Shown here piece by piece: positions 1 to 45,684 of a DNA stretch of 45,684 bases. Within the stretch, counting starts at the first letter, position 1; the number at the start of each line of letters is the position of its first letter. The notes below the pieces were generated by a model. The model searched no databases, was not told the origin of the DNA, and worked only from the letters and a program-made list of their open reading frames with translations. The stretch is from Rubrobacter sp. (GTDB lineage: Bacteria; Chloroflexota; Chloroflexia; Thermobaculales; Thermobaculaceae): contig JADDPP010000384.1 of assembly GCA_016781845.1 (NCBI GenBank), forward strand, positions 1-45,684, written 5' to 3'. The translations under genes were made by a program, and so were the position numbers.

Positions 1-16
1 GCATGATACGCGCCAT
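1..16 (-). CDS. Start of a further gene downstream of cydB (cut by window edge)
   Basis: Reading the minus strand past the cydB stop, an ATG occurs at 16-14 with GAGG seven bases upstream. It opens a frame reading M-A-R-I-M before the window ends. The 18-base spacing from the cydB stop suggests another member of the cyd operon. Only five codons are visible, so no product can be named; a cydC/cydD-type transporter or any other gene is possible. Confidence 0.3.
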
Positions 17-34
17 CAGTACACCTCGTCCCAC

Positions 35-1132
35 CTACTTGAACCTGGCAGACTTCCTGGTAACCAGGAAGGGTTGCGCGCCTGTTTCAGCCTCCGTACC
101 TCTCACTCCCGTCAGGCCGGCCGGGGGCTCGACAGACGCAGGGTTGTAGCCCTTGAACACTGAGTACAGCAGCCAGAGTGAGGGGGCCAGTATGGCCGCC
201 GCGAACGGGAGCGTCCACAGTGTGAACTTGATCATCGCCTCGGACGCGGCCGAGTTTGCGACCGTCACATCGGGGTAGATGATGTACGGTCTCTGAGCGA
301 GCGCCCATCCGACAATGATCATGACGACCTCTCCAGCTGCCGCCAGCCTCGCGAGCTGGAACCGACGGTGCCATAGGGCCCACGGCGACACCAGCCCGAG
401 GACCATGCCCGCTGCTACCACCGGGAGGACGTGCAGCTGGGTTAGGCCCCGCCATAGGTGTTCGGCCTGGGTAATCAGCACAGGGAACGCGGCGGTAGCT
501 ATCACCACGACCACCGCGCTGGAGATTAGCGCGCGCTTGCGGAAGTCCTCCCGCAGCTCGCCCTCGGTCTCGATGCAGAGGTAAACGGCCGCCAGGTACG
601 CCGCCTGCACCAGGGCGAGCGCGCCCATGACCCACGAGAGCGGGCCGGTCCAGGAGGACCAGTAGTTCGCCGATACGCCGTTGTCGGTGACGCGTATCCT
701 GCCGGCCGAGACCGCGCCCAGACACATCCCCAGGAGGAATGGGGTGAACAGGCTTGCACTGCCGAATACCGATCCCCAAGCCGAACGGAAGCCCGCCGCC
801 GCTGCGCCGTGCGCCCGGAACACGAACGATGCCCCGCGCAGGATGATGCCGATGAGCACCAGGTGGAACGGTATGAACAGCGCGATGCTGAGGGCCGCGA
901 ACGCGGGCGGGTAGCCCGAGAACAGGATCACGATCAGGAAGATCATCCAGACGTGGTTCGCCTCCCAGATGGGGCCGATGGCCTCCGCGATCGCCTGCCG
1001 CTGCTCGCGCGCCCGCGGCCCCCGCGCGAGCAGATCCCACACCCCCGCCCCGAAGTCAGCGCCCGCGAGCAGGGAGTAAGCTATCACGGCCAGCACTCCC
1101 ACGCCGGCCAGCAATTCCTCAGGTGGTAACAA
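35..1132 (-). CDS. cydB: Cytochrome bd quinol oxidase subunit II (CydB)
   Basis: CydB is the second large membrane subunit of the bd-type terminal oxidase, which oxidises quinol and reduces oxygen to water without pumping protons. The protein (about 365 residues) is mostly hydrophobic helices and opens with the family hallmark ADFGAGVWDLLA, followed by EANHVWMIF. An ATG at 1159 is possible, but a TTG at 1132 has AAGGAGG five bases upstream, and family members begin only a few residues before this point, so I chose the TTG. From there it overlaps the end of cydA by 14 bases, which implies translational coupling. The haem ligands lie in CydA, so the quinone and oxygen chemistry depends on that partner. 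Identification is firm; the exact start is inferred. Confidence 0.93.
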   Translation of the reverse strand: MLPPEELLAGVGVLAVIAYSLLAGADFGAGVWDLLARGPRAREQRQAIAEAIGPIWEANHVWMIFLIVILFSGYPPAFAALSIALFIPFHLVLIGIILRGASFVFRAHGAAAAGFRSAWGSVFGSASLFTPFLLGMCLGAVSAGRIRVTDNGVSANYWSSWTGPLSWVMGALALVQAAYLAAVYLCIETEGELREDFRKRALISSAVVVVIATAAFPVLITQAEHLWRGLTQLHVLPVVAAGMVLGLVSPWALWHRRFQLARLAAAGEVVMIIVGWALAQRPYIIYPDVTVANSAASEAMIKFTLWTLPFAAAILAPSLWLLYSVFKGYNPASVEPPAGLTGVRGTEAETGAQPFLVTRKSARFK

Positions 1133-2348
1133 CTCGGCCTCCTTCCGGCGGCTGGTCATACGCCGCCGGTCCTCGGTGCCTCAGGCGTAACAGGAGCCAT
1201 ACAAGCGTTGCGGAGAGAAGCAGATACAGCAAAGAGAAGCCGTAGAGGACGTTCGCGGTTCCAGGAGCGGGAGTCACGGCATCCTCGGTTCGCATCACGC
1301 CGTAGATCACCCACGGCTGGCGGCCGACCTCGGTCACGAACCAGCCGGCCTCGAGCGCGGTGAAACCCATGAAGCCGGATGCTACGAGCGCGATGAGGAG
1401 CAGGCGGTTGTCAAGACGACGCCAGCGACGGGAGGCCCAGTACCATACGGAGATGCCGATGAGAGTGAAGCCGAGGCCGACCATGATCTGGAACGCGTTG
1501 CGAACCACGTATACGTTCGGCCAGTCCTCCCTCGGGATATCATTCAGGCCTTTGATCTCCGCGTTGGGGTCGTGCTTCGCGAGGAGACTGAGACCCTTCG
1601 GGATCTCGATGCCGTACTTCAGTCTCCTCTCCTCCAGATCAGGCCAGCCAAGTATCGTCAGCGGCGCTCCCCGCTGCGTTTCGAAGATGCCCTCCATCGC
1701 GGCGAGCTTGGAGGGCTGGTGCTGCGTGGTGAACCTGGCGTTCAAGTCCCCTGACAGCGGCTGCAAAAAGGCGGTGATCGCGCCCACGACCATGGCCATC
1801 TTGATCGCCTTGTTGTGGTACTCATCACGCTGACCCTTGAGCATCGCGAACGCATACACCGCGGCAACCGCGAAGGAGGTGGCGACGTAGCAAGCGAGCG
1901 TCGAGTGGGTGGCGAACACGGCCCATCCTGGGTTGAAGAGCGCTCCGCTCACCGCGACGACGAGGCCGCAGAGCCAGTGCGCGAGTGGGCTCAGCCGGTT
2001 CCAGCCGTACAGGTACAGACCCAGGAAGATCGCCTCGATGAAAAAGGCGTAGCCCTCAAGGGCGAACGCCGCTCCGATGATGCCTCCCGCAAACTCCATG
2101 AACGTGGGCCACAGCAGACCGAGCTCGAAGGAGAGAGCGGTGCCGCTCACCGCGCCTATGGCGAAGAGCAGGCCAGTCACCTTGGACCACTTCTTCGCGA
2201 GGTCCAGGTAAGTGTGGTTGCCCGTCCGCATCCACAGTCCTTCCGAGATAATCATCAACAGGGGCATGCCGATGCCTATCGCTGCGAAGATCATGTGGAA
2301 TGCGAGGGACACCTCCATCTGCACGCGCGCCGCCAGTAGATCATCCAT
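1119..2348 (-). CDS. cydA: Cytochrome bd quinol oxidase subunit I (CydA), internally shortened
   Basis: CydA carries the three haems of bd oxidase and the quinol site, in the cytoplasmic membrane. Visible hallmarks are the early haem-ligand His in LAFHMIFAAIGIG, FALEGYAFFIEAIFLG, the Q-loop segment GDLNARF followed by HQPSKLAAMEG, the second ligand His in ATHSTLACYV, IMVGLG (Met ligand), and GWFVTEVGRQPW. An upstream TTG at 2369 is in frame, but ATG 2348 has GGAGG four bases before it and gives the normal N-terminus. At 409 residues it is short. Compared with the Geobacillus-type enzyme from memory, about 34 residues are missing between AVSGA and LFNPGW (near base 1940), which removes the end of helix 4 and the usual NAFMNTP-like motif. 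The frame is otherwise intact. Activity is therefore uncertain although the family call is firm. Confidence 0.92.
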   Translation of the reverse strand: MDDLLAARVQMEVSLAFHMIFAAIGIGMPLLMIISEGLWMRTGNHTYLDLAKKWSKVTGLLFAIGAVSGTALSFELGLLWPTFMEFAGGIIGAAFALEGYAFFIEAIFLGLYLYGWNRLSPLAHWLCGLVVAVSGALFNPGWAVFATHSTLACYVATSFAVAAVYAFAMLKGQRDEYHNKAIKMAMVVGAITAFLQPLSGDLNARFTTQHQPSKLAAMEGIFETQRGAPLTILGWPDLEERRLKYGIEIPKGLSLLAKHDPNAEIKGLNDIPREDWPNVYVVRNAFQIMVGLGFTLIGISVWYWASRRWRRLDNRLLLIALVASGFMGFTALEAGWFVTEVGRQPWVIYGVMRTEDAVTPAPGTANVLYGFSLLYLLLSATLVWLLLRLRHRGPAAYDQPPEGGRVVTT

Positions 2349-2472
2349 ACAACCTCCCTCTCCCCTCAATAAGACCGTACTGTTGAGTCGGATGCGCGAT
2401 GACTGCGTGGAAACCCGTTATGTGCCGTGTCAGGTTGCGAGGAGCGTATGCTATCACATCTGATGGCTGGTC

Positions 2473-3858
2473 TCACCCGCTGGCGTGGCCACCAGCGCTC
2501 CGCACCGGTGTGTGCCGTGCGACGTACTCCTCCACGGCCTCGCGGAGGATGGTGGGCATCTCGTACCGGGGCTGCAACGCCCAATCCTCCTGGACGTAGC
2601 CCCCGTACGGCTCCAGCTCCCAGTCCGTGCCCGCGACCCGGTACGCGCGTTCGGCGTCCACCGGCTCTCCCGCAACGAGCAACTCCCCCTCCCTCTCGCT
2701 CGCCCCGCTCAGGTGCAGCATCCCTCGGGCATTGCCTCGCATGGTCCGGGGGCGGTCCAGCGCGAACACCGGGTCCCTGCCGCGCCGGATGACCGCCGCA
2801 AGCTGCGAGCCCGAGAGCGTGACTACGCCGGGGTTCGTGGGGAAGAAGCAGACATCCCAGAGAGTACCGCGGCGCAGGGGACCGGCGGGAAGGGGGCCGC
2901 TGAACGCAGCGCCGAGGGAGGCGATGCCCACATCCGCATCCATCCGCTCCCGAAGCACCTGCGCCGCAAGGTTGCCCACGCCGCACTCTCGATTGAGCGC
3001 CCAGTCCAGCGGCTGCGCGAGCTCCCCGATAACCTCATCAAGGAACGCAGCGGCGTCCGCCTCCGCGGCCTCCATCTCTGAGAGCACGCGGGGGGAGGCT
3101 AGGATGTCCGGCGTGACAGGCATGACCGTGGCCCTTGCCCCGGTGAGACGCTCACCATCCCACGTGAGGTCAACGCGACCCAGGTGCTCCGCGTACTGCC
3201 CCGCCTGCACGACGAGCGTCTCCCCCACGCGCTCGCCTTCGGGAAGCAGGTCGTGGGTGTGCGCGCCGATCACGAGCGGTATGTCTAGCAGCTCCGCCGC
3301 CAGCTCGCGGTCCCACTTCAATCCCATGTGGGAGAGCACGATTACCGCATCCGCCCCGTCCTGCCGGAGCGCCGCGCTCATCTCGGAGACGAGCGGCAGG
3401 GTTTCCGGGATGACCAGGTCGTATGTCTTCTCGTAGAAGCCCCACATCCACGCGGTGAGCCCGATCACGCCGAGCCGCAGGATGCCGAGGTCAAGCAGGG
3501 CGGTCGGCTGCACCCCTGCGATAGGAGAGCCGTCCGGAGTGCGTAGATTCGCGAGCACCAGAGGGTAGCGCGCGGCCTGCGAGATGGGAACGAGGCTTTG
3601 CGGTCCGTACCCCGTAGCGGCCGCGTTGCCCACCGCAGCCGCGTCGCAGCCAGCGGCGGAGAGGAGCCGGTGCATCGCCGCGCCTTTCGTGATGTTGCTC
3701 AGACGTACAGATGACTCCTCGACATCGCCTCCATCGAAGTACAGCACCGGTGTGCCGGGATTCTCCCCGCGAACCCGCTCCACGAGCGTTGCGACGCGAG
3801 CCAGCCTCTCGGTGCGGCCATGGATGTCGTTCGTGTGCAGGATGATGACTCGGTGCAT
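2473..3858 (-). CDS. UshA/YunD-like metallophosphatase (5'-nucleotidase family)
   Basis: The 461-residue protein has the two-domain layout of bacterial 5'-nucleotidases: an N-terminal calcineurin-like metallophosphoesterase domain (about 1-225) and a C-terminal 5-nucleotidase substrate domain (about 260-440). Metal-site motifs are DIHG (D11, H13), GGD (D45), GN at 77-78, SHMG (H177) and GAHTH (H200, H202). The usual GNHE motif reads GNAAAT, so the catalytic His is absent; YunD-type relatives also have GN without His. No signal peptide or lipobox is visible, so I infer a cytoplasmic enzyme, unlike periplasmic UshA. Likely substrates are nucleoside monophosphates or nucleotide sugars, but this cannot be fixed from sequence. 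It lies 124 bases upstream of cydA on the same strand, with no clear functional link. Confidence 0.8.
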   Translation of the reverse strand: MHRVIILHTNDIHGRTERLARVATLVERVRGENPGTPVLYFDGGDVEESSVRLSNITKGAAMHRLLSAAGCDAAAVGNAAATGYGPQSLVPISQAARYPLVLANLRTPDGSPIAGVQPTALLDLGILRLGVIGLTAWMWGFYEKTYDLVIPETLPLVSEMSAALRQDGADAVIVLSHMGLKWDRELAAELLDIPLVIGAHTHDLLPEGERVGETLVVQAGQYAEHLGRVDLTWDGERLTGARATVMPVTPDILASPRVLSEMEAAEADAAAFLDEVIGELAQPLDWALNRECGVGNLAAQVLRERMDADVGIASLGAAFSGPLPAGPLRRGTLWDVCFFPTNPGVVTLSGSQLAAVIRRGRDPVFALDRPRTMRGNARGMLHLSGASEREGELLVAGEPVDAERAYRVAGTDWELEPYGGYVQEDWALQPRYEMPTILREAVEEYVARHTPVRSAGGHASG

Positions 3859-3956
3859 GGTTTTCCGCGCAGTTCTATCAGTCGCCGTAGATGAGGCAAT
3901 AGTAGATGGCGCGCAGGCTCATGTCCATACACGACAGAACCAGAGGTCGAACGCGA

Positions 3957-3985
3957 TTGTAACTGGACCTCAAGGTGCGTACACT
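3957..3985 (+). promoter_or_regulatory. Sigma-70 type promoter for the VOC gene
   Basis: TTGTAA (3957-3962) and TACACT (3980-3985) are separated by exactly 17 bases. Transcription would start near 3992, about 45 bases before the TTG start at 4039. This is read by eye from consensus only. Confidence 0.5.
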
Positions 3986-4038
3986 CGCCTGTAAAGTTCC
4001 ATGTGGGGTTCTAGCCCGGTGCACCCGGAGGTGGTAGC

Positions 4039-4407
4039 TTGAAGGACCTGACCAGCTTTGACCGCGCTGCGCCTTGCCTTGTGGCCCTCGACGTTGACAA
4101 GGCGCTCGAGTTCTACGTGATCCAACTCGGCTTCTCCGTGCGGTTCCAGTACGGCCAACCTACCGACTACGCGGGCGTCGAGCGAGACGCTCTGGAGATT
4201 CACATCGCCCGCTGCAGCGACCGTTATATCGCCGAGAACACAGGTTGTTACATCTACGTAGACGACATCGAGCGACTGTACCAGGAATACCAGGCGAAGG
4301 GCGTGAGAGGGCTGGGCAGGCTGGAAGCGCGCCCGTGGGGAACGAAAGAGTTCACCATTCACGACCCCGATAGCAACTTGATCCGCATCGGCGCCCCAGT
4401 ACAGTGA
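4039..4407 (+). CDS. VOC-superfamily protein (glyoxalase/bleomycin-resistance fold)
   Basis: A 122-residue single-domain protein of the vicinal-oxygen-chelate fold, with two beta-alpha-beta-beta-beta modules. The first covers CLVALDVDKALEFYVIQLGF; the second ends in PWGTKEFTIHDPDSNLIRI. In metal-dependent glyoxalases the last segment carries a Glu ligand; here the residue is Arg (LIRIG), as in bleomycin-binding resistance proteins that need no metal. Binding or sequestration of a small ligand is therefore more likely than glyoxalase I activity, though the ligand is unknown. The start is TTG with GGAGG seven bases upstream. It is divergent from the phosphatase gene and ends four bases from the convergent aldo/keto reductase, leaving no room for separate terminators. 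Confidence 0.8.
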   Translation: MKDLTSFDRAAPCLVALDVDKALEFYVIQLGFSVRFQYGQPTDYAGVERDALEIHIARCSDRYIAENTGCYIYVDDIERLYQEYQAKGVRGLGRLEARPWGTKEFTIHDPDSNLIRIGAPVQ

Positions 4408-4411
4408 GGGG

Positions 4412-5476
4412 CTACCCCTGGCGTGCCGCCCCCAGCGCGTCGTCAATATCCTTCAACTCCTCGGGACTGAACTCGAGGTTGTTCAGGATCGCGACGTTCT
4501 CCTCGATCTGCTGCACTTTGGACGCACCGATGAGTGCGCTCGTTACCGCGGGCAGGCGAAGGACCCAGGCGAGCGCCATCTGTGCCAGCGTCTGCCCGCG
4601 CCGCCCGGCTATCTCGTTGAGCCTGCGTAGGGTCGCCAACCGCTCCGGAGTCAGCCGTCCGCGCGCGTTCTCCTCCCCCCAGGAGAGAGCGGCGCGGGAG
4701 TCAGCAGGGATGTCGCCGCCCAGGTACTTGTTCGTGAGCAGGCCGCTCGCGAGAGGGGAGAACGCTATCACGCCAGCGCCGGCACGCTCCGTCTGCGGCA
4801 GCAGGTCTGTCTCTATCTTGCGCCCGAGCATGTTGTAGTACGGCTGGTGAATGGTGACAGGCGCCCAGTCATGGCGCTCACAGATGCGCACGCTCTCGGC
4901 GAAGTGCGCGCCTGAGAAGCTGCTCACGCCAGCGTACAACACTTTGCCCTGTTGGACCAGCAGGTCGAGCGCGCCCAGGCTCTCCTCCAGAGGCGTCTCC
5001 GGGTCCGGGCGGTGCAGGTAGAAGATGTCGAAGTAGTCGAGTCCCATCCGCTTGAGGCTCTGGTCACAGCTCGCGACGATGTACTTCTTGGAGAGCCACT
5101 CACCATACGGTCCTGGCCACATCCGGTAGCCGGCCTTCGAGCTGATGATAAGCTCGTCGCGTGGTAGCTCCTTACGGATGATCTCACCGCACACGACCTC
5201 CGAGGAGCCGGGAGGGCTGCCGTAGTTGTTCGCGAAGTCGAAGTGCGTGATGCCGAGGTCGAACGCTCGCAGCAAGCACTCCCGCGCGATCTCCGGCCCA
5301 CGATAGCCGCCGAACGTCTCCCACCCGCCTAGTGAGATGACGGGCAGCATTAGACCGGACCGTCCGCACCGGCGGTACTGCATCCGCTCGTAGCGGTCTG
5401 GCGCGAAGCGGTCCTCCATCCCCCTGGCTATGCCCGTGGCGGCGAGGTTGGCTTGGGTGATGTCCGATGTAGTCAT
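4412..5476 (-). CDS. yghZ: Aldo/keto reductase, YghZ (L-glyceraldehyde 3-phosphate reductase) type
   Basis: A 354-residue NADPH-dependent aldo/keto reductase. The catalytic tetrad is visible as D80 and Y85 (in HFDFANNYG), K114 (ISSKAGY) and H155 (FYLHR). The stretch MWPGPYG, then KYIVASCDQSLKRMGLDYFD, closely matches the YghZ/Gpr branch (AKR14), whose E. coli member reduces L-glyceraldehyde 3-phosphate and methylglyoxal. The cofactor-binding end is ALIGASKVQQIEENV. The start ATG has AGGAGG seven bases upstream. It probably detoxifies reactive aldehydes; substrate is inferred from the subfamily. It lies upstream of the SDR gene region but transcribes away from it. Confidence 0.88.
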   Translation of the reverse strand: MTTSDITQANLAATGIARGMEDRFAPDRYERMQYRRCGRSGLMLPVISLGGWETFGGYRGPEIARECLLRAFDLGITHFDFANNYGSPPGSSEVVCGEIIRKELPRDELIISSKAGYRMWPGPYGEWLSKKYIVASCDQSLKRMGLDYFDIFYLHRPDPETPLEESLGALDLLVQQGKVLYAGVSSFSGAHFAESVRICERHDWAPVTIHQPYYNMLGRKIETDLLPQTERAGAGVIAFSPLASGLLTNKYLGGDIPADSRAALSWGEENARGRLTPERLATLRRLNEIAGRRGQTLAQMALAWVLRLPAVTSALIGASKVQQIEENVAILNNLEFSPEELKDIDDALGAARQG

Positions 5477-5508
5477 ACGGCGTCCTCCTGCGGCAGCTTA
5501 CCCAACAC

Positions 5509-5530
5509 CTCCTGCAGATGACCGCAGGAG
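5509..5530. repeat. Short inverted repeat in the AKR 5' leader
   Basis: CTCCTGC (5509-5515) and GCAGGAG (5524-5530) form a perfect 7-bp stem with an 8-base loop, 33 bases upstream of the AKR start and 52 bases downstream of the SDR stop. It could be a weak terminator for the SDR gene or an operator for the reductase. There is no U-tract. Confidence 0.35.
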
Positions 5531-5581
5531 ATCGCTGTGGAATACAGTCGGGGGGCCATATAGCAAGCTGAAGTCCAGTGG

Positions 5582-6325
5582 TTACGGCCAGCTAGTCTCG
5601 TTGATTGGCGTGAGGATGAGCTCCTGAAGCGCGGACTCGCGCGGGACGCGGACTGCGTAGAGAATGGCGTCCGCGACCGTCGAAGGCTCCTGCAGGTTCT
5701 CCTGATCCGGCATAGGGATGCCCTGCTCCGCGAAGCGGTCGAAGAAGTGGGTCCGCATGCCGCCAGGGATAACCGTCGTGACCCGGATGCCCTCCGCGCG
5801 CCCCTCAACCCCCAGGCCCCGGCTGAAGCCGATGAGTCCCCACTTCGAGGCGTGGTACGCGGAAGTGTTAGCCCAAGCGCGCACGCCTGCCGTGGACGCG
5901 ATGTTGATGATGTGGCCACCGCCCTGCCGCTTCAAGTGCGGCCACACCGCCTTCGAGACCAGGAATGCCCCGCGCAGGTTCACGTTCATTATCTGGTCCC
6001 ACTGCGCGACGGTGAGCTCCTCCACCGAGTAGGTGTGGTCCACCGCCGCGCAGTTCACCGCGATATCCAGCCGACCAAGCCGTTCGGCGGCCGAGTTTAC
6101 GGCAGCAAAGACCGCATCAGCGTCGCTGACATCGCACCCCAGCGCAACACTGTTCACGTCGTGACGGCGCAGCTCCTCGCTGACGCGCTCCGCCGCCTGC
6201 GCGTTGATGTCCACGCACGCGACAGCACACCGCGCTCCAGCGAACGCCTTTGCGGTAGCCTCTCCGAGACCGCTGCCCGCGCCGGTGATAAAGACGCCCT
6301 TGCCTTGTAGCTCCATGTTCATCAT
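5582..6325 (-). CDS. Short-chain dehydrogenase/reductase
   Basis: A classical SDR of about 247 residues, an NAD(P)-dependent oxidoreductase. It has the Rossmann motif TGAGSGLG (14-21), D39 after the second strand (VDI, usually favouring NAD), N114, S144, and the catalytic Y157 and K161 in YHASK. The common NNAG motif reads NCAA. The frame extends to 6397, but ATG 6325 has AAGGAG nine bases upstream and places the first strand normally, so I chose it. The substrate cannot be told; sugar or glucose dehydrogenase-like and 3-ketoacyl reductase-like SDRs all look like this. It follows the glycan operon by 52 bases, across a GTAGGGG-type palindrome, and may be read through from it. Confidence 0.87.
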   Translation of the reverse strand: MMNMELQGKGVFITGAGSGLGEATAKAFAGARCAVACVDINAQAAERVSEELRRHDVNSVALGCDVSDADAVFAAVNSAAERLGRLDIAVNCAAVDHTYSVEELTVAQWDQIMNVNLRGAFLVSKAVWPHLKRQGGGHIINIASTAGVRAWANTSAYHASKWGLIGFSRGLGVEGRAEGIRVTTVIPGGMRTHFFDRFAEQGIPMPDQENLQEPSTVADAILYAVRVPRESALQELILTPINETSWP

Positions 6326-6353
6326 GTCCTGGTACTCCTTAATACTTCGGAAA

Positions 6354-6380
6354 TAGGGGGGGTACACGGGCCCACCCCTA
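6354..6380. repeat. GTAGGGG-type palindromic element, copy A
   Basis: TAGGGG (6354-6359) and CCCCTA (6375-6380) are outer arms of an imperfect inverted repeat with further G/C pairing inside. On the minus strand it begins GTAGGGGTGGG, and its first TAG is the stop codon of the glycosyltransferase at 6378-7694. It belongs with the elements at 7727, 13560 and 33753. Confidence 0.6.
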
Positions 6381-7694
6381 CGGCGTACGTTTTCCAACAG
6401 TTGTTGCGGCCATCTTTGGGCGCGCTTCCCCGCGCGAGTGTGCTACGCTCCTGTACAGGTCTTCCATCCTGCGAGCGACGGTGGACCACGTGAACTCCTG
6501 CTCGACCCTCGCCCGTGCCGCTCGGCCCATCCGCAAGCGAAGCCGGGGCCGGGAGAGCAGCTCGCGCAGGGCGTCGGCGAGCGACTCCGGATCGCGAGGT
6601 GGCACGAGAAGACCGGTCACGCCATGCTCGACGGTGTGCGGGATGCCGCCGACCGCGGAGCCTATGACGGGCACCCCGCACGCCATCGCCTCCAGCGGGG
6701 TGAGGCCGAACGGCTCGTACCACGGTGTGGTTACCGCCACATCGGCGGCGGAGTAGTACAACCGCAGCTCGTCCGGCTGCCTGCGTCCGGTGAAGTCAAC
6801 GAGGTGTTCCACGCCCAGCTCCCCGGCAAGCCTGCGCAACACTCCTATCTCGGGCGTCGCTACCGGGTCCGGCTCGGCCGTCTCCCCCCCAACTACCAGC
6901 AACCTCGGCTGTGCGAGGGGAGAGTCACCATAGCCATGTTGATGTGGAACAAGCAGGGCGAGAGCGCGCACGATGTTCCGCACGTCCTTGCGCGGCAGCA
7001 TGCGACCCACGTACACGATGAGCAGAGCATCGGGGTCCAGCCCAAGTGCGCGACGGGCCTTTGCCCGATTGACCGGGTGGAACCGCTCCGTGTTGACACC
7101 GCCGTGTATGAGCGCGAGCCGGCTGGGGTCTGCTCCGTAGTCGTCAACCAGCTCGGCCACCTCGCAGGGGCACTGAGCGATTATGCGGTCTACCCTCCGT
7201 ACGATGCTCTCCTCCACTGCGACGCGCTCCGCCGGGCTGGTATCTGCGTGGCCCTGATGCCGGCGCTTCGTCGTGCCGAGAGCATGGAACGTGTGTACGG
7301 CAGGCACGCCTTCCAGCTTGCGCAACTCCGTCGCTACCCAGCCGGACATCCAGAAGTTGCCGTGCAGCACGTCGGGGCGCTCGCCCTCCAGCAGCCAGAG
7401 CCGCATAACATCATCGCGGAAGTCGGGCATGTACTGCCAGAGCTCATCTTTCGAGAGCAGTTGAGGCGGACCGGCGTCCACGTTTACCACGCGCATCCCC
7501 GGCCCCCAGTCCACCAGGCGCGGAGCGTACGGGTTGTCGCGCCGGGTGAGCACGTCTACCCGGTGTCCGAGACGGGCTAGCTCCCGGCCAAGCTCGTCAA
7601 CGTACACATTCTGCCCGCCCGCGTCCGCGCCGCCGAGCAGGGCGACGGGGCTTGCGTGCTCGCTGATGAGGGCTATGTGGAGGGGCAGCTGCAT
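6378..7694 (-). CDS. GT4-family glycosyltransferase (MshA/sucrose-synthase-like)
   Basis: A 438-residue retaining glycosyltransferase of the GT-B fold. The N-terminal nucleotide-free domain opens with GGADAGGQNVYVDELGREL, typical of the MshA/sucrose-phosphate-synthase-like branch of GT4. The donor domain has VGRMLPRKD (phosphate-contacting R231 and K236) and the E-X7-E pair E327/E335 in YEPFGLTPLEAMACG. It uses a nucleotide sugar, but the sugar and acceptor are not readable. It is the last gene of the heptose/glycan operon and most likely adds a sugar to the same envelope glycan. The start ATG has AAGGAA nine bases upstream. The stop codon is TAG inside palindrome copy A. Confidence 0.88.
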   Translation of the reverse strand: MQLPLHIALISEHASPVALLGGADAGGQNVYVDELGRELARLGHRVDVLTRRDNPYAPRLVDWGPGMRVVNVDAGPPQLLSKDELWQYMPDFRDDVMRLWLLEGERPDVLHGNFWMSGWVATELRKLEGVPAVHTFHALGTTKRRHQGHADTSPAERVAVEESIVRRVDRIIAQCPCEVAELVDDYGADPSRLALIHGGVNTERFHPVNRAKARRALGLDPDALLIVYVGRMLPRKDVRNIVRALALLVPHQHGYGDSPLAQPRLLVVGGETAEPDPVATPEIGVLRRLAGELGVEHLVDFTGRRQPDELRLYYSAADVAVTTPWYEPFGLTPLEAMACGVPVIGSAVGGIPHTVEHGVTGLLVPPRDPESLADALRELLSRPRLRLRMGRAARARVEQEFTWSTVARRMEDLYRSVAHSRGEARPKMAATTVGKRTP

Positions 7695-7726
7695 ATTTGT
7701 TGGTTCCTTCAGAAGGTGTTCGTTCT

Positions 7727-7754
7727 GTAGGGGAATGGCGTGCTACGCCCCTAC
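7727..7754. repeat. GTAGGGG-type palindromic element, copy B
   Basis: GTAGGGG (7727-7733) pairs with CCCCTAC (7748-7754), with an imperfect 14-base centre. It fills the gap between two glycosyltransferase genes, starting three bases after the stop codon of the upstream one (stop at 7760-7758, minus strand). Confidence 0.7.
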
Positions 7755-7757
7755 ACG

Positions 7758-8705
7758 CTAAGACAACACTCGCTCGAACGCCCTGTTCCAGTCAGCGGTG
7801 AATCGCTCAAGGTTGAAGCGGTCTCGCGCGAGGGTGCGCGCGTTCTCTCCGAGGCGGCGGGCTTCGGCGGGGTGGGCGAGCAGGTGGCGCATCCTCTCAA
7901 TCAGCTCGTCCGGCTCACAGGAGATGTAGCCGTGAACTCCGTTCTCGATGACGGTCGGCAGCTCGGTGGTGGCGAGCGCCACGACGGGCATGCCGATGTG
8001 AAGAGCCTCGATGACGGAGAGGGGGAGGCTGGTGTAGCGAATCGGACTGTACAGAAAACGATACTCCGCGACCCGGAAGTGCAACTCCTGATACGCGAAG
8101 TCGCCGATAGGGTTCAACCCCTCGTTCCCGAAGCCCGCGATGTCGAGCGGAATCTGCTTGCGGGCCTCGATGAAGAGGTCGTGTCCGAGCGCGCGCCCCC
8201 GCTCGGGCATACTGTTAATCACGGTGATGCCGCGCTCCAGGTGGCCCTGGTACCGCACGCGCGGGTCTATCGCGACGCTGTGCTCAATCACAACGGTCGG
8301 GGTGCGGTTGTTGTCCCACATCAGCCTGTTGTAGTGCGTGACGTGTACGAGCAGAGTGCTGGGGTCATCCACAGGGTGTCGTGTGTCCGTAGCATGCGGC
8401 TTCGGTACGTTGTGCTGCAGGTAGATTTTGGGGAGCTTCTGTTGCTGCTCGGGGGAGAGTATCTCGAACTGGTCCTGGAAGTAGTTCTTCGGCGTCTGGA
8501 ATATGACCAGGTCGAGGTCGAGGTCTGACACTTCCTCCGCTGGGACATCGCACACATGGTCAGTCTTGAGCAGCCCCCGGCCCATACCGCCGTACCCTTC
8601 GGGGCGGTCGGGCTTCACCGGCAGGTACCACTGATGCGGAATATGCACGAGCGTGTTCAGATAGCTGCCGTGGATGCCCCAGATGAGTATCTTCAGCGGC
8701 CCCAT
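7758..8705 (-). CDS. Glycosyltransferase (GT4-like, GT-B fold)
   Basis: A 315-residue glycosyltransferase-like protein. It starts MGPLKILIWGIHGSYLN, includes VIFQTPKNYFQDQFE and IYLQHNVP, and its donor domain carries LPLSVIEALHIGMPVVAL (the Glu of the GT4 donor site), ENGVHGYI and a C-terminal helical tail. This resembles the family of envelope transferases often annotated 'glycosyltransferase family 1'. The frame is open much further upstream, but the ATG at 8705 has GGAGG four bases before it and shares one base with the preceding stop (TGATG), so translation is probably coupled. Position in the operon after three GT9 enzymes suggests it extends the same heptose-containing chain. Sugar specificity is unknown. 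Confidence 0.82.
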   Translation of the reverse strand: MGPLKILIWGIHGSYLNTLVHIPHQWYLPVKPDRPEGYGGMGRGLLKTDHVCDVPAEEVSDLDLDLVIFQTPKNYFQDQFEILSPEQQQKLPKIYLQHNVPKPHATDTRHPVDDPSTLLVHVTHYNRLMWDNNRTPTVVIEHSVAIDPRVRYQGHLERGITVINSMPERGRALGHDLFIEARKQIPLDIAGFGNEGLNPIGDFAYQELHFRVAEYRFLYSPIRYTSLPLSVIEALHIGMPVVALATTELPTVIENGVHGYISCEPDELIERMRHLLAHPAEARRLGENARTLARDRFNLERFTADWNRAFERVLS

Positions 8706-9778
8706 CAGACCTCCATCCCGCTGGCTGCAAGGAGGCGGCTCAACACTTCGTCGCACATGGAGAGGACAGTCTCGACCGGCAGCCGATGCAGCGCTGTCTC
8801 GCGGTCGCCGCCGAGCAGCTTGCTGGAGTCTATGGGCCGGTGGAGCTCGCGGTCGAGCGGGGCGAAGCGCTCCGGTGGTTCGGGGCCGAAGAGGACGACG
8901 CTGCGCGTGCGGGTGGCTGCGGCCATATGCGACGCGCCGGTGTCGTTCGTGACGAGCAGGTCGAGGCGGGCGAGCACCGCCGCTAGCTCTCCAATTCCCG
9001 TCTGGCCCGCGAGGTCGAGCACGGGATAGCGCATGATGCGGGCGACACGCTCTGTCAGCTCTCGCTCGCCCTCGCTCCCGGTAAGCACAAGTCGGGCGCC
9101 GTGGCGCTCGGCGAGCGCATCGCCCAGGGCCGCGAACTTCTCGGGGGGCCAGCGCCTGTTCGCTGCCTTGGAGCCGACGTGCATCCCGATCAGCGGGCCC
9201 CAAGAGCCGGGCGTCTGTGCGAGCAGAGCGTCCGCTTCCCGCTTTTGCTCGGGCGTCACGGTGAGGTCCAGATGCGTGCCCTGCCGCGGTGCGCCCAGCA
9301 GGTCGGTCAGCGTGAGCCACTGCAGGATTTCATGTCCGGTGTCGCTCGCAGGAAGGCTATACGTGAGTCGCTCGTCGCCCTGGCGTGCGAAGCCTGCTGT
9401 CACACGCGAGCCCAGCCGGGACACGACCTCGTTCGTGATGCTTCCGTTGCCGTGCATCTGCAGCGCGAGGTCGTAGCCGTACGCCTGCTGCTCCGCGAGC
9501 CACCGCTCGGTCCTCTCAGGCACGACCTCTACCTCCGGGATGCCGGGATAGCCGGGAAACTCCACGAACCTGTCTATGTAGTGACTTATATGCGGCACGA
9601 ACCCGCGCGCCCACGGCAGCCCAATGAGCGTGATCTCCGCCTGTGGAAAACGGCAGCGCAGCGCCCGGAACGCGGGCACGGACATCAGCAGGTCGCCCAG
9701 AAAGAGCGCGCGGAAGATCGCGATGCGCTGGGGCTCTGCATCCAGTACGGCGGGCGCAGGAAGAGTGTGAGGGGTCAC
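8705..9778 (-). CDS. GT9 heptosyltransferase-like glycosyltransferase, third in tandem
   Basis: A 357-residue GT9 (ADP-heptose:LPS heptosyltransferase family) protein. The N-terminal signature RIAIFRALFLGDLLMSVPAFRAL and the C-terminal donor part GPLIGMHVGSKAANRRWPPEKFAALGDAL, VLDLAGQTGIGELAAVL and LVTNDTGASHMAAA are diagnostic; the last carries the Asp/Gly/His loop that binds ADP. I use the GTG at 9778, which overlaps the preceding stop as GTGA. The longer upstream frame lacks domain content. Unlike its two neighbours it has no C-terminal four-Cys motif. The three tandem copies probably act successively on one glycan; which acceptor each uses is unknown. Confidence 0.88.
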   Translation of the reverse strand: MTPHTLPAPAVLDAEPQRIAIFRALFLGDLLMSVPAFRALRCRFPQAEITLIGLPWARGFVPHISHYIDRFVEFPGYPGIPEVEVVPERTERWLAEQQAYGYDLALQMHGNGSITNEVVSRLGSRVTAGFARQGDERLTYSLPASDTGHEILQWLTLTDLLGAPRQGTHLDLTVTPEQKREADALLAQTPGSWGPLIGMHVGSKAANRRWPPEKFAALGDALAERHGARLVLTGSEGERELTERVARIMRYPVLDLAGQTGIGELAAVLARLDLLVTNDTGASHMAAATRTRSVVLFGPEPPERFAPLDRELHRPIDSSKLLGGDRETALHRLPVETVLSMCDEVLSRLLAASGMEV

Positions 9779-10920
9779 AGGCGCGCCCCCTCGGCTGTTG
9801 AAGGCTGTAGATGGCCGTTCGCGCCTGCGCGGATGGAGGGGCGGGTGGGGAGCCTGCGTATCTCGTCCGCGTGCTCGACGAGATGGAGCGCCGCGTCCAC
9901 GACCTGCTCCGGTGGTATGTCGAGGCAGGGCTGGCCGATGGGGCACTCGAAGAGGTAGCACGGATGGCAGGGGGTCGGGACGCGCAAAAGCCTCGTCGGG
10001 GTCCGGCGTGGTCTCCACTGTTCCTCGTAGTCCGTGCCGGAGTACAGTATGACCGAGGGGGTGTCGAGCGCATCGGCGAGGTGCAGGGGGAGCGTGTTGC
10101 CGCACATTACGAGCGCGGCTGTTTCTACCAGCGCCGCGTATTCAGGCATCGTAGTGTCGCCTACCAGAGTGCCGACCCTCGGTGTACTCCCCGCGACCTG
10201 CCTTACTATCTCCGCTTCCCGCTCCACGCCGGTGACGAGCACGGGCATGCCTCGCTCCGAGAGGCTCCGCGCCACCTCCCGAAACCGCTCCGGTGGGTAG
10301 CGCCGAGCCTTCGCGCTCGCGCCGGGGTGGAGCAGGACGTACGGCGCGTCGGGGTCCAGTCCCGCGGAGCGCAGCAGGCTGGGAACGGCGGCGTGGGCGT
10401 CATCGGGAACGGCGACCACGAGCTCCCGGTGGCGGGCAACGAAGCCCAGGTGCTCCACGAGCCGCAGGTTGCGCTCGACCTGGTGAAGCTCGTCCGGTGC
10501 GGGCTGGAGCTGCGTCGAGAGGACGCTGCCTCCGAACTCCTTGGACTCGCCCGCTCGCAGAGGGATGCCTGCGAGATAGCAGACGTAGCCGGGCGGGTGT
10601 GGGGTCTGACTGAACGACGTAAAGACCAGCGCCGCGTCGAAGTTGCGCTCCGAGAGCAGCCGAATCAGCTCCATCTCCCGGGCCGGGTCGAACGCCATCC
10701 TGTTGCCCACGTCCTGCCACACTGGCCGCCACACGATGACATCATCTACCCACGGCAGCAGGGCTGCGCCCGTCGTGCCACCCGGCGTGCCGAGCAGCGT
10801 GATGCTCGCACCCGGTGAGGTCTCCTTGACCGCGCGCAACGCGGGGCCGAGCATCACGACATCGCCTATGTTGTCCAGCCTCACCGCGAGGATGTTGCGC
10901 GCCTGTAGCCACTCATTCAT
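9775..10920 (-). CDS. GT9 heptosyltransferase-like glycosyltransferase, second in tandem
   Basis: A 381-residue GT9 protein. Signature elements are ILAVRLDNIGDVVMLGPALRAVKE at the N-terminus, VLLHPGASAKARRYPPERF, TLVGDTTMPEYAALVETA and VMCGNTLPLHLADAL in the donor domain. Near the C-terminus four cysteines appear as C-x2-C-x4-C-x5-C (CHPCYLFECPIGQPC), the same spacing as in the next paralogue. ATG 10920 overlaps the preceding stop as ATGA and has GGAGG seven bases upstream. Its donor is presumably ADP-heptose made by the upstream hldE/gmhB products. The Asn in MCGNT replaces the usual Asp of the TNDTG loop, so its donor could differ. Confidence 0.88.
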   Translation of the reverse strand: MNEWLQARNILAVRLDNIGDVVMLGPALRAVKETSPGASITLLGTPGGTTGAALLPWVDDVIVWRPVWQDVGNRMAFDPAREMELIRLLSERNFDAALVFTSFSQTPHPPGYVCYLAGIPLRAGESKEFGGSVLSTQLQPAPDELHQVERNLRLVEHLGFVARHRELVVAVPDDAHAAVPSLLRSAGLDPDAPYVLLHPGASAKARRYPPERFREVARSLSERGMPVLVTGVEREAEIVRQVAGSTPRVGTLVGDTTMPEYAALVETAALVMCGNTLPLHLADALDTPSVILYSGTDYEEQWRPRRTPTRLLRVPTPCHPCYLFECPIGQPCLDIPPEQVVDAALHLVEHADEIRRLPTRPSIRAGANGHLQPSTAEGARL

Positions 10921-12050
10921 ACGGTTACCTCCGGTGCCGGTCGGCTGTATCGGGGCACAGCGCGTCGTGCCCCCACGAGACCTGACTCCTCCAGCAGTTC
11001 TTCCGCTGCTCTGATTACCATCTGCGGCGACACCTCGCGCAGGCACTCGTGGCTGTATGGGCAGACGCGGCTGTAGCAGATGCGGCACGGGACATCGTGA
11101 TGGAGCAGGCGGTGAGGCGCGCGCCACGGACCCCACTGCTCGGGCGGGTTCGTGAGCGCGAACAGGGCGACCACTGGGGTCTGGAGCGCGGCGGCCACAT
11201 GCATCGGCCCCGTATTGTTCGTAACCACTAGGTCCGCCGTCTCCACCAGGGCGCAGAACTCCTCGAAGGGGAGCGCGCCCGCCAGCCCCACAGCCTCGCG
11301 GCGCATCCGGCTAAGCACGCGCGTCACCAGATCTTCCTCGTCCGACGTGCCAGTGATTACTACCGAAGCGTTCAGCTCTTCCACCAGTCCGTCCGCGACC
11401 TTGGCGTACATCTCCCACGGATACGTGCGCGCGGGCATGGTGCAGCCGGGGTGTATCACAACCAGCGGTCTGTCGTCCGCGACGCCGCGCGCCCGAAGTG
11501 CGCCCGGAACCTGTGAGCGAGCCTCGGCCGGTACTCGCAGCACGAGATCTGTTTCCAGCGTGGTGAGGCCGATGGAGCTCACGAGGTCGAGACCCCGTTC
11601 CACCTCGTGCATCAGCCGCTCCGGGTGCTTGTGCCGCGTGGTGAGCAGCGAGCCGGGGCCGTCAATGGAGGCCGCGACCCGAAGGGGGATGTCAGCCAGG
11701 TAGCACATATATGCTGCAGGCAGGGGACTCTGTCGAAAGGAGGTGAAGATAACTGCTCCGTCGTAGCCGCCCTCCCTGAGCCGCTCGATCATCCGCTGCT
11801 CGCGGGCGCTGTCGTGCGGCAGGCGGCACCAGGGGTCCGTCCACGGCGCCTCGTACACGATGACCTCATCCACATCGGGATTGAGCCGTCCCACCTGCGC
11901 GCCGACCGGACTCGTCAGCAGCGTGAGGTGGACGCCGGAGAGCGACTTCTTGATGGCGTGCAGAGCGGGCGTGCAGAGGAGCACATCGCCCAGGTTGTCG
12001 AGGCGGACCGCGAGTACGCGCCTGACCATGCCCCACTGCTCGTCAATCAC
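10917..12050 (-). CDS. GT9 heptosyltransferase-like glycosyltransferase, first in tandem
   Basis: A 377-residue GT9 protein, closely related in layout to the following gene: RVLAVRLDNLGDVLLCTPALHAIK at the start, VVIHPGCTMPARTYPWEMYAKV, VGLAGALPFEEFCALVETA and VVTNNTGPMHVAAAL. Its end carries the same C-x2-C-x4-C-x5-C pattern (CRICYSRVCPYSHEC). Such Cys clusters occur in other GT9 enzymes and may be structural. GTG 12050 overlaps the hldE stop as GTGA, with GGAG eight bases upstream. This pair looks like a gene duplication. It probably transfers heptose to an envelope acceptor. Confidence 0.88.
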   Translation of the reverse strand: MIDEQWGMVRRVLAVRLDNLGDVLLCTPALHAIKKSLSGVHLTLLTSPVGAQVGRLNPDVDEVIVYEAPWTDPWCRLPHDSAREQRMIERLREGGYDGAVIFTSFRQSPLPAAYMCYLADIPLRVAASIDGPGSLLTTRHKHPERLMHEVERGLDLVSSIGLTTLETDLVLRVPAEARSQVPGALRARGVADDRPLVVIHPGCTMPARTYPWEMYAKVADGLVEELNASVVITGTSDEEDLVTRVLSRMRREAVGLAGALPFEEFCALVETADLVVTNNTGPMHVAAALQTPVVALFALTNPPEQWGPWRAPHRLLHHDVPCRICYSRVCPYSHECLREVSPQMVIRAAEELLEESGLVGARRAVPRYSRPAPEVTV

Positions 12051-13543
12051 AGTGGCGACTCCTGAAGGTTCCGGCTGGCGAGTGCAGCAATGCGATCTAT
12101 GACATCGCTCGTGCTATGACCATCGAGCAGGGGCAGTATCGCCACCTCCCCCCCAACCTCCTCCACCGCTTCGGCCTCCGGCAGCGGGCCGTCGGCGTAA
12201 TCCCCTCCCTTTACGTGTACGTGCGGACGGAGGGTGCGGATAAGCTCGGCGGGTGTGTCCTCGTCAAAGAGCACCGCGTGGTCTACGGAATCGAGCGCGG
12301 CGACGAGGGCGACGCGGTCGCGCTCGGAGTTCACGGGCCTGCCCGCCCCCTTGAGCCTTCGCGCTCCCCGGTCCGTGTTGACCCCGACGACGAGCACATC
12401 GCCGAGAGCCTTCGCCCTGCGCAGGAAGTTGACGTGCCCCGCGTGCAGGATGTCGAAGACACCGTTCGTGAAGACGATTCTGTGTCCGGCATTCCGAGCG
12501 TCCTCCACTGCCTGGACGGCGAGGTGGGGGTACCCCTCTTCCTTGCTCTGCAGCCGTGTGCCAACCGCCTGTAACAGCTCCTGGTGGGTGACCACCGCGG
12601 TGCGCTGCTTCGTCACTGCTACGCTTGCCGCGTCTATGCCTATCCGCGCGGCCTCGGTAACATCTCCGCCCGCCGCAAGGGCCAGTCCCATTGCCGCGAC
12701 GAAGGAGTCGCCTGCGCCGACATCCTTGGGTTGTGACACCGGATGAGCGGGCAGGTGTAGTGCCTGGTCGGTACGGCCAACGAGCAGCACGCCCTCCGCC
12801 CCCATCGTCACCGCAACGTGCTCGGCCCCCGTCATCGCGAGCAGCCGCCTGCCCGTCTCCTCCTCATCGGGCAGGGATACCCCTTGCTCCTTACCTCCGC
12901 TCCAGCCCACTGCCGCCCGCGCCTCGAGATGGTTGGGGGTGAGCACCGTGGCGTTCACGCTTCGGTAGCGTGGGAGGTTCTTCGAGTCAACAAGCAGGAC
13001 GCTGGGCCGGGACCTCCGCAGCTCACTGAGTCGGGCGAGGAGTGTCTCCGAGAGCACGCCGTAGTCGTAGTCGGACACCACCACCACGTCGCACTCGACA
13101 AACGCGCGCTCCAGGTTCGCGAGCAGCCGGTCGTGGACTTCGAGAGGGCAGTTACGGGTGTCGCCCTCGTCGAAGCGGACGACGTACTGACTGTCCGCCA
13201 GGATGCGTAGTTTGTGCAGAGTGGAGACTGCGTCATCCTCCACCAGGCAGGAGGTGTCCACTCCTGCCTGGTCCAGCGCGGCGCGCAGATGGTTCCCCGA
13301 GGCATCTGCGCCTATCATCCCCAGAAGGCTGACACGCCGGGCGCCGAGCGCGCGGAGGTTCGCAGCCGTGTTCGCCGCTCCGCCGGGCGTCCGCTCCTCC
13401 ACCGTCTTGTTCACGACGGGCACAGGCCCCTCCGCGCACAACCGGGAGGCCGTGCCCTCCAGGTAGCTGTCGAGCATCACGTCCCCGATAACGAGGGCGT
13501 GCAGGTCGCCGAAACGCCGCACGAGGTCGAGCGGGGGGGTCAT
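12047..13543 (-). CDS. hldE: Bifunctional heptose 7-phosphate kinase / heptose 1-phosphate adenylyltransferase
   Basis: HldE catalyses two steps of ADP-D-glycero-D-manno-heptose synthesis: ATP-dependent 1-phosphorylation of heptose 7-phosphate, and adenylyl transfer to heptose 1-phosphate after GmhB has removed the 7-phosphate. The 498-residue product shows the PfkB-type kinase domain (about 1-320) with GGAANTAANL, TPNHLEA and the catalytic DVGAGDSF (D279). The nucleotidyltransferase domain (about 340-498) has FTNGVFDILHAGH, with the HxGH motif at 367-370, and VVGVNTD. ATG 13543 overlaps the gmhB stop as ATGA. Both domains appear complete. GmhA (isomerase) and HldD (epimerase) are not in this window, so the heptose configuration finally used is unknown. 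Confidence 0.95.
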   Translation of the reverse strand: MTPPLDLVRRFGDLHALVIGDVMLDSYLEGTASRLCAEGPVPVVNKTVEERTPGGAANTAANLRALGARRVSLLGMIGADASGNHLRAALDQAGVDTSCLVEDDAVSTLHKLRILADSQYVVRFDEGDTRNCPLEVHDRLLANLERAFVECDVVVVSDYDYGVLSETLLARLSELRRSRPSVLLVDSKNLPRYRSVNATVLTPNHLEARAAVGWSGGKEQGVSLPDEEETGRRLLAMTGAEHVAVTMGAEGVLLVGRTDQALHLPAHPVSQPKDVGAGDSFVAAMGLALAAGGDVTEAARIGIDAASVAVTKQRTAVVTHQELLQAVGTRLQSKEEGYPHLAVQAVEDARNAGHRIVFTNGVFDILHAGHVNFLRRAKALGDVLVVGVNTDRGARRLKGAGRPVNSERDRVALVAALDSVDHAVLFDEDTPAELIRTLRPHVHVKGGDYADGPLPEAEAVEEVGGEVAILPLLDGHSTSDVIDRIAALASRNLQESPL

Positions 13544-14202
13544 GAGAGGTCTCCAGGTGCGGAATGGCGCACACGAGGACCTGCCCCTACGACATCCAGG
13601 CACCAGCTCTCGGGCAGGTATCTCATGTCCACGTCGGTCGCCCTACTCTCTACCGCTCGGATGAGTCGCAGGGCATGAAGGGTATCGCGGGCGACGTAGT
13701 GGGGCCGGCGAATTGGAGTGGCAGGTGGCGACTCCGTGCCGAGGTCCACGAGCACAGTGCGGCAGCCCGCGCGGTTGCCTGCTTCGACATCATCCAGGAT
13801 GTCGCCCACGAACCACGAGCGTTCGAGCTCGATGTCAAGCTCATCTGCGGCCTGCAACAGCATGCCCGGTTCCGGCTTGCGGCAGGAGCACTGGACCGCG
13901 AGCTCGGCCACGACGCCCTCCGGGTGGTGGGGGCAGTGGTATACACCATGAAGCTTTACGCCCAGACGGTCCAGCTCAGCCGCGAGATGCTCGTGCATCA
14001 GCTTAAGGTCGGCGTCTGTGAACAGCCCGCGCGCGAGGCCGGACTGATTTGTGATGAGCGCAAGGAGGAAACCGTGCCCCTGGAGCGCACGCAACTCGGG
14101 GCCGAGCCCCTCATACAGGACCAGTTCGTCGGGGCGGGTGGGGTAGTGGCGTGTGTGGATGAGCGTGCCGTCCCGGTCCAGAAAGAGGGCCGGCTGACTC
14201 AC
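13540..14202 (-). CDS. gmhB: D,D-heptose 1,7-bisphosphate 7-phosphatase
   Basis: GmhB is a HAD-superfamily phosphatase that removes the 7-phosphate between the two HldE reactions. Visible motifs are FLDRDGT (nucleophile and acid Asp), TNQSG, the zinc-site pattern CPHHPEG and CSCRKP, and GDILDDVEAG. A GTG at 14211 is possible, but the GTG at 14202 has AGGAAG eight bases upstream and is preferred. The protein is some 30 residues longer at the C-terminus than typical GmhB. That tail (after about LIRAVES) is partly encoded by a GTAGGGG-type palindrome at 13560-13590, so it is probably an acquired extension with no catalytic role. It is the first gene of the operon and is joined to hldE by a 4-base overlap. 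Confidence 0.92.
   Translation of the reverse strand: MSQPALFLDRDGTLIHTRHYPTRPDELVLYEGLGPELRALQGHGFLLALITNQSGLARGLFTDADLKLMHEHLAAELDRLGVKLHGVYHCPHHPEGVVAELAVQCSCRKPEPGMLLQAADELDIELERSWFVGDILDDVEAGNRAGCRTVLVDLGTESPPATPIRRPHYVARDTLHALRLIRAVESRATDVDMRYLPESWCLDVVGAGPRVRHSAPGDLS
13560..13590. repeat. GTAGGGG-type palindromic element, copy C, inside the gmhB 3' end
   Basis: On the minus strand the segment begins GTAGGGGCAGGTCCTCG. It closely resembles copy D at 33753-33779, which on the minus strand begins GTAGGGGGTAGGTCCTCG. The second arm here has decayed (ATGGCGC side). It is translated as part of the GmhB C-terminal tail. Confidence 0.5.
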
Positions 14203-14281
14203 TGCGCCCACTTCCTACATAGATGGCTTGCGTACGCTCGATGCGCGCTCTCTTGCTTCATGTCCGGCAGCCCCCGTGGCA

Positions 14282-14299
14282 CGCTGGGCGGTCCCAGCG
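14282..14299. other. Stem-loop in the gmhB leader
   Basis: CGCTGGG (14282-14288) and CCCAGCG (14293-14299) form a perfect 7-bp GC-rich stem with a 4-base loop, about 80 bases before the gmhB start. No U-tract follows in either direction, so it is not a classical terminator. It could be an attenuating leader hairpin for the glycan operon. Confidence 0.4.
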
Positions 14300-14348
14300 G
14301 CTCTTACTCTAACCACGAGCATGCTACCGCTGACGTGTACCGTTAGCA

Positions 14349-14364
14349 TTGTGCGTTTGCACAA
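14349..14364. promoter_or_regulatory. Palindromic operator-like site 1 before the glycan operon
   Basis: TTGTGCGTTTGCACAA is a perfect 6+4+6 inverted repeat. A near-identical site lies at 14391-14406 with its centre 42 bases away (four turns of DNA). It lies about 150 bases upstream of gmhB, as expected for a dimeric regulator site. Confidence 0.55.
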
Positions 14365-14390
14365 AGGATTTCTGTGACTACCAGTTGCTA

Positions 14391-14406
14391 TAGTGCGGTT
14401 GCACAA
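14391..14406. promoter_or_regulatory. Palindromic operator-like site 2 before the glycan operon
   Basis: TAGTGCGGTTGCACAA matches site 1 at 14 of 16 positions and keeps the GTGC/GCAC core. It begins immediately after the stop codon of the CdaR-like regulator gene. The regulator encoded next door is the natural candidate to bind both. Confidence 0.5.
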
Positions 14407-15600
14407 TCACGCCGCGCTGGACTGGAGGGAGCGCAGGGCGAGGGCGAGGCGGATCTGCACCGCGGCGTCGAAGTGGCGGGGGTCCAGGCCGGTCAGAGAG
14501 CCTATCTTGTCGAGCCGGTAGCCCAGGGTGTTGCGGTGTATCGAGAGCGTGTGAGCCGTCTTCGAGGGGCAGCAGTCCTGCGCGAAGAACGCCTCCACCG
14601 TTTCGAGTAGCTCAGGCGAGGAGTCGAGTGGGCTCAGCAGGTGGGTTGCAAGGTCCACCTTGGTTCGCTCGTCGGGCACCCCCACGAAGGCGGCGATACC
14701 GAGCGCATCCAGGCAGTGGACGCAGTTGGGCCCGTGGAAGCGGCGCCCGAGCGAGAGCGCGGCGCGCGCGTCCTGGTAGCTCTGCCCGAGGCCACCCAGT
14801 CCGGGGTGGTAGCGCCCGATGCCGATGCTTGCAGGGGAGCGGGTGTCTGAGCGCAGCCGGGACAAGAGCGCGGCCGCCGCTCGCTTCAGTGCGTGGAGGT
14901 TCGCCCATGAAGGACTACCCGTGTCCTGTGCGCCCTCGTCTCCCGCCCAGGTGCGCAGGCTCCTCGTGTTGCTCGCTTTGAGGACAGCGACTTCACCGTT
15001 GCCTATGTAGCCGCAGATGGTGTCGTTCGGCAACATGAAGAAGCCGACGACGCTGCTGATAACGAGCTGCTCGCGCCGCCGGACCTGCGCCTCTGAAGGT
15101 TTCGGGCCGGAGCCGTCCGAGGCAAGGATGTACTCGGAGGCGTCAATGAGAATAACAGCGCGAGGGGGAGCGAGGTCCATCCCGAGTATCTGCGCCTGGC
15201 GGAAGATCGCCGCCTCGTCTCCGACCGCGCCGTGGAGCAGGTCGTGAATGAACTTGTTCTTCAGCTCATGCTGGTTGGGCAGGCTGTCCACGACCGTCGT
15301 CTGGTGTACCATCAGATCAACAACCGCTTGCGCGAGTCGCTGCGAGATCGTTTCTCCACCGGGTGGCGGCAGCACCAGCGCCTCGCCGTACTCACCATCC
15401 AGGCTCACGGAAACTCGCACCGGCTCCTGTTCGAGGTGTGCCAGGGCATCGTCCGCCAGCTGGCCCAGCGCGGCGGGCTCGCTACTGGCGAGCACAACGC
15501 CACGCGAGTCGAGCACGTACACGGGCGCACACAGAAGCTCGGCCGTTCTCTCCGAGACTCTCTGCGCGATATGACCGAACCGGCCCGTCATCACAGCCAT
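14407..15600 (-). CDS. CdaR/PucR-type transcriptional regulator
   Basis: A 397-residue one-component regulator. The N-terminal part (about 4-120), with IAQRVSERTAELLCAPVYVLD and GVVLASSEP, matches the sugar-diacid recognition domain of CdaR. The middle is the degenerate GGDEF-like CdaR region. The C-terminal end has the PucR helix-turn-helix: TAHTLSIHRNTLGYRLDKIGSLTGLDPRHFDAAVQIRLAL. E. coli CdaR responds to glycerate/glucarate-type acids; the ligand here is unknown. The frame opens at 15666, but ATG 15600 has GGAGG six bases upstream. It is on the same strand as, and 204 bases before, the glycan operon, and two palindromes fill part of that gap. I infer it regulates the operon, its own gene, or both. 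Confidence 0.85.
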   Translation of the reverse strand: MAVMTGRFGHIAQRVSERTAELLCAPVYVLDSRGVVLASSEPAALGQLADDALAHLEQEPVRVSVSLDGEYGEALVLPPPGGETISQRLAQAVVDLMVHQTTVVDSLPNQHELKNKFIHDLLHGAVGDEAAIFRQAQILGMDLAPPRAVILIDASEYILASDGSGPKPSEAQVRRREQLVISSVVGFFMLPNDTICGYIGNGEVAVLKASNTRSLRTWAGDEGAQDTGSPSWANLHALKRAAAALLSRLRSDTRSPASIGIGRYHPGLGGLGQSYQDARAALSLGRRFHGPNCVHCLDALGIAAFVGVPDERTKVDLATHLLSPLDSSPELLETVEAFFAQDCCPSKTAHTLSIHRNTLGYRLDKIGSLTGLDPRHFDAAVQIRLALALRSLQSSAA

Positions 15601-15989
15601 CGCAGACCTCCCCAGCCTCCAACTGAGGCTAGGAGCGATGGTAGCGTAGCGCCCGTAACTTGGCAAGGGCCGGAGCGAAGCGGAGAGGCGCGCCGGATTT
15701 TAGAGGAGGGTGTCGGATAGCAGTGTTAGGGGGATGCCGGGGTGTGAGTTTGCTGGGATGAACCAGGAGGACGCGTTTACCGGGATGGCTGAGTTGTGAA
15801 GCCGTTTCCTCCCTCGATGAGGAGCGGCGGCTTCTGCCGGGCGGCCTAAGCCCCAGGGCTGCACGAGGGGGCCGGCTCTCGTCCGGATGCCCTCCTTTGG
15901 GCACGCCTCGCGGGAGCTTCGCTACTTCACCTGGGCAAGATGTACCTGAGACGAGCATACAGCGGCTTACCGAGGCTGCGGTCGTGCCC
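15601..15989. other. Non-coding, GC-rich structured intergenic region
   Basis: I see no gene here. Apart from the CdaR promoter, the stretch 15700-15960 is rich in potential stems: GAAGCCG (15798-15804) with CGGCTTC (15828-15834), enclosing CCTC/GAGG; AGCCC/GGGCT near 15850-15861; and TGCCC/GGGCA near 15888-15903. An open frame on the minus strand (15629-15958) has low-complexity Pro/Arg/Ser content, no Shine-Dalgarno and no recognisable domain, so I do not call it. It could be a dispersed non-coding repeat or an RNA gene transcribed with the methyltransferase. No tRNA, RNase P, SRP or tmRNA hallmark is present. Confidence 0.45.
15638..15666 (-). promoter_or_regulatory. Sigma-70 type promoter for the CdaR-like gene
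   Basis: On the minus strand TTGCCA (15666-15661) and TACCAT (15643-15638) are separated by 17 bases. The start site would be near 15631, giving a leader of about 30 bases before ATG 15600. Consensus match only. Confidence 0.5.
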
Positions 15990-16673
15990 CTACGGTGCCT
16001 CTTCCGAAATCGTGGAGGGTTCCTTCTCGGCTACCAGAATGTAGGCTGTGCCTCGGCTGTTCCCCCGCGTGTGGTGACTGATACGGAAACCAGGGACGTC
16101 GGGCCAGCCGACACCCGCTGGGGAGTGCTGGCTGCCGTAGACGAGGCGGTGGAAGCGGATCAGGAGTTTGCTGCGGTGGTCAACGGGCAGCAGCTCGCCC
16201 GAGAGTACGACGACGAGTCTACCGGCTGGGCGCAGGACCCGATGAGCTTCCGCCCAGGTCCGGCTGTCGGCGATGTAGCTGGATGGGAACGTGCTGACTA
16301 CGGCATCTACGGCCGTGTCAGGCAGCGGCAGGGCAGTGGCTGAGCCGACCGTGAGACGCGCCGAGCAGCCACAGCGTTCCAGCTTGGAAGTTGCGATGAG
16401 CCACATTCGCGGAGAGGCATCTACTCCTGTAAGCACGTAGCCGCGCCTGCACATCTCGAGCGCAAGCTCCCCGGTTCCGTACCCGAGCTCCAGGACCTCG
16501 CGGCCCTCAATGAAATCAAGCGCGTACCGCTGCCACACGCTCCACTGGCCCGCGAAGAAGAAGGAGCTTATGCGGTCGTAGAAGGGGGCGAGGGTGCCAT
16601 AGAGAGACTGGAAGGCGCGGGGACCTGTTGCGACACGCAGCCGATCGAGAAGGCGGTCCTGCAGGCTACGCAC
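15990..16673 (-). CDS. Class I SAM-dependent methyltransferase
   Basis: About 227 residues with a Rossmann-type methyltransferase core: motif I VLELGYGTGELAL, motif II GVDASPRM, motif IV region DAVVSTFPSSYI, and RVLRPAGRLVVVLSGEL. It is UbiE-like in general style, but the substrate cannot be inferred. The frame extends to 16811, but that part lies over the thioesterase and is Arg/Thr/Ser-rich; GTG 16673 overlaps the thioesterase end by eight bases and is my choice, with moderate certainty because no strong ribosome site is seen. The stop TAG lies in CCGTAGGGGCACG, which resembles one arm of the GTAGGGG element family. It is the distal gene after the sigma factor region. Confidence 0.8.
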   Translation of the reverse strand: MRSLQDRLLDRLRVATGPRAFQSLYGTLAPFYDRISSFFFAGQWSVWQRYALDFIEGREVLELGYGTGELALEMCRRGYVLTGVDASPRMWLIATSKLERCGCSARLTVGSATALPLPDTAVDAVVSTFPSSYIADSRTWAEAHRVLRPAGRLVVVLSGELLPVDHRSKLLIRFHRLVYGSQHSPAGVGWPDVPGFRISHHTRGNSRGTAYILVAEKEPSTISEEAP

Positions 16674-17103
16674 TTGTCGAGGGGGCGAGCCGTTCCGCTG
16701 CCGCCTGCACGCGCGACCAGAGGTCCGGGTAGCGGTCGAGTCGTTGCACGCGGCCGTGTGAGTTGACGAAGGAGTGGACCGTGCGCGCGGTCGCGAGTGG
16801 GCGCGGCTCACCCTGCAGCCGCAGGTTGTACCCGAAGCCGACTCTCGTGCGCGTGAGCTCCTGCATGTGTGCCCAGACCTCGATGACCTGGTCGTACAAC
16901 GCGGGCCGGTGGTAGTGGACCTGCAGATGGATAACAGGCAGGTGGATGCCGAGGACTTGCAGCTCGGAGTACGGAAGGCCGTGAGCGCGCAGCGCCTCCG
17001 TGCGCCCGGCTTCTAGCCAAACTATGTAGTTTGCGTGGTATACGACGCCGCTGGCATCTGTGTCGGCGTACCGTGCCCTCACCGTCGTGCAGTGCTCGGC
17101 CAC
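16666..17103 (-). CDS. YbgC-like acyl-CoA thioesterase (hot-dog fold)
   Basis: A 145-residue 4-hydroxybenzoyl-CoA thioesterase-type protein, hydrolysing acyl-CoA thioesters in the cytoplasm. The signature ARYADTDASGVVYHANYIVWLE carries the catalytic Asp in the DTD-x-x-G-V-V-Y-H-x-N-Y pattern, and the rest (RTEALRAHG, VHYHRPALYDQVIEV) follows the YbgC/FadM branch. GTG 17103 has AAGGAG five bases upstream; the upstream ATG at 17139 does not. The acyl chain specificity is unknown. It lies 62 bases downstream of rpoD and overlaps the following methyltransferase. Confidence 0.85.
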   Translation of the reverse strand: MAEHCTTVRARYADTDASGVVYHANYIVWLEAGRTEALRAHGLPYSELQVLGIHLPVIHLQVHYHRPALYDQVIEVWAHMQELTRTRVGFGYNLRLQGEPRPLATARTVHSFVNSHGRVQRLDRYPDLWSRVQAAAERLAPSTSA

Positions 17104-17124
17104 AGGCTCTCCTTGGATGGGTAG

Positions 17125-17162
17125 CGAGTGGCCGAGCACTTACCGCTCACCACTCGTCACTC
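17125..17162. repeat. AGTGATGAG-family inverted repeat, copy 1
   Basis: CGAGTGG (17125-17131) pairs with CCACTCG (17150-17156). The right arm region CTCACCACTCGTCACTC (17146-17162) matches the arm at 36797-36813 at 15 of 17 positions. It lies between rpoD and the thioesterase gene. Confidence 0.4.
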
Positions 17163-17165
17163 CTG

Positions 17166-18254
17166 TTAGTACCCGGACAACTGGTCCGCGACGCCCGGGC
17201 GCCGCAGCTTTTCGAGAGCCTGTTTCTCGAGCTGGCGGACGCGCTCGCGGGTAACACCAAGACGCTCGCCTACTTTCTCAAGCGGGTATATGTGGCCGTC
17301 GCCGAGGCCGAAGCGCATCTGCAGGACGATCTTCTCGCGGTCTGTCAGCGCCTGGGTAAGGACACGGTCCACCTCCATCTTGACCACCTCATCCGTGGCA
17401 GATTCTTCAGGGCTGCTATCAGACGCGGGGACGATATCACCCAGGCTGGCGTCCGCCGCGGTGCCCAGGGGTGCATCGAGTGAGACAGGTCGGGGCAGGT
17501 AAGCCAGGATCTCCCGCACACGGTCCGCTGGAATCTGCACCTTCTCGGCTATCTCCTCGGGTGTGGGATCCCTGTCAAGGCTCTGAGAGAGCTGCTGACG
17601 CGCTCGGGTGATCTTGCTGCTCTGCTCCGTGATGTGGGCAGGCAGTCTTATCTCTCGGGACTTATCAGCGATTGCGCGTGTGATCGCCTGTCGTATCCAC
17701 CAGGTAGCGTACGTGCTGAACCGGAAACCGCGCCGGTAGTCGAACTTCTGGACGGCGCGCATGAGCCCGATGTTCCCTTCCTGTATGATGTCGAGCAGGG
17801 GCATGCCGTGGCCTATGTAGCGCTTGGCTATGCTGACTACGAGTCGCAGGTTGGCGAGTACGAACTCGCGAGTTGCTTCGAGGTCCCCGGCCTCCACACG
17901 GCGGGCGAGGTCAATCTCCTGCTCTGGCGTGAGGAGCGGCACGCTCCCGATGTCCCGCAGGTACACCTTTACGGCGTCAGCGGCATGATCCGCGTCCACG
18001 GGGAGGTTGGAGAGCCCTGCGATCTGCAACGTCTCGTCCGTAACCTCCGATGCATCGCTGTCCTGATCCGCCTCACCGGCGGCAGGGGCGATGTCAATAC
18101 CCGCGTCGCTGAGCGCATTATGTACCTTGTCGACGACATCAGGGTTCGCTTCAGGGTCGGGCAGCCGGGAGAGCACCTCGGTCTCGGTGACGTAGCCCTT
18201 CTCCCGGCCCAGATTCATCAGCTCTTCAAGGGCGGTATCCGTTTGGTTGGTCAC
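17166..18254 (-). CDS. rpoD: Housekeeping-type RNA polymerase sigma factor (RpoD/SigA family)
   Basis: A 362-residue sigma-70 group 1/2 factor. A short region 1.1-like acidic N-terminus (about 1-85, with [24 protein letters not shown]) is followed by region 1.2 ([27 protein letters not shown]), region 2 (about 130-200) with the -10 recognition helix [17 protein letters not shown], region 3 (about 202-280) and region 4 (about 298-352) with the -35 helix-turn-helix [23 protein letters not shown]. The N-terminal domain and full set of regions suggest the principal sigma factor, but a second paralogue elsewhere cannot be excluded. GTG start with GGGAG nine bases upstream. It matches the consensus-like promoters seen in this window. 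Confidence 0.92.
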
Positions 18255-18462
18255 GATTGAAGTCTCCCTTCCGGTTTGATCCCGTGTTGACTGATTATCG
18301 GACTGTGCAAGAGCCGTACCAGTCGCGGGTCATTGGCTGGGTCACTCGGGGCGCCAGCCGACATATCCTCGAAGCCGCCGTCGGTAACGGCGGACCACGG
18401 AACGTACCGGCGGTACCTGCGTCGTTGGCCTACCCGCGTGATGCCGAGTGGCGACGGCCCTG

Positions 18463-18471
18463 TGCTATACT
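18463..18471 (+). promoter_or_regulatory. Extended -10 promoter for folP operon
   Basis: TGCTATACT is an extended -10 element (TGn followed by TATACT at 18466-18471). No good -35 is visible, as is usual for extended -10 promoters. Transcription would begin near 18478, 20 bases before ATG 18498, and would cover folP, lipM, fabZ and pfp. Confidence 0.55.
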
Positions 18472-18497
18472 GCGCCGTCGGTAGGAAGAGGGCGATT

Positions 18498-19670
18498 ATG
18501 AGCTTCATGGTACGAGAGATTGCGAGCGGCGCGCATGCTGTAGAGGCGGAGATAAATGCGCGGCCCCCGTACAAGCTCGACGCCGCCGAGATGAGGCCTC
18601 TGCTCCTCAAGGTGCAAGCTCACGGAGACACGCGGTGGCATGAAGTGTGTGACATCGTTACTGCGTCAGGCATGATCATGTCAGCAGCGGAGAATACCCT
18701 CTTGCTGAGTGGCACTGTGTATAACTGCTGCCAACTCATCTCGCTCCTTCACTGCCGACAGATGCCTGAGCTCGCTGCAGCTATACAATCGGCTCTCGAC
18801 GTTCGACGGACTGTTCACCTGAATGCCCGAGGCAGGACCCTCCCACTGGGGGAGCGGACCCTTGTAATGGGCATTATCAACGTCAGCCCGGACTCCTTTT
18901 CCAGAGACGGTCTGGCCGATGCTGGGGCTGCGGTCGAGCAGGCGCGCCGGTTTCTGGAAGCGGGCGCGGAGATTCTGGACGTAGGCGCGATGAGCACCCG
19001 GCCCCGCTCTCAGCCGGTGTCCGAGGAGTTGGAGGCGCGCCGCCTGAGCGAGACCATAGGTGCGTTGCGAGCGCTTACCGATGTACCTGTGTCCGCTGAC
19101 ACATACCGAGTCGGGCCTGCGAGGGCCGCACTGGAGGCCGGGGCGGACATCATCAACGACATCTCCGGCCTGCGAGACCCACGCATGGCGCCCCTGGCAG
19201 CGGAGTATGACGCGGGCGTGGTGGTGATGCACATGCTCGGCACGCCGGACACGATGCAGCAGGACCCGCGCTACGAAGATGTGGTGGGTGAGGTGTACGA
19301 GTACCTGGCGGCCGCTGCGGGACGCGCGGAGGCGGCGGGCGTCCGCCGCGAAGGTATCGTCCTGGACCCAGGTATTGGGTTCGGCAAGACTGTGGGGCAC
19401 AACCTGGAGCTACTGCGCCGCCTGCGAGAGTTCACCGGACTCGGCCTGCCGCTGCTCGTCGGAACCTCGCGTAAGAGCTTTATAGGGCGCGTTACCGGAC
19501 GCGATGTCGGGGATCGCATAGAGGGCACGGCGGCGACCGTAGCACTGTCTATAGCAAACGGCGCCGACATCGTGCGTGTCCACGACGTGGAGCAGATGGT
19601 GGCGGTGGCCCGAATGAGCGACGCGATTGTGCGGGGGGCCACCTCCGTTGGGGCACAAGTCGCGCGATGA
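18498..19670 (+). CDS. folP: Dihydropteroate synthase with N-terminal extension
   Basis: FolP condenses p-aminobenzoate with dihydropterin pyrophosphate in folate synthesis. The catalytic TIM barrel occupies about residues 110-385: MGIINVSPDSFSRDG, GAEILDVGAMSTRPRS, SADTYR, DIINDISGL, VVMHMLGTPDTMQ, LDPGIGFGKT followed by HNLELL, GTSRKSFIG and RVHDV. In front is a domain of about 110 residues (LRKVQ-like LLLKVQAHGDTRWHEV and NTLLLSGTVYNCCQLISLL) of the kind seen in some Firmicute and thermophile DHPS proteins; its role is not known to me. ATG 18498 has AGGAAGAGG upstream. The gene ends in a 4-base overlap with lipM. Confidence 0.93.
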   Translation: MSFMVREIASGAHAVEAEINARPPYKLDAAEMRPLLLKVQAHGDTRWHEVCDIVTASGMIMSAAENTLLLSGTVYNCCQLISLLHCRQMPELAAAIQSALDVRRTVHLNARGRTLPLGERTLVMGIINVSPDSFSRDGLADAGAAVEQARRFLEAGAEILDVGAMSTRPRSQPVSEELEARRLSETIGALRALTDVPVSADTYRVGPARAALEAGADIINDISGLRDPRMAPLAAEYDAGVVVMHMLGTPDTMQQDPRYEDVVGEVYEYLAAAAGRAEAAGVRREGIVLDPGIGFGKTVGHNLELLRRLREFTGLGLPLLVGTSRKSFIGRVTGRDVGDRIEGTAATVALSIANGADIVRVHDVEQMVAVARMSDAIVRGATSVGAQVAR

Positions 19671-20476
19671 CCTGGCGAGTGCTCGTAACCCCGCCTTCTA
19701 GCGGGGCGTGGAACATGGCGGTGGACGAGGCTGTGCTCCTCGCTGCAGCGGCTCGGGAGGCTCCGCGCACGCTTCGCCTGTACACCTGGTCTCCGAGTTG
19801 TACGAGCATCGGGAGGTTCCAGCGTGCGGCGGACCTTACGGAGGAGGCACGCGCAGAGCCGGGCGTGAGCTGGGTGCGCAGGCCGACGGGTGGAAGGGCA
19901 CTGCATCACGGTCCCGAACTCACGTATAGCGTGGTCGCGCCGCTCGACGATGAGCTCGTGTCCGGCACCGTGCTGCAAAGCTACAGCAAGATCGCGCGAT
20001 CGCTGCTCGCGGCACTGGCGGCGCTTGGCGTGTCTGCCGATCTCGCCGGTTGCGGCGACGTGGGACGCATCAGGTCGAACCCCTCGTGCTTCGATAACGC
20101 CTCCGCGAACGAGATCCTGCACCGCGGGCGCAAGCTGATCGGTAGCGCGCAGCTGCGCCACGGCAATGTCCTGCTGCAGCACGGGTCTATCCTGATCGAG
20201 AGTCCCGCGCGGGCGTTCTTCAAAGCCGTGCAGTTTGACACCGAGGAGGAGCGGGTGCGCGCACAGGAGTACGGCGAGGCGCGGCTCACAACCCTCTCGG
20301 AGGCGCTTGGCCGGATGGTGGGGCTGGAGGAGGTGCGTCGCGCGATGGTAGACGGCTTCGAGAAGTGCTGGGGTGTGGAACTAATTCCGGACGAGCTAAG
20401 CAAGGTCGAGTTCCGGCGAGCACAGGAGCTAGAGGCATTGAAGTATCGCGGTGTGGAGTGGAGCTACCGTAAGTAG
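19667..20476 (+). CDS. lipM: LipM-type octanoyltransferase / lipoate-protein ligase A family
   Basis: A 269-residue member of the BPL/LplA/LipB fold, which attaches octanoate or lipoate to a lysine on GcvH or E2 proteins. Visible motifs are [36 protein letters not shown] (ligand site), and [17 protein letters not shown] followed by [17 protein letters not shown]. The Cys at 141 lies where LipM-type octanoyltransferases have their catalytic Cys, and K156 is the conserved Lys, so LipM is favoured over an ATP-using LplA. The start overlaps folP as ATGA. The clustering with fabZ makes sense, as octanoyl-ACP comes from fatty acid synthesis. Confidence 0.82.
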
Positions 20477-20489
20477 GAGGCGCAGACAG

Positions 20490-20921
20490 TTGCTCGAGTC
20501 CGAACAGATACAGGCGATCATCCCCCACAGATACCCGTTCCTGCTTGTAGACCGCATTCTGGAGGTCGAGTACGGCGTGCGGGCAGTTGGGCTCAAGAAC
20601 GTAAGCGCGAACGAGGCGTACTTCCAGGGACATTTTCCAGGGGCGCCCATAATGCCCGGCGTGCTGCAGGTCGAGGCACTCGCGCAGGTGGGAGCGGTCG
20701 CACTGCTCGGTATGCCGGAGAACGAGGGCAAGCTCGCGTACTTTGCTGGAATAGACGGTGTGCGCTTCAGGCGGCCGGTACGACCAGGCGACCAGCTCCG
20801 GCTGGAGGTCATGATAGAGCGTGTGCGTCGCGGCATAGGCACCGGCACAGCGGTGGCTACCGTGGACGGCGTCGTGACGACCGAGGGACGGTTGACATTC
20901 GCGGTTGGGGCGAGGCCGTAG
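20490..20921 (+). CDS. fabZ: 3-hydroxyacyl-[acyl-carrier-protein] dehydratase FabZ
   Basis: FabZ dehydrates 3-hydroxyacyl-ACP in the fatty acid elongation cycle. The 143-residue product has [14 protein letters not shown] at the start, the active-site His48 in [13 protein letters not shown] and Glu62 in VLQVEALAQ, and the hot-dog central helix. An in-frame start further upstream lies inside lipM; TTG 20490 has GGAGG nine bases before it and gives the normal FabZ length. It lies 13 bases after the lipM stop in the folP-lipM-fabZ-pfp operon. Confidence 0.93.
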
Positions 20922-20933
20922 AGAGGAAAGGTT

Positions 20934-22166
20934 TTGGGCATTAAGGGTAGGCTGATTGTCGGGCAGTCGGGCGGCTGCACGGCCGTCATCAACGCAAGCC
21001 TCGCAGGCGTGGTAGAGGCGGCCTTACCGGATGACCGGATCGGTGACATTCTCGGTATGCGGCACGGCATCGAGGGGCTGCTGCGGCGCGAGCTGATCAA
21101 TCTACGCGCGGAGCCGGCGCACGTATGGCCGGCCATCCAACGTACTCCCTCCGCCGCACTGGGCTCGGCGCGCTACAAGCTGAGCGAAGGCGACATCGAG
21201 CGCATACTCGAAACGCTGCGCGAGCTCGACGTGCGTTACTTCGTGTACATCGGTGGCAACGACTCGGCGGACACGGCGCACCGGATATCGCGGGCCGCCG
21301 AGCATGCAGGCTACGAGCTTCACGCCATCTCAGTGCCCAAAACTATAGACAACGACCTTCCGCACACAGACCACTCCCCCGGCTACGGTAGCATCGCGCG
21401 CTTCGTCTCCACAGTAACGCAGGAGATAGGGCTGGACACGGAGGCGATGCGCAGGGTAGATCCTGTGAAGATACTCGAGGTGATGGGGCGGGACGCCGGT
21501 TGGGTGGCCGCCAGCGCGTCGCTCGGCAAGCAGCGCCCCTCCGATGCGCCGCACCTTATCTACATGCCGGAGCGTCCACTCTCGCGCGAGCGCTTCCTGC
21601 GCGATGTGCAGGAGTGCCATGCCCAGCATGGGTACGCCGTCGTCGTAGTGACCGAGACGGTTCGCGATGAGACGGGGGAGAGCATCGCTCGCACCGATCC
21701 GGTCTTCAGCCAGGACGCCTTCGGCCACCGCTACCTTACGGGTGCGGCCAGCTACCTGTCGGATTTGGTCGCGCGCGAGCTGGGGCTGCGGGCGCGCTTC
21801 GACAAACCGGGCACGATCCAGCGGATGAACATGGCTCTGGCGAGCGAGGTGGACGTCAATGAGGCGTACATGGCGGGCCGCCATGCGGTGCGCGCGGCGC
21901 TGGAGGGCGAGACCGACCGGATGGTGTCTATAGAACGGGTGAGCAGCCAGCCGTACGAGTCGAGGCTCGGCCTCGTGCCGCTGGAGCATATCGCGAACCA
22001 GCAGAAACTGCTGCCGGATGAGTACATCAACCAGGAGGGCAACCACGTGACGGAGGCGTTTCGCGAGTATGCCCTGCCGCTAATCGGGGGTGAGGCTGCG
22101 ACGTACCCGCGCCTGCGCGCCGTGCCGTTCGCGACCCTCGGAAGTTCTGTACCGGCCGAGGCGTGA
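20934..22166 (+). CDS. pfp: Phosphofructokinase, pyrophosphate-dependent type
   Basis: A 410-residue phosphofructokinase, phosphorylating fructose 6-phosphate to the 1,6-bisphosphate. Three signatures favour PPi over ATP as donor: GGND at 107-110 where ATP enzymes have GGDG, PKTIDND at 135-141 with Lys instead of the Gly of PGTIDND, and MGRDAGW in place of MGRYCG. The first loop is QSGGCTAVIN. The PPi reaction is reversible, so it may serve glycolysis and gluconeogenesis. TTG start with AGGAAAGG upstream. It follows fabZ by 12 bases. Donor choice is inferred from motif, not measured. Confidence 0.88.
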   Translation: MGIKGRLIVGQSGGCTAVINASLAGVVEAALPDDRIGDILGMRHGIEGLLRRELINLRAEPAHVWPAIQRTPSAALGSARYKLSEGDIERILETLRELDVRYFVYIGGNDSADTAHRISRAAEHAGYELHAISVPKTIDNDLPHTDHSPGYGSIARFVSTVTQEIGLDTEAMRRVDPVKILEVMGRDAGWVAASASLGKQRPSDAPHLIYMPERPLSRERFLRDVQECHAQHGYAVVVVTETVRDETGESIARTDPVFSQDAFGHRYLTGAASYLSDLVARELGLRARFDKPGTIQRMNMALASEVDVNEAYMAGRHAVRAALEGETDRMVSIERVSSQPYESRLGLVPLEHIANQQKLLPDEYINQEGNHVTEAFREYALPLIGGEAATYPRLRAVPFATLGSSVPAEA

Positions 22167-22329
22167 TACGGCTTCCGAGGGAACGTACGCGCCGACTGTC
22201 AGTACTCTGGGACCACGGGTTCTTTGCTTCGCTCCGAGTGAGAAGATTGGCTGCCTTCACCCGAAGGCCAGGTGGAGAACCCCGCTCAGCACGCAGGCGT
22301 GGCGCGCGTCGGTCGGCGCGTTAGAGTCT

Positions 22330-22782
22330 CTACCTCTCCCTCTCGGGAAGGACGAGGTGGACTGCGTGCCCGCAGTAGGGGCACAGGTTCCATGTGGGCC
22401 GGACGGGGCGCTTGCAGAAGTCGCACGGTTGCTTGACGTCGAGCCCGCAGTGGGGGCACACGCGGTAGTCGGGAAGGATGCGAGTGTGGCAGCGCGGGCA
22501 CAGGTCGCCTTCACTCGCGGCCAGCAGGTCGGCCCGCTCTTGCACGCCCTGTCGGTACGTCTCGGAGAGGGTCTGCTGCGGTCTCAACAACAGGTAGATG
22601 GTCCAGCCTATCACGAACGTCGCGGCCACGAGCACGGTGGACAGGATTATGGCGAGCGGATTGTTCGTGCGGCGCTGAGCATCGCGGAACACCCAGAGCA
22701 CGAGCGCCACCCACACCATCGCGCCGAAAGCCCCGCCGAGCGCTAGGCTGAGCCGCAGCAACTCATACGCCTCTTCGGTCAC
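22330..22782 (-). CDS. Small membrane protein with double zinc ribbon
   Basis: A 150-residue protein with two predicted membrane helices (about residues 10-31 and 43-66) and a cytosolic C-terminal double zinc ribbon: CPRC with CPHCG, then CDFC with CPYCG, eight cysteines in all. Such DZR-tailed small membrane proteins are widespread and mostly uncharacterised; the ribbon probably binds a protein or nucleic acid partner. GTG start with only a weak upstream ribosome site. It stands alone between pfp (convergent) and the darA-tmk operon. Function not known. Confidence 0.75.
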   Translation of the reverse strand: MTEEAYELLRLSLALGGAFGAMVWVALVLWVFRDAQRRTNNPLAIILSTVLVAATFVIGWTIYLLLRPQQTLSETYRQGVQERADLLAASEGDLCPRCHTRILPDYRVCPHCGLDVKQPCDFCKRPVRPTWNLCPYCGHAVHLVLPERER

Positions 22783-22994
22783 CGCAGGTCTAACCCGAAA
22801 AACTCACCACAGAGCAGGCAGAGCGAGCGCCGGATTGAGAAGGAGGCGGTGATACCTTTGCAGCGGGCATCGCCGCTGGAACAGCGGGGCAGGCGGCCAG
22901 TATTCGTCCTGTGCCCCACACCTCGAAGGTTGCCTCCAACTCATACCTCTATACTCTCTGCGTGCCCTGTGTACTCGATACCGGAGGGCGCAGC

Positions 22995-23324
22995 CTAGAT
23001 TCGCTCGTATCGTTCCACGGGCAGAACGAATACCGTCGCACCGCCCACATCCACCTCTACCGGACCGGTTGGCAGATACTCACCCGACTCGATAGCTGGT
23101 ATGGACGGGCTCATCAGACGAGTGCGAGTGCGGCAGGTCTGCTGGAGGATGTTGAAGAGCCGGTTGAGGCGCTCATCATCAACGCCGATGAAAACTGTGG
23201 CATTGCCCTCACGCAGAAATCCGCCCTTGGAGTTCACCAGGGTCGCCCCGATCTCCTCCCGGTTGAGTGCGTCCAGCAATGCGTTCGTATCTCGGCTGCT
23301 TATAACAGCTATCACCAGCTTCAA
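22995..23324 (-). CDS. darA: Cyclic-di-AMP receptor, DarA/PstA (PII-like) family
   Basis: A 109-residue protein matching the DarA/PstA (YaaQ) family, PII-like trimeric proteins that bind c-di-AMP. Seen features: MKLVIAVISSRDTNALLDAL, EIGATLVNSKGGFLREGNATVFIGV (the ligand-facing T-loop region) and GGATVFVLPVERYERI at the end. The TTG start overlaps the tmk stop as TTGA, with GGAGG nine bases upstream. The tmk-darA neighbourhood is also found in Bacillus (tmk-yaaQ), which supports the identification. It suggests the organism uses c-di-AMP signalling, but no cyclase is in the window. Confidence 0.9.
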   Translation of the reverse strand: MKLVIAVISSRDTNALLDALNREEIGATLVNSKGGFLREGNATVFIGVDDERLNRLFNILQQTCRTRTRLMSPSIPAIESGEYLPTGPVEVDVGGATVFVLPVERYERI

Positions 23325-24001
23325 AGCCTCGGACCTCCCACCCTGTCACTAACTGTTCTCGGAAGAACGATTTTCATTATCTCGTCGTGGATCGCCGCGA
23401 ACGGCCTTGCCGCGTCCACGACGACCACCCGGCTCGGGTTCTCGCGCGCTACTCGCAGGTACGCCTCCCGCACTCGGTAGTGAAACTCGATGGAACGTTC
23501 ATCGAAGCTGTTCCAGCCTTCCTGCGCTCCGACCGCTCCCTCTCTCCTCGCCCGTTCCCGCCGCCGGATGCCTTCCCGCGGGTCGAGGTCAAGGTAGATT
23601 GTGAGGTCTGGCTCCAGCCCGCCGGTCGCTATGGAGATCGCGCTCTCAACCGCCGCGTCCGAGATTCCGTCCCCACCGCCCTGGTACGCTCGAGTCGAGT
23701 CGGAGTAGCGAACGCATACAACAGTCTCTCCTCGCTCGAGCGCGGGGCGCAGAACCTCATGCACCAATTGGGCTCTAGCAGCGGAGAGTAGCAGGAGTTG
23801 GGTCAGCGGGTCAAGGCGGGGCCCGTCGAGTGCGAGCAAAGTATGACGCACCCGCTCCCCGAGGTCGGTGCCACCGGGCTCGCGTGTGAGCAGTGTTGGA
23901 CCGCGCCCGTGAGCTTCGAGCGCGGACGCGAGAGCGCGGCCCTGACTGGTCTTACCGCTGCCCTCGGTGCCTTCGAGTGTTATGAACAAGGCGTCGCTCA
24001 C
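23321..24001 (-). CDS. tmk: Thymidylate kinase, with altered DRY motif
   Basis: Tmk phosphorylates dTMP to dTDP. The 226-residue protein has the P-loop GTEGSGKT (11-18), REPGGTDLGE (substrate binding), SDSTRAYQGGG, and the LID region RRRERARREG, followed by FDERSIEFHYRVREAYL. The usual DR(Y/F/H) motif reads VRY at 97-99, so the Asp is missing while Arg and Tyr remain; this Asp is strongly conserved in the family. The rest is typical and the gene sits in a normal context, so it is probably functional, but this is worth checking. GTG start; it overlaps darA by four bases. Confidence 0.9.
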   Translation of the reverse strand: MSDALFITLEGTEGSGKTSQGRALASALEAHGRGPTLLTREPGGTDLGERVRHTLLALDGPRLDPLTQLLLLSAARAQLVHEVLRPALERGETVVCVRYSDSTRAYQGGGDGISDAAVESAISIATGGLEPDLTIYLDLDPREGIRRRERARREGAVGAQEGWNSFDERSIEFHYRVREAYLRVARENPSRVVVVDAARPFAAIHDEIMKIVLPRTVSDRVGGPRL

Positions 24002-24014
24002 GCCCCTGCGATAC

Positions 24015-25679
24015 CTAGCGGTCCTCGTTAGAGGCGAAGAGTGTGACGTGCCTGTGCGGCTCCTTGCCGGCGCTCTTGGAATCCAGGTTGTACCGCTCGG
24101 CGATCTGGTGCTGCATCCGGCGAATGGAGTGCGCCTGGGGAGTGAGCTGCACCGCTGGCGCCGCGCCGTTCATAATCCTCTGCGCCGCTTCTTCCGCCTC
24201 GTACTGCGCGGAAAGGAACGGGTCAACCGGCACGGGCACGTGAAACACGCTCGCCAGTAGGCGCTCGATATGGCTTGAGCTGTTCGTCTTGAGCACGTAC
24301 ACCGGCTTGCCATTGTCGCCCGCCTCGCGCACCGCGGGGGGCGCCTTCCGGTAGTAGTTATCCACCGTAATGATCATCTCCGCGTCGTCGAGGTTCTTGA
24401 CGATGGTGACGGGAATGCCCATCTTGATGGCCGCGTTTTCGAGCTTGTCACGGCTCACGCCGAAAGCGTACACCCTGCGCGGTCTCTGCCGGAGAGCGGG
24501 CTCCTCGCGTGCCTCCTCTCGGGTGTCCGCACGCACCTCCGGCTCGGCTGTGCGGATCCCTTGCTCCGGACGGCGTGAGGCTGGCGAGAGTTGGTCCGGA
24601 CGGCGATCCCTGTCGCGCCGGGCAGGCCTCTCCTGGGAGTACGTAGCGATCGCGCGCTCGGTACGTACCCGGCCCGCGGCGTCCCGCCAGCGTACCTCCG
24701 GCCTCACCTCGTAGCCGCGCAGTAGCGCATCCACGGTTTCCGAGACATCCTGATGCACGGCCACGCGATCGCGCTCCTGGATCTCGACGAGGATGTCGAA
24801 AGTGGGTGGGGCCTTGCGCTCGAGAATGCTCTTCTGGGTGCCCCGCCGCCGTGCCTCCTCGTCACCAAGCGTGACCGATTGTATGCCACCGATGAGGTCG
24901 GAGAGCGTCGGGTTCATCATCAGGTTGTCGAGAGAGTTGCCGTGGGCGGTGCCGATGAGCTGCACACCCCTCTCCGCGATGGTGCGAGCTGCGGCTGCCT
25001 CGAGCTCTGTGCCTATCTCGTCGATAACGATGACCTCGGGCATGTGGTTCTCCACCGCCTCGATCATCACCGCATGCTGCAACGCCGTGTTGGGCACCTG
25101 CATGCGCCGCGCCCGCCCGATAGCGGGGTGGGGGATATCGCCGTCGCCCGCGATCTCGTTGGATGTATCAACGATGATAACTCGCTTGCGGAGCTCGTCG
25201 GAGAGCACACGACCCACCTCACGCAACATGGTGGTCTTGCCCACGCCGGGACGACCGAGAATGAGTATGCTGCGACCAGACTCCACCAGATCCTGGATGA
25301 TGCTGATCGTGCCATGCACCGCGCGTCCCACGCGGCAAGTAATGCCAACCACCTCGCGCTTGCGGTTGCGGATGGCGCTTATCCGGTGGAGGGTGCGCTC
25401 GATGCCCGCGCGGTTATCATCGCCAAACTCGCCAACACGGGCGACCACGTACTGCAGATCCTCGTGCGTGACCTCATCCTCGCTCAAGGTCACCTCTCGG
25501 TCGGGGAAGCGCGCCTCGGGTTTGCGGCCCAGGTCCAGAACTATCTCCAGCAGGCCGGAAAGGCTATCAATCTCTCGCAGCGATTGCCTGAGCTGGGGCG
25601 GTAACGCCGCCATTAGAGTGTCAAGGTTGTCTGTTACAGTTTCTTCGTAAAGGTTCACTTCGTTCAGGTCTTGTGCCAC
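24015..25679 (-). CDS. R3H-domain AAA ATPase (SpoIIIAA/Ycf45-like)
   Basis: A 554-residue ATPase. The N-terminal half matches the SpoIIIAA/Ycf45-type AAA ATPase: [18 protein letters not shown] (Walker A, 142-149), [13 protein letters not shown] (Walker B about 216-221), [18 protein letters not shown] (sensor). A charged Arg/Pro/Glu-rich linker (about 360-415) leads to a domain containing [15 protein letters not shown] and [19 protein letters not shown], and then a C-terminal R3H domain ([16 protein letters not shown], last 40 residues) expected to bind single-stranded nucleic acid. GTG start with GAGGTGA upstream. These proteins are known from cyanobacteria, Chloroflexi and related groups, with no settled function. 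It lies 13 bases upstream of tmk and 7 bases from the GNAT-like gene. Confidence 0.85.
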
Positions 25680-25686
25680 TATACAA

Positions 25687-26718
25687 TCACCTCTTTACGT
25701 AATTATACCAATCCGGGCCGGGTATCTGCGCGTGCTCCTGCCCGCCTGAGAGGTCCTGCATGGTCGCGCCGCGCCACACAGCCGCTGCCTTCTCGGTCGC
25801 CGGGATCTGCATCGGTTCGCCCGCAAACGCCAGCACAGAGGTATACAGCACGAGCCGTACCTGCTGGCGCACGGACTCGAAGCCGGAGTCGAGCAGCAGC
25901 CCCTCCAGCTCGGCCTGATGCTCGCGCACCACGCAGTAGACGGACTTTATCTGACGCCGCGCGCACAACGCTCGTACGTGCAGAATGGCCGCAGGCAGCG
26001 CATCGCGGTGTGCGGGCTCGTAGTGGAAGCTGATGGAGGCGCTCCGCTGGCCGAGCATCAGCTCGGTGTGGACCACGACGTTGCCGTCAACACGCAAGAG
26101 CCACTCCTGCCGCAACTTGCGGCGCGCCTTCCTGCTGCGTAGCCAGGAGGCAGGGGTAAGGCCCTCGGCACGCTGTACTACGACCGGCTCGGTGCGGCTG
26201 TACAGCTTCCAGACGTCCCATACGTCGTCGTTTCTGAGCGGCTCAAACCCTGGTTGGCGCTCCCCTGCGAGGGACGCTCCGGTGCTTACCAGCACGCGCT
26301 CCCGCGTGGCGATAGTGAATCCAAGCTTATGCAGGAGCCCGGCCAACTCGCTGCCCTCCTCGGGCTTCGCGACCACGCGCAGCTTGCCATCGCCGGCGGC
26401 CCGCAGGCAGGTGCGTTCCGCCAATCGCTCCCACGCTACCCATGTGCCCTGGTCATTGCTGTTGCCGAACGCACTGAGTGCGACGATGCTGGCTTCTTCG
26501 CCGCGACCCGGGGAGTCGTAGTAGCAGGCGGCAATAGGGCGCATACGGTGCGTGTACAGCAGGCAGTCAGCGCCCCCTCGAAGAGGGCCCAGGGCCGAGC
26601 GGGCAGCGAACCCCGCCGGGGAGAACTCTCGGACCACACTGTTCGGGAGGTCGAGCGAGAGCAGGTGCTGCGGGCGATTGAGGCCGGGTAGATCTATAAG
26701 CCTGGCTGGCCGGATCAA
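25687..26718 (-). CDS. Uncharacterised protein with two GNAT-like halves
   Basis: A 343-residue protein I do not recognise precisely. It appears to have two acetyltransferase-like (GNAT fold) halves. The first starts [14 protein letters not shown] and contains a beta-rich core around [20 protein letters not shown]; the second includes [25 protein letters not shown] and [20 protein letters not shown], which resemble the acetyl-CoA binding region and the terminal GNAT strand. No substrate can be inferred. TTG start with GGAGG four to five bases upstream. It ends seven bases before the R3H ATPase gene and seems to be the first gene of that operon. Confidence 0.6.
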
Positions 26719-26770
26719 TGCCCCTCCGTTCAGCGTCTGCGCGCTGGGGCTCTATTCCACCGACGCGTTA

Positions 26771-26800
26771 AGTGTACCCCAGGTTACGGACGCAATGCAA
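26771..26800 (-). promoter_or_regulatory. Candidate promoter for the GNAT/R3H/tmk/darA operon
   Basis: On the minus strand TTGCAT (26800-26795) and TACACT (26776-26771) are 18 bases apart; transcription would start near 26764, about 45 bases before the TTG at 26718. The -35 match is weak. Confidence 0.35.
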
Positions 26801-26848
26801 AGCACCGAGTGATAACCACAGGGCTCCCTGTCGGTGGAAGTGGACACG

Positions 26849-26880
26849 GTGCGCGGACGTTGCGTGCAACGTCTCCGCAC
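26849..26880. repeat. GACGTTGC-type palindromic element, copy 1
   Basis: Imperfect inverted repeat with 15-base arms (outer GTGCG/CGCAC and inner GACGTTGC/GCAACGTC) and a 2-base centre. The inner 18 bases are a perfect palindrome and share the core with the copy at 32254-32281. Confidence 0.7.
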
Positions 26881-27038
26881 GAGCTGGTGTGGCCGCCACG
26901 CAGTTGCCGGAAGTGGGGGGGAACTCTCCCATGCCGACTACACACGCACACGGGCGAGTACGGCAACGAGTCTAAGACGGCCCCAAGTTGGGGTTAGGGC
27001 TTGAGCAGCGTTCTCTATTGACGTCCGTCGAGAGCCCT

Positions 27039-27503
27039 TTACCTGTTGACCCTGCGCCGCCGTCGGTTTGTGGGCTCGCCCGAAGTCTGCTGCCGATTCA
27101 TTCCAAGCGTCTGCGGAGAGGGGACGTACTTCTTTCGCCTGGCCTGCTCCGCTTCCTGCGCACGCTGAAGGTGCGGATACTGAGTGTGGCGAAAGTACAG
27201 CGCATAAAATACAACCACGTACACAGCCAGCAGCATCAGGTATAGCCAGAAGCGGCGGTTGAAGAGAGCGTTCTCATGGAACATTCCACTGATCGTCAGC
27301 GCAGCCAGGCCCACCCAGAAGAGCCACTGCCCCAGCCGGTTGAGCTGCCGGGACGCTAGCGGGTTGGACCGGCGGTATCTTCCGGAGGCGTACCAGATGA
27401 TAGCGCCCGTTAGAGTGCTGATGGCGAAGAATATCAGCATCGCCAGCAGCGCCGGCTCGGCCGTCAGCGCGCCGCCCGCAACCGGGCCGAAAAGGTAGCT
27501 CAA
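27039..27503 (-). CDS. Small multi-pass membrane protein, function unknown
   Basis: A 154-residue protein with about three predicted membrane helices (residues 16-40, 58-78 and 86-106), followed by a basic tail ending in RRRRRV. Helix 1 starts in ALLAMLIFFAISTLTGAIIWY; helix 3 is LYLMLLAVYVVVFYALYF. The positive C-terminus probably stays in the cytoplasm. No family is recognised. The TTG start follows GGGATGGAGA. The gene is isolated, 160 bases downstream of sdhB. Confidence 0.65.
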   Translation of the reverse strand: MSYLFGPVAGGALTAEPALLAMLIFFAISTLTGAIIWYASGRYRRSNPLASRQLNRLGQWLFWVGLAALTISGMFHENALFNRRFWLYLMLLAVYVVVFYALYFRHTQYPHLQRAQEAEQARRKKYVPSPQTLGMNRQQTSGEPTNRRRRRVNR

Positions 27504-27663
27504 TCTCCATCCCTACTATTACACAACATCCGACTGCCACAAAGGACGCCCGCGGCGCCGTCATCGCAGGCCAGGCATCCCGCACGTACTGGTAAAGCAC
27601 AACTGTGCAGACCCTCGCTGGTGCTCAGGACGACATCAGTTGCGGGCGTCTGCCTGATACGTG

Positions 27664-28362
27664 TCACGCACGGTCGTAGAGGAGCTTGCGCTTCACTTCT
27701 TCCATCGCGTTGGTAACCTGTATACCACGCGGGCAGGCGTCCGTGCAATTGAATACCGTGCGGCAGCGCCAGACACCCTCGCGGCTGCTGATTACATCCG
27801 CACGCTCCGCCCCCGCTTTGTCCCGGCTGTCGAAGATAAATCGGTGGGCGTTCACAAGCGCCGCCGGTCCGACGAAGTCCGGGTTGCTCCAGAAGGGGGG
27901 GCAAGCAGTGGTGCAGGCGGCGCAGAGTATGCACTTCGTAGTGTCGTCGTACGCCTCGAGCTCTTCCGGGCTCTGCAGCCGCTCAGTAACGGGTGCGGGA
28001 TTGTCGTTGATGAGGTACGGTTTGACCGCCTTGTACTTCTCGAAGAACGGTTCCATGTCCACCACGAGGTCGCGCAGGACGGTGAAGCCCATCATCGGCT
28101 CTATCGTCATCTTGTTGCCGATGTCGCGCACGAGCACCTTGCACGCCAGGCGGTTACGCCCGTTGATGCGCATGGCATCCGAGCCGCACACGCCGTGCGC
28201 GCATGACCTGCGGTACGTGAGCGTGCCGTCGAGCTCCCACTTGATAGTGTTGAGCATGTCGAGCACCCTGTCCGTCGGCTCCGCCTCAACCTGGTAGGTC
28301 GAGAAGTACGGCTTCTTATCTACGGTCGGGTTGAACCTTCGTACCTTGCACTGGATCAGCAT
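27664..28362 (-). CDS. sdhB: Succinate dehydrogenase iron-sulphur subunit
   Basis: SdhB passes electrons from FAD to quinone through three Fe-S centres. The 232-residue product has the 2Fe-2S set in the N-terminal ferredoxin domain (RRSCAHGVCGSDAM and LACKVLV), the 4Fe-4S set CILCAACTTACP, and the 3Fe-4S set CRTVFNCTDACPRGI. Residues between are typical (MEPFFEKYKAVKP). ATG start. It is the last gene of sdhCDAB, 56 bases after sdhA, with a stem-loop in that gap. Confidence 0.96.
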   Translation of the reverse strand: MLIQCKVRRFNPTVDKKPYFSTYQVEAEPTDRVLDMLNTIKWELDGTLTYRRSCAHGVCGSDAMRINGRNRLACKVLVRDIGNKMTIEPMMGFTVLRDLVVDMEPFFEKYKAVKPYLINDNPAPVTERLQSPEELEAYDDTTKCILCAACTTACPPFWSNPDFVGPAALVNAHRFIFDSRDKAGAERADVISSREGVWRCRTVFNCTDACPRGIQVTNAMEEVKRKLLYDRA

Positions 28363-28376
28363 TGACTTCGCTTCCT

Positions 28377-28413
28377 AGTGATGAGGGGGCGGGGGTAGTG
28401 CTTACTCATCGCT
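28377..28413. repeat. AGTGATGAG-family inverted repeat, copy 2
   Basis: AGTGATGAG (28377-28385) pairs with CTCATCGCT (28405-28413) at eight of nine positions, with a 19-base loop. It fills the sdhA-sdhB gap and could set unequal subunit expression or be an mRNA processing site. Confidence 0.5.
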
Positions 28414-28418
28414 CAACT

Positions 28419-30149
28419 CTAATACTTCCGTTCCTTCGGCTCGAACTTCGAGAGGTCTACCGGCTTGTAGCGTATCTGCAAACCGTCGGGGGTGTCGTAG
28501 ACGAGGGTGTGGCGGAGGAAGTTCACGTCGTCGCGCGTGGGGTAATCTTCGCGGTAGTGCCCTCCCCGGCTCTCCTCGCGGGCGAGAGCTCCTGCAATGA
28601 TGCTCTCAGACAGGTCCAGAAGGTATCCCACCTCCATGGTCTCGTGCAGCTCGGAGTTGTACCAGGTCTGGCGGTCCTGCATCGCGACGTGGCGGTACTG
28701 CTCCTTGAGCTGTCGGACGGTACGCTGCGCAGCCCGCAGCTTCTCCTCCGACCGAACGACCGACACTTTGTCCATCATCTCTTCCTGCAGCGCGCTCCGG
28801 ATGCGGGCCGCGGACTCCCCCGTTTCTCGGGCAAGCAGCTGCCCCACCTGCTCGCGGGCGTACAGGTCTGGTTTCTGCGGTAGCTGCGTGAAGCCGGTCT
28901 CCTGAACGTATCGAGCCATGTGCCTGCCCGCCCGGCGTCCGAAAACGACGATGTCAACCAGGGAGTTGGTGCCGAGCCGGTTCGCGCCATGAACGGAGAC
29001 GCAGGCGCACTCACCGGCAGCGTAGAAACCGGGCAGGGGAGTGTTGTGCTCGCCCGTGATAACCCGGCCGTCAATGTCGGTGGGTATGCCGCCCATCGCG
29101 TAGTGCGCTGTCGGCTGTATCGGTATGAGCTCGCGCACCGGATCGAGGCCCAGGTACGTGCGCACGAAGTCCGCGAGGTCCGGCAACTTCTTTTCCACGA
29201 CCTCCGCGCCCAGGTGTGTGAGGTCGAGGTGGACGAAGTCGCCGCCGTTGATGCCGCGCCCCTCCCGCACCTCCTGGTAGATGAAGCGGGATACCATGTC
29301 GCGCGGCGCGAGGTCAAGCAGGGTTGGGGCGTATCGCTCCGTGAAGCGCTCGCCCTCGCTGTTCCGTAGAATGCCGCCCTCGCCGCGCGCTCCCTCGGTG
29401 AGCAGGATGCCCAGTTTGTACACTCCCGTGGGGTGGAACTGGTACAGCTCCATGTCCTCCAGGGGAATGCCGTGACGGTACGCTATGGCTACACCGTCGC
29501 CTGTGTTTGAGAGCGCGTTGCTCGTAATCTTCCACGCACGGCCAAACCCGCCCGTGGCGAAGAGGACAGCCTTCGCATGGAAGGTGTGTATCTCGCCGTC
29601 CTTGATGTTCAACGCAACGATGCCGCAGCACACGCCGTCGTTGAAGACGAGGTCCAGGAGCTGAAACTCGGAGTAGAAGTTTACCTCGTGCTTGATGCAC
29701 TGCTGGTAGAGAGTCTGCAGAATCATGTGGCCGGTGCGGTCGGCGGCGAAGCAGGAGCGGCGGACCGGCGCCTCGCCGAAGTTGCGGGTGTGACCGCCGA
29801 AGCGACGCTGCGCTATCTTTCCGTCAGGAGTGCGGCTGAACGGGAGGCCGTAGTGTTCGAGCTCGTACACGCTCTCGACCGCCTCGTGGCACATCACGTC
29901 CGCGGCGGTCTGGTCTACGAGGTAGTCGCCTCCCTTGACGGTGTCGAAGGTGTGCCACTCGGGATGGTCTTCTTCCAGGTTGCCCAAAGCAGCGCCGATG
30001 CCGCCCTGTGCCGCACCCGTGTGCGAGCGGGAGGGGTAAAGCTTGCTGATAACCGCGGTGCTGATTCCCGGAGTCTGAGCAAGCTGCAGGGCGGCCATAA
30101 GCCCCGCGCCTCCCGCGCCGACGACTATCGCGTCAAACCTGTGGTACAT
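28419..30149 (-). CDS. sdhA: Succinate dehydrogenase flavoprotein subunit
   Basis: SdhA oxidises succinate to fumarate on a covalently bound FAD. The 576-residue protein has the FAD motif VVGAGGAGLMAAL, H43 in SRSHTGAAQGG (covalent FAD His), QFHPTG, the catalytic Arg region LTEGARGEGG, HYAMGG, CVSVHGANRLGTNSL, and the C-terminal ESRGGHYREDYP. Direction (succinate oxidation rather than fumarate reduction) is inferred from context with the aerobic-type terminal oxidase. ATG start. It sits between sdhD and sdhB. Confidence 0.97.
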   Translation of the reverse strand: MYHRFDAIVVGAGGAGLMAALQLAQTPGISTAVISKLYPSRSHTGAAQGGIGAALGNLEEDHPEWHTFDTVKGGDYLVDQTAADVMCHEAVESVYELEHYGLPFSRTPDGKIAQRRFGGHTRNFGEAPVRRSCFAADRTGHMILQTLYQQCIKHEVNFYSEFQLLDLVFNDGVCCGIVALNIKDGEIHTFHAKAVLFATGGFGRAWKITSNALSNTGDGVAIAYRHGIPLEDMELYQFHPTGVYKLGILLTEGARGEGGILRNSEGERFTERYAPTLLDLAPRDMVSRFIYQEVREGRGINGGDFVHLDLTHLGAEVVEKKLPDLADFVRTYLGLDPVRELIPIQPTAHYAMGGIPTDIDGRVITGEHNTPLPGFYAAGECACVSVHGANRLGTNSLVDIVVFGRRAGRHMARYVQETGFTQLPQKPDLYAREQVGQLLARETGESAARIRSALQEEMMDKVSVVRSEEKLRAAQRTVRQLKEQYRHVAMQDRQTWYNSELHETMEVGYLLDLSESIIAGALAREESRGGHYREDYPTRDDVNFLRHTLVYDTPDGLQIRYKPVDLSKFEPKERKY

Positions 30150-30173
30150 ACTGTTCTCCGCTAGGCCCGGCGT

Positions 30174-30560
30174 CTACGTCTCGACGGGCTGGAAGGTTAG
30201 GATGACGAGCGCGCCGAGCACCGTGAAGATGAGCGCGGCGGAGTAGAGCACGGAGTGGGCGAACACGCGCCAGCCGCGCGGACGGACGTAGTCGTGGATG
30301 ATGAGCCGCATCCCGTTCACACCGTGACTCATCGCGAGCAGGAGCAGCACCAGGTCGTACGTGCGCCAGAAGGGGCGGGCATACCTGGCGGCAACGAAGG
30401 CGTAGTCCACCTGCTCTATCGGTGTGGCGATGTGCATGATGTACACGTGCCCGAGCGCGAGGAAGAGCAGGAGCACGCCGGAGATACGGAAGTAGTACCA
30501 AGACCACAGCTCGAAGTTGGTGCCGGGCCTTCTCTGGATAGCCCTCTCAGCCAGACTCAT
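30174..30560 (-). CDS. sdhD: Succinate dehydrogenase membrane anchor subunit
   Basis: A 128-residue protein with three membrane helices. WYYFRISGVLLLFLALGHVYIMH and LLLAMSHGVNGMRLIIHDYVRP place conserved His residues where SDH anchors bind haem b and quinone. Start ATG with AGGAA upstream. Together with the previous gene it forms the two-protein anchor of sdhCDAB; the C/D letter assignment is by order only. Confidence 0.88.
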   Translation of the reverse strand: MSLAERAIQRRPGTNFELWSWYYFRISGVLLLFLALGHVYIMHIATPIEQVDYAFVAARYARPFWRTYDLVLLLLAMSHGVNGMRLIIHDYVRPRGWRVFAHSVLYSAALIFTVLGALVILTFQPVET

Positions 30561-30570
30561 AACTCTATTC

Positions 30571-30936
30571 CTATCTCACCTGCAGGCCGAACACCGGCCC
30601 CAGCAGAAAGTACCCGGTCGGCAGCAGCGCCAGAAGCGTCAGCGCCATTGCGCCGTAGAACATCTGTCGCTGGTACTGGTACCCCTTCGGCCAGAAGTCA
30701 ATCATGAGTATGCGTACGCCGTTGAACGAGTGGTAGAGCACCGCAGCGATAAGCAGGAACTGCAGGAAGCGGAAGATAGTCCACTCGTGATAGATGCGGG
30801 TGACCGCATTGTAAACCTCGGGTCCCCAACCGATGAGCGCGGTGTCCACTATGTGGATGAACAGGAAGAGCAGGACACCTATGCCGCTCATGCGGTGGAA
30901 GATCCAACTCCACATACCCTCGCGGCCCCGGTACAT
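30571..30936 (-). CDS. sdhC: Succinate dehydrogenase cytochrome b subunit
   Basis: A 121-residue three-helix anchor subunit, first in the sdhCDAB operon. Hallmarks are SWIFHRMSGIGVLLFLFIHIVD (the SdhC signature with a haem-type His), YHSFNGVRILMIDFW and the last helix LTLLALLPTGYFLLG. ATG start. It ends 10 bases before sdhD. The leader is about 70 bases from the promoter below. Confidence 0.88.
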   Translation of the reverse strand: MYRGREGMWSWIFHRMSGIGVLLFLFIHIVDTALIGWGPEVYNAVTRIYHEWTIFRFLQFLLIAAVLYHSFNGVRILMIDFWPKGYQYQRQMFYGAMALTLLALLPTGYFLLGPVFGLQVR

Positions 30937-31013
30937 GCGGTCCCCTCTCTGATGAGTGCTGCGTAGTGAGTGGCCCGTCGCACGCCGGATGCGGCGCGAA
31001 CTTCACTACATTC

Positions 31014-31042
31014 ATTATAGATAAGCCGGTGACGGGCTACAA
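31014..31042 (-). promoter_or_regulatory. Sigma-70 type promoter for sdhCDAB
   Basis: On the minus strand TTGTAG (31042-31037) and a perfect TATAAT (31019-31014) are 17 bases apart. The TAG of the -35 box is the stop codon of icd. Transcription would begin near 31007. Confidence 0.65.
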
Positions 31043-32134
31043 TGCGACGGGTGATCCCTGCAGCCGTTCGATGAGCTTGTCCGCTACCTCGCTCGTGCCG
31101 AGGGCGCGGTGACGCTCGGAGACGGGAAGCAGGTCGTACGTAACGTTCTTACCCTCGGCGATTGTCTCGGAGAGCGCGCGGTCCAGCCTGTCCGCGGCCT
31201 CCGTCTCGCCCAGGTGCCGGAGCATCAGCACGCCCGAGAACATCATCGCCATCGGGTTCGCCCGGTTCTGTCCGGTGTACTTCGGGGCGCTGCCGTGGAT
31301 AGGCTCGAAGAGCGCGGTGTCCTCTCCGTAGTTCGCGCCTGGTGCGATGCCGAGGCCGCCCACAAGACCCGCGCACAGATCGGACACTATGTCGCCGTAC
31401 AGGTTAGGGCACACCAGGACATCGTACAGCTCCGGCTTCTGGACGAGCTGCATCATCATGTTGTCCACGATCACGTCGTTGAACTCGATGTCCGGGTACT
31501 CGGTGGCTACCGAGCGCGCCACCTCCAGGAAGAGGCCGTCCGCGTGCTTCATGATGTTTGCCTTGTGGACGGCCGATACCTTTCTTCGCCCGTGGCTGCG
31601 CGCGTACTCGAACGCGAAGCGGACTATGCGCTCGGACGCCTCGGGGGAGATGAACTTGATGGCGAGCGCGCTGCTGGGCGGTACGCGGCTGCCTTCGAGC
31701 TGCTCGATCTGACGTATCATCTGCTGCGTGTTCTCCGCCCCACGCGCGAACTCGATGCCGCTGTACAGGTCCTCCGTGTTCTCTCGGACCACCACGACGT
31801 CCACGTTCTCATACCGGGACTGCACGCCCTTGTACGTCTTGCAGGGACGCAGGCAGGCGTACAGATTCAGCTCCTTACGCAGCCCCACGTTCACGCTGCG
31901 GAAACCCGTGCCGACCGGCGTTGTAATGGGCCCTTTGATAGCCACCTTGTTGCTGCGGATGCTGTCGAGCACCTGCTGAGGAAGGGGCGTGCCGGTCTTC
32001 TCTATCTGGTCCGCGCCGGCCTGCTGCACGTCCCACTCGAACGCGACGCCGGTAGCGTCGAGCACCCGACGCGTCGCATCCGCGAGCTCCGGCCCTATGC
32101 CGTCCCCACGAATGAGTGTTACTTTGTAAGTCAT
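31037..32134 (-). CDS. icd: Isocitrate dehydrogenase
   Basis: Oxidative decarboxylation of isocitrate to 2-oxoglutarate. The 365-residue protein has [18 protein letters not shown], the isocitrate loop [52 protein letters not shown] and [20 protein letters not shown]-x-N-V/L-R-K with LYACLRP separates it from isopropylmalate dehydrogenase. Cofactor: [15 protein letters not shown] keeps Lys and Tyr that select NADP in E. coli IDH, and VTYD keeps another, whereas the Arg of the E. coli set is Pro here. NADP use is thus likely but not certain. ATG start with GGAGG ten bases upstream. It lies directly upstream of sdhCDAB. Confidence 0.92.
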
Positions 32135-32193
32135 GGGCGTGCAACCTCCTCGACGTTAGTCAGTTTAGAACGAAGTCAGGCGTAACAGGCACG

Positions 32194-32199
32194 ATTGTA
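32194..32199 (-). promoter_or_regulatory. -10 element for icd
   Basis: TACAAT on the minus strand, 60 bases upstream of the icd ATG. No convincing -35 at 16-18 bases, so this is a weak call. Confidence 0.35.
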
Positions 32200-32253
32200 C
32201 GCGAGTTCGCGCGGGGGCGCTAGACGACTCCGCCATCAGGGCAACACGGACTG

Positions 32254-32281
32254 GTAGAGACGTTGCACGCAACGTCTCTAC
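32254..32281. repeat. GACGTTGC-type palindromic element, copy 2
   Basis: A perfect inverted repeat: arm GTAGAGACGTTGC (32254-32266), 2-base centre, and its exact complement to 32281. It lies 41 bases 3' of the NtrC-type gene. Elements with near-identical arms are, from memory, common in cyanobacterial and other genomes. Confidence 0.8.
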
Positions 32282-32321
32282 AGACGCGGCCTTTCTGGCT
32301 TGAGCCGGTCAGGTGCTGGTC

Positions 32322-33716
32322 CTACCTTACTACGTCAGGCTTTCCGAACGACTGCGCGTGTTCAAGCCTCGCGTCGAGCTCTGGGACGGTAATGTTCAGC
32401 ATCTGGGCCGCTTGCGCGCGGTCGCCGTTGGCCTGGGCGAGTGTCTCGAAGAGCAGCCTCGCCTCGACCTCCTGCATGGCATCTCCGAGCGAGTGGCATC
32501 GCTGCAGGAGCTCGCCGAGGTCGAGCGTGCGACCGGAGCGGACGGTGTTGAAGACGAGGTGGTGCGTCGTCACGACGCCTCCCTGCGCGAGTATCACACC
32601 CCTCTCGATGGTGTTCTCGAGCTCTCGCACGTTGCCGGGCCAGTCGTGCTGCATAAGCAGGCGTATCGCCTCCTGTGAGATGCTCGCCGGGGGACCGTCG
32701 GGGCGGTAGCGATGCTTGGCGAGGAAGTAGTCAACCAGCTCCGGAATGTCGTGCTTGCGCTCACGCAGTGGCGGCAGGTGTACACGAATCACGCTCAGGC
32801 GGTAAAAGAGGTCCTCTCTGAACCTGCCCTCCGCGACCTCATCCTCCAGCACCTTATTCGTAGCCGCGATGACGCGGGTATCAACCTTCACGGTGGTGCT
32901 GCCGCCAACGCGCTCGAACTCGCGCTCCTGAAGCACCCTCAGCAGCTTCTTCTGCGTCCCGAGGGTCATCTCGCCTATCTCGTCCAGAAAGATACTGCCC
33001 TTGTCGGCCAGCTCGAAGCGCCCCTTGCGCTGGTTGATGGCGCTCGTGAAGCTGCCCTTCTCGTGTCCGAACAACTCGCTCTCCAGCAGGGTCTCGGGGA
33101 GAGCAGCACAGTTAACCTTAACTAGCGGGCCGTGGCTGAAGGTGGAGTTGGTGTGCAGTGTCTGCGCTACCAGCTCTTTGCCGGTGCCCGTCTCGCCCGT
33201 AATCAGAACCGTCGCATCCGAGCCGGCCACCAGCCCAATCGTTTTGTACACCTGCTGCATCGCGGCGCTGTTGCCGATAATCCGGTCCGAAGGGTCAATG
33301 GGCTCCGGCCGTCTCCGCAGGTCCTGCAGCTCGCCGGAGAGGGCATGGCGCTCGAAGAACCGCTCCAGCATCTCGCTGACCTTGTCCAGGTCAAAAGGCT
33401 TCGTGATGTAATCGTACGCGCCCAACTGGATCGCCTTGATGGCGATATTGGAACTGTTGAACGCGGTCATGATAATCATGGGCACGTCGTGGCCCTTGCG
33501 CTTCATCTCGTTGAGCACGCCAATGCCATCGAGCCTCGGCATACGGACATCCATCAGCACGAGATCCGGCTTGGAGGTGTCAATACTTGCGAGTACCTGC
33601 TCGCCGTCGAGCGCGACCGAGACGTCGAAGTTCTCGTCCTCCAGAAAGTCCTGCAGCATGGCGCGTATGGACGCGTCGTCATCGGCTACGAGTATGCGTC
33701 GCCGGTCATCCGCCAA
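32322..33716 (-). CDS. NtrC-family response regulator with altered GAFTGA motif
   Basis: A 464-residue three-domain regulator. The receiver (1-120) has D11-D13 region, phosphoacceptor D56 (LMDVRMP), T84 and K106. The AAA+ domain (about 145-385) has Walker A GETGTGKE (174-181), Walker B SIFLDE (241-246) and arginine fingers in RFREDLFYRL. The C-terminal Fis-type helix-turn-helix (about 415-455) is weakly conserved. The loop that normally reads GAFTGA and contacts sigma-54 reads GSFTSA (221-226). So it may use sigma-54 differently or not at all. TTG start with AGGAG seven bases upstream. No histidine kinase is adjacent, so its signal is unknown. Confidence 0.9.
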   Translation of the reverse strand: MADDRRRILVADDDASIRAMLQDFLEDENFDVSVALDGEQVLASIDTSKPDLVLMDVRMPRLDGIGVLNEMKRKGHDVPMIIMTAFNSSNIAIKAIQLGAYDYITKPFDLDKVSEMLERFFERHALSGELQDLRRRPEPIDPSDRIIGNSAAMQQVYKTIGLVAGSDATVLITGETGTGKELVAQTLHTNSTFSHGPLVKVNCAALPETLLESELFGHEKGSFTSAINQRKGRFELADKGSIFLDEIGEMTLGTQKKLLRVLQEREFERVGGSTTVKVDTRVIAATNKVLEDEVAEGRFREDLFYRLSVIRVHLPPLRERKHDIPELVDYFLAKHRYRPDGPPASISQEAIRLLMQHDWPGNVRELENTIERGVILAQGGVVTTHHLVFNTVRSGRTLDLGELLQRCHSLGDAMQEVEARLLFETLAQANGDRAQAAQMLNITVPELDARLEHAQSFGKPDVVR

Positions 33717-33752
33717 AGTATCACTCCTAATAAATGCAAAAGCGCGAGGTGA

Positions 33753-33779
33753 AGGGGCAAGCGAGGACCTACCCCCTAC
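33753..33779. repeat. GTAGGGG-type palindromic element, copy D
   Basis: AGGGGCAAGCGAGGACCTACC continuing to CCCTAC: AGGGG at the left pairs with CCCCCT at the right. It lies in the gap between the EamA gene and the NtrC-type gene, and matches copy C at 13560-13590 in its GAGGACCT core. Confidence 0.5.
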
Positions 33780-33955
33780 AGCGCCGTATTATATGCCGCC
33801 CCGCCCCGCCGTGCAACAGCTCTGAGCCCGACTACCCGCGCCGTGGGAGCGGAGCGCAGAACGCGCCTTTCTTGTCCACCCATTGCACAAGTATACCTCC
33901 TGCACGCTGAGCGGTGACATCGGCAGGAATGAGCTTCTGGCTCGCAGCGCGCCTG

Positions 33956-34813
33956 TCAGAGAATCACCGCGAGGACGCCGGCCAGCGTGACGGCCGTCCC
34001 CAGCGCCGCCTCCGGGGGAACTGGCTCGCCCAGCACCGCCCACGCGAGAAAAGCCCCTCCAACCACCTCCAGCGTCGAGAGGACGTTCGCCCGCGCGGCA
34101 TGAATGCGCCGCAGCGCCGCGTTGTACAGCGTGTGCCCGACGGCGAGGGGGAACACGGCGAGGGCGGCAATGGCGGCTGAGTTAGCTGGTGTGTAACGGG
34201 CAACGTCGAAGCTGAAGCCTGCGGCAGGCAGGAGCCAGAGCGATGCCAGGAGGTATACGGCGCCCGCGTACACCAGCAGCGGGTACCGCGCGCGCTCGCC
34301 CCGCCCGGCAACGGAGTACAGCCCGAAGGCGGCCGCGCTTCCCAGCGCGAGTGCGTCCCCCGCCAGCCTGCGCGCGTCCGTCGCGATGTCGTAGCCCGCG
34401 AGGATGCTCACCCCTAGCACGACCACGGCTATGCCGGCGAGCTGACGCCGCGTGACGGGTTCTCTGAGGAAGGCGTGGCTGAAGGCCGCTACAAAGACGG
34501 GCGCGGTATACACAATCGCGAGCGCGTTCGCGACTGTAGTGTACCCGAGCGAGGCAATGTACAGACCGAAGTGCGCGGCGGTGATGAGGCCGTATACTCC
34601 GAACCTGCGAGCGTCGAACGTCGGGCGGCGGCTCAGCTGGCCTGTGAGTCGGGCTGCGAGCAGGACCACAACCCCCGCGACGAGCAGCCGCCAGAACGCC
34701 ACCTCCAGGCTGGGCACGGGTGCGCTCAGACGCACCAGGAGTGCGCTTGTGCTGAACAGTGTTACGGCGAGCAGCGCGAGCAGGGCGCCGGACGTTGATG
34801 AGGGGGATACCAT
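33956..34813 (-). CDS. EamA/DMT-superfamily transporter
   Basis: A 285-residue protein with about ten membrane helices in two repeated five-helix halves, typical of EamA (RhaT/DMT) metabolite exporters. The first half holds VAFWRLLVAGVVVLLAARL and GLYIASLGYTTVANALAIVYT; the second holds ALGSAAAFGLYSVAGRGE and AARANVLSTLEVVGGAFLAWAVLGE, which mark both EamA repeats. The frame opens at 34843, but ATG 34813 has GGAG six bases upstream. Substrate unknown. It is divergent from apt. Confidence 0.85.
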   Translation of the reverse strand: MVSPSSTSGALLALLAVTLFSTSALLVRLSAPVPSLEVAFWRLLVAGVVVLLAARLTGQLSRRPTFDARRFGVYGLITAAHFGLYIASLGYTTVANALAIVYTAPVFVAAFSHAFLREPVTRRQLAGIAVVVLGVSILAGYDIATDARRLAGDALALGSAAAFGLYSVAGRGERARYPLLVYAGAVYLLASLWLLPAAGFSFDVARYTPANSAAIAALAVFPLAVGHTLYNAALRRIHAARANVLSTLEVVGGAFLAWAVLGEPVPPEAALGTAVTLAGVLAVIL

Positions 34814-34869
34814 CCAAAGCTCCAGTAATCGTACCATCGGCAATTGTGCCGCGCTGGCTGCGGTTACGC

Positions 34870-34875
34870 TATAAT
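34870..34875 (+). promoter_or_regulatory. -10 element of the apt promoter
   Basis: A perfect TATAAT, 44 bases upstream of the TTG start of apt at 34919. The best -35 candidate, TTGTGC (34844-34849), is 20 bases away, which is longer than usual. Confidence 0.5.
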
Positions 34876-34918
34876 GCGGCGTCGGAGCGGCACGCGTTCA
34901 GTATGGAGTACGCTAACC

Positions 34919-35431
34919 TTGACCCTAGCCGAGAAGATTCGAGATGTCCCCGACTTCCCGCAGCCCGGCATACTCTTCAAGGATATTACCACGCTGCTCA
35001 AGGATGCGGCCGCTTTCAGAAGCGCTATTGACTCGCTCGCATCGCGCTTCGAGGGGGAGCGCATAGACAAGGTGGTTGCGGCGGAGAGCAGGGGCTTTAT
35101 CTTTGGAGCGCCGCTCGCCTACCTGCTCAACGCCGGGTTCGTGCCCGCCCGTAAGCTCGGCAAGCTACCTGCGGACACTGTCAAGGCCACGTACACGCTC
35201 GAGTACGGGACCAACGATGTCGAGATGCACGTGGACGCTATCTCGCCTGGCGACAGGGTGCTTATAGTTGATGACCTGCTGGCCACGGGAGGGACTGTCG
35301 GCGCCGCGATAGAGCTGGTGGATAAGCTGGGGGGCGAGGTAGCCGGCCTGGCTTTCCTCGTTGAGCTGAAGTTTCTAAACGCACGAGCGAAGTACAAGAA
35401 GCACCGCATAGAGGCCCTTATCACTTATTAG
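34919..35431 (+). CDS. apt: Adenine phosphoribosyltransferase
   Basis: Apt makes AMP from adenine and PRPP, salvaging purines. The 170-residue product runs TLAEKIRDVPDFPQPGILFKDIT at the start, AAESRGFIFGAPLAYLLNAG, and the PRPP-binding loop VLIVDDLLATGGTV. An in-frame start at 34844 adds 25 residues without homology. The TTG at 34919 gives the normal Apt N-terminus (GGAG ten bases upstream). Its neighbour ahcY releases adenosine, so the pair suits adenine/adenosine recycling. Confidence 0.93.
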   Translation: MTLAEKIRDVPDFPQPGILFKDITTLLKDAAAFRSAIDSLASRFEGERIDKVVAAESRGFIFGAPLAYLLNAGFVPARKLGKLPADTVKATYTLEYGTNDVEMHVDAISPGDRVLIVDDLLATGGTVGAAIELVDKLGGEVAGLAFLVELKFLNARAKYKKHRIEALITY

Positions 35432-35469
35432 TAGCCGACACAGGCTGTAGACCATTACAGGAGCAAGCG

Positions 35470-36738
35470 TTGACCACAACCGAGAACCGATACGACGTCA
35501 AGGACCTGGCGCAGGCGCGTGCGGGTCACGACCGCATAGCCTGGGCGGAGCGGGACATGCCAGTTCTGCGCCAGGTCAGGGAGCGCTTCGAGAAGGAGCG
35601 GCCGTTCGAGGGAGTGCGTTTCGCTGCGTGCCTCCACGTAACCACGGAAACCGCGAACCTGCTGCTCGCGCTCCAGGCGGGTGGCGCTGAAGTCGCCGTG
35701 TGCGCGAGCAACCCGCTCTCCACGCAGGACGACGTTGCCGCGGCGCTCGTCGAGAGCGGCATCGCCGCGTACGCCGTCAAGGGAGAGGACGCGGACCGCT
35801 ACTACAGCCACATAGAGTCCGTGCTCGCCACCAGGCCAAACATCACGATGGACGATGGCGCCGACCTCGTGTCCACCCTGCACCTGAAGCACACGGAGTT
35901 GCTGCCGGAGGTCGCGGGCGGGACGGAGGAGACGACGACGGGAGTGAACCGTCTGAAGGTCATGGCCGCCGAAGGAGAGCTGAAGTTCCCAATCGTCGCA
36001 GTGAACGAGGCCCACACGAAGCACATGTTCGACAACCGGTACGGCACCGGGCAGAGCACGCTCGACGGCATCCTGCGCGCCACAAACCGTCTCCTTGCCG
36101 GCAGAACGTTCGTGGTGGCGGGCTACGGCTGGTGCGGCAAGGGCATCGCGTCACGGGCGCGTGGTCTCGGCTCGCAGGTTGTGGTGACGGAGATTGACCC
36201 GGTGCGCGCGCTCGAGGCCGTAATGGACGGCTTCCGGGTAATGCCGATGTCCGAGGCGGCGAGGATAGCGGATGTGATAGTGACTGTAACCGGCGGCTTG
36301 CACGCCATCGGCGCGGACACTATCGCGAACCTCAAGGACGGCGCGATGCTCGCCAACAGCGGGCACTTCAACGATGAGATAGACATCCCCGCCCTCGAGC
36401 GACTCAGCACGGCGAAGCGGACGCTGAGGCCGTTTGTGGATGAGTACGAGTTCGCGGACGGTCGGAAGGTCATCCTCATAGCGGAGGGCCGGCTCGTGAA
36501 CCTCGGCGCAGCCGAGGGACATCCGGCGAGTGTGATGGACATGAGCTTCGCGAACCAGGCGCTGAGCGCGGAGTGGGTGCTCAAGAACCACAGGGACCTC
36601 AGGGGGCAGGTGTACGACGTTCCCTCCGAGATAGACCGGGATGTCGCTCGCCTCAAGCTCGAGAGCCTCGGGGTGCGAATTGATGCACTCAGTTCCTCGC
36701 AGCAGGCGTACGCCTCGGAGTGGCGCTCAGGGACCTAG
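35470..36738 (+). CDS. ahcY: S-adenosylhomocysteine hydrolase, archaeal/Thermotoga type
   Basis: AhcY cleaves S-adenosylhomocysteine to adenosine and homocysteine with tightly bound NAD. The 422-residue product has CLHVTTETANLL, DDGADLVSTLH, VNEAHTKHMFDNRYGTGQS, the NAD loop VAGYGWCGKGIASRA, NSGHFNDEID and HPASVMDMSFANQALS. It lacks the 40-residue insert and the C-terminal Lys-Tyr tail of the eukaryote/gamma-proteobacterial type, and ends QQAYASEWRSGT as in the archaeal/Thermotoga branch, some of which prefer inosine analogues. TTG start with AGGAG six bases upstream. It lies 38 bases after apt. Confidence 0.95.
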   Translation: MTTTENRYDVKDLAQARAGHDRIAWAERDMPVLRQVRERFEKERPFEGVRFAACLHVTTETANLLLALQAGGAEVAVCASNPLSTQDDVAAALVESGIAAYAVKGEDADRYYSHIESVLATRPNITMDDGADLVSTLHLKHTELLPEVAGGTEETTTGVNRLKVMAAEGELKFPIVAVNEAHTKHMFDNRYGTGQSTLDGILRATNRLLAGRTFVVAGYGWCGKGIASRARGLGSQVVVTEIDPVRALEAVMDGFRVMPMSEAARIADVIVTVTGGLHAIGADTIANLKDGAMLANSGHFNDEIDIPALERLSTAKRTLRPFVDEYEFADGRKVILIAEGRLVNLGAAEGHPASVMDMSFANQALSAEWVLKNHRDLRGQVYDVPSEIDRDVARLKLESLGVRIDALSSSQQAYASEWRSGT

Positions 36739-36756
36739 CGCGAGTAATGAGTAACG

Positions 36757-36812
36757 AGTGATGAGCAGTGAGCTGAGCGGCGAGGAACGCCACACACTCA
36801 CTACTCATCACT
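36757..36812. repeat. AGTGATGAG-family inverted repeat, copy 3 (best formed)
   Basis: AGTGATGAGCAGTGAG (36757-36772) pairs with CTCACTACTCATCACT (36797-36812) at 15 of 16 positions with a 24-base loop, and pairing can continue outward imperfectly for several bases. It fills the gap between ahcY and the phosphohexomutase gene. It could be an attenuator or a processing site. Confidence 0.65.
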
Positions 36813-36830
36813 CATCACTTGAGGTGAGAG

Positions 36831-38252
36831 ATGGCGAGCAGCATCAAGTTCGGAACGGACGGGTGGCGGGCAGTTATCGCGGAGGATTACACCTTCGCGA
36901 ATCTGCGCCGCGTTACGCAGGCAACTGCACAGTACCTGGCGAACGCCGGAACTCCTGAGGGTCCCGTCATCGTGGGGTACGACACTCGCTTCGGGAGCGA
37001 GTTGTTCGCGGAAGCCGCGGCGGAGGTGTTCGCCGCGAACGGTGTCCGTACGGTGCTGACGAGCGCCGCCACTCCTACACCCGCCGTTTCCCTCGCCGTG
37101 ATACAGCAGAAGATGGCGGGCGGTGTGATAATCACCGCGAGCCACAACCCTGGGAGGTGGAACGGCTTCAAGTACAAGCCGGACTACGGAGGGTCCGCAC
37201 CGCCCGAGATAGTGGCGCAGATAGAGGGCCAGCTGCCGCAAATCACGGAGGACGGGGTCAGGAGGATGCCTGCGGAGCACGCCCGTGAGCAGGGACTGCT
37301 GGATATGCAGGATGTGAACGAGGCCTACCGGGCCCAGCTCGCGAAGCTTGTGGACATTCCCGCGCTCGCGGCGCGCCAGGGCAGCGTGGTGTACGATGCG
37401 ATGTACGGGGCGGGGGCTAGGCTCCTTCCTGCGCTGCTTGAGGGTGGCGCGCTGCAGGTGCATTCCATCAACCAGGAGCGCAACCCCGTCTTTCCGGGCA
37501 TACACGCACCGGAACCGATTGGGCTGAACCTGCAGAAGCTACAGGCTTCTGTGCCTGCCGCGGGAGCCCTCCTCGGCATCGCTACGGACGGTGACGCCGA
37601 CCGCGTCGGCATAGTGGACGAGAACGGGACGTTCGTCAACCAGCTGCAGGTGTACTCGCTGCTCGCACTGTACCTGCTCGAGGTGCGGGGGCTGCGCGGC
37701 CCCCTCGTGAAGACCCTCTCGCAGAGCTATATGGTGGACAAGCTGGGGGAGCTGTACGGAGTGCCCGTACACGAGACCCCGGTGGGCTTCAAGTACGTCG
37801 GCCCGAAGATGACGGAAACAGACGCGGTAATGGGTGGCGAGGAGAGCGGTGGCTTCGGCTTCAAGGGGCACATACCCGAGCGCGACGGCACCCTCGCTGG
37901 GCTCTATATCCTCGACCTTGCCGTGCAGATGGAGCGACCGTTGAGCAAGGTTATCGAGTACCTGGAGGAGAAGGTCGGCAGGTACCACTACCAGCGCCTC
38001 GACCTGCGCTTTGAGGTCAAGCGAGAGGATATAGAGAAGCGCCTGCGAGACAACCCGCCCAGGGAGCTGCTTGGAAAGCGTCTCGTGCGCTTTCAGACGG
38101 AGGACGGGTATAAGTACGTGCTCGAGGATGGCACCTGGCTCCTGATACGCTTCTCCGGGACGGAGCCGGTCATGCGTGTGTACACCGAGACAGACGCTGA
38201 GGGGAACGTGAGGCCGATGCTCGAGCATGGCCGACAGCTGGCTGGTGTGTAG
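36831..38252 (+). CDS. Phosphoglucomutase/phosphomannomutase family enzyme
   Basis: A 473-residue alpha-D-phosphohexomutase, interconverting hexose 6- and 1-phosphates. Motifs: FGTDGWRA at the N-terminus, the active-site phosphoserine S104 in TASHNPG, the metal-binding TDGDADRVG (about 251), the sugar-binding GGEESGG (about 336), and the phosphate-binding RFSGTEPVMRVY near the C-terminus. Pgm versus Pmm cannot be told. It could supply glucose 1-phosphate for cell wall or glycan sugar nucleotides. ATG start with GAGGTGAG upstream. It ends 8 bases before udg. Confidence 0.92.
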   Translation: MASSIKFGTDGWRAVIAEDYTFANLRRVTQATAQYLANAGTPEGPVIVGYDTRFGSELFAEAAAEVFAANGVRTVLTSAATPTPAVSLAVIQQKMAGGVIITASHNPGRWNGFKYKPDYGGSAPPEIVAQIEGQLPQITEDGVRRMPAEHAREQGLLDMQDVNEAYRAQLAKLVDIPALAARQGSVVYDAMYGAGARLLPALLEGGALQVHSINQERNPVFPGIHAPEPIGLNLQKLQASVPAAGALLGIATDGDADRVGIVDENGTFVNQLQVYSLLALYLLEVRGLRGPLVKTLSQSYMVDKLGELYGVPVHETPVGFKYVGPKMTETDAVMGGEESGGFGFKGHIPERDGTLAGLYILDLAVQMERPLSKVIEYLEEKVGRYHYQRLDLRFEVKREDIEKRLRDNPPRELLGKRLVRFQTEDGYKYVLEDGTWLLIRFSGTEPVMRVYTETDAEGNVRPMLEHGRQLAGV

Positions 38253-38260
38253 GCAGGCAG

Positions 38261-38956
38261 ATGGACCCTGAGAGTCCCAGCAACATCCCTCACTCCAGGG
38301 ACTCGCTCGACCTCATCGCGCGGGAGGTACGCACCTGCCAGCTCTGCCCTTTGAGCCGCACCCGAACCCACGCGGTGCCCGGCGAGGGCAACCCAAAGGC
38401 GGATCTGATGCTTATCGGAGAGGGACCAGGGTACAACGAGGACAAGCAGGGCCGCCCCTTCGTGGGCGCCGCTGGCTCGTTTCTGAACGAGCTCCTCAAG
38501 TCGGCTGGCCTCAAACGAGAGGACGTGTACATCACAAACGTCGTGAAGTGCCGGCCGCCGCAGAACCGCGATCCACTGCCTAACGAGATCCAGGCGTGCA
38601 ATGGCTACCTGCAGCGGCAGATGAAGCTGATAGACCCGGCTGTAGTGGCAACTCTGGGCAGGCACTCAATGGGTGTCTTTATCCCCGGTGAGCGCATCAT
38701 GCGCGTGCATGGCCAGCCACGGGAGGTCAATGGCCGAACGGTGGTCCCGCTCCTGCACCCTGCCGCCGCGTTGCACCAGCCCGCGCTTAAAGCGGCGGAG
38801 CTGGAGGACTTCTCGCGCCTGCCGGCGATCATGAAGGAGGCTACCTCTGTGCCGACTCCTGAGCCGGAGGCCGCCCCACCGCCTGCCCCTGCAACAGAGG
38901 TAGAGGAGCCGGAGCGCCCACAGGGAAAGCTGGAACAGTTGAGAATGTTTGAATAG
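38261..38956 (+). CDS. udg: Family 4 uracil-DNA glycosylase (Fe-S type)
   Basis: A 231-residue uracil-DNA glycosylase starting base-excision repair of deaminated cytosine. Four cysteines (C26, C29, C97, C113) place the 4Fe-4S cluster of family 4: CQLCP, then VVKCRPPQNRDPLPNEIQAC. The motifs GEGPGYNEDKQGRPFVG and LLHPAA are the water-activating and intercalation elements. A Pro/Glu/Ala-rich tail (after about 190) ends KLEQLRMFE, reminiscent of sliding-clamp-binding tails, but this is inference. ATG start. Confidence 0.92.
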   Translation: MDPESPSNIPHSRDSLDLIAREVRTCQLCPLSRTRTHAVPGEGNPKADLMLIGEGPGYNEDKQGRPFVGAAGSFLNELLKSAGLKREDVYITNVVKCRPPQNRDPLPNEIQACNGYLQRQMKLIDPAVVATLGRHSMGVFIPGERIMRVHGQPREVNGRTVVPLLHPAAALHQPALKAAELEDFSRLPAIMKEATSVPTPEPEAAPPPAPATEVEEPERPQGKLEQLRMFE

Positions 38957-38983
38957 GGCGCGGCGACCGGGTCGCCGGCGCCC
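38956..38983 (+). other. Strong stem-loop between udg and rnj
   Basis: GGGCGC-GGCGAC (38956-38967) pairs with GTCGCC-G-GCGCCC (38971-38983) with a 3-base loop and one bulge, a stem of 12 base pairs. It starts at the last base of the udg stop codon and ends 16 bases before the rnj start. It supports the TTG at 39000, since an upstream start would have to translate through it. Confidence 0.65.
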
Positions 38984-38999
38984 CGTGAAGGAACGCATC

Positions 39000-40655
39000 T
39001 TGGAAGACACAGTAAGGATCATACCGCTGGGAGGCGTTGGCGAGGTCGGCAAGAACATGATCGCGATTGAGTACGCGAACGAGATACTCATCGCGGACTG
39101 CGGCCTCGCATTTCCCGAAGACGACATGTTGGGAGTGGACCTCCTAATACCCGACATAACATACCTGCGACAGTCCAGGAAGCCTGTCGTCGGGTACGTC
39201 ATCTCACACGGCCACGAGGACCACATAGGCGGTCTCGCGTACATCCTGCGTGAGATCAACGCGCCAGTCTACGCCACACCTCTAACCCGCGGTCTCATAG
39301 AGGTGAAGCTGCGCGAGGCGCGGCTGCTGGACAAGACGGACCTGCGCACGTTTCAGGACGGCGATGTCGTCCACGTCGGAGGGTTCACTGTTGAGCCCTT
39401 CCGTGTCACACACAGTATCCCGGATGCCGTCGGGCTGGCGATCACGTGCGGCGCGGGCACTGTGGTGTACACGGGAGACTTCAAGTTCGACCCGACACCC
39501 GTAGACGCGCGTACCTCCAATTACGCTCGAATCGGCCAGATAGGGGAGCGCGGTGTGCTCGTCCTGCTCTCCGACTGCGTCCACGCGGAGACGGAGGGCC
39601 ACACGCCGAGCGAGCAGGTGGTGACGGACACCTTCCGGCGCATCTTTGGACGGACCGAGGGGCGCATCATCATCGCAACGTTCGCCAGCCTCATAGCTCG
39701 TATCCAGCAGGCCATCACGGTAGCCGAGGAGCACGGACGCAAGGTTGCCGTGGTGGGCCGCAGTCTCGAGAACAACGTGGCGATGGCGACCGAGCTCGGC
39801 TACCTGCGGTTCCGGCCTGGCACGATGGTGTCCTTCCGGGAGTTGGAACGCGAGAGCCCGGAGAACCAGGTTGTGATCGTCACGGGCAGCCAGGGCGAGC
39901 CGACGAGCGTGCTCAACCGGATCGCCAATCAGGACCACCGAAGTGTTAAGCTGCGTGAGGGCGATACCGTCATCATCTCAGCAACCCCGATACCGGGCAA
40001 CGAGACGGCGGTGTCGAGGATCATTAACAACCTCTTCCGACAGGGCGCGAACGTGGTCTACAGTGCCATAGAGCGGGTACACGTTTCGGGCCACGCGAGC
40101 GCGGATGAGCAGCGACTGATGCTCAACATGATGAAGCCGACGTACGCCGTTCCCATCCACGGCGAGATGCGCCACCTGGTGCGGTACAGGCAGATCGCGA
40201 TGAGTGTTGGCGTTCCAGAGGAGAACATCGTCATCCCGGAGAACGGGGCGGTGATGGAGTTCGGACCTGATGGAGCTTCCATCGTGGAGCGAACGCCGAA
40301 CAACTTCGTGTTCGTGGACGGTGTCTCGGTGGGAGACGTGGACCACGTAGTGCTGCGCGACAGGCAGCTGCTCTCGCAGGACGGGATGCTGCTCGTGGTG
40401 GTCAGCATTGACAGGCAATCGGGCAAGCTCGTCGCGGGGCCAGACCTCATATCGCGCGGATTCCTGTACGGCGCGGAAGAGGCGAGGATAACGGACGATG
40501 CGCGGGCGCTCGTGCGGCGCGCGTTCAAGCACGACGGGGACAGCCCGGCGGAGTGGAGCTGGGCGCACCGCAAGCTCAAGCACACGCTCGGACAGTTCAT
40601 GTACGAGCGCACGGGACGGCGCCCGATGATACTACCGGTAGTAATGGAGGTCTAG
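39000..40655 (+). CDS. rnj: Ribonuclease J
   Basis: RNase J is a metallo-beta-lactamase-fold 5' exo- and endonuclease of mRNA turnover. The 551-residue product has IIPLGGVGEVGKNM, the metal-binding SHGHEDH (H70, H72, D74, H75), THSIPDA, VVYTGDFKFD, the beta-CASP part ATFASLIARIQQ, TGSQGEP and HVSGHAS, and the C-terminal domain end PVVMEV. A TTG at 38949 adds 17 Arg-rich residues but runs through a hairpin. TTG 39000 has AAGGAA six bases upstream, so I prefer it. Bacterial RNase J is often autoregulated through its own leader, which the hairpin may allow here. The next gene is ftsK. Confidence 0.94.
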   Translation: MEDTVRIIPLGGVGEVGKNMIAIEYANEILIADCGLAFPEDDMLGVDLLIPDITYLRQSRKPVVGYVISHGHEDHIGGLAYILREINAPVYATPLTRGLIEVKLREARLLDKTDLRTFQDGDVVHVGGFTVEPFRVTHSIPDAVGLAITCGAGTVVYTGDFKFDPTPVDARTSNYARIGQIGERGVLVLLSDCVHAETEGHTPSEQVVTDTFRRIFGRTEGRIIIATFASLIARIQQAITVAEEHGRKVAVVGRSLENNVAMATELGYLRFRPGTMVSFRELERESPENQVVIVTGSQGEPTSVLNRIANQDHRSVKLREGDTVIISATPIPGNETAVSRIINNLFRQGANVVYSAIERVHVSGHASADEQRLMLNMMKPTYAVPIHGEMRHLVRYRQIAMSVGVPEENIVIPENGAVMEFGPDGASIVERTPNNFVFVDGVSVGDVDHVVLRDRQLLSQDGMLLVVVSIDRQSGKLVAGPDLISRGFLYGAEEARITDDARALVRRAFKHDGDSPAEWSWAHRKLKHTLGQFMYERTGRRPMILPVVMEV

Positions 40656-40701
40656 CCGCCACGGCTGGCGCGGCCTCCGCGTGAGGGAGGTCGTGGTTTA
40701 G

Positions 40702-42984
40702 ATGGCGGCTACGGAGAAGCAGGCGGGGACGAGGCGCGGAGCAGCCAGGACGGAGGCTCCAAAGCAGGCGAATACCAGGCAAGCAGCTCCGAAACGCACC
40801 ACCCAGGTTAAGCCTGCATCAAAGCAGCCAGCAACGACATCTGGCAGAAAGGGGAAGCAGGCCGTCACGCGCCCGAAGCCCGCAAGGGCGTCGAGGCAGC
40901 ATATCGGCCTCCCACCGCTCCTGCGCGCGCCCCAGTTCTGGAGCAGGGCTGTGGGCCTGCTTCTCCTGCTGGGCGCGGTTTACCTCGGTGTGTCTGTTGC
41001 TGAGTCTGGTGTGGGCCGGAGCGCCCCCCTGCGGGCGCTTATCGAGAGCCTCGGAGTCGGGACAGCCCCGCTCGTGGCGCTCGGGGCTGCACTCACTCTC
41101 TTTCTCCTGTTCAGCCCCGAGCGCCTCTTTCAGCCAGGAACCCTGCGCAAGGCTGGCGGAGTTGTGCTGGTCCTGGTCGCCTGCGTCGCGCTGCTTGGGG
41201 CGGTCGGCGCAGGTGGCGCTGTGGGCAACGCGGCGTGGAACGCTACGGCCGGTCCGCTCGGTCTTGGAGCTCTGCCGATCTTTCTCGGCGCGGTTGTAGT
41301 CGGCCTGCTGCTTGCCGGGGTGCCACCGCGCGTGATGCGTTCCGCGGTAGCTGGTGTGCTGCGGTCAGTGCTGGGACTTCTCTCCTCGGTTCTGTACGGC
41401 CTCGTGGGCGCCATCGTCTGGGTAGCGCAGGGCAGGTCGCGCGGGCAGCAGGAGGAGGAGCAGCCGTTCCTGCTCGAGCGGGAGTGGCGGCCGGTGGTGG
41501 AGAGGGATCCGCCTGCTCCGCCTCCGGTGGAGGATGCCCCGGTTGAGGTGACGCAGCCCGCGCTGCCTGTTATACAGAAGGTGATTGATGAGCCCGTACG
41601 CCGGCCCGCGCCACGCCAGGACGGATGGCTGCTGCCGCCTATCACGCTGCTGGAGGTATCACCCGATGTCGAGGTGAGCGAGGCAGACGCGCACCAGCAG
41701 GCGAAGGTCATCGAGGACACGCTGGCGAGCTTCGGTGTGCAGGCCCGCGTCCGCGAGATCAATCCCGGTCCTACGGTAACTCAGTTTGCCCTGGAGCCTG
41801 GCATGGGCACAAAAGTAGCCCGTATCACCTCGCTGCAGAACGACCTCGCGCTTGCCCTCGCCGCACCCTCGATACGAATGGAGGCACCCGTTCCGGGCCA
41901 GTCGCGCCTGGGACTGGAGATACCCAGCGGCCAGCCGACTACCGTGCGCCTGCGCGACGTTATGGACAGCGGGGCATTCCACAACTCAAAAGGCAAGCTC
42001 AAGCTGGCGCTAGGGCGTGACGTTACCGGCCGGGCGGTCGTCGGCGACCTGGTGCGGATGCCTCACCTGCTGATTGCGGGCGCCACCGGCGCGGGCAAGA
42101 GCGTCTGCCTCAACTCAATCATCGCAGGCTTCCTCTTCCAGCACACGCCGGATGAGCTGCGGTTCCTTATGGTGGACCCAAAGATGGTGGAGCTCAAGAC
42201 GTTCGACGGCGTGCCGCACCTGGTTTGGCCCGTCGTGACCGAGGTCGAGAAGGTGGTCGGGATCCTCAAGTACGCGGTGGGCGAGATGGAGCGCCGCTAC
42301 AAGGAGTTCTCGGAGCTTGGCATCCGCAACCTGGACGGCTACAACCGCAAGCGTGAGGCGGAAGGCGAGCCGAAGCTCACACGCCTCGTTGTCATAATAG
42401 ATGAGCTGGCGGACCTGATGATGGCCGCGCCCGAGGAGGTCGAGGCCTCGATCTGCCGCCTCGCGCAGATGGCGCGCGCGGTGGGCATTCACCTGATACT
42501 CGCCACCCAGCGCCCCTCGGTGGACGTGCTTACCGGTCTCATCAAGGCGAACTTCCCCTCACGCATCGCGTTCGCGGTCTCCTCGCAGATTGACAGCCGC
42601 GTGATCCTGGATATGCCCGGAGCGGAGAGACTTCTGGGCAGGGGAGACATGCTCTTCCTCGGCCCCGATTCGGCGAAGCCGATGCGGGTGCAGGGCACCT
42701 TCGTTTCAGATGAGGAGATAGAGGCGGTGGTCGCGTACTGGAAGGACCTCCAGCCCGCGGAGTACGACCCGGAGGTGGGCAAGCTGCTGGAAGCGGAATC
42801 ACGCAAGTCTGAGAACCCGCACGAGGACCCGCTGTACGCCCAGGCACTTGAGCTGGCCCAGACGCACGGACGCCTGTCCACCAGCCTGCTGCAGCGCAAG
42901 CTGCGTATCGGGTACAACAGGGCTGCGCGTCTGATGGATGCGCTGAAAGACAGCGGCGATCTGGACACGGAGCTTGACGACTGA
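40702..42984 (+). CDS. ftsK: DNA translocase FtsK/SpoIIIE
   Basis: FtsK couples septation with chromosome segregation by pumping DNA. The 760-residue protein has a basic Lys/Ala/Thr-rich N-terminus (1-68), about four membrane helices (about 80-210), a Pro/Glu linker (about 255-320), then the alpha/beta motor with Walker A GATGAGKS (about 460), MVDPKMVELKTFDG, VVIIDELADLMM, ARAVGIHLILATQRPSVDV and SRVILDMPGAE. The C-terminal gamma domain, DPLYAQALELAQ to SLLQRKLRIGYNRAARLMD, is the winged helix that recognises polarity signals. ATG start. 46 bases after rnj. Confidence 0.95.
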   Translation: MAATEKQAGTRRGAARTEAPKQANTRQAAPKRTTQVKPASKQPATTSGRKGKQAVTRPKPARASRQHIGLPPLLRAPQFWSRAVGLLLLLGAVYLGVSVAESGVGRSAPLRALIESLGVGTAPLVALGAALTLFLLFSPERLFQPGTLRKAGGVVLVLVACVALLGAVGAGGAVGNAAWNATAGPLGLGALPIFLGAVVVGLLLAGVPPRVMRSAVAGVLRSVLGLLSSVLYGLVGAIVWVAQGRSRGQQEEEQPFLLEREWRPVVERDPPAPPPVEDAPVEVTQPALPVIQKVIDEPVRRPAPRQDGWLLPPITLLEVSPDVEVSEADAHQQAKVIEDTLASFGVQARVREINPGPTVTQFALEPGMGTKVARITSLQNDLALALAAPSIRMEAPVPGQSRLGLEIPSGQPTTVRLRDVMDSGAFHNSKGKLKLALGRDVTGRAVVGDLVRMPHLLIAGATGAGKSVCLNSIIAGFLFQHTPDELRFLMVDPKMVELKTFDGVPHLVWPVVTEVEKVVGILKYAVGEMERRYKEFSELGIRNLDGYNRKREAEGEPKLTRLVVIIDELADLMMAAPEEVEASICRLAQMARAVGIHLILATQRPSVDVLTGLIKANFPSRIAFAVSSQIDSRVILDMPGAERLLGRGDMLFLGPDSAKPMRVQGTFVSDEEIEAVVAYWKDLQPAEYDPEVGKLLEAESRKSENPHEDPLYAQALELAQTHGRLSTSLLQRKLRIGYNRAARLMDALKDSGDLDTELDD

Positions 42985-43100
42985 GGGGGAACGAGTTTTG
43001 CGGGTTGCGTCCGCATCCGGCAGGGGGACGGAGGCGCAGTTGCCCCTCGCGGCGCGACACTGAGAGATGACGCACGCAGAGCAGGTGGGAGGGATGGACG

Positions 43101-43790
43101 TTGAAGAGACTGCGCATTCTCCTCGCGGATGACCAACCGCTCTACCGCCACAAGGTCCGGCACGCATTTGAAGGCATACAGGACATTCAGCTTGTGGGCG
43201 AGGCGTCGGACGGGCAGGCGGCCATTAAACTCGCTGACTCCCTTTCACCCGACGTGATGATGTGTGACATAGACCTGCCAGGGCTGAGCGGGCTGGAGAC
43301 TGCGAGGGGTATCAGGCGGCGTGATCCTCACATCGCGGTGATCGTATTGACGGCTCACGAGGACGATGACCAGCTGTTCGGCGCGATCAAGGCGGGCGCG
43401 GCCGCATTTAGCACCAAGGACATAGCCGACGAGAAGCTAGTGGATATGGTCCGCCGGGTGGGAAGAGGCGAGTACATCATCAACGAGACGGTGATCTCCA
43501 GGCCGTTCGTTGCTGCGCGCGTGCTCAAGCAGTTTCGGGATCTGGCAGCGATGGAGCCCGAAACGGAGGGTATCTTCGCGCCGCTTACGAGCCGGGAGAT
43601 CGAGATCCTCGACTGTATCGCGCGCGGCATGAGCAACAAAGAGATCGCCCGAAACCTGCTTATCTCAGACCAGACTGTGAAGAACCACATCACGTCCATA
43701 CTGCGCAAGCTCGCCGTGAACGACCGCACTCAAGCGGTGATCTACGCCCTGCGTCGGGGATGGATCAAGCTATCCGATCAGGTGGGCTAG
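43101..43790 (+). CDS. NarL/LuxR-type response regulator
   Basis: A 229-residue two-domain regulator. The receiver (1-125) has D10-D11, phosphoacceptor D56 (CDIDLPG), VLTAHEDDD and STKD (Lys). The DNA-binding domain is the LuxR/GerE helix-turn-helix: LTSREIEILDCIARGMSNKEIARNLLISDQTVKNHITSILRKLAV. The Phe-rich FSTKD shows the usual K. TTG start with GGGAGG eight bases upstream. No histidine kinase is next to it, so stimulus and targets are unknown. It follows ftsK by 116 bases and is convergent with mutL. Confidence 0.9.
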   Translation: MKRLRILLADDQPLYRHKVRHAFEGIQDIQLVGEASDGQAAIKLADSLSPDVMMCDIDLPGLSGLETARGIRRRDPHIAVIVLTAHEDDDQLFGAIKAGAAAFSTKDIADEKLVDMVRRVGRGEYIINETVISRPFVAARVLKQFRDLAAMEPETEGIFAPLTSREIEILDCIARGMSNKEIARNLLISDQTVKNHITSILRKLAVNDRTQAVIYALRRGWIKLSDQVG

Positions 43791-43876
43791 TCGCACGTCC
43801 TGGCGGCAGCTGGTACTGGATTCGCCCTCGCTGTCCGTCGCCGGTTGAGCTCTGTCAGTGGTGCGCGTACTTTCGT

Positions 43877-45607
43877 TTATCGTGAGCCGCGTCTGCCGAA
43901 CTCGCGCTCCAGGTCCAGCCTGGATATCTCCAGCAGCGTGGGCCTGCCGTGAGCACAAGCGGTGGGGACGCGGGTCCGCTCCAGGTCCTGGATGAGCCTG
44001 CGCATCTCAGTCGTATCCAGAAGCTGCCCCGCGCGAATTGCGCTGTGGCACGCGAGGGTGGCGAGCATCGCCCTCCGCCGCTCCTCGGCACTGCCTAGAC
44101 CCTCCAACCCTTCCTCCAGCGCACAGAGGATCTCTGGCGCGCGCTCGGCGGGAACGCCCGCGGGAACGGAGCGCAGCAGCAGGGACTGGTCACCGAACGT
44201 CTCTACTGCGAAGCCGAGGGAGGCGAGCTCCCGAACCCACTCCTCCGCTCTCTCGGCCTGCACGGGGGACAGGGGCACCACCACAGGCTCCAGCAGTGCC
44301 TGGCTCTCCTCCGCGGCGCCCCGGCCGTCCTGCAGGCGCTCCAGAAGCACGCGCTCGTGCGCGGCGTGCTGGTCCACCAGGCACATACCGTGAGGTCCCT
44401 CCGCGATTATGTACGTGCATGCGAGCTGCCCCACTATCCGTAGCGGTGGGAGCCGGCCCTCGTGCGCGTCGGTAGTGCTGTCCACATGGGCCACATCGAG
44501 CGATCCGTTGGGGTGCTCCTGACTAGCGCGGAGCAGGTCCGCGGATGCGGTCTCCATCGGCGCCGCTGGCCGGAAGGCGAACTGCGTGATATCCAGAGGT
44601 GTGGCGGCTGCGTCATCTGCTCTGCTGTTCCTCAGGAGTGTGTTCCGCGCCGTTCGCCCCACGAGGCTTGCCACTCCCCGCTCGTCCGCGAACCGAACGT
44701 CGCTCTTCGCTGGGTGAACATTCACGTCCACGTGGTCAGGGGGCACGTGCAAGTGGAGTACGCAGAGGGGGAAGCGCCCCACCATCAGCAGGGAGCTGTA
44801 CGCCTCCTGCAGGGCGAAGAGGAGGGGTCTGCTCTGCACCCACCGGCCGTTCACGTAGACGTGCATATCCGAACGATTCGAGCGGGTGAGGCTCGGCGGG
44901 CTCAGGTAGCCGTTCACCTCCCCGGCAGCCTCCGCCGCGTCCACCTTCAGGAGCGACTCGGCCACGCGCCAGCCGTACACGGCGGCTATCGCGTCGAGTG
45001 GGTCGCCTGTGCCCGGACTGCGCACCCCTTCGCGCCCATCTACATGCAGCCGGAAAGCCACGTCCGGCCGCCCCAGGACGTAGCGCCGCATAAGCTGCTC
45101 CACCCGCGCGGCTTCGGCCGTGGGACTTTTCAGGAACTTCAGGCGCACAGGGGTGTTATGGAAGAGGTTGCGGATCTCTACCTGCGTGCCCTCCGGGCAG
45201 CCGGATGCCGTCTCACGGGCGAGCCGCAAGCCGTCGAACTCCACCTCGCAGCCCGGTTGCTCGATCTGGCGGCTGCGGATACGGAGCCTGCCAACCGCCG
45301 CTATGCTGTGCAGAGCCTCACCCCGAAAGCCCAGAGAGGAGATGCGCGAGAGGTCTTCTATACCCTCGATCTTGCTCGTGGCGTGCCTCTCAGCGCACGT
45401 CCGCAGGTCGGCACGATCCATGCCGGCGCCGTCGTCCACGACCTTAATTAGGTCCATCCCACCGTTCGTAATGAGCACGGACACGGTCTGCGCCCCGGCG
45501 TCAAGCGCGTTGTCCACCAACTCCCGCACGACCGACGAGGGCCGCTCCACCACCTCGCCCGCGGCCAGCTTCGCCGCCGTCTCGGGCCCGAGCACCTTTA
45601 TAGCCAC
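43877..45607 (-). CDS. mutL: DNA mismatch repair protein MutL (endonuclease type)
   Basis: MutL links MutS mismatch recognition to strand cleavage. The 576-residue protein has the GHKL ATPase (about 1-330): catalytic E29 and N33 in ELVDNALDAGA, DDGAGM, HATSKI and GFRGEAL. The C-terminal domain carries the endonuclease motif DQHAAHERVLLE (about 409-420), and ACHSAIRAGQLL and CAHGRPT near the end; together these indicate an active nicking MutL, as in organisms lacking MutH. GTG start with AGGTGG upstream. It is convergent with the LuxR-type gene. Confidence 0.95.
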   Translation of the reverse strand: MAIKVLGPETAAKLAAGEVVERPSSVVRELVDNALDAGAQTVSVLITNGGMDLIKVVDDGAGMDRADLRTCAERHATSKIEGIEDLSRISSLGFRGEALHSIAAVGRLRIRSRQIEQPGCEVEFDGLRLARETASGCPEGTQVEIRNLFHNTPVRLKFLKSPTAEAARVEQLMRRYVLGRPDVAFRLHVDGREGVRSPGTGDPLDAIAAVYGWRVAESLLKVDAAEAAGEVNGYLSPPSLTRSNRSDMHVYVNGRWVQSRPLLFALQEAYSSLLMVGRFPLCVLHLHVPPDHVDVNVHPAKSDVRFADERGVASLVGRTARNTLLRNSRADDAAATPLDITQFAFRPAAPMETASADLLRASQEHPNGSLDVAHVDSTTDAHEGRLPPLRIVGQLACTYIIAEGPHGMCLVDQHAAHERVLLERLQDGRGAAEESQALLEPVVVPLSPVQAERAEEWVRELASLGFAVETFGDQSLLLRSVPAGVPAERAPEILCALEEGLEGLGSAEERRRAMLATLACHSAIRAGQLLDTTEMRRLIQDLERTRVPTACAHGRPTLLEISRLDLEREFGRRGSR

Positions 45608-45633
45608 AACTTACCCACCTTGCTTGAAGCACA

Positions 45634-45662
45634 ATTGTACCAGCGTGTTGGACAAGTGCCAG
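45634..45662 (-). promoter_or_regulatory. Sigma-70 type promoter for mutL
   Basis: On the minus strand CTGGCA (45662-45657) and TACAAT (45639-45634) lie 17 bases apart, with TGG immediately before the -10 (extended -10). Transcription would start near 45627, leaving a leader of about 20 bases. Confidence 0.6.
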
Positions 45663-45684
45663 GGTCATGTCAAAGTCGTGGTCC

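Follow-up and report, generated by a model that had tools for sequence, protein, structure and literature searches.

Twin palindromes between a CdaR-type regulator gene and a heptose glycan operon as a predicted, conserved operator pair

Between a gene for a PucR/CdaR-type regulator and an operon for a predicted heptose-containing glycan we found two similar palindromes, which represent a real and conserved candidate operator pair as judged from comparisons of sequence. They lie in the window, by which we mean the whole analysed stretch of 45,684 nucleotides from Rubrobacter sp. (Chloroflexota; contig JADDPP010000384.1). Very probably the two palindromes together serve as the operator of the CdaR-type activator (PucR family) encoded next to them, which would switch on the heptose glycan operon. 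The features of the locus are listed in Table 1.

Table 1. Features of the regulator locus and the heptose glycan operon in the window.
Feature	Position	Strand	Remarks
PucR/CdaR-type regulator	14407..15666	-	HTH_30 C terminus, GGDEF_2 middle, weak Diacid_rec N terminus
Distal palindrome (predicted operator 1)	14391..14406	-	TTGTGCAACCGCACTA on the - strand, TAGTGCGGTTGCACAA as forward read
Proximal palindrome (predicted operator 2)	14349..14364	-	TTGTGCAAACGCACAA on the - strand, TTGTGCGTTTGCACAA as forward read
Degenerate -35 region ATGCTA	14344..14349	-	shares last base of operator 2
-10-like hexamer TAGCAT	14321..14326	-	22 nt past operator 2
gmhB-like HAD phosphatase	13540..14211	-	first operon gene
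hldE-like gene	12047..13603	-	fused PfkB kinase and cytidylyltransferase-like domain
GT9 gene	10917..12050	-	heptosyltransferase family
GT9 gene	9775..11136	-	listed ORF overlaps neighbour; true start probably lower
GT9 gene	8705..10105	-	listed ORF overlaps neighbour
Glycosyltransferase	7758..9320	-	HGSY-type in panel; listed ORF overlaps neighbour
GT4 glycosyltransferase	6378..7694	-
Short-chain dehydrogenase	5582..6397	-	conserved at same operon place

Both palindromes, TTGTGCGTTTGCACAA and TAGTGCGGTTGCACAA, were found exactly where the original prediction had placed them, with 14 of 16 positions identical. The arms form a perfect 6-bp match around 4 bp in TTGTGCGTTTGCACAA and match at 5 of 6 positions in TAGTGCGGTTGCACAA. 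The predicted distance of 42 bp between their centres holds for the window and needs a small correction for the relatives, among which 43 bp was the most frequent spacing. Along the minus strand the order is regulator gene, distal palindrome (abutting the stop codon of that gene), 26 bp, proximal palindrome, 22 nt, TAGCAT and gmhB. Within the window, chance statistics were modest. One pair of like palindromes (at least 5 of 6 arm positions paired, at least 14 of 16 positions identical, starts 16-100 bp apart) was present, compared to a mean of 0.02 in dinucleotide shuffles, 2 of 100 of which reached at least one. The consensus with up to 3 mismatches matched three times (one match being the first site read on the reverse strand) at a shuffle mean of 1.00; since 5 of 100 shuffles reached 3 matches, the single motif by itself stands out only weakly in the window. 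The exact form TTGTGC-N4-GCACAA occurred once in the 3.58-Mb assembly, and no further twin sites were found in the genome at E<=5 beyond the window pair and its reverse strand. We consider conservation among relatives to be the decisive evidence.

The regulator gene, which probably starts further in than the listed ORF, encodes the C-terminal PucR helix-turn-helix (PF13556, HTH_30; 72 bits, cut-off 27) and a GGDEF-like domain found in many PucR members (PF17853; 60.6 bits, cut-off 24.5). The Diacid_rec domain (PF05651) reached 22.5 bits against a cut-off of 23.6 and spanned 50 of 134 profile positions. The proposed assignment of the regulator as CdaR-type was borne out by HTH_30 and GGDEF_2 and by 23% identity to E. 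coli CdaR over the whole length (E 2e-25). A structure model (mean pLDDT 78) matched PucR-family structures in the middle and C-terminal parts alone, and top fold and sequence matches for the GGDEF-like and HTH part were MabR (Rv2242; 9f80) and BAD_0249 (3onq). The fold search gave the family and no ligand clue for the N-terminal domain; MabR differs in this domain, which is globin-like according to the available part of its description. In a phylogenetic tree the regulators from Chloroflexota and Cyanobacteria clustered apart from four CdaR proteins, a placement that is unsure because of long branches.

For the comparison among relatives we collected regulator loci from class genomes (29 of 158), named genomes (35 loci) and larger stretches, which gave 71 loci and 52 after removal of duplicates. 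In each locus we searched from -60 to +800 bp of the regulator stop for the best pair of 16-mers resembling the consensus, with the spacing left free between 20 and 80 bp; this search is the unbiased spacing test. A pair above the floor was present in 50 of the 52 loci. Twenty-five of these scored at least 21 of 26, and 20 of the 25 were spaced by 42-44 bp (43 bp in 14, 42 bp in 4 and 44 bp in 2), with 29, 65, 35, 30 and 32 bp found once each. An even spread would put approximately 5% at 42-44 bp, and among the 25 lower-scoring loci 5 were found there. A leave-one-out scan with a PWM (spacings 30-56), itself built from pairs spaced 42-44 bp, gave 36 of 52 loci scoring at least 18 at 42-44 bp, including one (L061) with its best score on the opposite strand. 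Once true pairs were resolved, no well-scored pair at 31-33 or 52-54 bp was left. The original prediction had named missing conservation in relatives as its refutation; instead, spacing, sequence, position and downstream genes were kept and the pair tracked the regulator. A second regulator copy of genome G080 (L064 and L104) carried a pair approximately 42 bp apart in which, by eye, the inner palindrome was one base shorter.

Downstream genes were checked by tblastn with eight heptose/glycan proteins and the regulator for the 34 best pairs. A heptose or glycosyltransferase gene followed just downstream on the same strand in 31 of the 32 informative pairs; L072 and L101 were set aside as contig ends, and L095 was read on the longer L149. 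The sole miss, L046 (7174-7275), kept regulator and pair and had no heptose gene within 5.9 kb downstream, and here the operon may have been deleted or relocated. The contig of L072 (JAAUTF010000264.1) is labelled 'Gracilibacteria', and its sequence matches class genome G058, so that it is likely mislabelled. One gmhA query gave no match in the genome of the window, which shows little given an incomplete assembly.

We further built a sequence-only model (R1) from the 34 pairs, spaced 42-44 bp, and searched genomes with it blind to the regulator. Among 400 genomes drawn from the phylum, 19 carried the pair (E <= 1e-3) and 18 the regulator (E <= 1e-60); both were present in 16, the regulator alone in 2, the pair alone in 3 and neither in 379. 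After removal of 10 training genomes, the corresponding counts for the 390 held-out genomes were 6, 2, 3 and 379 (Fisher p 4.9e-10, with related genomes not being independent). In all six held-out Chloroflexota with both (G170, G182, G320, G334, G338 and G341) the pair headed a gmhA or glycosyltransferase gene of a heptose operon, and in G170 the regulator was encoded on a different contig from the pair. Ten cyanobacterial genomes encoded the regulator, and the pair was found in nine of them at E <= 1.8e-7, including the training genome G167; the tenth (G165) showed no R1 pair at E <= 0.1. All eight non-training cyanobacterial pairs were located 55-65 nt before a GT9 gene opening a GT9-GT-GT4-gmhA operon; hldE was visible in 6 of the 8 loci, and the stretch read contained no regulator gene. 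All 16 held-out pairs examined, namely these eight, the six from Chloroflexota and two at lone gmhA-like genes of G082 and G083, were spaced 42-44 bp and 12 of them had the -10 at 22-23 nt; this spacing is support and not proof, because R1 was built on such spacings. Within the class, 25 of 158 genomes carried the pair at E <= 1e-5 and 24 of the 25 also the regulator; this co-occurrence is in part circular, as R1 was trained on many of these pairs.

Several single observations concern the arrangement of these loci. In Leptolyngbya-like genomes the pair adjoins the regulator gene (L056-L060), and in Nostocales it is located far off, fronting the same operon (L182-L190); the regulators of the two groups form two separate clades in the tree. 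Genomes G082 and G083 encode a lone gmhA-like SIS gene off the main operon with its own twin (L135 4701-4795 and L136 7212-7302). In G035 (L140 9035-9129) and G017 (L142 9256-9347) a TTGGGCAATTGCCCAA twin was present without the regulator at E<=1e-60. A divergent PucR-type gene with approximately 32% identity over the C-terminal part is encoded about 1-2 kb upstream; the pair comes after this gene and response-regulator genes, and no heptose genes are near. From these two genomes, the twin layout may serve other targets as well. Another R1 match (G457, E 6e-4) lacked both heptose genes and the regulator at E<=1e-60 and is probably due to chance.

The gar, gud and cdaR promoters, which we take to be the targets of E. 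coli CdaR in sugar-diacid catabolism, showed a similar arrangement. In E. coli K-12, garP carries ATGTGCATATGCTCAA and, at 42 bp, ATTAGCATTTGCACAA, followed by TG and by TATACT 22 nt past the site. The gudP promoter carries CAGGGCTAATGCCAAA and, at 42 bp, TTGTGTTGTTGCACGG, both degenerate, followed by TG and TATACT at 22 nt. In front of cdaR itself, a strong inner site (TTAGGCATTTGCACAA) is followed by TG and, at 22 nt, by TATGCT, and the outer site is weak. The composite score of each of the three promoters was unreached in 1000 shuffles. Of 128 control tiles covering the remainder of the 26 kb, the best scored 22.5, compared to 31.2 for garP and 26.2 for gudP; the cdaR composite (22.2) does not beat this tile, and its inner site with the -10 was unreached in 1000 shuffles. 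Within the 26 kb, the top R1 match was the cdaR promoter and the next that of garP; gudP scored only at E 9.9. By eye, no such -10 was present at that distance at the divergent garD start. The window twin shares this predicted operator and promoter layout with garP, gudP and cdaR. E. coli CdaR (SdaR) resembles the window regulator over its full length and differs in its targets, which belong to sugar-diacid catabolism and not to heptose glycan synthesis. Control of sugar-diacid (glucarate, galactarate, glycerate) genes was not apparent for the window regulator and its relatives; conserved neighbours and putative targets in trans were heptose and glycosyltransferase genes.

Plasmid records with a CdaR match numbered 155, and of the 7 loci examined one gave an R1 match spanning both sites (Mesobacillus, E 0.0011, with a poor inner site). 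In this locus of Mesobacillus foraminis (Bacillota; L217 5105-5196) a perfect palindrome 3' of the CdaR gene is followed by the degenerate inner site, by TACAAT 22 nt on, and then by a permease and a glycerate kinase gene. The P. nitroreducens locus showed a single palindrome (E 0.15), that of P. putida S12 a degenerate palindrome by eye, and the other four loci gave no palindrome match. One record (L216, NZ_AP026896.1) is a 4.94-Mb Aeromonas 'plasmid' and is likely mislabelled.

These distributions bear on the question of which protein reads the twin. Another transcription factor travelling with the operon might bind it, with the CdaR-type gene being a mere neighbour, and the class genomes in which the regulator had no strong pair (5 of 29, besides 2 of 18 in the phylum draw and 1 of 10 cyanobacteria) would fit such an arrangement. 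We consider this unlikely, as pair and regulator co-occur even when they are apart (Nostocales, G170), the regulator-blind search matched almost only regulator-bearing genomes, and the known targets of E. coli CdaR carry the same layout.

The promoter anatomy argues for activation. In the 34 best pairs, we searched the interval 10-33 nt beyond the inner palindrome for the hexamer closest to TATAAT. Its start lay at 22 nt in 21 pairs and at 23 nt in another 9, together 30 of 34. Directly after the inner palindrome TG was conserved (T in 32 and G in 34 of the 34 pairs). A 17-bp spacer would put the start of the -35 hexamer on the last base of the palindrome, so that the hexamer reads (A)TGnnn. 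In the window, transcription would start at approximately position 14314. Because the -10-like hexamer sits 22-23 nt past the inner palindrome, the proximal and distal palindromes are centred at approximately -42.5 and -84.5 of the predicted promoter, and the pair therefore reads as an activator operator. Judged from the -10-like box, the layout resembles a class II activated promoter, with a site near -41.5 over a poor -35. Two other candidates from the same region were rejected: the scan found no terminator-like site for the regulator gene, and the operon-leader hairpin CGCTGGG-ACCG-CCCAGCG (window 14273-14291, 7-bp perfect) was no more stable than shuffles (z 0.82). The overlap of the inner palindrome with the -35 region could also suggest a repressor operator, where the protein over the -35 blocks RNA polymerase until a ligand lifts the block. 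This appears quite improbable, as the -35 is degenerate and a consensus scan of the window gap found no sigma-70 promoter that would work unaided, which fits an activated promoter. Precedent in the family likewise favours activators: according to the available part of PMC7652997, PucR-family members studied so far are activators, with B. subtilis PucR acting as both.

As to how the two sites would work together, the original prediction had offered looping or cooperation. A regulator bound at both sites might bend the DNA into a loop, in which case spacing would matter for helical phase alone, and 42-44 bp is indeed near four turns. Such a loop should tolerate changes by a whole turn, however, and no well-scored pair showed them; a 43-bp loop would also be very short. 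We therefore abandoned looping with free helical phase as the leading explanation and regard a loop as very improbable. That the palindromes arose by chance or form a terminator of the regulator gene can practically be dismissed: the 6-bp arms are short and the lone motif is weakly unusual in the window, but conservation and occurrence in trans refute this, and no terminator-like site was present.

Rigid side-by-side binding of the activator fits better than flexible looping because whole-turn shifts in spacing were absent among the well-scored pairs. The likeliest working would be cooperative binding to both palindromes, in which the unit on the inner site contacts RNA polymerase. Each palindrome would be occupied by one dimer (or by a pair belonging to a larger oligomer), and the bound units would sit four turns apart on one side of the helix. 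The inner unit at approximately -42.5 would lie over the degenerate -35, replace the missing -35 contact and recruit RNA polymerase to TAGCAT, and the outer site at approximately -84.5 would strengthen binding. An inducing ligand would be sensed by the N-terminal domain of the regulator, and the activator would induce transcription of the operon of gmhB, hldE and glycosyltransferase genes, whose product would be a glycan containing heptose. The Hill coefficient of 1 given for an E. coli CdaR biosensor in the available part of PMC4551912 counts against cooperativity, though it concerns the inducer.

The nearest described case appears to be the pair of inverted repeats bound by GabR, a PucR-family regulator of Corynebacterium glutamicum. 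The available part of PMC7652997 places two inverted repeats within -87 to -23 of the gabTDP promoter, both required for strong binding, and describes GabR as an octamer in solution. Both systems combine a PucR-type regulator (here a predicted activator) with two inverted repeats, which in the case of the window are conserved in sequence among relatives. As far as that source goes, GabR differs from the window regulator in having no GGDEF-like domain, and its target is GABA use and not glycan synthesis. The GabR centres would be at most 34 bp apart, because two 21-bp repeats fit one 55-bp fragment, compared to 42-44 bp here.

Both the protein family and the concept of an operator made of twin inverted repeats are known already. 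Apparently new, in that the literature searched gave no account of them, are the heptose glycan operon as a target and the 42-44 bp grammar, including its occurrence in several phyla and at the CdaR genes of E. coli. In the open PMC literature we found no description of a PucR/CdaR-type regulator of heptose genes, in agreement with the prediction that such control was undescribed, and none of a 42-44 bp twin operator or of a fixed CdaR promoter grammar across phyla or at E. coli CdaR genes; this is not proof of absence. We lean towards a wider reading, in which TTGKGCA-N2-TGCMCAA, a second palindrome at 42-44 bp, TG, and a -10 after 22-23 nt form a general CdaR-type activator signature across Gammaproteobacteria, Bacillota, Chloroflexota and Cyanobacteria. 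In Chloroflexota and Cyanobacteria it would have been taken over, together with a regulator clade, for heptose glycan synthesis, and a single rigid oligomer bound to both sites would account for the fixed spacing.

From the twin palindromes an operator and a promoter can be predicted for a family with few known binding sites, and heptose glycan synthesis in two phyla, Chloroflexota and cyanobacteria, becomes linked to a putative CdaR-type activator. The binding sites of E. coli CdaR, called undetermined in 2020 in the available part of PMC7652997, become directly testable in a laboratory strain. The conserved spacing might further be a clue to the docking of PucR-family oligomers on DNA.
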